Positions 1 to 64,000 of a stretch of DNA of 64,000 nucleotides are shown one piece after another. Numbering within the stretch: the first letter of the stretch is position 1; each line of letters begins with the position of its first letter. The translations under genes and the position numbers were made by a program. The DNA lies in NCBI GenBank assembly GCA_019321725.1, contig CM033118.1, forward strand, positions 8,272,071 to 8,336,070. The letters run 5' to 3'. This DNA is from Paulownia fortunei. Lineage: Eukaryota; Streptophyta; Magnoliopsida; Lamiales; Paulowniaceae. Below the pieces are notes generated by a model that made no database searches, had not been told where the DNA came from, and saw only the letters and a program-made list of their open reading frames with translations.

Positions 1-1486
1 AAAATTCCAAGAGTCCCACTCTTGGTATTCTATATCTCTTTTTGATTGGTTGAAATATATTTTGGTTTATCTAAACTTTTTTCTGATTTTATTCCTTTCA
101 CATCTTCCAAAGATATTTAAGGTTTCCCAAGAATTCTAAATTCTTGAATTTTCATTATTTTTCAACCACCTTCATGGGCCTCTCTTCTAATGGGCCTTTG
201 TGAATTGGGCTTGGACTCAAAATTAAATTATACAATTAATCCAATTAATTGTCTCAGCCTAAATTCAATTAATTAATTCCATCTAATCTACCTAATCAAA
301 TTAGACCCAATTAAATAATTCAATTATTTAATTGAGTAAATTAATTTATGGACTACACAATTGATTTGATCTAATCAAATAATTATTTCACTCCAATTGG
401 GTTTCCTAATCTTATTAGGTCCAATTAAATAATCTAATTATTTACTTGAATAATTAATTCAACTATTTGAATTAATTTAATCCGAAATTAATTAATCTCC
501 ATTACTTAATTGGATCCAACCCCTTGGATTAATTCTTAAATTAAAAATATTTCATCTCAAATTATGAGTGACCCTTTAACAAGTTTGAAAAACACCTAAC
601 AAGTGTATCATGACTACTTAGACTTAGGTGAAATAGTGAGTGAACTTATTTCAATTACAAGTATCATATACGTAAGGTCTTTCCATCAACTAATCTCCTG
701 ATTGAATATAGGGCATGGATTAATAGTCGAAACCATAATTGCTCAATAACTATGATTCCATTTCAAGTTTCAATGGCTCTTGACGAATTATTAGAAAACC
801 CCCATCTAACGTTCATCCTAGCTTGGCAAAGGACTTATGAGTCATGAACTATGAAAATATAAGAGATTCACTTATGCTGCCAGATAAGTGACGAATCTTT
901 TGTTGACCACTTATTAACCTTTATACATGTTAATGCCACATCCAACGTATTTCCTTTGTGATTGTCAGACAATTAGAAGATACATCAAAATGAAACATAA
1001 CATGTACAAGGTTACTATGGTACCTCAAGTCAAAGGACTAATCGTGTACTATCGTAATATGGAAATTCTTATTTCAACAAACATGTTTCCAATTAAGAGT
1101 TTCCAGTGGGATTGTTCAATGTACTTGTTCCCTAACAATTACCTACATACATGAACTAGCGTCACTACGCCAATGTCTATAGAGTGAGACATCCTCCTCA
1201 TGCGAGCATGCATCGTATGTGCGAGTCTATTGGGCTATTCGATGTCCCCTCTAAAAAAACCCTAATTTAAGATCAAAACCATAGAGGTATATTCTATGAT
1301 CACCATCAAATGCGTGACCATGCCCTATAGCTAAGTTTGGTCTAGGGACTTTATCTAATTACAAGATGTAATTAAAGATAAATAAATTTACCTGTTTTAT
1401 TAATATGATTTGAAAAAGATTATTTTACAAATACAAGAGTATAAAGGACACACAATCTACTTGGCATGCCGGGTACTGCTCTAACA
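1..1486 (-). repeat. 3' LTR of C1 (partial, cut by window edge)
   Basis: On the minus strand the LTR begins TGTTAGAGCAG at 1486, immediately after a purine-rich tract. Base 1 corresponds to about base 18806 of the 5' LTR, so roughly 450 bp lie outside the window. The two LTRs align along their length but differ by indels: a block of about 120 bp present near 19390-19510 is missing here, and about 65 bp near 1198-1262 are absent from the 5' LTR. The insertion is therefore not recent. No gene is present; the open frame at 927-1154 is chance. Confidence 0.85.
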
Positions 1487-1501
1487 ATCACCCACTTGCC
1501 C
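1487..1501 (-). other. Polypurine tract of C1
   Basis: Minus-strand GGGCAAGTGGGTGAT lies directly before the LTR start TGTTAGAG. This is the expected place and composition for the plus-strand DNA primer. The same arrangement recurs before the 3' LTR of C5 and in the tandem array of C6. Confidence 0.7.
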
Positions 1502-1560
1502 TAGGTCTAATTATCTATGTACTTTAGGCCCATATTCTCAAGATGTCCATTGAATACTTT

Positions 1561-1942
1561 CTATGCTAGAGGTTTGGTCAGCAGGTCTACCATATTTTTT
1601 GCCAAAGCGACTCTATCTACTATAACATTGTCTCTACCAAAGATCTCTTTGATCAAATGATATCTCCTCATGATGTGCTTAGATCTTTGATGAGATCTTG
1701 GCTCTTTTGCTTGTGTAATAGCTCCATTGTTATCAGAGTATATTACTATAGGATCAACAACGGATGAAACCACACCCAACTCTTGGTTGAAGTTCCTTAT
1801 CCAAACAACTTCTTTTATTGCATCATCACATGCAATAATATATTCAGTCTCGGTGGTAGAATTTGCAGTCATCTCTTACTTGGAACTCTTCTAACTGACC
1901 GCACCACCGTTTAAGGTGAATATGTATCCGAATATTAACTTT
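1561..1942 (-). pseudogene. Copia RNase H domain, C-terminal end of C1 pol
   Basis: The reading frame at 1561-1872 matches the C-terminus of Copia pol: a TTETEYI segment, then YSDNNGAI, a SHQRSKHI block and the closing VDLLTKPLA. These are the RNase H landmarks, including the acidic residues of TETEY and SDNN. RNase H removes genomic RNA during reverse transcription inside the virus-like particle. The stop lies about 75 bp before the LTR. The domain itself is well preserved over 100 residues, but it is separated from the RT by stops near 1873-2160. Homologous pieces occur at 48868-49050 (C5) and 60084-60340 (C6). Confidence 0.85.
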
Positions 1943-2519
1943 GAGTCATCTATATCGGATTGAAAACTAGAATAAGTATGGTCTTCTAGTTTTAGTTCTT
2001 CGCAGTTGTATAAAGAAAGATATCCTTAGTCCTTCTCAAGTACTTCAAGATCATTTTTACGGCCTTCTAGTGTTTCTCAACTAGATTGGACTAATATCTG
2101 CTTATGACACTCAGAGCATATGTGACATCTGCGGCCTTGTATGTAGTATACCATACATTATGCTTCCTAGACGGATGCATAAAGTATGCAGGTCTTCCTT
2201 TCCCTCTCCTCAGGAGTCTTATGAGACATTGCCCTTGAGAGAGAAACACCATGACTCATTAGCAAGAATTCTTGCTTGGATTCCTCCATGCTAAACCACT
2301 TTAGCATTTTGTCTATGTACGTGTATTGGGATAGTCCAATTATCTTTCTTGACCTATCTCTATAGTTCTTTCTTCCAAGAATAAAGGATGCTTCTCCCAA
2401 ATCCTTCATGGAGAATTGATTAGACAACCAATTCTTAGTTGACTACAATATCCCTACATCATTCCCAATGAATAGGATATCATCAACATATAGCAGAATA
2501 AATGTTAATATATTCCCAC
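1943..2519 (-). pseudogene. Copia reverse transcriptase, C-terminal half (C1)
   Basis: The frame at 2167-2427 carries FSMKDLGEASFILG, SQYTYIDKMLKWFSMEESK and KTPEERER, the palm/thumb region of Copia RT. The catalytic YVDD is intact at 2479-2490. The domain stops abruptly at 2514-2519, where G1 is inserted; the rest of the RT resumes at 13892. Stops between 1943 and 2166 separate it from RNase H. The RT copies element RNA into DNA in the particle. Confidence 0.85.
2515..2519. repeat. Target-site duplication of G1, left copy
   Basis: CCCAC directly precedes the TG that opens the left LTR of G1, and the same five bases follow its closing CA at 13887-13891. A perfect 5-bp duplication is typical of LTR-retrotransposon integration. 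Confidence 0.85.
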
Positions 2520-4128
2520 TGCTACAACTTTAAGTTTGCAAACCCAAATGCACGTTGTATTAAGTAATACATTTCTCATGAGTTCGAGGTCGATCACAGA
2601 GAAGTTGTTTGAAGAATTCAAGTTTATATTTTTAAAAAAATTAGATTTATGTGAATCAAAATATATGAACAATTAATGTATGCTATAACTAAAGAAGAAC
2701 CAAAGTAATAAAAGTACTGAGGATTAGGGATCCACTTTTAAGTTTTGGAGAGAGAAATAATTATTTATTCTTTTACTTCTACTAATTACCACAATTAGAA
2801 TTCATGCATAATGAAGGTTCCAATGGGAAGATATTATCAAATAACTCATGCAATAAGGTAATTATGATATTGTCTTACCATTGCAAATTATCTCTTAACG
2901 CCAACACTTATTTATGAGATCAACCATTTATAAATATCTTTATCAACAACAAACCAAGCTTTCACATTAGCAATTGGTGGTTAAAATTGTACAATAAGCT
3001 AAATGAACCCAAGTATTTATTGTACCATTAGAGATACATAAATCAAGAATCATCACAAAACAAACAAGATTTAGATCAAAACTCAAAAATAATAATACAA
3101 CATACTTAAACATTTTCTACTCTTATAACCATTCGTCTTCATCCATTAAGAGATTCATCCCTTTTTCTCAGTAAAATGAAATTTAGAAAGACATAATAAA
3201 AGTAGCAAAGACTAAAAATATAAGAGAAACTAGAGAATGTATTTCTATTACTACTAGCAAACTTACAATACTAGAAAATATATAAACTAGAAAACTTAGC
3301 CTAAAAAAACCCTCTACCCCCTGTCTCTTACAAGCTTAATACATGGCCTATTTATAATACTTGTAGTAAGCTAGAGGCCAAACAAATAATGGAGTGGTTA
3401 ATCAAGTGGTATGCTAGTTGTCAAGAGTTGGTAAGTTGTTATACCAAGTTCTCACCCACTGAATTGAATTGCATTGTTCGGTCAAATACAACTAGATTTT
3501 GAATATGCGTAAAGAATCAAAATTGTAGATCTTTCGGTACTGATATATTTTCATATTTCTTTTGTCAAATTGGCGGTCAGATGAAGGAGATATGGTCAAA
3601 TTACCGAGTCATGTCCAAGAGCCATCCTTTAATAGTAGTAACAACTTGTAGCCTATGTTTTTACCATTTTGATACATTTTCTCACCATCTTATCTTCTGT
3701 AAAGTTGTTTATTTACCTCTTATGTATAACATATCTAAATTTTAGCCCAAAATAAATTTGGGCTCAAGAGATATAACCTAATTGATAAAATAAGTTAATA
3801 TTGGGCTAAACTCTGATTCGAATTTTAGTGATCCATTTTGTGCAACTATTTGGACAAATTTTATGCTATAATTAAAATTGAATTGGGCTAATCTTCCAAT
3901 AAAAAATTATACAACTATCTCTTGGCTTTCAAATGAAATAAACTTCAAGTCCATAGGGCTTTTGATTATAAAGTTATGCTCAAATTACAAAAACTGCACA
4001 AGTTTGGAAACATGCTTCTATTTATTTTCTAACACAAATTTTTTATAAAATGATAATATTAACAAGAAATAAAGCAAGAAAAGTATAAAGGATTTGATAC
4101 AAAAATATGTAAAAATATGCACTTATCA
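2520..4128 (-). repeat. 3' LTR of G1 (full length)
   Basis: Starts TGCTACAACTTTAAG and ends GCACTTATCA, giving 1609 bp with TG...CA ends. It aligns with 12897-13886 at both ends. Bases about 2613-3236 have no counterpart there, so the 5' LTR has lost about 620 bp. Scattered substitutions separate the copies. No coding content seen. Confidence 0.88.
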
Positions 4129-5850
4129 AATTCTCCCATACTTAACCCTTGCTTGTCCTCGAGCAAGCCTAAAACAAACCTAAACTAATCTACTTTTATA
4201 GGAAATCACGATTGCATTTAGCATATGGAAATAGCCTTTAAACCCCTAGGTGGTCTATAGAGGATGAGTTACAGTCTTGTGAAGGTTTCCAGCAGTAATA
4301 CCACAAACATTTATAATAACTATCTTTTAACTTTTATTCTTATGAAGCAACAAAGTAATATGGAAATAAAATCAAACAAGTGTTGAGTTTAACTCTTAGT
4401 CATTCAAAAGTCAATACATTTTTACAATAAGCATACTCAAGTGTGTGTGTGGATAGTTAATGTCAACAATGAAGAAACTATGCATGCTTCAAATAAATGA
4501 ATTCTCATAAAACCTTACAAAAACCATCACCTAATCTCTAATAGAAAAGTTAAACATCATAGGCTCTTCATTTGGTGCAAATCTCCACTACACTAGAGGC
4601 ACCATACAAAATCAAAAGGTTTTCAAAAAAGGTTGTAATGGGGGCAAAGGATAGTGATATAGCTAAGAAATAAAAGGATAAGATGCAACAAAGGTTCTAA
4701 AAACTTTATGGAATTAGAGACAGAGTTTATCGATGAAAAATTCTCAAACTCCACAAATTTCAATACTGGGTCTATTGTTATTGAATTGGATCCTTCTTAT
4801 TCATCTTTCAACATCTTATTTTTAGTTGCAACTCGCAGCACTTTGCAAAATTTTTTTTCTATTTTTTTTTTGTGAAGGGAATCTCCCCACACTTATCTTC
4901 TATTCCAACCTGAATTTCTTTTGTAAGTTCACATAGTCAATGGAATGTCTCTTAAACTCCAATCATTTTTAGAACAAGGGTTGTATAATAGTGTATTTAG
5001 GCTAGGTAAAAAGATATGATTACGAAAAAAATATATTTATTTATTGAAAAGCTCAAATTGGTTCATTAGGGGGATGTTCTCTTGAAACATCATATGGGGA
5101 ACAAGATAATTTGGCAATGGTGCTAGAAAGCCCAATGCCTTAATCATTTTCCTAGTGGTGCACTATCAGTCATTCGCCTCGATAGACCAAAAGTGAAAGT
5201 TCTAATACTCAACCCTACATATTGAAGATCCAAGTGATGATTAGAGCAAGGGCATAAGAACTATCTATTTTGACATTATTGCATCACACTGAATAACATA
5301 ACTATTTGTGCAAAAAAAAAATTTGAGTATAATTATCGCAAAAATATATTAACCAAATAACAACATCAAAGTCCAAAACAACACCTATCATCAATCAAAC
5401 CACATTATTCATGCTTAATTTTAATCATTGAAGTTGGAATAATCTTTACGACTCAAAAAAAGTAAAAATAATTGGTAATTCACAAATATTTGTTAAAAAC
5501 TTCACAAACTTGCCATGTTATGTATAAAATAGGGATGCGTTTCAAGAGTGTTACAATTACCCTTTACTCCGCCACCATTTTTCATGATTTCAATGGACTC
5601 ATCAGAAAACATGCTTGATTTTTTTTTTAATTAGAAAAACACACAACAAACACACAAGTCATGATATCAACTATCCCTCCCCCCAACCTAATCGAGACAT
5701 TGTCCCCAATGTAAAAAATAGATAGGAAAGTAGAGTTTGAAAGATATCACCTGAAGTGTGGCTAAAAAAAATAAAGCTGAAACAACAAACAAAAAAAAAA
5801 ACACATACTATTAGATAAAATCATTAACAATAAGTATCAGAGACTGAGAG
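4129..5850 (-). other. 3' untranslated region of G1
   Basis: No convincing coding content. Two landmarks seen in plant Gypsy 3' ends are present on the minus strand: the ACATTGGGGACAATGT palindrome followed by a G-rich GTTGGGGGGAGGG run (about 5676-5715), and a GAGGACAAGCAAGGGTTAAG segment ending in a purine-rich tract next to the LTR (about 4129-4165). The second is the likely 3' polypurine tract. The first may be an internal one. The cargo genes end just upstream of the first landmark. Confidence 0.7.
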
Positions 5851-6489
5851 TCAAATGCAATCTACATTTTCGACCATTGTTCCTGTTGGCCCATCCACAT
5901 TGGCCAAGGCTGGATTACGTTCTGGCACATATGTTAGAAGTTGATCAATTAGTTACTCAGATGTTGGAGCATAAATGAGGATTCTTCTTGCATATAGTGA
6001 AATAAAATCTTTTTTCACAGCATGATCTACAAAAGATAACAAAGTATCATAAAAATCATTAACATTAAGAATACCTATAGGTTTTTGGTTAATGTTGAGT
6101 TGTGCCCAAGAGACAATTTGGAATAATTCCTCCACTGTACCAAAACCGTAAGGTAGAATGATGAATACATCCGCATTGTTTAACATGTTAGGCATTCTGT
6201 CTTAAATATGTGACACTTTTAGCTCATCTCCAATGGTTATACTTGTGATATTCTGTACTATTAAAGATTTTGGGATAACTCTCAGAACTTTGACACCTCC
6301 TACATAAGCAGAAACAACAACACTCCCCATTAACCCCAAACTGTCTCCCCCATATACTAAATAAATTTTTCTCTCTCCTAAAGTTCTACCAAGGTTATTG
6401 GTTGCCCCTATAAACTCACCATTTTTTTAAAGATTGGATCCATAAAAAACACAAATGTAATTGAATTTGCGAGTTGAAGAAACTTTCAT
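5851..6489 (-). pseudogene. LOG: LOG-like cytokinin riboside 5'-monophosphate phosphoribohydrolase, captured in G1
   Basis: LOG enzymes release active cytokinin base from its nucleotide. Read from ATG at 6489, one frame of 212 codons reaches TGA at 5851-5853, about the full length of plant LOG proteins. Visible family features: ICVFYGS near residue 12 (family CVFCGS), LVYGGDSLGLMG near 43-54, VIPKSL near 71, an Arg in the segment of the conserved HQRK motif, DVFIILPYGFGTVEEL (family PGGYGTxEE, here the first Gly is Tyr), VSWAQLNINQKPIGILNV, then LLSFVDHAV and FISLYARR. Spacing between motifs matches the family with no gap, so the introns of plant LOG genes are absent. Three in-frame stops (codons 21, 96, 179) and no frameshift. 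It lies in the sense strand of G1 between integrase and the 3' landmarks. Not functional as it stands. Confidence 0.9.
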
Positions 6490-6650
6490 TTTTTTTATTT
6501 TTTTTATTTTTGAAAATAAGTTGTACAAAAATAGAGTGAGTACGATGATATTTATTGAGCTGTGACTAGGGAATGCATTTATTGCATGTCTTTTTCTTTT
6601 ATCACAAAGGTTGAAAATAAGGACACACATAAAATTTAAAAATTACCTAC

Positions 6651-7289
6651 TTACATGTGAATGTACATGTTGTTGTGATTGTGGCTCACATCTTCCTTTG
6701 GTTTTACGTCCAGTAATGGCTTAAACGCCCTTTATGGGTCAAGGATATGCTTTCCATATAGTTTTCTTATAAACTGCCAAATAGGGTCTTTTAATGTCAA
6801 ATTCCCAAAACTATAAAGCTCATATTCATTTTAAAAATGATCCCATAAATCAAGAATTGCACGTTGTACTAATCCACATGAATGCATCTCAAGAGTCAAT
6901 ATAATGTGATCTAAAGATTCCTTACTCAATCCATCCATAATGAATTTAAGTTTATCTTCTTGATTTTTAAAGACCATTCCTAAAGAACGACACTTTTTGT
7001 TGCAAGTCCATCTAGCACAATTATGACAAACTTTCATTTTTTTCACCCTTCATTTTTTTGAATATGTACTTTTACCAAAACCAGGCATGTATCTAGTAAG
7101 CAAATCTAGAAACTCATGTGAAAACTCACCTGCTCTTACCTTTGCTTCAATTATCCATCATATGTCCTATGGGATGCCTTTGTGCATAAACATCCTCAAT
7201 CTTTCAATCCTGATTTTATAAATTTTTAAAATTGCATTTTTAGGATGAAAATGAAATCGCTTTTTGAGAGTTCGAAAAATATCACCCAT
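6651..7289 (-). pseudogene. Unrecognised 212-codon reading frame with Cys cluster, next to LOG in G1
   Basis: From ATG at 7289 a single frame runs 212 codons to TAA at 6651-6653, broken by stops at codons 41, 44, 80, 153 and 186 but with no frameshift. I do not recognise the family. Visible: a basic N-terminus, a segment EFSHEFLDLLTRYMPGFGKS (about 55-74), a cysteine cluster C-x2-C-x4-C-x3-C at codons 88-100 (VCHNCARWTCNKKC) that could bind zinc, then acidic/hydrophobic stretches and LKDPIWQFIRKLYG (about 166-179). It follows integrase by about 310 bp and precedes the LOG frame by about 160 bp in the same sense. It may be a second captured host fragment or an old accessory ORF of the element. 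Confidence 0.55.
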
Positions 7290-7597
7290 TTTAAAAAGAA
7301 CAAGAAAAGAGAATGAGAAAAGTAGAAAAAATTTGTACAAAGATTTCAGTTATTTGGAAAATGACAAGTTTGACTTTAATAGCCACGGAGTACCATTATC
7401 CGCCACTTAACCGGAAAAAGAAAAAAAAATAAAAAAAAGAGAAAAAAAACTTTCAAAACAAATAAAGTGAGAGAAAATAAGTATATACAACACTAATCAT
7501 AACAAGGATTAAAAAGAAAAAAGAACTTCCTCTTGTGAAAATTGATTTTCTAGAAATGGTTTAACTCTTTGTCCATTTACTTTGAATATGTTACCAT

Positions 7598-8062
7598 TTA
7601 TAGGATTGTCAATCTCAATCGCCCCATAAGAATATACTTTTTTACAACAAAATGACCACTCCACCTTGATCTCAATTTTTCAGGAAACAAATGCAATTGA
7701 GAATTATAAAGCAAAACCTTTTGACCAACCTCAAATATTTTTCTTGAAATTTTATTATCATGAAAATCTTTGATTCTTGCTTTATAAATTTTAGAATTCT
7801 TATATGCATCATTTCTCAGTTCTTGAAGTTCATTGATTTGAAATTTGTGTAATTTTGAAGCTTCATCAAGGTTGAAGTTAAATATTTTAATTGCCCAATA
7901 AGCTTTATGTTCAAGTTCAACAGGTAAATGACAAGGTTTTCCATAAACTATCCTACAAGAAGACATGTCTAATGATGTTTTGAAAGTAGTTCTATATGCC
8001 CAAAGTGTATCAGTAAGTCTAAGAGACCAATCTTTATGGTTTGGGTTAACTGTTTTCTCCAA
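7598..8062 (-). pseudogene. Gypsy integrase, C-terminal part (G1)
   Basis: This 154-residue frame begins just after the third catalytic position of the integrase. It shows [45 protein letters not shown], a helical [19 protein letters not shown] segment, and the DNA-binding tail [24 protein letters not shown]. Integrase inserts the cDNA into the host chromosome. The frame ends a little past the SRWSGHF block. Bases 7290-7597 downstream are AT-rich with no coding signal. Confidence 0.85.
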
Positions 8063-8755
8063 AATTTATTTTATCTCCCTATTTGTAAGTTCAACTTGTC
8101 CATTTGTCTAAAGGTGATAAGGGGTTGCAACTTAATGTATGATTTCATATTTCCTCATTAAAGTTCCAAAAACTTTGTTACAAAAATATTTTCCCCATCA
8201 CTGATAATAGATTTAGGAATGTCAAATTGATTTAAAATATTTTCTTTCAAAAATTTTATTACTATTTTGTGATCATTGTTTTGACAAGGAATTACCTCGA
8301 TCCATTTTGAAACATAATCAATGGAAACCAATATGTAAAAAAAAAAACAAATAATAATGAAAATGGCACAATAAAATCAATATCCCAACAATCAAAGATT
8401 TCAATCACTAGGATATGGTGTAGGGGCATCATATTTCTCTTTGAAGGGATCCTAACTTTTGACAATTTTCACAACTTTTGTAGAAAGTGTAAGTGTTTTT
8501 GAAAAGTGTTGGCCAATAAAATCCACATTGTAAGATTTTTGCAGTAGTTTTCTTTACAGAAAAATGACTACCACATGCTTCTGAATGACAAAATTTGACA
8601 ATATTACCTATCTGATTGTCAGGCACACATCTTCGAAAGATTTGATCCAGACAATATTTGAATATGTATGGATCATCCCAATAAATTTTTTTAACCTCAG
8701 TCAAAAACTTCTTTTTATCTTGAGAGTTCCAATGCGATGGCATCTTTCCTGTCAC
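8063..8755 (-). pseudogene. Gypsy integrase, zinc-binding and catalytic core (G1)
   Basis: The frame at 8429-8755 carries the H2C2 zinc-binding segment (FCHSEACGSHFSVKKT ... YKSCENCQKLG). Past a break, 8063-8428 reads in pieces as the catalytic core: SIDYVSKWIEV with the first Asp, SIISDGE with the second Asp, and an NGQVE block with the Glu, the last in a shifted frame. The core is thus recognisable but frameshifted and carries stops near 8145. Confidence 0.8.
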
Positions 8756-8894
8756 AAGAAATTAACAATGTCAGCAAACCAAGGTAAAATAGAAACATTA
8801 AATAGTTGTTCATCAGGGAAAGTGTCATTAATAGGTGTAGTTTGAAATGAGTCATCACAAACAAGTGTCGGCAAATGATCAGCCACTACATTCT

Positions 8895-9272
8895 CTACTC
8901 ATTTTTTTTATCTCGAATCATAATATTAAATTTCTGGAGTAAGAGAATCCACCTAATCAGTCTTGGTTTGACATCTTTTTTTGACCAAAGATATTTTAAA
9001 GCTGCATGATCACTGAAAATAACAACTGGTGAGCCAACAAGATAAGATCGAAATTTGTCCAATGTAAAAAGTATAGCAAGTAATTCTTTTTCAGTTGTTG
9101 TATAATTCAATTGAGCACCATTTAAAGTTTTACTTGCATAGTAAATAACATATGGTCTCTTATCTTTTCTTTGTCCCAAGATAACTCCAACAACATAATC
9201 ACTAGCATCACATATTATTTCAAAAGGTAAAGTCCAATATGGAGGCTGCATGATTGGAGCAGATGTAAGCAT
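8895..9272 (-). pseudogene. Gypsy RNase H domain (G1)
   Basis: A 125-residue frame with the Gypsy RNase H signature: FEIICDASDYVVG with the first Asp, YTTTEKELLAILFTLDKFRSYL with the Glu, and VIFSDHAALKYL with the next Asp, followed by KPRLIRWILLLQKFN. All three catalytic acidic residues are present. It is split from the RT by stops at about 9273-9335 and from integrase by 8756-8894. Confidence 0.88.
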
Positions 9273-9335
9273 GCTTTTAAGCTGAACAAAAGCATTTTCA
9301 CAATTTTCAGTCCATTCAAAAATAGTATTTTTTTA

Positions 9336-10383
9336 TTAGAAGATTACACAAAGTTTAGATATTATACTAAAATTTTTGATAAATCTTCTATAAAAACCAG
9401 TATGTTCTAAAAATAATCTAACCTCCTTCACAGTCTTTGGTGTTGGCAAATTGGTAATTAACTCAATTTTAGATTTGTCAACCTCAATACCTTTTGATGA
9501 AATAATGTGTCCAAGAACAATACCAGTTGTTACCATGAAATGACATTACTCCCAATTGAGCACAAGATTCTCTTCTTCACACCTGATCAAAATCTTTTTT
9601 AAATAGATAGGCAATCATCAAATGAATTACCAAAAATAGAAAAATTATCCATGAAAACTTCAAGAAAACATTCAACCATATCACTAAAAATGCTAAGCAT
9701 GCATCGTTGCAATGTAGCTGGTACATTACATAATCTAAAATGCATCATTCGACATGCAAAAGTACCAAAGGACATGAAAAAGTTATTTTCTCTTGGTCTA
9801 CAAGTGCAATTATAATTTGATTATACCAAGAATATCCATCTAAAAAGTAATAAAATTCGTGTCTCGCAACTCTTTCTAAAATTTGATCCATGAAATGTAA
9901 TAGAAAATGATATCTTCTAGTAACTGAGTTGAGTTTCCTATAGTCAATGCACATTCGCCAACCAGTAACAGTCCTAGTTGGAATTAATTCATCATTCTCA
10001 TTCTTGACTACAATAACTCCAGATTTCTTAGGTAGAACTTAAGTAGGACTTACCCATTTGCTATCAGAAATAGGATAAATGATTCCATTATCTAAGAGTT
10101 TAATGACTTCATTTCTCACTACTTCATTCATATTAGGATTTAGCCTTCGTTATATTTCTCTAGAAGGTTTAACATTTTCCTCTAGATAGATGTTATGTAT
10201 GCAAATGAAAGGATTAATATCTTTAATATCAGCAATGGTCCATCCTAAAGTATTCTTATGCATTTTCAGAGTTTCGATCAACTTACCTTCTTGAGATGTA
10301 TGGAGTTTGGAAGAAATTATTACTGGAAAAGTATCATTCTCACCTAAGAAAGAGTATTTCAAATCAACTAGCAAAGGTTTCAA
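9336..10383 (-). pseudogene. Gypsy reverse transcriptase (G1), catalytic site changed
   Basis: Three frames of one RT: 10150-10383 (HKNTLGWTIADIKDINPFIC, the N-terminal approach), 9745-9954 (CIDYRKLNSVTRRYHF, DQILERVARHEFYYFLDGYS, fingers/palm) and 9336-9536 (GIVLGHIISSKGIEVDKSKI ... GFYRRFIKNFS, thumb). Between them the catalytic loop reads FMDN at 9644-9655 instead of the usual F/Y-x-D-D, so the second Asp is lost by one GAT-to-AAT change. Stops and frame breaks lie between the pieces. The enzyme is dead here. Confidence 0.88.
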
Positions 10384-10649
10384 ATAAACTACGGAAGCTT
10401 TAATACTTGATAGAATAGATTTTACTGTTGATGATGAAAGTTCTTCGAACCTTGGCTTCCAAAAATATTTTTTTTGTTAATGCAAAAATTCAGAGATAGT
10501 ATTAGTGTGTGCCTTTCTACAAATACTTTCACTTTCGAACAAGTCTCCAAAGAATCTAAAGAGTTAGTGGTAGTAAAATATTCATGAACAAGTTCCTCAA
10601 TTTAATCCACTTTATGTACTTCGACATCTTCTGCAGGTTGCTTACAAAC

Positions 10650-11297
10650 ATTAAACACATTTAGTTCCAAAGTCATATTTCCAAATGATAACTTCAAAAT
10701 ATCATTCCTATAATTGATCAAAGCATTTGAAGTTTCAAGAAAAGGATGACCCAAAATGATAGGAATTTATGTATGTGTTTGTGCAACAAGCTCTGTGTCC
10801 AAAATAATAAAATCAACTAGAAAGTAAAACTTATCGATTTAAAACAAAAGTTGTTTTAAGTTCTCCCAAACCTAACTGTTCATAAACAAAGAAAGGTAGA
10901 AGATTTACATTAGCACCAAGATCAAGCAAAGCACGTTCTATTCTAGTTTTTCCTATGATACATGAAATGGTTGGACAACCTAGATCTTTGTACTATGGTG
11001 GAGTGAATTGTTGAATAATTGAACTAACACTTTCAGTTAAAAATGCCTTCTTTTGTACATGATGTTTTCTTTTGATTGTACACAAATCTTTCAATAATTT
11101 GGCATAGGGTGGAACTTGCTTGATTGTATCCAACAATGGAATATTAATCTTCACTTGTTTAAAAATTTCAAAAATTTCAGCATTTGAGTTTAATTTCTGA
11201 GTTGCTTATAATCTTTGAGGAAATGGTATTGGAGGTAAATATTTTTCTTTTTCATCATTTTCACACTTACCTTCATCGTCAAGACTATTTCCATTCT
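10650..11297 (-). pseudogene. Gypsy aspartic protease region (G1)
   Basis: Fragmented coding similarity between gag and RT. The active-site block reads LLDLGANVNLLPF, with DLGA at 10912-10923, the form used by plant Gypsy proteases in place of DTGA/DSGA. Before it is a segment like the gag-protease linker of such elements (FKQVKINIPLLDTI), which starts just after the gag frame. Several stops follow the active site. The protease would cut the gag-pol polyprotein. Bases 10384-10649 are a decayed protease-RT spacer. Confidence 0.7.
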
Positions 11298-12643
11298 TCA
11301 TTTTTGGAGGTGGATAACTTTCTCCTTGGGATGAATAGTCTTATCAATAACTTTTTCATTCTGAAGAGTTGTGACTGAATTAGTCTCCTTGACTGAATTT
11401 TCACCTGAAGAAGAAGCATGACACTGAGTGGAAGGATTAGGTTGAGGTTGAGTAGGAAATTTACCTTTTTCATGAGTACGCAAAGAAGTTGTTAGTGTTG
11501 AAAGTATGCTTATCTCATTGATAGCTTGTGAACTCTGATTATTGATGTTTGGTTGTTCATGCATAAATGCTTGAAAAGTCTCCTCAAGGGATTTTGTATG
11601 TGGAGCTGGATAAGAATGAAATTTTGGTGGTTTTTGTGAATGCAGCGGTTGGGCAAGGTTATCATCTCGCCAACTGAAATTGGGATGATTTCTCCATTGT
11701 GGATTGTAAGTTTCAGAATATGGAGAATGGAAAGGTTTTTTGAATGTGTTCATGAAATTTGCTTGTATTGGAATGTTTGGACATTCATTGGTGGAGTGCC
11801 CCAAAAGCTCATAATTACTACAAACTTCTTCATCTTCCACATATTTGATTTTCTTTACTTTTTTAAGTTCCATGGCTTTAACTTTTCTTGTTAAACTAGC
11901 AAGCTTAGCATTTAGATTATCTTCTTGGCTAAGGTAATATTTTTCTTTATTACTATTAGCAAGATTAGATCTAATAGAACCTTCGGAAGAATTAACACTA
12001 TGCCATGATTGAGAGTTTTCTGCCAAATGATCTAGATATTCTAGGGCTTCATCATGTTCTTTATTAAGAAACTCACCATTACTCATTGTTTCAACAAATT
12101 GTTATGTTTTAGGAGTTAAACATTCATAAAAAAAACTAATTAAGTGTCATTTTTCAAAACCATGATGTGGGCATGAATTTAACAAATCTTTAAATCTTTC
12201 CCAACATTGAAAGAAAGCTTCATTAGAATTTTTAAAAAAAATTGAATTGTCTTTTCAAAGCATTAGTTTATGAATTGGAAAGAATTTTTTCAAAACTTCA
12301 GCTTGCATTTCTTGGCAAGTGCCAATTGACATAGGTTTTAAAGAATTAAGCCAGTTCCAACTGACCTAGGTTTTGAAGAGTTAAGCCAAGTTTTTGCTTT
12401 ATCTTTTAAAGAAAAAGAAAATAATTTGAGCTTAACAATCTCATTTGTGCAAGTTTGATCATCAAAAGTGGCACATACTTCATCAAATTCTTTTAAATGC
12501 AAGTAAGGGCTTTCAGAGTCTAAACCATAGAAATTAGAAAGTAAAGGGATCATACTTGACTTGAATCGAAAGTTATTTGTATTTAGAGAAAAAATAAAAC
12601 AAGAAAGAGAAGAATTTCTAGGAGGTTGCAAGTAATAATACAT
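11298..12643 (-). pseudogene. Gypsy gag (G1)
   Basis: N-terminal frame 12338-12643 contains SSMIPLLSNFYGLDSESPYL, LKEFDEVCATF and LFSFSLKDKAKTWLNS, the plant Gypsy capsid signature. C-terminal frame 11298-12086 (262 residues) continues with EALEYLDHLAENSQSW and a zinc knuckle CSNYELLGHSTNEC, whose second Cys is Tyr. The frames are separated by a tandem repeat of about 37 bp at 12325-12375 and by a stop near 12118. Gag forms the particle and packages RNA. The true start may be slightly upstream of 12643. Confidence 0.85.
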
Positions 12644-12873
12644 GGTACATACCTATTGATTCTCATTTTCATCCTAGACACTTTCATTTTCAACTATGGT
12701 GGAAGTGTATGGAGATGATTTAAACAAATTTCTAAACAAAGTTTCAGAATTATTTCTAACTAAACATTGAGAATTATGATTACGATACCATATAACCATA
12801 TATCCATAAAGAAAATAAATAAACTATATTTACAAAGGAAAAATATTAATAAACCTGAATACTTACCTTGCCT

Positions 12874-12891
12874 TCCCCGACAACAGCTCCA
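12874..12891 (-). other. Primer-binding site of G1 (tRNA-Asp-like)
   Basis: Minus-strand TGGAGCTGTTGTCGGGGA lies 5 bp inside the 5' LTR. It is a degenerate match to the Asp-tRNA primer site known from Athila-type plant Gypsy elements. The changes look like C-to-T and G-to-A transitions plus one C-to-A. The leader continues to gag at 12643. Confidence 0.75.
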
Positions 12892-12896
12892 AAACT

Positions 12897-13886
12897 TGCT
12901 ACAACTTTAAGTTTGCAAACCCAAGTGCAGGTTATATTAAGTAATAAATTTTTTGTGAGTCCGAGATCGATCCATAGGGAAGTTGTTTGAATAATGCATT
13001 TCTATTACTACTAGCAAATTTACAATACTAGAAAACATACAAACTAGAAAACTTAGCCTAAAGAAACCCTCTACCCCTCCTCTATTACAAGCTTAATACA
13101 TGGCCTATTTATAGTACGTGGAGTAAGCTAGAGGCCAAACTAATAATGAAGGGGTTAATCAAGTGGTATGCTAGTTGCCAAGAGTTGGTAAGTTGTTACA
13201 CTAAGTTCTCACCCACTGAATTTAATTGTATTGTTCGGTCAGATACAACTAGATTTTGAAGATGTGTAAAGAATCAAAACTGTAGATCTTTCGTTGCTGA
13301 TATATTTTCATATATCATTTGTCAAATTGGCGGTTGGATGAAGGAGATATGGTCAAATTATTGAGTCATGTCCAAGAGCCATTCTTTAACAACAACAACA
13401 ACTTGCAACCTATATGTTTACCATTTTGACACATTTTGTTACCATCTTGTCTTCTGTAAACTTGTTTATTTACCTTTTGGGTATAACATATCCGAATTTC
13501 AGCCTAAAATAAATTTGGGCTCAAGAGATATAACCCAATTGGTAAAATAAGTCAATACTGGGCTGAACTCTTATCCGAATTTTGGTGATCTATTTTGTGC
13601 AACTACTTGGAGGAATTTTATGCTATAATCAAGACTGAATTAGGCTAAGCTTCCAACAGAAAAGTTGTACCACTATGTCTTGGCTTTCAAATGAAATAAG
13701 CTTCAAGTACATAGGGCTTTTGATCATGAAGTTATGCTCAAATTACAAAAAACTGCACAAGTTTGGAAACATGCTTCCATTTATTCCCTAACATAAAATA
13801 TTAATAAAACAATAATATTAACAAGAACAAAGCAAGAAAAGTACAAAGGATTTGAAACAAAAATATGTAAAAATATGCACTTATCA
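12897..13886 (-). repeat. 5' LTR of G1 (internally deleted)
   Basis: 990 bp with ends TGCTACAACTTTAAG and GCACTTATCA, matching 2520-4128 at both ends. Compared with that copy it lacks about 620 bp after GAAGTTGTTTGA, near 12991. Point differences occur throughout. The target duplication CCCAC follows at 13887-13891. Confidence 0.88.
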
Positions 13887-13891
13887 CCCAC
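13887..13891. repeat. Target-site duplication of G1, right copy
   Basis: CCCAC follows the closing CA of the 5' LTR and repeats 2515-2519. The C1 RT sequence resumes directly after it, as judged by the uninterrupted homologous stretches in C4 (near 29990) and C6 (near 60950). Confidence 0.85.
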
Positions 13892-14786
13892 TAACCTTCT
13901 TATAGACACATGATTCATCAGGGTTCTTGTAGAAATCAAATGATTTGATTGCCTCATCGAAATAGATCTTCCAGCTTCGGGAAGCCTGCTTGACTCTATA
14001 AATGTATCTCTAGAGTTTGCAAACCTTTTGCTCACTCCCTCTAGATATGAAGCCTTTTGGATGCCTCATATAGATCTCTTTCTTAATATTTCCATTAAGG
14101 AAAGCGGTCTTCACATCCATCTACCATATCTCATAGTCATAATACGCTGATATGGCTAGCAGTATCTGGATGGATTTAAGCATCACTACTGGTGACAAAG
14201 TTTCCTTAAAATCAATCTCTTGCTTTTGAGTATAACCTTTCATGATCAGTCGTACATTACAGGTTGCTACCTCTCTTTTTACTCCAAGCTTCCGCTTGTA
14301 GACCCATTTGCAGCCAATGGAAACTATTCCCTGTGGTGGGTCCATCAAAATTGATACCTCGTTGGAGTACATGGAGTCCATCTTAGAATGCATGGCTTCT
14401 TGCCATCTTCTTGAGTTAATTTCTGACATCGCCTCTGCATAAGTCCATGGATCACTATCTAAGGGGAGATTTTCCTTATTGTTCTCTAAAAAAAAGCCAT
14501 ACCACTCAGGTAGTTTTGAAATCCTATGGGATCTCCTAGGAGATTGTGTGTCTGAAAGCCCAGCCTCAGCTGGTTGGCCCGTTACTGCATCTGTTGGGAT
14601 GCTCTGTGGTTCTTGAATTTCTTCAAGTTCTATAACTTTGTCATTTCTATCTAATAGAAACTCCTCTTCTAAGAAGGTGGCATTCCTCGAAACAAACACC
14701 TTTTGTTCTGAGGGGTCGTAGAAGTAGTATGCAATGGATTCCATTGGATACCCCACGTATCTACATAAACTGGATCTCTTATCCAA
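13892..14786 (-). pseudogene. Copia integrase C-terminal tail and RT N-terminal half (C1)
   Basis: The 221-residue frame at 14121-14786 starts in the integrase tail (SSLCRYVGYPMESIAYYFYD, KVFVSRNATFLEEEFLLD), passes the low-complexity linker with PRRSHRISKLPEWYGF, and enters the RT (WQEAMHSKMDSMYSNEV, GCKWVYKRKLGVKREV, KGYTQKQEIDFKETLSPVV, IQILLAISAYYDYEIW). Bases 13892-14120 continue the RT in another frame up to the G1 insertion; 2519 and below is its other half. This is the best-preserved pol segment of C1. Confidence 0.87.
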
Positions 14787-15557
14787 TTTATCTCCTACTT
14801 AGTGCTTCACGTAAGTAGTACACTCCATACCCTAAGTTATTTGTAAGAGGGTGGTTTCCCACACCGCATCTTATATGGCATTTTGGGCACCAACTTTGAT
14901 GGTACTCTATTTAATAGATATGCTGTCATTTCTAAAACATAGTCCCATAATGAAAGAGAAAGCCTAGTGAAACTCATCATCGATCAAACCATGTTCAATA
15001 AGGTTTAATTCTTATGCTCCACAACTCCATTGAGTTGAGAAGTAGCAGGAGGGGTCTATTGAGAGAGAATCCCATTCTCTTTTAGATAGTCAAGAAACTC
15101 TATGCTCAAGTATTCACCTCTTCAATTTGATCGAAGAGCCTTGACACTTAGCCAAGTTTATTTCTCTACCTCACATCTGAATTCTTTGAACTTTTTAAGA
15201 GCTTTAGATTTGTACCTCATAAGGTAGACATAACCATACCTAGAATAATCATCGATAAAAATTATAAAGTAGTGATAGTTCCCATGAGCACTTATACTTA
15301 GTGACCCACATATATCCGAATGGATCAAATCCAATAGATCTTTGGCTCGCTCATCTTATCCAACAAATGGTGATTTGGTCATTTTCGTTTTAAGACATGA
15401 CTCACATGTTGACATTCCTTGCTTTATCGAAAGATTGAGTAATTAGGCTAACTTATGAATTCTTTTCTCAGAGATATGACCTAATCTAGCATGCCATAAG
15501 AGTTGGAAACTATGATTATCTATTTTTCTTTTATTATGCTCAACATGGAAAAATGAG
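14787..15557 (-). pseudogene. Copia pre-integrase and integrase core (C1), decayed
   Basis: No long frame remains, but translated pieces follow the Copia order: LLWHARLGHISEKRIHKLA with the pre-integrase His residues and STCESCLKTKMTKSPF with the CxxC (about 15380-15520), then IHSDICG, FIDDYSRYGYVYLMRYKSKA and NGVVEHKN of the catalytic core. The block usually reading RSDRGGEY appears with Asn for Asp plus a stop. At least six stops interrupt it. Confidence 0.75.
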
Positions 15558-15905
15558 TTATGGGGAGTAAATAGAATATAAGCCATTTATCAATGTGCCA
15601 GAGGTGATCTGAATTGAATTTTTAAAAATGGAACAACTTCCATGTTTTATTGAAAAAGTAAAACCTTCTCCATGCAAAACAGGAATGGAGATAATGTTCT
15701 TAACTATCTTTGGAACATAAAGACAATTGTTTAAAACTAAAACTACTCCATTTCCTAAAGCTAAGTTGACACTTCCTATGTATAATGCAGCAACCTTTGC
15801 TCCATTCCCCAATCATAGGATTATCTCTTCCCTACTTAGCTTCATGCTTCTTGCCATCACCTACAAATTATTGCAAAGATGAGACCCACAATCGGTATCC
15901 AATAC
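15558..15905 (-). pseudogene. Copia protease region (C1), active site DTD
   Basis: The active-site block reads VLDTDCGSHLCNN with DTD at 15891-15899 where DTG or DSG is required. A stop follows at about 15855. The downstream frame 15558-15812 (84 residues) has GNGAKVAALYIGSVNLALGNG and NNCLYVPKIVKNIISIPVL, the usual protease to pre-integrase stretch. C4 carries the same region at 31599-31896. Confidence 0.8.
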
Positions 15906-16771
15906 CTAAGAAGTATCGTTAACTGATAAGTTAACTTCAACAAAATAAATACCTGAATTTTTTAGGCTCGCAAGGTACTCCTTGCAATTCCTCTTCCAAT
16001 GCCTAGGATTGCCGCAATAGTGGTACTTATCATTGGTCTTGTTGGAACTCTTGGAGAGGCCACCTATTGGCTTCATACCTTTAGATTTTGAGGAACACTT
16101 TCCTCTTCCCTTTTTACTCTTAGGTTTTGCAGCCTTTGAGTTAGATAAGGATCCCACAAGTATGACCGACTTGTCATTTTTCATAGTGGACTTAGTTGTC
16201 TTCAACATGTTAACCAACTCAGCAAGGCTAGTTTTTATTTTATGCATGTTGAAGTTGACAATGAAGGTGTCAAACGATGGAGGCAAAGACTGTAGGATGA
16301 GATCTAAAGAGAGCTCGTTATCCATAACGACTCCAAGTGACTCGAGCTTTTCAATCAGGCTTATCATCTTCAATCCATGATCATGGACTGAAGAGCCCTC
16401 CGTCATATGGGTCCTGAAAGGCTCTTTGAGAGCTAATATCTCGCCTGCCTAGTATGGTCACCATACAACTCTTGTAAGTGAACATAGATATCATGCACAT
16501 GGGCATGTACCTCATGTTGCCTCTGCAACTCATTTGACATCGATGCCATCATATAGCATCGTGCTTGAAGATCATCATCAACCAGCGTGTTATAATCCGC
16601 AAACTCCTCCTTACTGGTGTATTTCAGCATGGCCCGTGGTGGGATCGCATCAAGTATGTAATCCCTCTTTTTAGATTGTAGAACAATTTGAAGGTTCCTC
16701 AACCAATCAACATAGTTGAGACCAGTTAATTTATTAGCATCTAGAATTGATGCAAGTGGATTTTTAGTCAT
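15906..16771 (-). pseudogene. Copia gag (C1)
   Basis: The N-terminal frame 16433-16771 (112 residues) starts MTKNPLASILDANKLTGLNY with YVDWLRNLQIVLQSKK, the UBN2-type Copia gag signature. After a one-base frameshift near 16430 the frame 15906-16406 (166 residues) continues with LSLDLILQSLPPSFDTFIVNF, SLAELVNMLKTTKSTMK, a Lys/Ser-rich stretch and a zinc knuckle YHYCGNPRHWKRNC whose first Cys is Tyr. Only the frameshift, the stop it creates and the altered knuckle break it. Bases 16037-16771 are repeated exactly at 31997-32731. Confidence 0.88.
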
Positions 16772-18328
16772 TTATAGACAATCTACAAATTTAAACAAGG
16801 CATAAAATTAGCATTCTTTCAAAATCATATTCATTATAACATGGTCTTAAGTAATAAATATCTCCCACTATTTTATTCGAATTCCATCACCCCTAATGGC
16901 AGTTCGAGAAATCTTATTTCGTAGTGGGCTTGAGGCCCAATCAATATAGCGTATGCCCTAATTTTATGAGCTCATAAAATATATTGAAAAGTAGCAAACT
17001 TTTAACGATTATATCTCCATGCAACACTTAAGTTATTTTACCTCACGTCTTCCTATATACCCCAATTTTATGAGCCATATGATACTAAATATCAAGCAAG
17101 ACCCATCAAACCTCCATGTAGATGGAGCATAAAATGTTCCACGACTCATGGCCAATGTAGAGGCGAGTCCATCTCATGGGCATCACCATGCTTAGTAGAG
17201 ATCACAACTTTCCATTACAAAGTCATTCCACGACTCATGGCCAATGACAAAGTAAGGTAGCATCGTCATGTCAAATACTTTTAATGGCAGGCATGGATTA
17301 TTATGTTCAAACTAATTTTGTCCATATTTGTTTGAAATAGGAATTCAAATTTTCTTTACTTGATTTTTTAAATTCAAGTGGCGTATTTATTTTAACCAAC
17401 ACTCATCAATTTTAATCATGGTTTATTTAATAAATTTGCATTCAATTAACAACAAGCATATCATTTGAAAATATTAAATAAGTCCTACATATGCATCTAA
17501 TACATACATAATCTGGATGATCATGCGCCAATCCTATGTAATCTATCTGAGCCAAAAATGAATTTAGGTCAATCTAAGAGTAATAGAATGGAAATAAAAT
17601 CTAATTTCTATTACATGAATATATCCCATATATTCATGGGTCTTATGTTGGTTCTTCGTCTTGATCCTTCTCCTTGTCCACTAAAAAGAAAAAAGAAAAA
17701 CCTCACCCTATTCAACTCTCATTTCAAAAAATGTAAAGTATATACAAGAAAAGAATAAAAGACTCGCAGGGCTCATTTAAAAAACTCAAAGATAAATAAA
17801 TCCAATCACATTGGTCCAAATGGCTCTATGATCATCACATACATACTAATAAATACATCACATGAATTTATTAACACATGTAAATTTACTATCCTTTTAA
17901 TTTGTAATTTCATGACTTGGGATAAAATCTCGATTTTAAAGAAAAACCTCTTTTTCAAAATTTTAAAATTAACACTTTAATTATAAAATCAAAAAATTGA
18001 ATTTTGTAATTCAACATAACGAGGATGTCCATCATCCCTACACATCGCACACATGGCACATTGCCGGCTGCGCTGTTGATGCGCAGTTAGTAGCACACTG
18101 CATGTGTTGCTGGCACGCGCGCTGCCTGGTGTTGTCCCATGTTATTATTATTATTATTGTTATTATTATTATTATTCTGATCGAATCAAATTCAATCATA
18201 CATGTTTTGTTTAACATTTAAATTAATTGCAAAATAATTTTATCTCAATCAGAATTACAATAAATCAATGTGAATTTAATAATTAAATTCACAGGCATAA
18301 ATCGAATCCGATTGGAATTGTGTAAATT
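16772..18328 (-). other. 5' leader of C1
   Basis: About 1.55 kb between gag and the primer site, without coding signal. Three shared parts recur in C2, C3 and C5. A gag-proximal block includes CCCACTATTTTATTC and CCCCAATTTTATGAGC. A middle block carries two direct copies of CCACGACTCATGGCCAATG at 17139-17157 and 17228-17246. A GC-rich island (18035-18140) is followed by an ATT repeat at 18140-18176. Identical at 32732-34288. Confidence 0.75.
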
Positions 18329-18352
18329 GTGGCTCTAAAAAACTTATAGCAA
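18329..18352 (-). other. Primer-binding site of C1, disrupted
   Basis: Minus-strand TTGCTATAAGTTTTTTAGAG sits where C3 has TTGGTATTAGAGCC (initiator-Met tRNA site). About nine extra bases split the match and one G is changed. Placed by alignment to the C2 and C3 leaders. Confidence 0.5.
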
Positions 18353-20340
18353 TATTCCGGATCCGATGCAATCTTTAATGATCTCACAATTTCCAATGAT
18401 TGTAGTAAAAATAATTACAGTTTCAATTCATACCTTTCCATGCACTTCTACTGGCGTAGGGTATGAAGCAATTAATTGCTAGCCCCTTTTCTGAATTTAG
18501 TTTATAGGAATCCATGTATCTCCACTCTAAAGTGGTCCACACTTTGAGCAAGAACACAAAATTAAAATTTCGCTAGCAATTTTGATTTCTTTTCTAACCT
18601 AGTTTGTGGAGTGTGTATAAAGAGTATTAATTCTTCTAATCAACTTGTGATAAAAGAATTAATACTTAAAATAAAAGATGGAATTTTTAGTGGGAAAAAA
18701 GTTGAATGAAGAAATAATTTTTCTTCTCTCTCTCTATGTGGCTAAAAATTAGAGGGATTAAAATTCTCTCTATAATTTTCGGTGATGATGTTTAAATAGG
18801 GGACTCAAAATTCCAAGAGTCCCACTCTTGGTATTTTGTATCTCCTTTTGATTGGTTGGAAGATATTTTGGTTTATCTAAACTTCTTCTAATTTTATCCC
18901 TTTCATATCTTCTAAAGATATTTAAGGTTTCCCAAAATTCTAAACTCTTGACTTTCCATCATTTTTCGATCACCTTCACGGGCCTCTCTTATTGGGCTTT
19001 TGTGAATTGGGCTTGGACTCAAAATTAAATCCTATAATGAATCAAATTAATTGTCTTAGCCCAAATTCAAGTAATTAATTCCATCTAGCCCACCTAATCA
19101 AATTAGGCTCAATTAAATAATTAAATTATTTAATTGAGTAAATTAATTAAATTAATTTATGGACTACACAATTGATTTGATCTAATCAAATAATTATTTC
19201 ACTCCAATTGTATTCCCTAATCTTATTAAGTCCAATTAAATAATTCAATTACTTAATTGAATAATTAAGTCAACTCCTTGAATTAATTTAAGCTCTATTT
19301 AATTAATCTTCATTAATTAATTAGATCCAACCCCTTGAATCAATTGCTAAATTAGAAATGTTCTATCTCAAATTGTATGTGACCCTTTAGGTTCATAACT
19401 AAGCTATCAGCGGGCATGCAACATTTACAACTTATGAATAATAATAATTATTCTGATTAGTTAATCCGCTTGAAATTAACTCCTTAATTTCAAGAACCTT
19501 ACAAGTCATGGGAAACACCTAGCAAGTGTATCATGACTACCTAGACTTAGGTAAAATAGTGAGTGTACCTATTTTAATTACGAGTATCACACACGTAAGG
19601 TCCTTCCATCAACTAATCTCCTGATTGAATTTAGAACATAGATTAATAGTCGAAATCCTAATTGCTCAATAACTATGATTCTATTTCAAGTTTTAATGAC
19701 TCATAACGAATTGTCAGAAAACCTCCATCTAACATTCATCCTGTCTTGGCCAAGGACTTCTGAGTCATGAATTATGAAAATAAAGGAGATTCACTTATTT
19801 TGCCAAACAAGTGATGAATCCTTTGTTGACCACTCATTAACCTCCATATATACCATGCAACATCTAATATATCCCCTTTGTGATTGTTAGGCAATCAAAA
19901 GATACATCAAAATAAAACACAACATGCACAAGACTATCATGTTGCCTCAAGTCAAAGGACTAATTGTGTATTATTGTAACATGGAAATTCTTATTTTAAC
20001 AAACAAGTTTCTAATTAAGAATTTTCAATGGGCCTATTCAGTGTACTTGTTCCCTAACAAGCACTCGCATACATGCACTAGCATCACTATGCTAATATCC
20101 ATGTAGCGAGATATCCTCCTTGACTCAGAACTAATTTAAGACCAAAGTCAAAGAGGTATATTTCATGATCACCATCAAATACGTGACCATGCCCTGTGGC
20201 TAAGTTTGGTGTAGGAATTTTATCTAATTACAAGATGCAATTAATAATAAAGAAATTTACCTATTTTATTTATATGATTTGAAAAAGATTATTTTTTACA
20301 AATAAAAAAATATAAAGGCGCACAATCTAATTGACGTGCT
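18353..20340 (-). repeat. 5' LTR of C1
   Basis: About 1990 bp, matching 1-1486 over the shared part. Its inner end lacks the CCCAACA terminus seen in C3 and C4. Its outer end loses homology to the 3' LTR at about 20340, where C2 begins in the opposite orientation. The middle is very AT-rich with many TTAATTAA-like words. Identical at 34313-36300. Confidence 0.8.
18791..18798 (-). promoter_or_regulatory. Putative TATA box of the C1 LTR
   Basis: Minus-strand TATTTAAA follows GTCCCC and lies downstream of the conserved GAGTGGGACTCTTGG block. C4 (29567-29574, TATATAAA) and C5 (53752-53759, TATAAATA) have TATA-like boxes in the same position of the LTR. Confidence 0.5.
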
Positions 20341-21134
20341 TAGATTAATTATTGGTGTAATTAAGAGTACAAGCCTAATTCAAAATGGCCCATTAGGAGA
20401 GACCTACTAGAATTGTTGGGAGAAGATGTAGTTCTAAGAAGAGGATATTCTTGGAATTATCTAATAGAATTACATAAAATATCTAAAAGTATCTTGAGAA
20501 CATACAAGAGATAGAGTTGAATATTTTTGGAATATCTTGTGATCAACCAAAATTCTTCCAATCAATTAAAATGGGGACCAAAATTTACTAGGAGTGGGAC
20601 TCTTAAATTTGCAGCCATCATTATAAAATCATGACGGCCAAAAATTGCTAAGGGTTGGGCACTCTTGAAATTTTCAGCCACTTTAAAAAAAGTAGAGAAA
20701 ATAGTATTCTCTCAAAAACACCATATTTTATCTTCTTCTTTTAAATCAAAAGTTCCATCTTCTGATCAAAGTATTCAATTCTTATTACCACCTATTGGTT
20801 TAAAAATTAAAATTCACTTCAAATCACTCCAAAACTAGATTAATAAAGGAATTAAAATTGCTAGCGGGATTCTAATTATGTGCTCATGCCCGAAGCGTGG
20901 ACTTCAATAGAGGGAAGATGCCTAGATCCATGCAAATCAATTTTAGTAGGAAAGCTAGCAATCGATTGCTTCTACCTCTTCTACAAACTAGAGTGCTCAA
21001 AGGTATAAATCCAAAATCTATTTTTTGTTTAGTTAAGATAATTGAAAATGCAAAATCGATAATCATATCAAACCAGGGGTGCTGCCAATTTTTAATTTTC
21101 ACTACGCACACCCTATGGTTAAGAGAACCCAATA
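20341..21134 (+). repeat. LTR of C2 (3' part only)
   Basis: Aligns in reverse orientation with the C1 LTR, for example GAGTGGGACTCTT near 20590 and GTACAAGCCTAATTC near 20370. Ends AACCCAATA directly before the primer site. Frames on both strands at 20884-21178 are chance. Confidence 0.72.
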
Positions 21135-21150
21135 TTGATATCAGAGTTAT
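21135..21150 (+). other. Primer-binding site of C2
   Basis: TTGATATCAGAGTTAT follows the LTR end. It differs at a few bases from the TTGGTATCAGAGCC type that pairs with initiator-Met tRNA in plant Copia elements. Confidence 0.7.
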
Positions 21151-22940
21151 GGTTTACACAATTCTAATTGAGTTTTGATTTATACCTTTAGGATTTAATT
21201 GTTAAGTTCTGTATTAAATTATGATTTATTATTGAGATTTACTTGTTTTGGAATTTATTTTAATTATTAAATTTGCATATGATAAAACATCACAGGACCA
21301 ACGCCAGATCACGGTAGCTATCGTTGAGCCAGGGGTAGGAGCACCACTAGATGAACGTGCACAGGACCTACTGCTCGTGTGCATTGTTTGCCTATAGTGC
21401 ACTAGCCCAGGCACATAGGCAACCGCTGTGGTAGTGGCTATGAGAGGCACACAAATATTACATGCAAAGTTGGAGGATGCATGCGCACGTGCAGCGATGG
21501 GTGTTGGGCACCTGACGTGCCTGCGCGGGCGCACTAGTAGTAGGGCTATACATGCACCCATGCGATGGGCACACGCACAACAGGGTGGGCATGCACGCTC
21601 GCTGGGTAGGTGTGTGCTCCAGCTATAAGAGCCAACATGCTTGCATTGATGAGCATGCTGCTGTGTGGGCAGCACGCTGCTGCATGTTGGGCTTTTGGAC
21701 AGCCCCGCATATCGGGTTGCAAAATTTAATTTTTGGGATTTTTAAGTAAATTGTTGATTTTAAATTTCTGAAAATGGTTTTTTCATGAAAAATCAAAATT
21801 GTGTCTCAAGTCATGAAATTTATAATTTCAAAGGATGGTAAAATTCACATGCTTTGATAAATTCGCGTGATGTATTTATGAGCATGTATGGGATGATCAT
21901 GGAGTTATTGACCAATGTGATTAGATTATATTTTTAGGTTTTAAAATAGGTCTTATATATATGTTATTCTATTTTTGTATGTACTTTTCATTTTTGAAAT
22001 GTAAAGAGAGTAGCATAGAAGTGAGGTTTACTTTTTATTTTTGATGGACAAGAAAAAAGACCAAGGCAGAGAATTAAGAGAAGGCCCATGAATGTATGGG
22101 ATATATTCATGTAATAGAAATAATTTCAATTTTTATTTGTTACCCTTAAATTCATTTTTGGCTCAAATGGATCACATAAGATTGACTCATGATCATCTAG
22201 TTATGTATCGATTAGATACATGCATAGGGTTTATTTAATGCTTTCAATGGTATGCTTGCTATCAATTGAATACAAACTCATTGAATAAATAAAGATAAAA
22301 AAATTAATGAGGACTTGGTTAAAATGAATACCCCACTTGAATTAAAAATCAAGTAAAGGAATTTTTTAAAAAATTCAAGTAAATATGGATAAAATTGGGT
22401 CGGACCCAATAATTCATGCCTACCATCAAAAGTAGACAACATGATGATTCTATCTGACTTAGTTATTAGCCATGAGTCATGGGCTGACTTTGTAATGAAA
22501 GTTGTGATCTCTACTAAGCATAGCGATGCCCATGGGATGGACTCGTCTTTATGTTGACCATGAGTCATAGAACGTTTTGATGCTCAATCTATATGGAGGT
22601 TTTATGGGTCTTACTTAACACTTAGTATCATGTGGGCTCATAAAATTAGGGCATGTGGAAAGAAGTGAGGTAAAATATCACGGGGTTGTATGGAGATACA
22701 ATCGTTAAAAGTTAAGCACCTTTCAATATGTTTTATGGGCTTATAAAATTGAAGGCATATGACATAGTGATTGGGCATCAAGCCCATTAGGAGATATGAT
22801 TTCCCGAATTCCCATTAGGGGCGATGAAATTCGAATAAAATAGTGGAGATATTTATAATTAAAAACCTTGTTATAAATGGATATGATTTTGAAAGAATGC
22901 TCATTTGTCATGTTGTTGTTTTTTTAGATTATGTATAAAA
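21151..22940 (+). other. 5' leader of C2 with GC-rich island
   Basis: Long untranslated leader. A GC-rich island at about 21295-21720 contrasts sharply with AT-rich flanks and makes open frames on both strands that resemble no protein I know. Downstream are the paired motifs GCCATGAGTCATGGG (22469-22483) and ACCATGAGTCATAG (22557-22570), then the gag-proximal block with AATAAAATAGTGGAGA. Identical at 37111-38900. Confidence 0.72.
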
Positions 22941-23810
22941 ATGGATAAAAATCATATTGCCTCAATCTTGGACACTAATAAATTAAGTGGACCTAATTTT
23001 GTCGATTGGTTGAGAAATCTCAAAATTATGTATAATCTGAGAAAAGATCATATATCCTTGAAATCCTCCACCGACAAGCCCGTCGGTAGATGGGATAGAG
23101 GAAGAGCTTGCAGAATATCAATAAGAAGTTGATGATGATCTATAGGTGCAATGCTATATGATGGCATCAATGTCGAACGATTTGCAGAGGCAACATGAGA
23201 CACATATCATGTGCATGATATCTACATTCACCTATAACATTTGTATGGTGAACATACTTGGCAAGTGAGATATTAGATCTCAAAAGAGCTTTTTAGGAAC
23301 TGTATGATGGAGGGCTCTTTAGTCGATGATCATGGATTGAAGATGATATGCCTGATAGAAAGCCTCAAGTCCCTTGAAGTCGTTGTGGACACCAAACTCT
23401 ATATGGATCTCATCTTGTAGTCTCTGCCTCCATTGTTTGACACCTTCGTTGTCAACTTCAATATGCATAAGATGGAAACTAGCCTTGTTAAACTGATTAA
23501 CATGTTGAAGATGTTGATTCCACAATAGCAAGGGACAAGCAGTCATGCTTATTGGATCCTCTTCCAAATCAAAAACTATAAATCCCAAGAAGAAGAAGGG
23601 AAAGAGGAAAGGTTCCTTGAAGGCTAACAAGATGAAGACATTTGGTAGAGTCTCGAAAGGTTCTAATAAGATCGATGAAAAGTGTCATTACTGCGACAAA
23701 CCTGGGCACTGGAAGAGGAATTGTAAGGAGTACCTTATTAGCTTGAAGAGTTCAAGTATATATATTTTGTTGAAATTAACTTATCTATTAATGATGTTTC
23801 TTAGGTATTG
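22941..23810 (+). pseudogene. Copia gag (C2)
   Basis: ATG at 22941 opens MDKNHIASILDTNKLSGPNF and VDWLRNLKI, matching C1 gag. Frameshifts and stops then run through 23100-23540. The C-terminal part, in the frame 23545-23853, has KKKKGKRKGSLKANKMK and an intact zinc knuckle CHYCDKPGHWKRNC at 23683-23724. Overall a decayed gag with a preserved RNA-binding end. Confidence 0.82.
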
Positions 23811-24287
23811 GATATCGGCTATGGGTCTCATCTTTGCAATGATTTGCAGGTGATGGCAAGAAGTGAAAGCTAAGTAGATGAGAGACAATCCTGTGGCTGG
23901 GGAATGAAATAAAGGTTGCTGCATTAGCCATAGGAACTGCTAACTTAGCTTTAGGCAATGGAGTTATTTTAGTATTGAATGATTATCTTTATGTTCGAGA
24001 GTTAGTTAAGAACATTATCTCTATTCCTATTTTGGATGTAGATGGTTATTGTTTTATAATAAAGGATGGAAGTTGTTCCATCTTCAAATGTTCTATTTTG
24101 ATTTACACTGGCATTTTGATGAATAGTTTATATACTGTTACTCCTTATAATTCAATTTTCCATGTTTAAAAAAATAAAAGAATATTAGATAATCATAATC
24201 TAAGATTGTTATGGCATGCTAGATTAGGTTATATCTCTAAAACAAGTTGGCCTAATTGCTTAATATTGAGAATGAGCAAGGAATGCC
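23811..24287 (+). pseudogene. Copia protease and pre-integrase start (C2)
   Basis: Active site reads VLDIGYGSHLCNDLQ: DIG at 23811-23819 replaces DTG (ACC to ATC type change). Downstream 23975-24169 has RELVKNIISIPILDVDGYCF, and 24206 onward LWHARLGYISKTSW of the pre-integrase domain. The element is cut at 24287 by the LTR of C3. Confidence 0.8.
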
Positions 24288-25705
24288 TGTTAGAGCGCCC
24301 GATGAGCCAATTGATTTGGCCATACTTATACTCTTATAGAAATAATTTTATTATATTAATATCATTAATTGACAATCTTCATCTTAAATTCATTCTAAAA
24401 ATTAGATGAAGTCTTTACATCACATATAACTATAGGGTGTGGTCGCACATATGATAGTGATCATGAAATATGCCTCTTAGGCAGTGGTTTTAAAAATGTT
24501 CTAAGTCAAGAATCATTGATATAGGACATCAATGATCCTATTAAGACTTGCACATATGATGAAGGCTGGAAATAAGGATGCCTCATTCCATGGGCATTAG
24601 TGCAGAGACACTAGTGCATGTATGCTGGTGCTTGTTGGGGAATAAATACACTAAACTCCCTGCTTGGAAATTCCAATTAGAAATATTTTATTGTCGAATT
24701 GAAATTTTCTCGTTAAGATATTGCAAGAATTAGTCTTGGACTTGAGGCACCATGGTAACCTTATGCATGACATATTGATTATGAGCCCTACATATGATCA
24801 AGTTAATTAATTTATATTATCAATTAATTAAATTGGGCATATTAAATAATGGGATTATTTAATAGGTTCTAATATGATTAAAAAGTCCAAGTGGAACCAA
24901 TTAGTTAATTAATTGGATCAATTAATGAGTTATGCTTATTTAATTGATGGGGATCAATTAAATGGACTTAATTAAATTAATCAAAGTCCAAGCCTAAGAT
25001 AATAGGCTGGTAGGAGGTCCATTAGGAAGTTTAATTACAATAATGAAATTTATCTTAGAGTTTGATGGAAAGAAGGAATCAAATGAGTAAAGGAGCATGT
25101 GAAAACCAAGTGGGATTAGGATTGGAGGAGTCCTATAAGAGGACTCTCCTTTGTGGCCAAAATCATGAGCTTCCTCCTTTCTCCCTCCTTCTTGATTCAT
25201 TTCTTCCATGAAAAGGTTCCATATTTTGATCATGGTTCAATTCTTCTATTCATTAGTTGATCTAAGAATTGAACTCCACATATTCTAAAGTAGAATAAAG
25301 CCTTTGTAATCTACTAGTATGGATTCAATTGGAGTAAAAATTCCCAACATGTGGATATATGCTTAGAGGGCTGGCACTTGGAACTCTAAACGAACCTTTC
25401 CAACATGAGGGGCTTTGATTCAAGATTTGCAAAAGCAGTTCATGGATAGATTTAAGATTCACAAAGGAGTTCGAGGAAATAAAATGATTTGAATTGTTGC
25501 TTGCATCTTTATCAGACAGACTACAAATTAAGGTAAGGATTTTTGAAGCATTCTTGGTATAAGTATCAGAAAACGCACAATTGAGTAATTGCAAAAGAGT
25601 TTCGAGATGTGTTTTTAATTACATGCAATGTAATATTTGTTTTCATTATTGAAGAATTTTAAATTCCGCTGCATATATATTTCCCAGGACTGCGTAAACC
25701 CAACA
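24288..25705 (+). repeat. 5' LTR of C3
   Basis: Starts TGTTAGAGCGCCC, like the TGTTAGAGCAG start of the C1 LTR, and ends TAAACCCAACA just before the primer site: 1418 bp. Homologous to the C1, C5 and C6 LTRs, for example CTTGGACTTGAGGCACCATG near 24736 and ACTAGTGCATGTATG near 24610. An AT-rich run of AATTAATT words spans about 24800-24980. Identical at 40248-41665. Confidence 0.88.
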
Positions 25706-25720
25706 TTGGTATTAGAGCCA
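25706..25720 (+). other. Primer-binding site of C3 (initiator-Met tRNA)
   Basis: TTGGTATTAGAGCCA follows the LTR terminus CCCAACA. It is one base from the canonical plant Met-tRNA site and the best-preserved one in the window. Confidence 0.88.
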
Positions 25721-27780
25721 AAGTTCATGCGTTTCTATTACTTTTTGATTATATTTATTTAATATATGTGATAAATTGAATATTTATATATGTGATTGAT
25801 TATGAATAAAAAAATTTATTTATTTGGGATCTTGTGTTTATCATTTTCAATTGTTGAATTGAACAAACAAAATAAAAAAATGACCAAAAATCCACGCGCA
25901 TAATTCCTAGCAGGCACTGGCACCGTGGCTCTAGGGTTTCTGCTGCACTGGTATTACGATGCTAGTGAGGAAGTGGGGTTGGCGCCGCAGTGCCAGTCGA
26001 AACTATTGTGTGCAGTTTTTCGAGTGACAATACATGCGAATGCCTCTTTTGTTCCGTCTAAATTGTGTAATTATTATGCAATTAATTTGTTTTAATTCTT
26101 AAAACATGAAAGAAGTTCAAAACGAAATAAATTACCACAAGAGTTGATTTCGTGATTCAAAAATATAAATCTTGAGTTCAAGATTTCAAATTCTACATTC
26201 AAGAATTTGATTCTTGAATTCAAGACTTCAAGATTTGTGAAATCTTGAAACTTTTGATTCAAGAACTTTCATATTTTTGAAATCTTAAAAAATATTGAAT
26301 TAATCAAGAAAATTAATTTGTGGTAGTATATTAGCATGCCACTACTTTTGATAGAAGGCATGGACGATTGGGTCCCTCCCAATATTGCCCATTTGCACTT
26401 GATAACGAACTAATCAAGGTTCTCAACTTGTAACATTTTCAAGTGAGCATCGTACTAAATTTATTTTGCAAGATCTTATCATTTTCTTCTATTGTTTAAG
26501 GGCAAGCATACATCATAAGGAAGCATTAAATAAATACAATATACATCACATACACACTAATATAAATGGATGATCATGAGCTTTTAATCCTATGTGATCC
26601 ACTAGAGCCAAAGTGGATCAAGGTCAATGGGTGATAATTAAAATACAAATAGAGTTATCTATTAAATAAATGCATCCCACACATTCATGGGCCTTGATTC
26701 CTCACTTTTTCTCTATCTTCTTTCCATCTTCTTGTAATGTCTGCCAAATTACAAAAAGATTAACCTCACACCTAATTCTATTCCATTACATTTACTAAAA
26801 CTACAAGAAACCTTATAATAATTTCAAGGGAGGTACATAGAAAGGAGATAGAAGTACATCAAGAATAAAAACTAGAGAAATGCAAGACTCACATGCCTCA
26901 TTTTAATTAAATCCAAAACCAATCATGCATAAAATTAAACCAATCACATTGGCCTAGGCTCCATGATCATCTAATTAATATGCTTAACCAAAATCATCAG
27001 ATGATAATTAAAGTATATAAATTTTTCGATTATGTTATGTGAAATTTCTTTCAAATTTGGTATCATGATTCTTGATTTTTTAAGAAAAATAATTTTTCAT
27101 AAAACTAATAATTAATTTTAATTTTGGAAAATTAATTTCTGTGCAACACTTTCTTATCAAAATGAAATAGGCATAAGTCTCAACTTTTGCCTCTTTCTTG
27201 ATCACCATCAAGAATTCTTGATTTCTTGATCTCATGAAGAAATCTTGGAAAAACTTAATGTCAGTTGGCTACGAGTCGTGGGATGTGCTAAGTGTTGGCA
27301 AGTTGTGACCACTTCTAAGCATTAAGATGCCCATAGGGTGGACTCATCTTTATCATTGACCACGAGTCGTAGGATGTTTAGATGCTCCAACTATGTGGAT
27401 GTTTGATGGGTAATGCTTGACACTTAGTACGATATGGACTCATAAAATTAGGGTGTATGGCAAGAGGTGAGATAAAATAGATTGAGGGTTGCAGGGGGAT
27501 GTAATTGCTATTATTGTTAGCTACTGTTTAGTTCTGTCATATGGGATCATACAATAGGGTGTATATCAAGGCTAATTAGATCTCAAGCCCACTAGAAAAT
27601 TGAATTTGCCGAATTTCCATCTAGAGGGTGATGGGATTTGAATAAAATAGTATGAGACATTTATGATTAAAGACCAAATTATAAATAAACATTAATAGAA
27701 TGAATGCTAAATTTTATACCTCGCATAGGATAATAATTATCACTAGTAATTCCACATAGGATAATCTAGACAAACAAATA
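25721..27780 (+). other. 5' leader of C3
   Basis: Untranslated leader. GC-rich island at about 25895-26030, then a run of TTCAAGA words with a perfect hairpin (9-bp arms, 3-base loop) at 26198-26218. The paired leader motifs are GCTACGAGTCGTGGG (27268-27282) and ACCACGAGTCGTAGG (27359-27373). A gag-proximal block with AATAAAATAGTATGAGA ends near 27700, where the gag body should start but is missing. Confidence 0.7.
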
Positions 27781-28658
27781 AACTTACCAGATCAATCTAT
27801 CCGAAAGGATAGATGTTTGTCACCATTGTGGATATTTAGGGCATAGAGAGAGAAAGTGCAAGTATTAACTCGCTTAGTTGAATTAGAAGGGGTTCTAATT
27901 CAAGTTTACACATTTTTGATGTCAACCATTAAGGTTGATAAATTTTTCTTGGGCATTGGATACCGGATATGATCCCATCTCTGCAAGGGGTTATAGAGGA
28001 TGACAAGAAAATAGAGACTAAGATAAATGACGATCCTTAAGATTGAGATTAAAGCAAGAGTTGATTTGTTGGCTATAAGAATGATCAATCAACTGTGGAT
28101 GGAATTAGGATAGCATTAGTTATTTGTCTTTGCTACCTCGACAAATAAACTATACAATCCTAACATTACATGCTATATAATCAACAAAGTAAAATTAGAA
28201 TTAGATAATCAAAACAATACATATTTGTGGTAAGCAAGATTATGTCGTATCTTTGAAGAAAGAGTTCACAAGATGGCACATTTTCTTGATCTCTTGGACT
28301 TGTATGAGGTGCCGACTTGTAAATCTTGTCTCAAGGTAAAGATGACCAAATGATCATTTGTGAGATAAATGGACAGACAACTCATTTGGATTTGATCCAA
28401 ATAGACATAAGCAATCCACTAAGTGTTAGTGCACAAGCAAACTATTCTTATTTCATTATTCTAAGATCCTTTGAAGGGTTCAAATAATTTAGACATGAAG
28501 TAGAGAATTAAGTTGGCCAAAGTATTAAATCCATTGAAGTAGAGAATTAAGTTGACCAAAGTATTAAATCCATTGATGTGACCAAGGACGAGAATATTAA
28601 GGCGGTAAGTTCTTTGATTATCTACGAAGAATTGAATTCTCTCTTTAAGTGAATCCAT
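26073..28658. repeat. Diverged repeat, copy 1 (pairs with 42033-44611)
   Basis: Continues the exact repeat but with scattered substitutions and indels, for example an 18-bp insertion in the partner near 42275 and several missing bases near 43485. Homology ends at GAATCCAT (28651-28658 and 44604-44611). Confidence 0.85.
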
Positions 28659-29057
28659 GTTAAGTTTTACCTATTTTCTCCTACATTCTGGGAATTCACC
28701 CTAAAATCGATAATATTTTTATCAAGTAGGAATATCATCTAAGTCGGAGCCCAAAAACATCATATGAGATATGATGTGGCAAAATAACCCTTATTTACAC
28801 ATACCTGAGGGTATAAAGGGGTCTGCTTCTTTGAAGTTGTAAGTGGGAGATAAGTTGGATATAAATCTAACTTGTGCAAACTGGTAGGTATCTAAATGAA
28901 TCCATTGGATACTATTTCAGTGATCTCTAAGAACAAAGGAGTTTGTTTTCGAGGGATGCCATCTTCTTGAGAAGAAGAAATTTCTATTAGTAGAAATGGC
29001 TAGATCATAGACTTGAAGAAGTTTAAGAACCATAGTTTGTCCCCTAAGTGGTAATGG
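27781..29057 (+). pseudogene. Copia zinc knuckle, protease and integrase remnants (C3)
   Basis: No long frame. Pieces in order: zinc knuckle CHHCGYLGHRERKC (about 27812-27855); a degenerate protease block at 27950-27990 with a TGA in place of the Gly codon before SHLC; pre-integrase pieces RIFEERVHKMAHFLDLLDL and PTCKSCLKVKMTK (about 28250-28350); integrase core start at 28380-28640; then integrase-tail pieces such as NKGVCFRGMP near 28930. A 39-bp segment of the core is duplicated in tandem at 28497-28574. The C4 LTR begins at 29058. Confidence 0.72.
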
Positions 29058-29709
29058 TGTTGGGTTCGAGTGATCCCAAGGTATGCACAGCGAAAAAATA
29101 AAATTTTAAAATTAAACATGTCATAACAATTACAACAGTACCCTGGATCCAATACGATTCTTGATGATATTGTAATTTCCAATGGTTGTATAAAAATAAA
29201 TTAAAGTATGGATTTATAACTTTATACACTCCCATTGTCGTAGGGTTTGAAGCAATCAATTGCTAGTCCATTTCTGAATTTTGATTAATAGGGATCCAAG
29301 CATCTCCCCTCTAAAGAAGTCCACACATTGAGCAGGAATACAAAATCCGAACTTTGCTAGCAATTCAGATTCTTTTACTAACCTAGTTTATGAAGTGAAT
29401 ATTAATTATAATTATCAACTTGTGGTAAAAGAATTAATACTTAGACAAAAAGATGGAATTTTGGTTGAAAAAAAGATAGAAGAAGAAAAATAATTTATCT
29501 GCTATTATTTTCTTAAATTGTCGAAAATTTAAAGGCTTATTGTGCATCAAATTTTTGGCCCGTTGGTTTATATAGTAGGGTTCAAAATTTCCTAGAGTTC
29601 CATTCTTGGTATTTTCTGCCTTTCTTTTAATTGGTTGGAAAATTTTTGTTTGATTCCAAATCTCCCAAAAATTTCCAACTTTATCTTGTTTATCTTTCAA
29701 AGATATTTA
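29058..29709 (-). repeat. 3' LTR of C4 (5' part deleted)
   Basis: Plus-strand TGTTGGGTTCGAGTGATCCC starts it. It aligns with 18353-18930 of the C1 LTR (CAATTTCCAATG, AGCAATCAATTGCTAG, TTCTTGGTATTTT) and stops after AAAGATATTTA. A TATA-like box is at 29567-29574. Confidence 0.82.
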
Positions 29710-30550
29710 CATAGATTGGGATAGTCCGATCATTGGTAAGAATCCTTATTTGGATTCCTCCATGCTAAACCTTTTTAGCATTTTGTCTATTTACATAGAT
29801 TGGGATAGTCCGATCATCCATCTAGACCTATCTCTATAGATCTTTATTTTGAGAATAAATGATGCTTATCCCAAATCTTTCATAGAGAGTATGTTAGACA
29901 ACCAAGTCATAGTTGATTGCAGCATCTGTATATTATTCTCAATGAGTAGGATGTCGTCAACATACAATATAATAAATGTCACTGCGCTCCCACAAACCTT
30001 CTTATAAACACAAGGTTCATCCGTGTTCTTGTGGAATTCAAATGATTTGATTGCCTTGTCAAATTAGATGTTCCAGCTTCAAGAAGCCTGCTTGAGTCCA
30101 TAAATGGATCTCTGGAGCTTACAAACCTTTTGTTTACTCCCTCTGGATATGAAGCCTTCTAGTTGCTTTATATATATATATCTTTTTTAATGTTTTCATT
30201 AAGGAAAATGGTTTTCACATCCATCAGCCATAACTTGTAGTCATAATACATTGATATAGCCAACAGTATCCAAATGGATTTAAGCATTGCTATTGGCGAA
30301 AAAGTTTCCTCATAATTAATTCTTGCTTTTGAATACAACCCTTCATGACCAGTCACGCTTTATAGGTCACTACCTCTCTATTTACTCCAAGCTTCTGCTT
30401 ATAGACCTATTTACAACCAATGGGAACTATTCCCTATAGTGGGTCCACTAAGGTCCATACCTTGTTGGAGTATATGGAGTCTATCTTGGATTACATAGTA
30501 TCTTACCAACTTTCTAAGTTAATGTTAGACATTGCCTCTCCATAAGTCTT
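29710..30550 (-). pseudogene. Copia reverse transcriptase (C4)
   Basis: Catalytic YVDD is intact at 29953-29964. The frame 30168-30356 reads EETFSPIAMLKSIWILLAIS and LWLMDVKTIFLNENIKKDIY. The thumb end near 29710-29820 carries a tandem duplication of about 81 bp (ACATAGATTGGGATAGTCCG occurs twice), next to the deletion junction with the LTR. Stops separate the pieces. Confidence 0.8.
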
Positions 30551-31120
30551 TTAATCAGTATCCAAGGGGAGATTCTCCTCATTGTTCTCTAATAAAAACC
30601 CATACCTCTCAGGTAGTTTTGAGATCTTTTTGGATCTCCTAGGAGGTTGTGTGTTCGAAGGCCCAGCCTTTGCTGGTTGGCCCATTACTGCATTTGTAGG
30701 AGGTTCTAGGAGGTTCTGTAGTTCTTGAATTTCTTTAAGTTCCACGACTTCACCCTTTATATCCATTAGAAAGTCCTCATCTAAGAAGGTGACTTTTCTC
30801 GAAATAATTACCTTTCGTTCTGAGGAGTCATAGGAATAGTATCCAGTGGATTTTTTTGGATACCCTACGAACTTAACTAAACTGGATCTCATATCTAATT
30901 TATGTCCCATTTGCTACTTCACGCAAGTAGTACATCCCCATACCTTAAGGTATTTATAAGATGGTAGTTTCCCACACCACATATCATATGGGGTTTTGGT
31001 ACCAACTTTGGTGGTACTTTATTTAATAGATATGCCACCATTTCTAGAGCATAACTCCAGAATGAAAGATAAAGTACAGTAAAACTCATTATCGATCGAA
31101 CTATGTCTAACAGGGTTTGA
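30551..31120 (-). pseudogene. Copia integrase tail and linker (C4)
   Basis: Frame 30551-30910 (119 residues): MRSSLVKFVGYPKKSTGYYS, KVIISRKVTFLDEDFLMD, QPPRRSKKISKLPERYGFLL. It aligns residue by residue with the C1 tail at 14450-14786. Bases 30911-31120 continue into the core with stops. Confidence 0.8.
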
Positions 31121-31598
31121 TTCCTACACTTCGCAACTACTTGAGTTAAGGAGTAGCAGAGGGGGTTTACTAAGAGAGAATCCCATTCTCTTTTAGATAA
31201 TCAAGAAAATATGTGCTCAATTATTCATCTCCTCAGTCTGATCGAAGAGCCTTGACACTTAGCCCAATCTATTTCTTCACCTCGCATCTAAATTCTTTGA
31301 ACTTTTCAAAAGCTTCAAAAGGTAGACATAAGTATAACTAGAATAATCGACGGTAAAATTATGAAGTAGTGATAGTTCCCACAAGCACTAACACTTAGTG
31401 GCCCGCATACATTTAAATGGATCAAATCCAATAGATTTTTGGCTTGCTCCACTTGTCTAACAAATGGTGATTTGGTCATTTTCCCTTTGAGACACGACTC
31501 ACATGTTAGCATCCCTTGCTATTTTGAAAGATCGAGTAATTAGGCTAACTTGTGAATTCTTTTCTCAAAGATGTGACCTGATCTAACTTGTCATAAAG
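31121..31598 (-). pseudogene. Copia pre-integrase and integrase core (C4)
   Basis: Frame 31315-31512 has TCESCLKGKMTKSPFVRQVE with the CxxC zinc ligands, then DLIHLNVCGPLSVSACGNYH; the first catalytic Asp of the usual HxDVCG is Asn. The core is shortened by a deletion near 31310-31330 relative to C1. Confidence 0.78.
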
Positions 31599-31896
31599 TT
31601 AGGAACTATGATTATCTATTTTTTTTGTTGAACATGGAAAAAAAGAGTTATGGGGAGTAATAAAATATAAACCATTCATCATTATGTCAGAGGTAATCAA
31701 AATTGAATCTCTAAAAATATAATAGTTTCCATGTTTTATTGAAAAAGTAAAACCTTCTCGAACTAAAATAGGAATGGAGATAATGTTCTTAACTACCCCT
31801 GGAATATAAAGACAATTGATCAAAACTAAAACTACTTTATTTCCTAAAGCTAAGTTGACAAGTTAATGCAGCACCTTTGCTCTATTCACTAGCCAT
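31599..31896 (-). pseudogene. Copia protease C-terminal region (C4), cut by gap
   Basis: Frame 31599-31823 has INCLYIPGVVKNIISIPILV, colinear with 15558-15812 of C1. The last bases before the Ns match C1 near 15806, and the first bases after them match C1 at 16037, so about 220-230 bp of homologous sequence fall in the 100-N gap. Confidence 0.8.
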
Positions 31897-31996
31897 NNNN
31901 NNNNNNNNNNNNNNNNNNNNNNNNNNNNNNNNNNNNNNNNNNNNNNNNNNNNNNNNNNNNNNNNNNNNNNNNNNNNNNNNNNNNNNNNNNNNNNNN
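31897..31996. other. Assembly gap, exactly 100 N
   Basis: A run of 100 Ns, a common placeholder for a scaffold gap of unknown size. It marks the start of the exact repeat copy. The true size and the adjacency of the flanks are unknown. Confidence 0.97.
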
Positions 31997-32731
31997 TCTT
32001 GTTGGAACTCTTGGAGAGGCCACCTATTGGCTTCATACCTTTAGATTTTGAGGAACACTTTCCTCTTCCCTTTTTACTCTTAGGTTTTGCAGCCTTTGAG
32101 TTAGATAAGGATCCCACAAGTATGACCGACTTGTCATTTTTCATAGTGGACTTAGTTGTCTTCAACATGTTAACCAACTCAGCAAGGCTAGTTTTTATTT
32201 TATGCATGTTGAAGTTGACAATGAAGGTGTCAAACGATGGAGGCAAAGACTGTAGGATGAGATCTAAAGAGAGCTCGTTATCCATAACGACTCCAAGTGA
32301 CTCGAGCTTTTCAATCAGGCTTATCATCTTCAATCCATGATCATGGACTGAAGAGCCCTCCGTCATATGGGTCCTGAAAGGCTCTTTGAGAGCTAATATC
32401 TCGCCTGCCTAGTATGGTCACCATACAACTCTTGTAAGTGAACATAGATATCATGCACATGGGCATGTACCTCATGTTGCCTCTGCAACTCATTTGACAT
32501 CGATGCCATCATATAGCATCGTGCTTGAAGATCATCATCAACCAGCGTGTTATAATCCGCAAACTCCTCCTTACTGGTGTATTTCAGCATGGCCCGTGGT
32601 GGGATCGCATCAAGTATGTAATCCCTCTTTTTAGATTGTAGAACAATTTGAAGGTTCCTCAACCAATCAACATAGTTGAGACCAGTTAATTTATTAGCAT
32701 CTAGAATTGATGCAAGTGGATTTTTAGTCAT
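31997..32731 (-). pseudogene. Copia gag (C1' copy), C-terminus lost in gap
   Basis: Identical to 16037-16771: the MTKNPLASILDANKL start at 32731, the frameshift near 32390, and the middle part with LQSLPPSFDTFIVNF. The zinc knuckle falls in the gap. Confidence 0.85.
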
Positions 32732-35700
32732 TTATAGACAATCTACAAATTTAAACAAGGCATAAAATTAGCATTCTTTCAAAATCATATTCATTATAAC
32801 ATGGTCTTAAGTAATAAATATCTCCCACTATTTTATTCGAATTCCATCACCCCTAATGGCAGTTCGAGAAATCTTATTTCGTAGTGGGCTTGAGGCCCAA
32901 TCAATATAGCGTATGCCCTAATTTTATGAGCTCATAAAATATATTGAAAAGTAGCAAACTTTTAACGATTATATCTCCATGCAACACTTAAGTTATTTTA
33001 CCTCACGTCTTCCTATATACCCCAATTTTATGAGCCATATGATACTAAATATCAAGCAAGACCCATCAAACCTCCATGTAGATGGAGCATAAAATGTTCC
33101 ACGACTCATGGCCAATGTAGAGGCGAGTCCATCTCATGGGCATCACCATGCTTAGTAGAGATCACAACTTTCCATTACAAAGTCATTCCACGACTCATGG
33201 CCAATGACAAAGTAAGGTAGCATCGTCATGTCAAATACTTTTAATGGCAGGCATGGATTATTATGTTCAAACTAATTTTGTCCATATTTGTTTGAAATAG
33301 GAATTCAAATTTTCTTTACTTGATTTTTTAAATTCAAGTGGCGTATTTATTTTAACCAACACTCATCAATTTTAATCATGGTTTATTTAATAAATTTGCA
33401 TTCAATTAACAACAAGCATATCATTTGAAAATATTAAATAAGTCCTACATATGCATCTAATACATACATAATCTGGATGATCATGCGCCAATCCTATGTA
33501 ATCTATCTGAGCCAAAAATGAATTTAGGTCAATCTAAGAGTAATAGAATGGAAATAAAATCTAATTTCTATTACATGAATATATCCCATATATTCATGGG
33601 TCTTATGTTGGTTCTTCGTCTTGATCCTTCTCCTTGTCCACTAAAAAGAAAAAAGAAAAACCTCACCCTATTCAACTCTCATTTCAAAAAATGTAAAGTA
33701 TATACAAGAAAAGAATAAAAGACTCGCAGGGCTCATTTAAAAAACTCAAAGATAAATAAATCCAATCACATTGGTCCAAATGGCTCTATGATCATCACAT
33801 ACATACTAATAAATACATCACATGAATTTATTAACACATGTAAATTTACTATCCTTTTAATTTGTAATTTCATGACTTGGGATAAAATCTCGATTTTAAA
33901 GAAAAACCTCTTTTTCAAAATTTTAAAATTAACACTTTAATTATAAAATCAAAAAATTGAATTTTGTAATTCAACATAACGAGGATGTCCATCATCCCTA
34001 CACATCGCACACATGGCACATTGCCGGCTGCGCTGTTGATGCGCAGTTAGTAGCACACTGCATGTGTTGCTGGCACGCGCGCTGCCTGGTGTTGTCCCAT
34101 GTTATTATTATTATTATTGTTATTATTATTATTATTCTGATCGAATCAAATTCAATCATACATGTTTTGTTTAACATTTAAATTAATTGCAAAATAATTT
34201 TATCTCAATCAGAATTACAATAAATCAATGTGAATTTAATAATTAAATTCACAGGCATAAATCGAATCCGATTGGAATTGTGTAAATTGTGGCTCTAAAA
34301 AACTTATAGCAATATTCCGGATCCGATGCAATCTTTAATGATCTCACAATTTCCAATGATTGTAGTAAAAATAATTACAGTTTCAATTCATACCTTTCCA
34401 TGCACTTCTACTGGCGTAGGGTATGAAGCAATTAATTGCTAGCCCCTTTTCTGAATTTAGTTTATAGGAATCCATGTATCTCCACTCTAAAGTGGTCCAC
34501 ACTTTGAGCAAGAACACAAAATTAAAATTTCGCTAGCAATTTTGATTTCTTTTCTAACCTAGTTTGTGGAGTGTGTATAAAGAGTATTAATTCTTCTAAT
34601 CAACTTGTGATAAAAGAATTAATACTTAAAATAAAAGATGGAATTTTTAGTGGGAAAAAAGTTGAATGAAGAAATAATTTTTCTTCTCTCTCTCTATGTG
34701 GCTAAAAATTAGAGGGATTAAAATTCTCTCTATAATTTTCGGTGATGATGTTTAAATAGGGGACTCAAAATTCCAAGAGTCCCACTCTTGGTATTTTGTA
34801 TCTCCTTTTGATTGGTTGGAAGATATTTTGGTTTATCTAAACTTCTTCTAATTTTATCCCTTTCATATCTTCTAAAGATATTTAAGGTTTCCCAAAATTC
34901 TAAACTCTTGACTTTCCATCATTTTTCGATCACCTTCACGGGCCTCTCTTATTGGGCTTTTGTGAATTGGGCTTGGACTCAAAATTAAATCCTATAATGA
35001 ATCAAATTAATTGTCTTAGCCCAAATTCAAGTAATTAATTCCATCTAGCCCACCTAATCAAATTAGGCTCAATTAAATAATTAAATTATTTAATTGAGTA
35101 AATTAATTAAATTAATTTATGGACTACACAATTGATTTGATCTAATCAAATAATTATTTCACTCCAATTGTATTCCCTAATCTTATTAAGTCCAATTAAA
35201 TAATTCAATTACTTAATTGAATAATTAAGTCAACTCCTTGAATTAATTTAAGCTCTATTTAATTAATCTTCATTAATTAATTAGATCCAACCCCTTGAAT
35301 CAATTGCTAAATTAGAAATGTTCTATCTCAAATTGTATGTGACCCTTTAGGTTCATAACTAAGCTATCAGCGGGCATGCAACATTTACAACTTATGAATA
35401 ATAATAATTATTCTGATTAGTTAATCCGCTTGAAATTAACTCCTTAATTTCAAGAACCTTACAAGTCATGGGAAACACCTAGCAAGTGTATCATGACTAC
35501 CTAGACTTAGGTAAAATAGTGAGTGTACCTATTTTAATTACGAGTATCACACACGTAAGGTCCTTCCATCAACTAATCTCCTGATTGAATTTAGAACATA
35601 GATTAATAGTCGAAATCCTAATTGCTCAATAACTATGATTCTATTTCAAGTTTTAATGACTCATAACGAATTGTCAGAAAACCTCCATCTAACATTCATC

Positions 35701-36300
35701 CTGTCTTGGCCAAGGACTTCTGAGTCATGAATTATGAAAATAAAGGAGATTCACTTATTTTGCCAAACAAGTGATGAATCCTTTGTTGACCACTCATTAA
35801 CCTCCATATATACCATGCAACATCTAATATATCCCCTTTGTGATTGTTAGGCAATCAAAAGATACATCAAAATAAAACACAACATGCACAAGACTATCAT
35901 GTTGCCTCAAGTCAAAGGACTAATTGTGTATTATTGTAACATGGAAATTCTTATTTTAACAAACAAGTTTCTAATTAAGAATTTTCAATGGGCCTATTCA
36001 GTGTACTTGTTCCCTAACAAGCACTCGCATACATGCACTAGCATCACTATGCTAATATCCATGTAGCGAGATATCCTCCTTGACTCAGAACTAATTTAAG
36101 ACCAAAGTCAAAGAGGTATATTTCATGATCACCATCAAATACGTGACCATGCCCTGTGGCTAAGTTTGGTGTAGGAATTTTATCTAATTACAAGATGCAA
36201 TTAATAATAAAGAAATTTACCTATTTTATTTATATGATTTGAAAAAGATTATTTTTTACAAATAAAAAAATATAAAGGCGCACAATCTAATTGACGTGCT
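31997..36300 (-). mobile_element. C1' : gag, leader and 5' LTR (second copy)
   Basis: Minus-strand Copia part identical to 16037-20340. Leader 32732-34288 carries the paired motifs at 33099-33117 and 33188-33206 and a GC-rich island near 33995-34100. LTR at 34313-36300 with TATTTAAA at 34751-34758. If the join is right it forms the 5' part of C4. Confidence 0.8.
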
Positions 36301-38900
36301 TAGATTAATTATTGGTGTAATTAAGAGTACAAGCCTAATTCAAAATGGCCCATTAGGAGAGACCTACTAGAATTGTTGGGAGAAGATGTAGTTCTAAGAA
36401 GAGGATATTCTTGGAATTATCTAATAGAATTACATAAAATATCTAAAAGTATCTTGAGAACATACAAGAGATAGAGTTGAATATTTTTGGAATATCTTGT
36501 GATCAACCAAAATTCTTCCAATCAATTAAAATGGGGACCAAAATTTACTAGGAGTGGGACTCTTAAATTTGCAGCCATCATTATAAAATCATGACGGCCA
36601 AAAATTGCTAAGGGTTGGGCACTCTTGAAATTTTCAGCCACTTTAAAAAAAGTAGAGAAAATAGTATTCTCTCAAAAACACCATATTTTATCTTCTTCTT
36701 TTAAATCAAAAGTTCCATCTTCTGATCAAAGTATTCAATTCTTATTACCACCTATTGGTTTAAAAATTAAAATTCACTTCAAATCACTCCAAAACTAGAT
36801 TAATAAAGGAATTAAAATTGCTAGCGGGATTCTAATTATGTGCTCATGCCCGAAGCGTGGACTTCAATAGAGGGAAGATGCCTAGATCCATGCAAATCAA
36901 TTTTAGTAGGAAAGCTAGCAATCGATTGCTTCTACCTCTTCTACAAACTAGAGTGCTCAAAGGTATAAATCCAAAATCTATTTTTTGTTTAGTTAAGATA
37001 ATTGAAAATGCAAAATCGATAATCATATCAAACCAGGGGTGCTGCCAATTTTTAATTTTCACTACGCACACCCTATGGTTAAGAGAACCCAATATTGATA
37101 TCAGAGTTATGGTTTACACAATTCTAATTGAGTTTTGATTTATACCTTTAGGATTTAATTGTTAAGTTCTGTATTAAATTATGATTTATTATTGAGATTT
37201 ACTTGTTTTGGAATTTATTTTAATTATTAAATTTGCATATGATAAAACATCACAGGACCAACGCCAGATCACGGTAGCTATCGTTGAGCCAGGGGTAGGA
37301 GCACCACTAGATGAACGTGCACAGGACCTACTGCTCGTGTGCATTGTTTGCCTATAGTGCACTAGCCCAGGCACATAGGCAACCGCTGTGGTAGTGGCTA
37401 TGAGAGGCACACAAATATTACATGCAAAGTTGGAGGATGCATGCGCACGTGCAGCGATGGGTGTTGGGCACCTGACGTGCCTGCGCGGGCGCACTAGTAG
37501 TAGGGCTATACATGCACCCATGCGATGGGCACACGCACAACAGGGTGGGCATGCACGCTCGCTGGGTAGGTGTGTGCTCCAGCTATAAGAGCCAACATGC
37601 TTGCATTGATGAGCATGCTGCTGTGTGGGCAGCACGCTGCTGCATGTTGGGCTTTTGGACAGCCCCGCATATCGGGTTGCAAAATTTAATTTTTGGGATT
37701 TTTAAGTAAATTGTTGATTTTAAATTTCTGAAAATGGTTTTTTCATGAAAAATCAAAATTGTGTCTCAAGTCATGAAATTTATAATTTCAAAGGATGGTA
37801 AAATTCACATGCTTTGATAAATTCGCGTGATGTATTTATGAGCATGTATGGGATGATCATGGAGTTATTGACCAATGTGATTAGATTATATTTTTAGGTT
37901 TTAAAATAGGTCTTATATATATGTTATTCTATTTTTGTATGTACTTTTCATTTTTGAAATGTAAAGAGAGTAGCATAGAAGTGAGGTTTACTTTTTATTT
38001 TTGATGGACAAGAAAAAAGACCAAGGCAGAGAATTAAGAGAAGGCCCATGAATGTATGGGATATATTCATGTAATAGAAATAATTTCAATTTTTATTTGT
38101 TACCCTTAAATTCATTTTTGGCTCAAATGGATCACATAAGATTGACTCATGATCATCTAGTTATGTATCGATTAGATACATGCATAGGGTTTATTTAATG
38201 CTTTCAATGGTATGCTTGCTATCAATTGAATACAAACTCATTGAATAAATAAAGATAAAAAAATTAATGAGGACTTGGTTAAAATGAATACCCCACTTGA
38301 ATTAAAAATCAAGTAAAGGAATTTTTTAAAAAATTCAAGTAAATATGGATAAAATTGGGTCGGACCCAATAATTCATGCCTACCATCAAAAGTAGACAAC
38401 ATGATGATTCTATCTGACTTAGTTATTAGCCATGAGTCATGGGCTGACTTTGTAATGAAAGTTGTGATCTCTACTAAGCATAGCGATGCCCATGGGATGG
38501 ACTCGTCTTTATGTTGACCATGAGTCATAGAACGTTTTGATGCTCAATCTATATGGAGGTTTTATGGGTCTTACTTAACACTTAGTATCATGTGGGCTCA
38601 TAAAATTAGGGCATGTGGAAAGAAGTGAGGTAAAATATCACGGGGTTGTATGGAGATACAATCGTTAAAAGTTAAGCACCTTTCAATATGTTTTATGGGC
38701 TTATAAAATTGAAGGCATATGACATAGTGATTGGGCATCAAGCCCATTAGGAGATATGATTTCCCGAATTCCCATTAGGGGCGATGAAATTCGAATAAAA
38801 TAGTGGAGATATTTATAATTAAAAACCTTGTTATAAATGGATATGATTTTGAAAGAATGCTCATTTGTCATGTTGTTGTTTTTTTAGATTATGTATAAAA

Positions 38901-39770
38901 ATGGATAAAAATCATATTGCCTCAATCTTGGACACTAATAAATTAAGTGGACCTAATTTTGTCGATTGGTTGAGAAATCTCAAAATTATGTATAATCTGA
39001 GAAAAGATCATATATCCTTGAAATCCTCCACCGACAAGCCCGTCGGTAGATGGGATAGAGGAAGAGCTTGCAGAATATCAATAAGAAGTTGATGATGATC
39101 TATAGGTGCAATGCTATATGATGGCATCAATGTCGAACGATTTGCAGAGGCAACATGAGACACATATCATGTGCATGATATCTACATTCACCTATAACAT
39201 TTGTATGGTGAACATACTTGGCAAGTGAGATATTAGATCTCAAAAGAGCTTTTTAGGAACTGTATGATGGAGGGCTCTTTAGTCGATGATCATGGATTGA
39301 AGATGATATGCCTGATAGAAAGCCTCAAGTCCCTTGAAGTCGTTGTGGACACCAAACTCTATATGGATCTCATCTTGTAGTCTCTGCCTCCATTGTTTGA
39401 CACCTTCGTTGTCAACTTCAATATGCATAAGATGGAAACTAGCCTTGTTAAACTGATTAACATGTTGAAGATGTTGATTCCACAATAGCAAGGGACAAGC
39501 AGTCATGCTTATTGGATCCTCTTCCAAATCAAAAACTATAAATCCCAAGAAGAAGAAGGGAAAGAGGAAAGGTTCCTTGAAGGCTAACAAGATGAAGACA
39601 TTTGGTAGAGTCTCGAAAGGTTCTAATAAGATCGATGAAAAGTGTCATTACTGCGACAAACCTGGGCACTGGAAGAGGAATTGTAAGGAGTACCTTATTA
39701 GCTTGAAGAGTTCAAGTATATATATTTTGTTGAAATTAACTTATCTATTAATGATGTTTCTTAGGTATTG
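38901..39770 (+). pseudogene. Copia gag (C2' copy)
   Basis: Same as 22941-23810, including the intact zinc knuckle (39643-39684) and the same frameshifts. Confidence 0.82.
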
Positions 39771-40247
39771 GATATCGGCTATGGGTCTCATCTTTGCAAT
39801 GATTTGCAGGTGATGGCAAGAAGTGAAAGCTAAGTAGATGAGAGACAATCCTGTGGCTGGGGAATGAAATAAAGGTTGCTGCATTAGCCATAGGAACTGC
39901 TAACTTAGCTTTAGGCAATGGAGTTATTTTAGTATTGAATGATTATCTTTATGTTCGAGAGTTAGTTAAGAACATTATCTCTATTCCTATTTTGGATGTA
40001 GATGGTTATTGTTTTATAATAAAGGATGGAAGTTGTTCCATCTTCAAATGTTCTATTTTGATTTACACTGGCATTTTGATGAATAGTTTATATACTGTTA
40101 CTCCTTATAATTCAATTTTCCATGTTTAAAAAAATAAAAGAATATTAGATAATCATAATCTAAGATTGTTATGGCATGCTAGATTAGGTTATATCTCTAA
40201 AACAAGTTGGCCTAATTGCTTAATATTGAGAATGAGCAAGGAATGCC
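39771..40247 (+). pseudogene. Copia protease and pre-integrase start (C2' copy)
   Basis: Same as 23811-24287; DIG at 39771-39779, LWHARLGYISKTSW from about 40171. Confidence 0.8.
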
Positions 40248-41665
40248 TGTTAGAGCGCCCGATGAGCCAATTGATTTGGCCATACTTATACTCTTATAGA
40301 AATAATTTTATTATATTAATATCATTAATTGACAATCTTCATCTTAAATTCATTCTAAAAATTAGATGAAGTCTTTACATCACATATAACTATAGGGTGT
40401 GGTCGCACATATGATAGTGATCATGAAATATGCCTCTTAGGCAGTGGTTTTAAAAATGTTCTAAGTCAAGAATCATTGATATAGGACATCAATGATCCTA
40501 TTAAGACTTGCACATATGATGAAGGCTGGAAATAAGGATGCCTCATTCCATGGGCATTAGTGCAGAGACACTAGTGCATGTATGCTGGTGCTTGTTGGGG
40601 AATAAATACACTAAACTCCCTGCTTGGAAATTCCAATTAGAAATATTTTATTGTCGAATTGAAATTTTCTCGTTAAGATATTGCAAGAATTAGTCTTGGA
40701 CTTGAGGCACCATGGTAACCTTATGCATGACATATTGATTATGAGCCCTACATATGATCAAGTTAATTAATTTATATTATCAATTAATTAAATTGGGCAT
40801 ATTAAATAATGGGATTATTTAATAGGTTCTAATATGATTAAAAAGTCCAAGTGGAACCAATTAGTTAATTAATTGGATCAATTAATGAGTTATGCTTATT
40901 TAATTGATGGGGATCAATTAAATGGACTTAATTAAATTAATCAAAGTCCAAGCCTAAGATAATAGGCTGGTAGGAGGTCCATTAGGAAGTTTAATTACAA
41001 TAATGAAATTTATCTTAGAGTTTGATGGAAAGAAGGAATCAAATGAGTAAAGGAGCATGTGAAAACCAAGTGGGATTAGGATTGGAGGAGTCCTATAAGA
41101 GGACTCTCCTTTGTGGCCAAAATCATGAGCTTCCTCCTTTCTCCCTCCTTCTTGATTCATTTCTTCCATGAAAAGGTTCCATATTTTGATCATGGTTCAA
41201 TTCTTCTATTCATTAGTTGATCTAAGAATTGAACTCCACATATTCTAAAGTAGAATAAAGCCTTTGTAATCTACTAGTATGGATTCAATTGGAGTAAAAA
41301 TTCCCAACATGTGGATATATGCTTAGAGGGCTGGCACTTGGAACTCTAAACGAACCTTTCCAACATGAGGGGCTTTGATTCAAGATTTGCAAAAGCAGTT
41401 CATGGATAGATTTAAGATTCACAAAGGAGTTCGAGGAAATAAAATGATTTGAATTGTTGCTTGCATCTTTATCAGACAGACTACAAATTAAGGTAAGGAT
41501 TTTTGAAGCATTCTTGGTATAAGTATCAGAAAACGCACAATTGAGTAATTGCAAAAGAGTTTCGAGATGTGTTTTTAATTACATGCAATGTAATATTTGT
41601 TTTCATTATTGAAGAATTTTAAATTCCGCTGCATATATATTTCCCAGGACTGCGTAAACCCAACA
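40248..41665 (+). repeat. 5' LTR of C3'
   Basis: Identical to 24288-25705, followed by the primer site TTGGTATTAGAGCCA at 41666-41680. Confidence 0.87.
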
Positions 41666-42032
41666 TTGGTATTAGAGCCAAAGTTCATGCGTTTCTATTA
41701 CTTTTTGATTATATTTATTTAATATATGTGATAAATTGAATATTTATATATGTGATTGATTATGAATAAAAAAATTTATTTATTTGGGATCTTGTGTTTA
41801 TCATTTTCAATTGTTGAATTGAACAAACAAAATAAAAAAATGACCAAAAATCCACGCGCATAATTCCTAGCAGGCACTGGCACCGTGGCTCTAGGGTTTC
41901 TGCTGCACTGGTATTACGATGCTAGTGAGGAAGTGGGGTTGGCGCCGCAGTGCCAGTCGAAACTATTGTGTGCAGTTTTTCGAGTGACAATACATGCGAA
42001 TGCCTCTTTTGTTCCGTCTAAATTGTGTAATT

Positions 42033-44611
42033 GTTATGCAATTAATTTGTTTTAATTCTTAAAACATGAAAGAAGTTCAAAACGAAATAAATTACCACAA
42101 GAGTTGATTTTGTGATTAAAAAATATAAATCTTGAGTTCAAGATTTCAAATTCTACATTCAAGAATTTGATTCTTGAATTCAAGACTTCATGATTTTTGA
42201 AATCTTGAAACTTTTGATTCAAGAACTTTCATATTTTTGAAATCTTAAAAAATATTGATTTAATCAAGAAAATTGATTTCTTGATCAGGAAAATTAGTTT
42301 GTGGTAGTATATCAGCATGCTACTACTTTTGATAGAAGGCATGGACGATTGGGTCCCTCCCAATATTGCCCATTTGCACTTGATAACAAACTAATCAAGG
42401 TTCTCAACTTGTAATATTTTCAAGTGAGCATCGTACTAAATTTATTATGCAAGATCTTATCATTTTCTTCTCTTGTTTAAGGGCAAGCATACATCATAAG
42501 GAAGTATTAAATAAATACAATATGCATCACATACACACTAATATAAATGGATGATCATGAGCTTTTAATCCTATGTGATCCACTTGAGCCAAAGTGGATC
42601 AAGATCAATCTAAGGGTGACAATTAAAATACAAATAGAGTTATCTATTAAATAAATACATCCCACACATTCATGGGCCTTGATTCCTCACTTTTCCTCTA
42701 TCTTCTTTCCATCTTCTTGTAATGTCTGCCAAATTACAAGAAGATTAACTTCATCACCTAATTCTATTCTCATTACATTTACTAAAACTACAAGAAACCT
42801 TATTCCAAGGGGAGGTACATAGAAGGGAGATAAAAGTACATCAAGAATAAAAACTAGAGAAATGCAAGACTCGCAGGCCTCATTTTAATTAATCCAAAAC
42901 TAATCATGCATAAAATTAAACCAATCACATTGGCCTAGGCTCCATGACCATCGAACTAATATACTTAACCAAAATCATCACATGATAATTAAAGTATATA
43001 AATTTTTTTATTACGTTATGTGAAATTTCTTTCAAATTTGGTATTAAGATTCTTGATTTTTTAAGAAAAATAATTTTTCATAAAACTAATAATTAATTTC
43101 TGTGCAACATTTTCTTATCAAAATGAAATAGGAATAAGTCTCAACTTTTGCCTCTTTCTTGATCACCATCAAGAATTCTTGATTTCTTGATCTCATGAAA
43201 AAATCTTGGAAAAACTTAATGTCAGTTGGCTACGAGTCGTGGGATGTGCTAAGTGTTGGCAAGTTGTGACCACTTCTAAGCATTAAGATGCCCATAGGGT
43301 GGACTCATCTTTATCATTGGCCACGAGTCATAGGTTATTTAGATGCTCCATCTATGTGGATGTTTGATGGGTAATGCTTGACACTTAGTACGATATGGAC
43401 TCATAAAATTAGGGTGTATGGCAAGAGGTGAGACAAAATAAATTGAGGGTTGCAGGGGGATGTAATTGCTATTATTGTTAGCTACCGCCATATGGGATCA
43501 TAACAATAGGGTGTATGGCAAGGCTAATTAGATCTCAAGCCTACTAGAAAATTGAATTTGCCGAATTTCCATCTAGAGGGTGATGGGATTTAAATAAAAT
43601 AGTATGAGACATTTATGATTAAAGACTAAATTATAAATAGACATTAATAGAATGAATGCTAAATTTTATACCTCACATAGGATAATAATTATCACTAGTA
43701 ATTCCACATAGGATAATCTAGACAAACAAATAAACTTACAAGATCAATCTATCCGAAATGATAGATGTTTGTCACCATTGTGGATATTTAGGGCATAGAG
43801 AGAGAAAGTGCAAGTATTGACTTGCTTAGTTGAATTAGAAGGGGTTCTAATTCAAATTTACACATTTTTTATGTCAACCATTAAGGTTGATAAATTTTTC
43901 TTGGGTATTGGATACTGGATATGATCCTATCTCTGCAAGGGGTTATAGAGGATGGCAAGAAAATAGAGACAAAGATAAAGGACGATCCTTAAGATTGAGA
44001 TTAAAGCAAGAGTTGCTTTGTTGGCTATAAGAATGATCAATCAACTGTGGATGGAATTAGGATAGCATTAGTTATTTGTCTTTGCTACCTCGATAAATAA
44101 ACTATATAATCCCAACATTACATGCTATATAATCAACAAAGTAAAATTAGAATTAGATAATCAAAACAATACATATTTGTGGTTAAGCAAGATTATGTCG
44201 TATCTCTGAAGAAAGAGTTCACAAGATGGCACATTTGCTTGATCTCTTGGACTTGCATAAGGTGCTGACTTGTAAATCTTGTCTCAAGGGAAAGATGACC
44301 AAATGATCATTTGTGAGACAAATGGACAGACAACTCATTTGGATTTGATCCAAATGGACATAAGCAATCTACTAAGTGTTACTGTACAAGCAAACTATTC
44401 TTATTTCATTATTCTAAGATCCTTTGAAGGGTTCAAATAATTTAGACATGAAGTAGAGAATTAAGTCGGCCAAAGTATTAAATCTATTGAAGTAGAGAAT
44501 TAAGTCGACCAAAGTATTAAATCCATTGATGTAACCAAGGGCGAGAATATTAAAGTGGTAAGTTCTTTGATTATCTACAAAGAATTAAATTCTCTCTTTA
44601 AGTGAATCCAT
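42033..44611. repeat. Diverged repeat, copy 2
   Basis: Partner of 26073-28658. The overall length differs by only a few bases because insertions and deletions nearly cancel. Confidence 0.85.
43690..44611 (+). pseudogene. Copia zinc knuckle, protease and integrase remnants (C3')
   Basis: Same decayed pieces as 27781-28658: zinc knuckle CHHCGYLGHRERKC near 43768-43811, protease block near 43905, CKSCLKGKMTK near 44273 and the duplicated integrase segment. Point differences from C3 include CLKG against CLKV. Confidence 0.75.
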
Positions 44612-45239
44612 AAACATGCCTAAATATTGAAAGAAAACATACTTCAAATTCTAATTAAGAAATTATTCAAGAGTTACGGAAAGGGAGAATAGATCTAAGT
44701 TATAGTCTTTAGGTTGACTTTATTACCTCTTCTTGGGAGTTGACAAGATGTAATCTAGATATCTTATGTTCGTTACCTTTTCCATAGTAGTGCTTGGATT
44801 GGTGTTGATCACCTCATATTAAGGGGTTTGATTTTCTCCACATAGGCCTCACCTTGCATGATTGATCTTAACCTTGGTCGTGGATTACCCAAAAAAAATT
44901 TAATTTCACATGAAAACGCTTATTGTAGGGCAAATCGACATCAAAACTTGCAAGGTATGCCACCAAGCTTTAATCTTCTATCTATCCTCCTTTTGAATTT
45001 GCCAAGTATGCTTCTAATTCTTCCTTCAACTTATTTTTTTGCACAAGCTCAAAAACATCTATTTGAGAATAATTGAGCTTGTCTGTCAAATGACTTATTC
45101 CTTTAAGCACATTGAAATTAGCATGCTCATCTCTTTTTTTTTCCTTGAAATCACAATGCACGCCTATAATAATTTTTCTTTGAAATCAATGACCAACGGG
45201 TCAAGTGCATCAATTTTATAACACATGCTCTTATCCATT
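44612..45239 (-). other. Left end of G2, no clear gene
   Basis: Expected place for the protease-RT spacer. I see only fragmentary coding similarity and several stops on the minus strand. The plus-strand frames at 44858-45221 are chance. Confidence 0.4.
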
Positions 45240-45728
45240 TGATACTTTATGACTTTAAAAACATCAAAAGTTACTTGTTCATCCCCTTATTCTAAGTATC
45301 AAATTTTCTAGTTACATATCAATCAAAGTTTTACCCATAACTAGGAAAGGTCTACGTAGAATAAGGGGCACACCAACATCTTCCTCATTATCTAAGCCAA
45401 GAATATCAACTAGGAAAATAAACTTTTCTACCTTTACTAGCATGTGCTCAACAATACCTCATGGATGCTTGATAGACCAATATCTCCCTAAGCATAAGCT
45501 TTCTATAAACTGACAAAGGTATACGATTAATGCTTGCTCCCAAATCACATAAGGGAATAGAGATGGAAAGTGGACCAATAGTGCAAGGTTTAGAAAAACC
45601 TAGGGGTCCTTAAGCTTTGGAGAAATATTATTTTAGATAATTGTCGAGCACTTCTCGGTCAAGTTCACTTTTTCATGTTCCTCCCATTTTCTTTTGTTTG
45701 ATAAGATTTTATTAAAAAATCAAGTATG
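45240..45728 (-). pseudogene. Gypsy protease (G2), decayed
   Basis: Minus-strand pieces read IPLCDLGASINRIPLSVY, with the DLGA active site at 45535-45546, and further on FIFLVDILGLDNEEDVGVPL. These are the start and the later part of a plant Gypsy protease. Stops and frame changes interrupt it. Confidence 0.75.
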
Positions 45729-47200
45729 TTAGGGGATTTTGAACAAAAAATAAGCAAAGGGAATATTAATATGTAATTTCTTATAAACTTCAAAAAACTT
45801 CTTAAAATGTGTTTCCCATTGTGCTTTCTTTAAAGCTAAAGAAAAAGGGAAAAGGATACTTATCATTTTAGATGGAGCAATCGAAATTGAAAAGGTGCTA
45901 GGCTTGGATGTGTGTTTGTCCTCCTTCTTTTGTCTTTCCACTTGTTGCACTTTGGTGTTAATCTCCTTCTCACTTCTCAACATGATCACGTTGACTTGTG
46001 CTTAGGTATTTTTCTTAGTATAACTTGGTAAAGCTCCTTGCACTCACCCTAAAATCATGCTTGCAATTTGGCCCACTTATGTTTCCAATTCCAAGTTGAA
46101 GCTCTTAGTTTTAAAACCTTGTCTCAGTATTTAAATGAATATTTTTCTCCAAATTTAGCTTTTTCTCTTGAGGTGGGTAGCCGGGTGGTGGGGACTTTAC
46201 CATACCTTGATTTTTTTGAAAAATGTGCTTTGATTTCATGGATTACCCTATGAGAAGTTATGGTGATTCCTCCATCCGGGGTTGCATGTATTTTAGTATG
46301 GATTATTTCATTGTCTATTGAAGTTCCCAACAAAATTAACTTGCTCGGATAAGGATAAAAATGAATCCCCAACTTAGCACTTGATGATATAGTGTCCACC
46401 TCCATATAACTCACATGTGATGGTTTATACCTTTATTGCAGAAGCACCCATGCTATCTATCTTCTTGTTTAATGCTTTGTTTTAAGTGAAAAAAGATGAG
46501 TTTGTGCCAATAGTGTGCACCCTTACTGTTCTCTTTCCCAATCTCATATCCGTTTGCCATTGATAACTATTGGATGTTATTTCTTCCAACAACGCATATG
46601 CTTCTTCTAGAGTTTTCCTTTTGATTGTGCCTCCTACCGCTGTATCTATATATATTGGTTAGAGGGTGATAGGCTATTATAAAATATTTGAACTTGAAGC
46701 CATGTGGGCAAACCATGGTGGGGACAAATCCTTAAACCTCTCACATGCTTTATATATAGTCTCCAACTCAAATTGTGCAAAAGTAGAGATGTCATTATCA
46801 TCTTCATAGTTTTGGAGGGTGGAAAGTATTTGGCAAGGAAAGCTTGTGCTATGGCCTCTCAAGTTGTAATGGATTCGATGGGTAAAGAGTTGAGCTAATA
46901 CTTAGCTTTGTCCCATAAAGAAAATGGAAATAGCCTCAAAAGAATTGCATCATCGATTACTCTGCTATGCTTGAAAGTGTCACATATCTCAAGAAAGTTG
47001 GCAATCTGGGTATTGGGTTCGTCACTTGGCAATCCACCAAATTGCACTGAAGTTTGGATCATTTGTATGATTGCTAGTTTGACCTCAAATGTGTTTGCTT
47101 GCATGGTCGGCCTTCGAATACTTGATATTATCCTATTAACCGATAGTTTAGCATAATCCAATAATGATCTATTATCACCGTCTTGATCGTTGTTAGCCAT
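45729..47200 (-). pseudogene. Gypsy gag (G2)
   Basis: Starts at 47200 (frame 46895-47200) with RSLLDYAKLSVN, VQFGGLPSDEPNTQIANFLE and LRLFPFSLWDKAKY. It continues in 46677-46862 (DISTFAQFELETIYKACERF), through a region with EEAYALLEE and a zinc knuckle CELYGGGHYIIKC near 46380-46418 whose second Cys is Tyr, to 45729-45989 (THFKKFFEVYKKLHINIPFA). Order and motifs match plant Athila/Tat-type gag. At least four breaks. Confidence 0.8.
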
Positions 47201-47369
47201 TTTCTCCTTTAGTTTTTTTAATAAATAAGGAAGAGTTCTTTCAATCTTTGGGTCATATTACTCAAGATCCCGAGTGGATGAACGTTTCATGTACCAACGA
47301 ACTCCTACAAAACAAATACAAAAACTCCTAAATAACTTGAACAAAAATGAAAGAAAGAAAATAAAAATG

Positions 47370-48738
47370 ATATGTGTTGGTTTAACAATCCTAACACAAG
47401 TGCACGGTACCAAGTTTTAGCATAGAGAGATGAGAAGTGTTGTCGTGTCCCAAGTAAGTGTGTGTGCAAGTACCAAATTATAGACCACACAATTATACTC
47501 AACCGATCTTTATTTGATGTAGTTATTAAAAACTAAAAATAATTTAACTACGCAAAAAATAAAATCAAGGAATGCATGGGATAGAGTTCAAGAAACAGAA
47601 GAGTCAAGACCATGGATCACTATTTTACTTCATCATGAGTTTCACAAGCTCATGGTATGGGAATTCTAAATATATAAGATAATCTTTCCCAAGATATATC
47701 AAATTTACCACTAGAAAATTACTAGTTATATCTTTATAACAGGTTTAACTAAACTAATGATAAATTGAACTTTGTGACTTCCTTTAGATTTCGACTTTAA
47801 CATCTATGGCTACTACGTATACTAAATTTGATACCCCTATAGCAACCTAGTCTATGACATACACTACACGAGCCCTTGTTATAACATTACCTTCCGGTAT
47901 CAATCACAACAACAATGATCATCTTGAAATTGTCCAAACCTCAAAACAACATTAAAAACATAATGTATGCTCATCACATATAAACAATCATCCTCACCAC
48001 AAACATGATAGTAATTCATAAATCTATAAAAAGGGCTTTCCAAGCCTTGATAAAATATGGTTTATTCATAGTGAAATAAAATAAATACCAATTGTCTCCC
48101 AACAACATGGTTTTCACAAGTTTTCAAAACTAAAATAATTTAAAGAAGAAACTAAGATAGAAGAGTAAAACTACTAAATGATTCTTCACTTCTAGCCTTG
48201 TTTATTCAATGTCCAATATTGCTCATTCTCTTCTTGGGTCCAAATCCCAATCTCCTTGACAATGGGTGTGTGCGCTCTTAGTGTAGAGTGTAGAAATATA
48301 GATAAATATGTATTTTGGGTGGAGAGGAAATATGTGTGAGAATTTGGTGTAAAGTGTATTGGGTGATGAGTGAATCATGTAAAGTGTAATGTGAATTGTG
48401 TTTATATAGTGTATATGCAATAGTGTATCACATAGATTGTGATGTATGAGTTGTATATAATGTGTTATCATGGAAGATGTCAAAATAGGCCTTTTTTCAC
48501 ATTTGTTGCACAAAATTAGCATTGGAATATTTTTTGTTACGTCACCTGGTGCTACAGCTCAAGTTTTTGGCACTATAACGCCAAAACTTTAGCACTCCCC
48601 TATAAAACTGTTGTTGTAGCACGAGTTTTCAGCATTGTAGCAACAAAACTTTAGCATGCTTCTAAAAAACTGGCGCTGCATCAACTAATTGTCCAGTTTC
48701 AATTAATGATAAATAAATTACCAATTTTACTAATATAT
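47370..48738 (-). repeat. 5' LTR of G2
   Basis: Homologous in reverse orientation to 58930-60080: CCAAGTTTTAGCATAG near 47410 matches the complement of CTATACTAAAACTTG near 60025, and the segment ATCTTCCATGATAACAC (complement, near 48475) matches 59018-59034. A cluster of GGTGCTA/TAGCAC words lies at 48545-48690. Edges are approximate. Bases 47201-47369 are the leader, without a clear primer site. Confidence 0.7.
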
Positions 48739-48819
48739 TTTTGAGAAGACTATTCGTACAAGAGTATAATAGCAGGCACTAATTGACACACTAGACACTA
48801 CTATGAAAATATCCCATTT

Positions 48820-49190
48820 ACCTATATACCTCATGCTCATCTTTGCAAGATGTCCTTCAAATTCCTTTTATGATAAGAGCTTGGTCAGTAGATCTACTCT
48901 GTTTTCTACCAAGGCAACTCTCTCCACTTTGACATCGTCTTTACCAATGATCTCATAAATCAAGTGGTATTGCCTCTTGATGTGCTTGGATCTTTGATAA
49001 GATCTTGGGTTATATACTTGCACGATCGCCCCATTGTTATTGTAATACAAAGGTATTAGATTGAAATAGATGAAATGTACCTAACATTTGAATGAATTTC
49101 CTCATCCAAATAGCTTCGTTAGCAACATCATAGTAGTGATGTACTTAGCCCTAGTGGTGAATCTGCAGTCGTCTCCTACTTGGAACTCTT
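48820..49190 (-). pseudogene. Copia RNase H (C5)
   Basis: Frame 48868-49050 reads YNNNGAIVQVYNPRSYQRSK and ends RVDLLTKLLS. The Asp of the S/SDNN block is Asn here. The rest, to 49190, is in other frames. The polypurine tract (minus-strand GGTAAATGGGATATTTT) follows at about 48811-48827. Confidence 0.78.
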
Positions 49191-50260
49191 CCAATTAACT
49201 TACCCACTATTTGTGGTCAATATAAATTTAGACATGGACTTTAAATCGTATACACTAGACTAAAAACTAAAATGTGTTCGTCTTAACTACTTGAAGATTG
49301 TCTTTATGACTTTTATATGTTGTTCATTTGGATTTGACTAATATCTGCTCATGGAGACACTCAAAGCATGTGTGGCATTGGGCCTAGTGTATAGTATAGC
49401 ATACATTATGCTTTTAATGGTGGATACATAAGGTATGTGAGTCATCCTCTCTTGTTCCTCAGTAGTCGTTGGGGACATATACTTAGAGAGAAAGGAATAC
49501 CTCATCGGCTAGAGACCCCTCTCAGATTACTCTATGCTAAACCTCTTTAGTATCTTATCTCTATACATGGATTGGATAACTCGATTATCCTTTTGGATCT
49601 ATCTCTATAGATCTTAATCCTTCATATGTAAAATGCTTCTCCCAAATCCTTTATGGAAAATTGAGTAGACAACCAAGCCTTGGTTGCTTGTAACATCCCT
49701 ACATCATTCCTAATGAGTAGGACATAAAGTACAATAGTTACCACTTTTCTCCCACGAACCTTCTTGTACACTCATGGTTCATTCAGATTCTTGAGAAAAC
49801 TAAAAGATTGTTAAATTCGAATGTTCCAGCTTTAGAAAGCTTGTTTGAGTCCATCTATAGATCTCTAAAGCTTGTAAACCTTTTGCTTACTTCATTTGGA
49901 TATGAAGCCCTCAAACCATCTCATGTAGATCTTTTTCTTATATTGTCATTGAGGAAGATGATCTTCACTTTCATTTGTCATATCTCAAAATATATTGATA
50001 TATATAGCAAGATCCGAATAGATTTAAGTATCGCCACTAGTGAGAAGGTTTCTTGATAGTCAATTTCTTGTCTTTGAGTATAATCTTTGAAACCAGTCAT
50101 GCCTTTTAGGTCACTACTTCTCCATCTACTCCAAACTTATATTTATAGACCCATTTAAAGCCAATGGGTACAATACTGTATGGTGGGTCCACCAAGGTCC
50201 AAAACTTATTGGAGTACATGATGGCATTCTCAAATTGAATAGCATACTACCATCTTTCCA
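49191..50260 (-). pseudogene. Copia reverse transcriptase (C5), catalytic site deleted
   Basis: Fragments throughout, including the thumb block near 49480-49640. At about 49718-49725 the sequence that encodes YVDD in C1, C4 and C6 is missing: AATGAGTAGGA joins straight to CATAAAGTACAATAG. The best colinear markers are ATGGAAAATTGAGTAGACAA near 49652 and the block near 50150. Confidence 0.72.
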
Positions 50261-50895
50261 AATCAATGTTAAACATCACTTCTCCATAGTTCCTTGGATT
50301 ACTATCCAAGGGCAATCCCTCTTTGTTCCTCTCTAACAAGAAGCCATACCTATTATGTTGCTTTAAGATCATTTTGGATCTACTAGGAGGGTATGTGTCA
50401 AAGTGTTAGTTGTTGGTAATTCAGCCACTATCGCCAGTTGTGGGACTTGTTGTGGATCTTGAATTTTTTCAAGTTCTACAACCTTGCCATTTCTATCTAA
50501 TAGAAATGCCTCTTCAAGGAAGGTAGCATTCCTCAAAATAAATACTTTTATTTCTAAGGGGTCAAATAAATATTATCTAATAGTTTCCTATGGATACCTA
50601 TGAATTTATATAAGATGGATTTCATAAGCAACTAATCTGGCACTAGATGCTTCATATTAGCCAAGCAACCCCATACCCTAAGCTATTTGTAAGAAGGGGT
50701 CTAACCATACCACATCTCATATGATGTTTTAGTCATTGACTTTGATGGCACTCTATTTAGTAGATATGTCGCCATTTACAAAGTATTACTTTAAAATAAA
50801 AGAGGAAGACCAATTAAACTCATCACAGATTGTATCATGTGTAACAGAGTTTGGTTTCTATGCTCAACTCAACAACAACGTTAAGTTTTTATGCT
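50261..50895 (-). pseudogene. Copia integrase tail joined to gag (C5)
   Basis: Aligns with 14400-15050 of C1 (linker, FLEE block near 50510, tail near 50640). At about 50895 homology jumps to the position equal to 16440 of C1, removing about 1.4 kb (integrase core, protease, gag C-terminus). Confidence 0.7.
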
Positions 50896-51209
50896 AACCT
50901 ACCAGACATGTTCATACAACTCTTGCAAGTGAAGGTGAATATAAGCAGCATGTGCCATATTCTCATGTTACCTCTGCAACTCATTTGACATTGATGATAT
51001 TATACAACATCGAGCTTGCAAATCATTCACAGCTTGCTTGTGATATTCTTCAAACTCTTAGTTAGTGGCATCCACCGGTGGAGGCATCATATCAAGGACA
51101 TAAGCCCTCTTTTCAAAGTAGAGAACAATCTGAAGGCTCCTAAGCTGACATAGTTGGGACTAGTTAATTTATTGGTGTTCAGAATTGATGCAAGCGGATT
51201 TTTGGTCAT
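50896..51209 (-). pseudogene. Copia gag N-terminus (C5)
   Basis: ATG at 51209 opens MTKNPLASILNTNKLTSPNY, nearly the same as C1, then frameshifts. It ends at the deletion junction near 50896. Confidence 0.78.
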
Positions 51210-53278
51210 TTTGAGATCAAATCTACAAAACATGCGAGGAAAAAAAATAAGCATATATTTCACTATATATTCATTAATAACATGGTCTTAATTATAAATA
51301 ACACCCACTATTTTATTCAAATCCCATCACCCTCTAGATGGTGATTCAAGAAATCTAATTTTCTAGTAGGCTTACGAGCCATTTAATATTTATATGTCAA
51401 TTTTATGAGTACAGATAAAATACCAAAAGATAACTAAGTATATTAGTAGTTGCATAACTATGCAATCCTCAAGCTATTAGTCTCACTTCTTCCCATATGC
51501 CCTAATTTTATGATCATATATGGTACTAAGTGTTAAGCATAACCCATCAAACCTCCACGTATATGGAACATCTGAACATCTCACGACTTATCAATGACGA
51601 TAAAGACAAGACCATCATATGGGCATCTCTATGTTTAGTAGAGATCACAACTTTCCATCAATTAGGCATCCCAATATTCATGGACAATTTACTAAATGCG
51701 GTAGCATCATCATATCTTCTACTTTTAATGGAAGTCATGGATGATTAAGCCAAACTTAAGTTTGCCCATTTTTTCTTCATATCAAATTTAATTAAAAAAC
51801 CTTAAACTTGACTTTCAAATGAGGTTTCAATTTTATGATTCCAAAACCTCATCCTAAGTTTGTTTATTTAATGTTGTACTATCCTAGTGATTACAAGCAT
51901 AATCCCAAGAAAAGAATTAAATAAACCTATACATGCATCTACCATACATGAATAATAAAGGGATAATCATGGTTTAAATCTTATGCATTCCACTTGAGCC
52001 AATGTGGATCTAGGATAGTCTAAAGGAAGCAATTAAAATAAAATAGATCCTATCTATTATATGAATGTATCACCCATACATTTATATGCCTTCATTCCTT
52101 TCTTTTCTCCTCCCTGCTCCTTCTTCTTGTCTAATAAAAAGAAAATATTATCAATCTAATTCTACTCTCATTACATGTGCTATATAACAACAGATCTTGG
52201 AATTTATTGTAATATGAGGTACATAGAAGGGAGAGAGAATTTATATTTAGAAAAAATAGAGAAAATGTGAGATATACTTGCCTCATTTTAATTAAAATCC
52301 AAAGCAATAAAAAACATTCATAGAACGTCCAAAATTAAATGGTCACGGCTTCATGATCATCCTCACTAACATACATCCTAATTTATACATCACATGTAAT
52401 AAATTCAAAGCATGTAAATCAACCATATATTTAACTTGTCATTTTTCAAGTTTGGAAATTAAACTCGTGATTTTTCAATAAGAGTTTTTTGTTTCACAAA
52501 TTAAAATTTAAAATTAATTTTAATTTTTAAAAATCAATTTTGCACAAAACACGTCATAATAGGCAACAGACACATTTGCTGCCCGCAAACGCACAACACA
52601 TTTTGGGTGCTCAGCACCCTATGTTGTGCAAAATAGGGGCACATTGGGTTATTGCCCAGTATGTGACATTGGGTGCCTAGGGAACCTATCATCCATACAT
52701 GAGTCCCTAGCGAGCGTGCGCACACCTTATTGCCTGGTGATAGGCTATCATACGGCCTGTTGCCCATTTAGGCGAACTTCATATTGGGCATGGTTTTATG
52801 AGACCTCGGCACATCAAGCTATCATACCTAACACTTGCGCAAACCTACCTAGTGTCTACCAATGTTGGGATGATACCAACATCATCTGCATAGCTGCTGC
52901 TAAGAAACTATTTCTTAGAGGCTTCACGTCATTTCTTGGGCTACACTTAGCAACCCCACTGTATGCAGGTTTAGGCAGCAACACCTAGGTATGCGATGGG
53001 CTAGCCCGTATATATGGGTGGAACAGTTCCAACCGCCACGTCGCTGGTCTTCCTGGCTAGTCTACATGTCATGCACGACAGTGGGTAGCAGTTTTTCTTC
53101 AATGTTTTTTATTTGTTGTTTGTGTGATCATGTTCAAGATTTAACAATTAAGTTTAACATGCAAAATAAAATATTTAATCCCAAATAAAAATGCGCAATT
53201 ATATATATATAATTAATCATAAGAATTTATTTAGGAATTCACTCGAGAAAGTAATCAGATTTAAAAACCTAGGCTTTG
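51210..53278 (-). other. 5' leader of C5 with GC-rich island
   Basis: Gag-proximal block CCCACTATTTTATTCAAATC near 51305. Degenerate paired motifs at about 51580-51599 (TCACGACTTATCAATGAC) and 51663-51687. AT-rich middle. GC-rich island at about 52555-53095 that gives open frames on both strands with no recognisable protein. Confidence 0.7.
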
Positions 53279-53292
53279 ATACCACTATTGGG
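53279..53292 (-). other. Primer-binding site of C5
   Basis: Plus strand GATACCACTATTGGG: on the minus strand the LTR end CCCAATA is followed by GTGGTATCAAAGC, one base from the Met-tRNA site GGTATCAGAGC. Confidence 0.72.
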
Positions 53293-55126
53293 TTAAATAA
53301 TTAAAACATGCAATCCTAGATTCACTATCTATTAATCAATTTGCATCTGAATTACTACCTTACTTAAAAATAAAAGTTTCACAATTACCTAAATTACAAG
53401 CACTCCAAATGAAGCTGACTTGAACGATTCAAATCATGGCTAGATTAGAATTTAATTTGCTATAGGAATCTAAACATCTTTCCTCTAATAGTTACCACAC
53501 CTCAAGTAAGACCACCATTTCACGAACCTTCCTAAAAATGATAAATATTTATTTGTAATAAAATTTGGAAGTGTAGATTTAATTCTAATATCAACTTGTA
53601 TTAAGAAAATTAATCTAAATATCAAAAGTATGGAACCTTTTGATAAAATAAGATTCAAGCCTAAAAGAGAGAAGATGAGCATATATCTTGCACTGGGGGG
53701 GTTGAATTTCTGCTCTATTGAAGCATCTGTTTTGGCCCCCTCAATGAGGTGTATTTATACATCTCTTTGTTTGATCCCTAATCCCATTAGGTATCTAATC
53801 CCCTTTTATCTCAATCTTGTTTATATCAAAATAGGAGTCTTTGATTTATTTTGTTTTTTAGACTCAAAGTCCAAATTTGTTTCTATTTAAGACATGGGGT
53901 CTTTAATTCTTAATTAGAGACTCTTAATGGGTTTCTCTTACAAGCCCATTAACTTTGGGCTTGGACTTTAATTAATCTCTATCAACTAATCAAGCCCGAA
54001 CTAATTGAATTAGGCCCAATGTAAATAAACATGTTATTTATATTAGTTAAATTCATTTAACCCCTTAAATTGATTTAAAACTTATTAAATAATGGATCCA
54101 ATCAATTAATAATTTCACTCCCAAAAAAGCCCCTAATCTTTATTAAGTCCAATTATATGATTGGATGATTTAATTCCTTAAATTAATACTTGCTCAAATT
54201 AATTAATATTCATTAATTATTTTAATCCAACTCCTTGGATTATATTCTAAATAGAAGTGGACTATCCGGATTCGTGTATCACCCATTATGTTCACAACTA
54301 AGTTAGTTGTGGGTTTGCATTCAACTCTTGCAACTTAATGAATATAAAAATATATTTTGATTGATTAATCTAATTAATTAATCTATCTTGGAATTAAAAC
54401 TAACACCTTAATTCTAAAAACGTCACAAGTTAAGAAAAACACCTAGCAATGCATATTGACTACCTAGTTTTAGGTGAATTAACAGGTAAACCTATTTCTA
54501 TTATGAGTATCATGCAAGTCCAGTCCTTCCGTCAACTAACCTCCCGTTTAAGTTTAGGGCAAGGATTATTAATCAAAATCCTAGTTGGCTTAACAAAATA
54601 TAATTTTATTTATAGTCTTATTAACTCTTGATGAATTATTAGAAAATCTTCATTTAATATTCGTTCTACTCTGGTCAAAGACTTTTGAGTTAAGGACCAT
54701 GAAATGTATAGTAGATTCGCCTATTCTACCAAATAAGTATGAGTTCTTTGTTGGTCATTCATTAACCTCCATATATGAGGATCATGTGCCCAATATAAAT
54801 CCCTTATGATTGTCATAATTGGAAAATACATTAAAGTATGCGATGTCATGCACAAGGCTAGCTTGTTGCCTCAAGTCCAAAGACTAATTCTTAAACTATC
54901 GTAACCAAAAAATTCTCATTTGACAAATAATATTTCTAGTTCAGCATACTCGTTCTCCAACAAGGACCCACACACATGCACTAGTATCCCCATGCCGATG
55001 TTTATGGAGCTAGGCATTCTCTTTTTGAGCATGTATCATGTGCGTGAGTCTTACAAGCTTATTGATGTTCTATCTCAATGAACCCTTGATTTTGAACTAG
55101 TTTAAGACCAAAGCCTTTAGGTGCAT
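53293..55126 (-). repeat. 5' LTR of C5 (start cut by C6)
   Basis: Homologous to the C1 LTR from its inner end outward (CACACCTCAAG block, AT-rich TTAATTAA run near 54000-54250, CTCCATATATGAGG near 54767, CATGCACTAGTATCC near 54974). Its first roughly 330 bp are absent because C6 interrupts at 55126. TATA-like box TATAAATA (minus) at 53752-53759. Confidence 0.8.
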
Positions 55127-57218
55127 TGTTGGGTTCGTATATCCTTTGATGGATATGCGGTGGAAATTTAAAATTAAAACATGCATATTAAATATGAACA
55201 TTCAATCCCGAGAATAGATAAAACTATTTAATTTGCGTATGAATTACTCGTTTAATCACATTAAATATAAATCATAAGAATACCTCAATTAAGCACTCCA
55301 GTTGATGTAGGGTGTGAAGGAATTTAAATTCCTAATCTTTCTTATGAACTTTTCATAAGAATTCCCAAATAGATTCGCTAATGGTTCCAAGTGTATCCCC
55401 TTTAATGGTATCCATACTTTGAGCAAATCTACAAGCCTTGAATCATTTTAGTGAATTCAATCTTTTTATTTATAGTCTTTTTGTTTGGGAGTCAGGTTTA
55501 ATTCTTTAATGCAATAAGATGAATAAAGCCCTGAACCTTCAAAGAGGGTTTAAAATCTTCCGGATGGGAAAATAATTTTCTTGGAAAGAAGAAAAGACAA
55601 GAGAAAAAAGAGGGGGGATGAAAGCTTGTATGCTAGAGCATGTGAAAATGAGCCCCTTTGTGTGTATCTATATACATAATGTGGTCTTTGTCCTAATCCC
55701 ATTAGGACTCTACTATCTTTCTTTCTTATCTCTTATTTTTCAATCTATGACTAGGATTTAATATCTTGTTTTCCAAGACTCCTATGGGCCCATTAACCTT
55801 AGCCCTCTCCTACAAGCCCATTAACCTTGGCTTGGACTTAATTAATTTAATTAAATTCAACTAATTGATCCTATTAATTAATTCAGTCTAATTTGATTAG
55901 TTGATCCAATTAATTAATTCAGTCTAATTTGATTAGTTGATCTAATCAATTAATTAATTAGTTCCAAAAAAGCTACCTAATCATATTATGCCCAATTAAT
56001 TAATCATATTATTTAAGTAGTTAAACTTATTTAACTTCTTAAATAAATTTAAGTCCATGAATTAATTAATCCCATCAATTAATTACGTCACTCTATATGA
56101 GCCCCTAATCTTAATTAGGTCCAATTAAGTAATCCAATTATTCAATTAGATGAAATAATTTAACTCAAATTAATTCTAGCTCAAATTAACTAATCTTCAT
56201 TAATTAACTTAATCCAACCCTTTAGATCACATTCTAGATACGAAGTGGATTATCTTGATTTGTGTGTGACTATTAGGTTCACAATTAAGCTATTAGTAAG
56301 TTTACAACTTTTGCAACTTAGTGAATAAATTAATATTCTGATTAATTAACTTAATTATTTAATCCTCTTGAAATTAACTTCTTAATTCCAAGAACTTCAT
56401 AAGTTATGAGAAGCACCTACCAGTGCATCATGACTACCTAGTCTTTAGTGAATAGCAAGCGAACCTATTTTAGTTATAAATACCATTCAAAATACAGTCC
56501 CTCCATTAACTAATCTCCCAATTAAGTTTAGGGGTAGGAAAATCCTATCTTAACTCAATAACTATGATTCCAATTCAAATCATATTGATTATTTGATGAA
56601 TAATTAGAAACCCCTCATCTAATATTCATCATGCCTTGGCTATGGTATGAAGACATAGGAGATCCAACTATTTTACAAGATAGGTGATGGATCTTTTGTT
56701 GCCATTTATTAACCTTCATACAAGAAGATCATGCACCCAATGTAAATTTATTATGATTGCCATACAATTGAGAAATACATCAAAGTGCAAGATGTCGTGC
56801 ATAAGGCTACCATGATGTCTCAAATCTAAAGATTATTTAAGGCACTATCATTACTACAAAATTATCATTCGATGAAGAATGTTTCACATTGAGAATTTCC
56901 TGTGGGCAGGTTTGGTGTACTTATTCTCCAATAAGAACCTACATATATGCACTAGCATTGCTGCACCGATACTTATGAAGAGAGACATCCTCTTTTCGAG
57001 CATGCATCATGTGTGCGAGTCTATTGGGCTTATCAATGTCCCATCTTAATGAACCTTAAACTCGAAACTTATTTAAGGTCATAGCCACAGAGATATATTC
57101 TATGATCATCATTATTTGTGTGACCATGCATCATAACTATGTATGATTTATGAGCTTTATCTAATTGATTAAAATAATTGAAGATAAAATATATTTATTT
57201 CAATAATATACTTTTAAA
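55127..57218 (-). repeat. 3' LTR of C6
   Basis: Plus-strand start TGTTGGGTTCGTATATCC. It aligns with the C1 LTR along its length, ending at ATTCTATGATCATCATTATT and TATCTAATTGATTAAAATAA near 57090-57170. A 36-bp unit with CAGTCTAATTTGATTAG is repeated in tandem at about 55874-55945. TATATA (either strand) at 55669-55674. Confidence 0.8.
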
Positions 57219-57628
57219 CAGGGATGGCAATGGGTATGGGTAAAATTTGGACCTACCTGAGACCTGCCCCACCTGCGCCAAATGGGATGGGTCTAAACAG
57301 TATAAATGGGTTTAGGTCAGGTCTTGGGTTTGTCGTTTGCAGAACCGACCCAACCCATTTATTTTTTTATTTTTTTTAAAAAAATATTATATAATTTATA
57401 TGATATTTTAATTAGAAAATATATGTTTTAGAAAGTTTTAATTGAAATATTTTTATAAAATATAATTTTTAATATTTTTTAAATCATAAAATAGGTCTAG
57501 CGTGTTTAAAGGGTCCACCCATTGGGTTCGGGTCTGGGGTAGATTTAGGTATGAGTTCTTAAAAATCTTAACGTGTTATGTCTGGGGTCAGACAAACCTG
57601 ACATAGACCTAACCTACTGCCACCTTTA
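57219..57628. mobile_element. hAT-like non-autonomous DNA transposon
   Basis: About 410 bp. Left end CAGGGATGGCAATGGGT; the right end read in reverse is TAAAGGTGGCAGTAGGT, an imperfect terminal inverted repeat of the CAGGGATGGCAA type seen in plant hAT elements. Flanks CTTTTAAA (57211-57218) and CTTTTGCT (57629-57636) agree at 5 of 8 positions, consistent with a decayed 8-bp target duplication. The interior has no ORF and is AT-rich in the middle. Confidence 0.68.
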
Positions 57629-57632
57629 CTTT

Positions 57633-58703
57633 TGCTCACTGGACACTAATTTAAGAATTTTCCACTTACCCTAGAGCCAATTGTCTATATATCTAAGACT
57701 CATCTTCTCAAGAAATCTTTTAAATGCTTTCAGAGCTAAGGGCTTTGTCAGTTAACAAGCTCATAATTTAACATATTTTTCAATGCTTTTAATAGCACAA
57801 AATAGGACATTTTCTCATATTATGGATAGATTTGTGCACTTACCTTTTAATGTTTGTGTGTAGGTGTGTGTAGATGCAACATGGAGAAAATAAGCTAAAA
57901 GAAGAAGAAAATGAAGAAAAATTGGCTAAGGCAGTTGTGCAGCAGTGCTAAATAGGGCTTTTGAATAAGATTATTTGTGTAAGAGTATAATAACTAGCCA
58001 AACTAATGTGCTCACCAAACACTAATTTAAGAATTTTCCACTTGCCCTAGAGCCAATTATCTATGTAACTAAGACTCATCTTCTCAAGAAATCTTTTAAA
58101 TGCTTTCAGAGCTAAGGGCTTTGTCAGTTAACAAGCTCATAATTTAACATATTTTTCAATTCTTTTAATAGCACAAAATAGGATGTTTTCTCATATTATG
58201 GATGGATTTGTGCACTTACCTTTTAATGTTTGTGTGTAGGTGTGTGTAGATGCAACATGGAGAAAATAAGCTAAAAGAAGAAGAAAATGAAGAAAAATTG
58301 GCTAAGGCAGTTGTGTGGCAGTGCTAAATAGGGCTTTTGAATAAGATTATTTGTGTAAAAGTATAATAGCTAGACAAACTAATTTGCTCACCAAACACTA
58401 ATTTAAGAATTTTCCACTTGCCCTAGAGCCAATTGTCCATGTATTTAAGGCTCATCTTCTCAATAAATCCTTTAAATACTTTTAGAGCTAAGGGCTTTGT
58501 CAGTTAACAAGCTCATAATTTAATATATTTTTTAATGCTTTTAAAAGCATAAAATAGGACGTTTTCTCATATTATGGATGGATTTGTGCACTTACCTTTT
58601 AATGTTTGTGTGTAGGTGTGTGTAGATCCAACATGGAGAAAATAAGCTAAAAGAAGAAGAATGAATAAAAATTGGCTAAGGCAGTCATGACACAGTGCTA
58701 AAT
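57633..58703. repeat. 376-bp tandem array, nearly three units
   Basis: Units start TGCTCA at 57633, 58009 and 58385 (period 376 both times); the third ends near CAGTGCTAAATA at 58703. Each unit holds the C6 polypurine tract and RNase H end, the junction with the inserted G2-type LTR (GTCAGTTAACAAGC), and a piece of Copia LTR start. The units are nearly identical. Confidence 0.85.
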
Positions 58704-60079
58704 AAGGCACCACAGCCCTACCCAAAATAGAGGCCAAGGTGCCATAGTGCCATGCTGGGTGCTGTAGCGCCAAACAAGGGGAGAAAATTGAAGTAAGTTG
58801 CACTATAGCATAGAGTAGGGCATCATGGCACTGGCCAAAAAAGAGACGATGGCACCTCAGCACCGTGCAAGGTGTCATGGTGCTATCTGTAGGTGAGAAC
58901 TCGCACCGCAGCGCCAGTTCCAGGTGTCGCGGTACCGTGATGCCAACTGCTTAATGGAAAAAGATTCTTCTGCTCTTCTTTAATAACAAGTGGTGGCCAA
59001 AGGCTAATTTTGGTATCTTCCATGATATATACACACTAGGTACAACTTATACAGCACTATCCATATGATATGCTTATATATACACTATACAGACTCTATA
59101 CCTAAATTCTCATACATATTTTCTCTCTACCTAAAATATGTAATTCTCCATACTTCTACATACATTACATCAAGAACACATATACCCATTGTCATGAAGC
59201 TTGGGATTTGGAGCCAAGGAAAGGATGAACTTAATTGGGCATTGAAGATTTTGAAGAAGAAGTGAAGAATCACTGAGTGGTTGTAATCTTCTACTTTATT
59301 TTTTTCTTTCACTTCGCTTAGTTTAAGGGATTCATAAGAATCATGATGTTGAGAAATGCTTGGTGATTGCTTGGAAGCCATTTCTATGAAGTTATGAATT
59401 GATATCATGTTTGTGATATGGATGATGTTTTAATTTGTGATAAGCATACACTATATTTTTATTGTTTCTCGAGATTTAACCAATTTTGTGATGATCCTTT
59501 GTTGTGATTGAGATCAGAAGGTAGTATTCAAACAAGTTCATGTGTAGTGTATGTTGTGGACTAGGTCGGTATATGGATATAGGATTTAGTACATGTAGTA
59601 GTCATAGAAGTACTGACAAATACTAGAGGAAGTCACAAAGCTTAATGAATCATTAGTTAGTTAAATCCATCATAGGGATATAATCAGTTACTTTCTAGTG
59701 ATATATTTGATATATCTTGGAAAAGAGTATCATATACATTCAAAATTCCTGCTGTCACACAACTAAACATTAATCCTAACCACATGCATGTGAAATTCAT
59801 AATGACATAGAATGGTAATCTATGGCATTGATATCCTTTCTACCTTAAATTCTATCTCCCACGTTCCTTGACATTAGTTGCTAGATGTTTTTGTTTAGTT
59901 ATTTGTTTAAGCTTTTAATTAACTATCCAACTCTTCAATTCGATTAAATATAGTTGAATAGTCTAAATTTGGTAGTTGCATAAACACTTTCTTAGGACAC
60001 AACAACCCATCCCATTTCACTATACTAAAACTTGACAATGTGTACTTATCGTAGAATCATGTAAATCTACAACACATAA
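57753..60079 (+). repeat. Solo LTR of the G2 family, start triplicated
   Basis: Plus orientation, opposite to G2. Flanked by TCAGT at 57748-57752 and 60080-60084, a perfect 5-bp duplication, inside the C6 RNase H. Similar to the G2 LTR from about 58930 to the end. GC-richer promoter-like stretch at 58690-58955 with repeated GGTGCCAT/GCACCGCAGCGCC words. No internal Gypsy sequence, hence a solo LTR. The termini are not clean TG...CA. Confidence 0.68.
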
Positions 60080-60345
60080 TCAGTGGATCTACTTTATTTT
60101 CTACCTAGGTAGTATCGCTTCATGATGTGCTTGGATTTTTTATGAGATCTTGGCTTTTTTTGTTTGTGCAATAACCTTATTTTTATCACAATAGACCATA
60201 ATTTGATTTAGAATGATTGGAACCATGCCCAACTGATGAAGTTCCTCATCAAACAACCTCTTTTGCTACATCACATACAGCAATGTATTCAACCTAAGTG
60301 GTGGAATACGCAGTTGTCTACTGCTTGGAATATTTCTAGTTGACC
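60080..60345 (-). pseudogene. Copia RNase H, second half (C6)
   Basis: Resumes right of the solo LTR with sequence matching 1580-1870 of C1 (CTTCATGATGTGCTTGGAT; complement of the SKHI block). Stops throughout. The first half lies in the tandem units at 57651-57752. Confidence 0.72.
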
Positions 60346-61500
60346 ACCTAACTATAAGTGAATACAAATCCGAACTAAGACTTCAAATCATCAACATTGG
60401 ATTGAAATCTTGAATCAATGAAGCCTTCCAGCTCTAATAATCTAGTGTTGTAAAATAAAAAGGCATCTTTAGTCATTCACAAGTGCTTAAGGATTGTCTT
60501 TACAGCCTTTTGATGCTTCCCGTTTGGATTAGATTGATATCTATTCATAACACTCTGACAATATGCGACATCAAGTCGTATACATATCATAACATACAAA
60601 ATGTTTTCAACGGCAGAAGCTTATGGTATAGAGACATTCTTTCTCTTTTCTTTGAAGTCTTTTGGGACATAAACTTCGAAAGAGTGATCCCATCACTCAT
60701 GGGCAAGAATCCTCTTTTATATTTTTCCATTCTAAGCCTCTTTAGCATCTTATTTATGTATGTGGATTGGGATACTATGATCATCCTCTTAGATCTATTT
60801 CTATAGTTCTTACTCCCAAAATAATGGATGTTTATCCCAAATCCTTTATGGAGAACTGAGTAGCCAACCAAGCCTTTATTGACTGCAACATTTCTACATC
60901 ATTTCCAATGAGTAGGATGTCGTCAATGTAAACCACAATAAATGTTATTGTACTCCCACTAACCTTCTTCACATATAGAGTTCATCTGGATTTTTTTGAA
61001 AACTAAATAAATTGATTGTCTTATTAAATTAGATGTTCTAGCTTTGGAAAACTTGTTTGAGTCCACAAATGGATCTCTGGAGCTTGCAAACCTTTTGCTC
61101 ACTTTCTTTGGATATGAAGCCTTATAGCTACTGCAAATAGATCTCTTTCTCAGTATTCCCATTAACAAATGAGGTTTTCATATCTATTTACCATATCTCT
61201 TAGTCATTATATACCGATATGACAAGTGATATCATAATTGATTTCAGCATGCCATTGGTGAGAAAGTTTTCTTAGTTAGTTTCTTGTCTTTAAGTATAAC
61301 TATTTGCTAGTAATCATGCTTTATAGGTCACTACCTCTCCATCTACTCAAAACTTCTACTTGTAGACCTATTTGCAGTCAATAGGTACTATACCCTATAG
61401 TAGGTCCACTAAAGGTCCATACCTTGTTGGAGTACATGAAGTCCATCTCCAATTGCATGGCTTCTTTCCATATTTCAAAGTCTATGTGAAACATTACTTT
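60346..61500 (-). pseudogene. Copia reverse transcriptase (C6)
   Basis: Frame 60587-60871 has SKNYRNRSKRMIIVSQSTYI and NKMLKRLRMEKYKRGFLPMS (thumb). The catalytic loop reads YIDD at 60920-60931, still with both Asp. 60959-61168 holds ASYPKKVSKRFASSRDPFVD. No insertion occurs at the G1 site, which makes it a reference for the uninterrupted RT. Confidence 0.8.
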
Positions 61501-62041
61501 TCTATAATTCCTTGGATCACTATCCACAGAATGTTCCTCCTTATTATCCTCTAACTAAGGCCATACCGCTCAAGTAGCCTTAAGATCCTTTCAAATCTCC
61601 TAGGAGGTTGTGCGATTGAAGTGTTAGTTGTTGGTGGTTCTTGAATTTCTTCAAGTTTTAGGACCTCATCTTTTCTATCAAATAGAAACTCCTCAAGAAA
61701 AGTGGCATTCCTCGAAACAAACACTTTTTACTTTGAAGGGTCATATAAATAGTAAGATATTTGTAAGACAGGCTCTTAGGATACCACATATCTTATGGTT
61801 ATTTAGGCAACAACTTTGAAGGAACTCTATTTAATAGATATGTTATCGATTTTGGAGCATAGCCCTAGAATGAAAAATAAATCCCAATGAAACTCGTCAT
61901 GGATTAAATCGTATTAAATAAAGTTTGGTTCATTCACTCAACTACCCTATTCAACTATGGAGTAGTAGGAGAGTCTACTATGAGATAATCTCATTTTGTG
62001 TAAGATAATCAAGAAAGTGTGAGCCTAAATATTTACCTCGA
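61501..62041 (-). pseudogene. Copia integrase tail and partial core (C6)
   Basis: Pieces KKCLFRGMPLFLRSFYLIEK near 61680-61730, LLNRVPSKLLP near 61830 and an NRVVE block near 61945. Many stops; parts of the core are missing compared with C1. Confidence 0.68.
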
Positions 62042-62436
62042 TCAAATTGAAGATCTTAATACTTCACCTAGTTTTTGTTTCTCCACTTCATGCCTGAAGT
62101 CTTTGAACCTTTCAAAGGCTTTAAACTTGTATCTTAAATGAGACACATACTCATACCTAGAATAATCGTCGGTAAAGATAATAAAGTAGCGGTAGTATCC
62201 TTGGGCAATAATGCTTAGTAGCCCATATATATTCGTATGAATCAAATCTAAAGGATTTGTAGAATGCTCCACTTCTCCCATAAATGGTGACTTGGTCACC
62301 TTTCCCTTGTGATAAAATTCACAAGTTGGCATTTGTTGCATGTCTATAAGGTCAAGCAAGTATGCTATCTTGTCGATTCTCTTCTTAGAGATACGACCTA
62401 GTCTAGTATACCACAAGTATGTGGAACTGTGATCAC
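62042..62436 (-). pseudogene. Copia pre-integrase and integrase N-terminal core (C6)
   Basis: Frame 62042-62416 (124 residues), the longest integrase frame of this family here: MWYTRLGRISKKRIDKIAYL with pre-integrase His partly lost (WHARLGH to WYTRLGR), PTCEFYHKGKVTKSPFMGEV where one Cys of CxxC is Tyr, LIHTNIYG with Asn for the first catalytic Asp, then FTDDYSRYEYV and FERFKDFRHEVEKQ. Confidence 0.82.
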
Positions 62437-62800
62437 CTAATTTTCTTTTATTACTTTATTGAATATAGAAGATGGAGTTATGGGTTTAGACAATAATTCA
62501 TTTATCAACTTTCCAACATGAACCAAACAAGAACAATAGTAAATAGAACAATTTCCATTCTTTATTTTGAAAAACAAACCCTCTCTATCCAAAACTAAAA
62601 TAGAGATAATGTTATTTATTAGTTTAGGAATGTATAGACAATTATTTGAAACTATCCTATTACTACCATCTCCTAAATCTAAGTAAATCCTTTGCTCCAA
62701 TCCCAGGCCTTTGCTCTCCTTTACTCAGCAACTCCATCTTGTCATCACCTACAACTCATTGCACAGATGAGTACCTCATTCAGTATCTAATACTCAAGAA
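62437..62800 (-). pseudogene. Copia protease (C6), active site broken
   Basis: Frame 62437-62700 has LDLGDGSNRIVSNNCLYIPK and LINNIISILVLDREG. The active-site block near 62757-62800 reads VLDTE followed by a stop, where DTGCGSH is expected. Confidence 0.78.
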
Positions 62801-63661
62801 GCATTATTAACATAATAGTAAACTTTAATAAAGAACATAGTAGAACTTTTCTAGCAACTTGCAAGGTACTCTTTGTAGTTCCTCTTCTACTGTGGGGCTT
62901 ACCACAATAGTGGCACTTATCTTCAGCCTTGGAACCCTTCTTCACTCAATTGGAGGCCTTCATGCTTTTGAACTTCTTAGAAGAATCCTTTATTTTCCAA
63001 TAATTCAACTTTTTGGTCTTAGATTGAGATGAAGAGCTAACGAGAAAGATAAGCTTCTCATTTTTTAGGGTGGATTTTGCCATCTTCAACATATTAACCA
63101 GCTCATGAAGGCTAGTCTCTATCTTATTCATGTTGAAGTTAATCACAAATAAGTTGAATGGGAGTAGTAGAGACTATAGGATGAGATCCACATAGAGTTC
63201 ATTATCTATAATTACTCAAAGGGACTCAGGCCTTTTGATTAAAGCTATCATCTTCAGTCTATGGTCTTGGACCATAGACTGAAGAATCTTCTATCGTGTT
63301 GTATTGAAAGAGCTCTTTCATGACTTGGTATCTCGTTTGCCTAGTATGCTTACCATACATTACCTTTAGATGAAGGTGAATATTTTCAACATGCGCTATA
63401 TTCTCATCTTGCTCTGCAATTTATTCAACATCGATACTATCACATATCATTGAGCTTGTAGATCTTTCTCAACTTGTTTGTGATATTTTGCAAGCTCTTC
63501 CTTAGTGGAATTTTCCAGTGGTGTTGGTAATAGCATCACATTGAGAACATACGCCCTTTTTTAGACTAGAGAATAATTCAAAGGTTCCTCCGCTAGTTGA
63601 TATAGTTGGGATAGGTGACTTTATTGGTGTCCAGAATTGATGCTAGTGGATTTTTAGCCAT
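62801..63661 (-). pseudogene. Copia gag (C6)
   Basis: ATG at 63661. The frame 62946-63146 has INFNMNKIETSLHELVNMLK and a Lys/Ser-rich stretch. The zinc knuckle near 62880-62920 begins CHYCGKP but a deletion removes the GHW part and shifts the frame. The N-terminal half is in several frames. Confidence 0.76.
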
Positions 63662-64000
63662 TTGTAAATAAAATATCTATAAAAATGTGATGTTGAAAAT
63701 AAGCAATCATTCAATAGTTTATTCATTTATAATAAGGTCTTCCATTATAAATGTCTCCCACTATTTTATTCAAATTTTATCACCTCCTAGATAGAAATTC
63801 AGGAAATCTTATTAGGCTTGAGGTCCAATTAGCTTTATTTTACACCCCAATTTTATGAGCTCATATAATAAAACTGAAAGGTAGCTAACACATTAAAAAT
63901 CACATTGCCATGCAACAATCAAGCTGTTTTGCCTCACTACTTTTTATACACCCCAATTTTGTGAGCTAATATGGAAGTGTTAAGCACGACCCATCGAACG
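63662..64000 (-). other. 5' leader of C6, cut by window edge
   Basis: Same gag-proximal leader as C1 and C5 (CCCACTATTTTATTC near 63756; CCCCAATTTTATGAGCTC near 63844). The last bases, ACGACCCATCGAACG, match C1 near 17098, just before the paired leader motifs. Confidence 0.75.

What the first reader, a model, noticed from the sequence alone, without database searches (positions are those of the whole stretch)
5851..6489. A full-length, intronless LOG (cytokinin-activating enzyme) frame carried inside a Gypsy retrotransposon
Seen: 212 codons in one frame with LOG motifs at family spacing (ICVFYGS, LVYGGDSLGLMG, VIPKSL, LPYGFGTVEE, WAQLNINQKPIGILNV), three stops, no frameshift, no intron. It lies in the element's sense strand between integrase and 3' LTR, inside a CCCAC target duplication. 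Known: plant LOG genes are multi-exon, and LTR elements occasionally capture host cDNA. Inference: G1 or an ancestor picked up a spliced LOG transcript. A retroelement that can express a cytokinin-activating enzyme could influence cell division in its host; that role is speculative. The absence of frameshifts suggests the cargo was recent or maintained before this copy died.
Basis: partly seen in the sequence, partly recalled or inferred. Interest (0 to 1): 0.9.

Follow-up and report, generated by a model that had tools for sequence, protein, structure and literature searches.

The report
Retrotransposon carrying hormone-enzyme and viral-type genes
In the paulownia tree genome a large family of jumping DNA elements carries two extra genes, one resembling a plant hormone-activating enzyme (likely copied long ago from a spliced plant gene) and one resembling a plant-virus nucleic-acid-binding protein, which would give the element a virus-like kit for steering its host's cells.

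Summary
The LOG frame is real, on the minus strand (6489→5851), inside a Ty3/gypsy element with TG…CA LTRs and a CCCAC target duplication. In sampled copies it lies between integrase and 3' LTR. The host's own LOG genes are multi-exon. The window copy is old and broken (three stops, late frameshift, PGG read as PYG). LOG-type relatives from Lamiales, Malvales and Malpighiales form one clade apart from the cellular LOGs sampled. They keep the catalytic Glu and mostly the Arg but have lost the otherwise invariant pocket Lys; three Xanthoceras relatives just outside the clade keep it. Cytokinin activation is therefore plausible, not shown. LOG in gypsy elements (Citrus, Populus) is already in print; I found no report of the LOG plus viral-type pair. 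Selection within Paulownia is weak, and expression is untested.

The parts
2515..2519 (.). target site duplication CCCAC (left)
2520..4128 (-). 3' LTR (TG...CA), ~1.6 kb
   Evidence: self-alignment; sequence
5851..6489 (-). LOG-type cargo frame, degraded in this copy (3 internal stops, late frameshift, PGG to PYG)
6735..7289 (-). second cargo ORF: viral-type nucleic-acid-binding protein (Carla_C4-like in open copies), 4 stops in this copy
7598..8065 (-). integrase C-terminal part
   Evidence: no Pfam hit; assigned by position after the integrase zinc domain and by recall of the motif
8429..8761 (-). integrase zinc-binding domain (PF17921)
8895..9332 (-). reverse transcriptase RNase H (PF17917/PF17919)
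9745..10038 (-). reverse transcriptase fragment (PF00078 19.3 bits, below cut-off here; 101.8 bits in the open frame of copy L017)
11298..12101 (-). downstream part of gag (no Pfam hit itself)
   Evidence: in copy L013 this stretch lies between the gag and protease Pfam domains
12874..12891 (-). putative primer binding site starting TGG five bases after the 5' LTR
12897..13886 (-). 5' LTR with ~620-bp internal deletion relative to the 3' LTR
13887..13891 (.). target site duplication CCCAC (right)

Best explanation
The frame is the decayed window copy of a family-wide accessory gene of a Ty3/gypsy retrotransposon in Paulownia, which carries between integrase and 3' LTR a viral-type nucleic-acid-binding ORF followed by an intronless LOG-type ORF that was likely captured long ago from a spliced plant LOG transcript and is predicted to encode a nucleotide phosphoribohydrolase. 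Shown: anatomy, copy number, intronless state against multi-exon host genes, one LOG-type clade, catalytic residues kept, pocket changed. Inferred: the two proteins are made from the element's RNA in the place where retroviruses keep env and accessory genes. The zinc-finger protein would bind nucleic acid and could blunt silencing, as carlavirus proteins do. The LOG-type enzyme would release a free base from a nucleoside monophosphate, most likely a cytokinin-type one, and so would favour dividing, meristem-like cells from which new copies can reach the germ line.
For: Copy number: 150 of 150 scored places (2,486 first-look candidates; the window copy is not among the 150) pass the PF03641 cut-off. 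By my count of that score-sorted listing, 115 of 150 have no stop in the match. Order: in 10 of 10 ten-kb loci chosen as LOG hits, integrase, the viral-type ORF and LOG lie in this order on one strand; RT is seen in 9 of 10, not in L015. In an integrase-anchored sample of 20 of the 150 listed integrase hits, the viral-type ORF is in 19 of 20 and LOG whole or in part in 15 of 20. Host LOGs: 10 of 10 fetched loci are multi-exon. Fold: pLDDT 84, best PDB match AtLOG3 2a33, TM 0.94 by target. Tree: 37 thinned LOG-type sequences against 53 cellular ones, split 98/95 and kept in 100% of bootstrap trees. Viral-type ORF: PF01623 25.4 bits against cut-off 20.9; at E up to 0.01, 32 of 34 aligned members match PF01623 and 31 of 34 PF05515. 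Constraint: 18 stop-free young copies have N:S 46:27 against a neutral ratio of 2.87, 2.15% of simulations as low.
Against: A first count of shared against singleton codon variants showed no purifying selection on LOG (35 nonsynonymous:16 synonymous + 3 stops against 114:47 + 8 stops). The later test is weak and uses copies picked for lacking stops. For the viral-type ORF selection is not significant (24:12, 12.7% of simulations). No transcript or protein was seen. The pocket Lys is lost in the cargo; in CgLOG the corresponding Lys is one of the AMP-site residues whose alanine changes nearly abolished activity (PMC4979012, section 6). Five of 20 sampled copies show no LOG and three only its first 33-48 residues. 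Outside Paulownia, linkage to a retroelement was not seen directly.
Confidence: 0.6

Rival explanations
1. The LOG-type protein is a re-tooled enzyme that no longer acts on cytokinin nucleotides but on another nucleotide, for instance one of the host's own signalling or immune nucleotides.
For: The Lys next to the catalytic Arg is K in 114/114 cellular LOGs but M59/I47/L9/T1 of 116 in the cargo-type set; position 124 is mostly Q or H (86 and 25 of 117) instead of E; position 123 is F in 117/117. In CgLOG the corresponding Lys and Glu are placed in the adenine and prenyl sites (PMC4979012 section 6). Three Xanthoceras relatives keep Lys and Glu, and the two of them put in a tree branch just outside the cargo clade, so the change belongs to the cargo stem.
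Against: Catalytic and phosphate-loop residues are kept, the fold is closest to plant LOGs, and Trp128 of the proposed prenyl site is nearly invariant in 25 cargo-type sequences. I know of no other substrate for close plant relatives (recall).
Confidence: 0.25
2. The LOG-type ORF is a passenger without function, kept only because the elements copy themselves quickly.
For: No excess of synonymous change in shared variants among Paulownia copies; LOG diverges more than the integrase and viral-type segments (2.5% against 1.3% and 1.7%); copies have lost LOG by deletion or truncation.
Against: Length, tail and catalytic residues are kept at 58-69% identity to 26 cargo-type proteins of other plants, some unnamed (residues); N:S is lower than the neutral simulation in young and in old copies.
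Confidence: 0.15
3. A single recent capture of LOG cDNA by this copy or its immediate ancestor.
For: Intronless frame in one element.
Against: Family-wide presence and an own clade outside the cellular LOGs sampled.
Confidence: 0.01
4. The second ORF resembles carlavirus protein only by a shared basic stretch and cysteine motif (convergence), not by descent from a virus.
For: The match is short (residues 66-99 to PF01623), PF05515 is under its cut-off for the Paulownia protein (18.8 against 23), and the finger spacing is C-X2-C-X4-C-X3-C, not C-X2-C-X12-C-X4-C as quoted for a carlavirus in PMC8839810.
Against: 32 of 34 aligned members match PF01623 and 31 of 34 PF05515, best 1.1e-8. The genome-wide control was 0 of 14, a weak control: the 12 genomes named are bacteria and archaea.
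Confidence: 0.4

Closest known systems
LOG-bearing Ty3/gypsy elements of Citrus and Populus (YgdH domain; PMC9289625 section 12, citing Steinbauerova et al. 2011)
   Same: LOG/YgdH domain in plant Ty3/gypsy elements; recalled abstract of the 2011 paper: two Athila-like elements with similarity to LOGL4 in the 3' region.
   Different: Here high copy in Lamiales, paired with a viral-type ORF, an own clade with a changed pocket. The 2011 paper is not held and was not read, so it may hold more than I recall.
Plant LOG cytokinin riboside 5'-monophosphate phosphoribohydrolases (AtLOG3, AtLOG8)
   Same: Fold, GGxGTxEE core, catalytic Arg and Glu.
   Different: Intronless, 43-48% identical to the four cellular LOGs in A2, pocket Lys and Glu replaced, extra KRKLxLxLSL-like tail.
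Carlavirus cysteine-rich nucleic-acid-binding proteins (Carla_C4, PF01623)
   Same: Basic stretch directly followed by four cysteines; Pfam score above cut-off.
   Different: Longer (~185 aa), different finger spacing, carried by a retrotransposon.
2-oxoglutarate dioxygenase (m6A demethylase) domain in Phalaenopsis Ty3/gypsy elements (PMC9289625)
   Same: Gypsy element fixed an extra enzyme domain.
   Different: Other enzyme and other plant lineage.
Retand elements with TRP28 antisense ORFs (PMC11963269, passages)
   Same: Extra ORFs between pol and 3' LTR.
   Different: There antisense proteins of predicted DNA-binding capacity; here a sense-strand enzyme and zinc-finger protein.

Membership tests
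Ty3/gypsy LTR retrotransposon | RT-RNase H before integrase, flanking LTRs, short target duplication | tested here: met
Athila clade | RT/RH/INT phylogeny with Athila | not tested
   no reference RT set at hand; Athila-like by recall of gag and integrase features
Athila clade | no archaeal-type RNase H (which marks Tat, PMC6317226 passages) | tested here: inconclusive
   no second RNase H family hit in the open frames of L013 and L017, but these do not cover the integrase side
Athila clade | primer site not tRNA-Met | tested here: inconclusive
   TGG 5 bases after the LTR; likeness to tRNA-Asp is recalled
LOG phosphoribohydrolase | LOG fold and GGxGTxxE loop with catalytic Arg and Glu | tested here: met
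   (Arg98 109/117; G114, G115, G117, T118, E120, E121 at 95% or more); the window copy itself reads PYG
LOG phosphoribohydrolase | Lys and Glu of the proposed adenine/prenyl pocket | tested here: not met
   K in 114/114 cellular, M/I/L in 115 of 116 cargo-type; E mostly to Q or H. Three Xanthoceras relatives keep both
LOG phosphoribohydrolase | release of cytokinin base from its nucleotide | not testable with these tools
   needs enzyme assay
Carlavirus nucleic-acid-binding protein | Carla_C4 profile above curated cut-off | tested here: met
   25.4 bits against 20.9; 32 of 34 aligned members match at E up to 0.01
Carlavirus nucleic-acid-binding protein | C-X2-C-X12-C-X4-C finger as described for jasmine virus C (PMC8839810) | tested here: not met
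   element has C-X2-C-X4-C-X3-C (sequence)
Retro-captured gene | introns of the source gene missing | tested here: met
   host exon ends at PGGYG|T; cargo continuous there

The most novel reading that the evidence does not exclude
These elements run a virus-like two-gene host-control module: a zinc-finger protein of plant-virus type that counters silencing, and a re-tooled LOG that hydrolyses a host signalling nucleotide (cytokinin or an immune nucleotide). The module has been kept by selection across eudicots, so that an ordinary-looking gypsy element behaves like an endogenous plant virus with accessory genes.
Probability: 0.25. Interest if true: 0.88.

Novelty: new variant of a known kind. 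Interest (0 to 1): 0.62.

Why it matters
If the enzyme works, a retrotransposon family makes a hormone-type enzyme in its host, which bears on how plant elements reach the germ line. It also warns annotators: 'LOG gene' counts in Paulownia, Orobanche, Reevesia and others may be inflated by retrotransposon copies (one search shows Orobanche clusters of 328 and 244 members). The altered pocket, with Xanthoceras relatives that keep the old one, gives a direct biochemical test of LOG substrate choice.

Tried and rejected
One-off capture: rejected. A LOG-less or LOG-truncated subfamily: not excluded. The five LOG-less copies end or are deleted at different places (L045 5038, L055 5483, L050 5592, L051 5708, L048 5835 in L015 coordinates), but the LOG-side ends of the three short ones (L042, L056, L058) fall within 42 bases (5942-5984), as does that of L062 outside the sample. 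Grape Gret1 as host and element: my first guess, dropped after one search gave Paulownia fortunei names on contigs whose lengths equal two contigs of this genome (24664501 = C6, 27090522 = C4; lengths). Relatives in IMG/VR viral contigs: none confirmed, three scans. Structure of the viral-type ORF: pLDDT 57, so no fold search was made. PDB search with it: nothing credible. Antisense ORFs after LOG: not pursued.

Rows dropped: L001-L006 and L008 as duplicates of longer loci; also L067, L068 and L074 from the LOG codon counts (L074 is a duplicate; L067 and L068 are separate loci that my list left out). Of 51 LOG rows in the N:S test, five with broken alignment (L039, L046, L063, L064, L069) and three near-young rows (a stop or too short) were dropped. 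In one search three of 29 viral-type rows (near-young with a stop) and L061 were dropped. The integrase sample skipped unplaced contigs and one rank to fit 20 regions. In one search four of 121 LOG-type sequences (P0014, P0015, P0059, P0063) and six of 120 cellular hits fell to the length filter; three of the four (Xanthoceras) keep the canonical pocket and were looked at.

Full report
What was checked. The element around it runs from 2520 to 13886 on the minus strand and is flanked by CCCAC at 2515-2519 and 13887-13891. Its 5' LTR is shorter than its 3' LTR by an internal deletion, and the two agree at 89.4% over 895 columns and 84.8% over 112. Against an open copy, the window frame loses register near residue 199 and is one base shorter, so 'no frameshift' does not hold.

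Host. Protein hits named Paulownia fortunei lie on contigs of 24,664,501 and 27,090,522 bases, the lengths of C6 and C4 of this genome. I take the host to be P. fortunei (Lamiales).

Family-wide cargo. PF03641 scored 150 of 2,486 first-look places in the genome, all 150 above the cut-off; the window copy is not among them. In my count 115 of 150 have no stop in the match; the list is sorted by score and so leans to intact copies. Ten 10-kb loci chosen from the LOG hits all show integrase, the second ORF and LOG in one order and strand, with RT in nine. To avoid choosing by LOG, I took 20 of the 150 best integrase hits (4,646 first-look candidates) at roughly even steps and read 2.2 kb downstream. 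The second ORF is in 19 of 20 and LOG, whole or in part, in 15 of 20. L045 ends before both ORFs; L050 and L051 end before LOG; L048 and L055 carry deletions; L042, L056 and L058 keep only the first 33-48 LOG residues. The ends of the LOG-less copies differ, but those three short ones end within 42 bases of each other, so a shared truncated form is possible. The simplest reading is that the ancestor of the sample carried LOG.

Intron test. A 39-residue piece of AtLOG3 around the PGG motif finds 15 genome places at 70-86% identity, all ending at query residues 28-33, while many element copies run on to 39. All 10 cellular loci fetched show separate exons (L084 is cut by a contig end). The break at PGGYG|T is clear in L075-L079 and L083; in the others the alignment is gapped or overlaps there. 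The cargo is continuous, as expected for capture of a spliced transcript.

The second ORF. Between integrase and LOG most copies have a sense ORF of about 185 codons. In copy L015 it scores 25.4 bits against Carla_C4 (cut-off 20.9) and 18.8 against Viral_NABP (cut-off 23). Of 34 aligned members (33 picked from the 120 listed homologues, plus L015), 32 match Carla_C4 and 31 Viral_NABP at E up to 0.01. Genome-wide, 23 of 150 scored places reach E 0.001 for Carla_C4, so most copies score weakly with that profile. The basic stretch KKRRAKKMK directly precedes CHICARWTCNTKC, like the nuclear-signal and finger layout described for carlavirus proteins (PMC8839810 and PMC8742542, passages), which those papers call silencing suppressors and symptom or pathogenicity determinants. 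The finger spacing differs. The window copy spans 7289-6735 and has four stops.

Relatives and origin. Beyond Paulownia and a few near-identical unnamed hits, the listed LOG-type hits are 56-69% identical and, where named, come from Rehmannia, Orobanche, Reevesia, Diplodiscus, Populus and Xanthoceras, often in large clusters. Thinned to 37 and set against 53 cellular LOGs (from a profile of AtLOG3 and AtLOG8), they form one side of a 98/95 branch in all bootstrap trees. The Lamiales members group at 100/99 with Paulownia outside Rehmannia plus Orobanche. The cellular set has no LOG5/7-type members that I can name, so the parent LOG is not resolved. The named cargo-type members are Lamiales, Malvales and Malpighiales. 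The Xanthoceras hits were outside the length filter. In a second tree of 37 rows two of them branch between cellular and cargo-type LOGs (92/73), with the cargo clade at 100/98. Outside Paulownia I infer the retroelement context from copy number, from organisms shared, and from one pair of clusters with the same longest contig of 8,723 bases (P0115 and P0128); it was not seen directly.

Active site. Across 117 cargo-type and 114 cellular sequences, G114, G115, G117, T118, E120 and E121 are kept at 95% or more in both, and Arg98 in 109 of 117 cargo-type. The Lys after it is Lys in 114 of 114 cellular and M59, I47, L9, T1 in the cargo type; position 123 is Phe in 117 of 117; Glu124 is Gln in 86 and His in 25. 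The Xanthoceras relatives keep Lys and Glu. In CgLOG, Arg99 and Glu122 are proposed as catalytic, and Lys100 and Glu125 are placed in the adenine and prenyl sites; alanine changes of the AMP-site residues nearly abolished activity, Ser19 excepted (PMC4979012, section 6). So the cargo keeps the catalytic pair and has a changed pocket. Among 51 Paulownia copies Met99 is in 50, Gln124 in 51, Arg98 in 48 and Glu121 in 50. The model of the L011 frame has pLDDT 84 and matches AtLOG3 best.

Selection. A first count found no clear difference between shared and private codon changes in LOG. Against L015 as a fixed real copy, 18 young stop-free copies give N:S 46:27 (neutral 2.87; 2.15% of simulations as low), and 25 older copies give 219:89 with stops counted as N (1.05%). 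The viral-type ORF gives no significant result (young 24:12, 12.7%; old 124:44, 25%). Per-segment divergence over ten copies is integrase 1.3, viral-type 1.7, LOG 2.5, following spacer 2.9, LTR 4.1 percent (the LTR of L016 looks misaligned and inflates the last figure). Constraint in Paulownia is therefore weak; the stronger hint is the kept length and active site between plants, which is not a dN/dS.

Prior art. PMC9289625 (section 12 read, passages elsewhere) reports the YgdH (LONELY GUY) domain in gypsy consensuses of two Citrus species and, below its five-consensus filter, Populus trichocarpa, in line with Steinbauerova et al. 2011, which I could not read. It was the only paper with both YgdH and retrotransposon. 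Searches for carlavirus with retrotransposon (14 papers, 12 listed) and for phosphoribohydrolase with retrotransposon (14 papers listed) showed no title on the pair; these were seen as listings only. The term 'carla' does not occur in PMC9289625 or PMC6317226. Subscription papers are mostly not in this library.

Verdict. A real, family-wide and partly known type of cargo, made more interesting by its viral-type partner and its changed pocket. Function is unproven.

Noticed in passing
window 1-1194 and 18807-20000; 1561-1875 (-): The gypsy element sits between two long similar stretches (80-93% alike in pieces) with a Copia-like RNase H frame next to one, so it is probably nested in an older element; the Copia label is recalled from the motif.
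   Followed up: partly
L015 (G000:C12:9537200-9547199): A young derivative (LTRs 98.6% alike over 1617 columns) shows no gag, RT or RNase H but keeps the integrase end, the viral-type ORF and LOG: a non-autonomous form that kept the cargo.
   Followed up: partly
L069 (G000:C7:15937692): A deletion seems to join the start of the viral-type ORF to the later part of LOG in one open frame of 159 codons.
   Followed up: no
P0014, P0015, P0059 (Xanthoceras sorbifolium): LOG-like proteins in partly doubled gene models keep the canonical pocket; the two tested branch next to the cargo clade, perhaps its nearest known source or an earlier stage.
   Followed up: partly
L075-L078 (contigs C86, C187, C52, C153): Four very similar cellular LOG genes lie on unplaced contigs, perhaps haplotypes or a recent multiplication.
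   Followed up: no
L010-L012, L014, L016-L018, about 700-1160 nt after the LOG start, opposite strand: A stop-free antisense stretch of about 94-120 codons recurs between LOG and the 3' LTR; may be chance in A+T-rich DNA.
   Followed up: no
protein search: Orobanche and Reevesia annotations list very many LOG-type 'genes', likely retrotransposon copies that inflate LOG family counts.
   Followed up: partly
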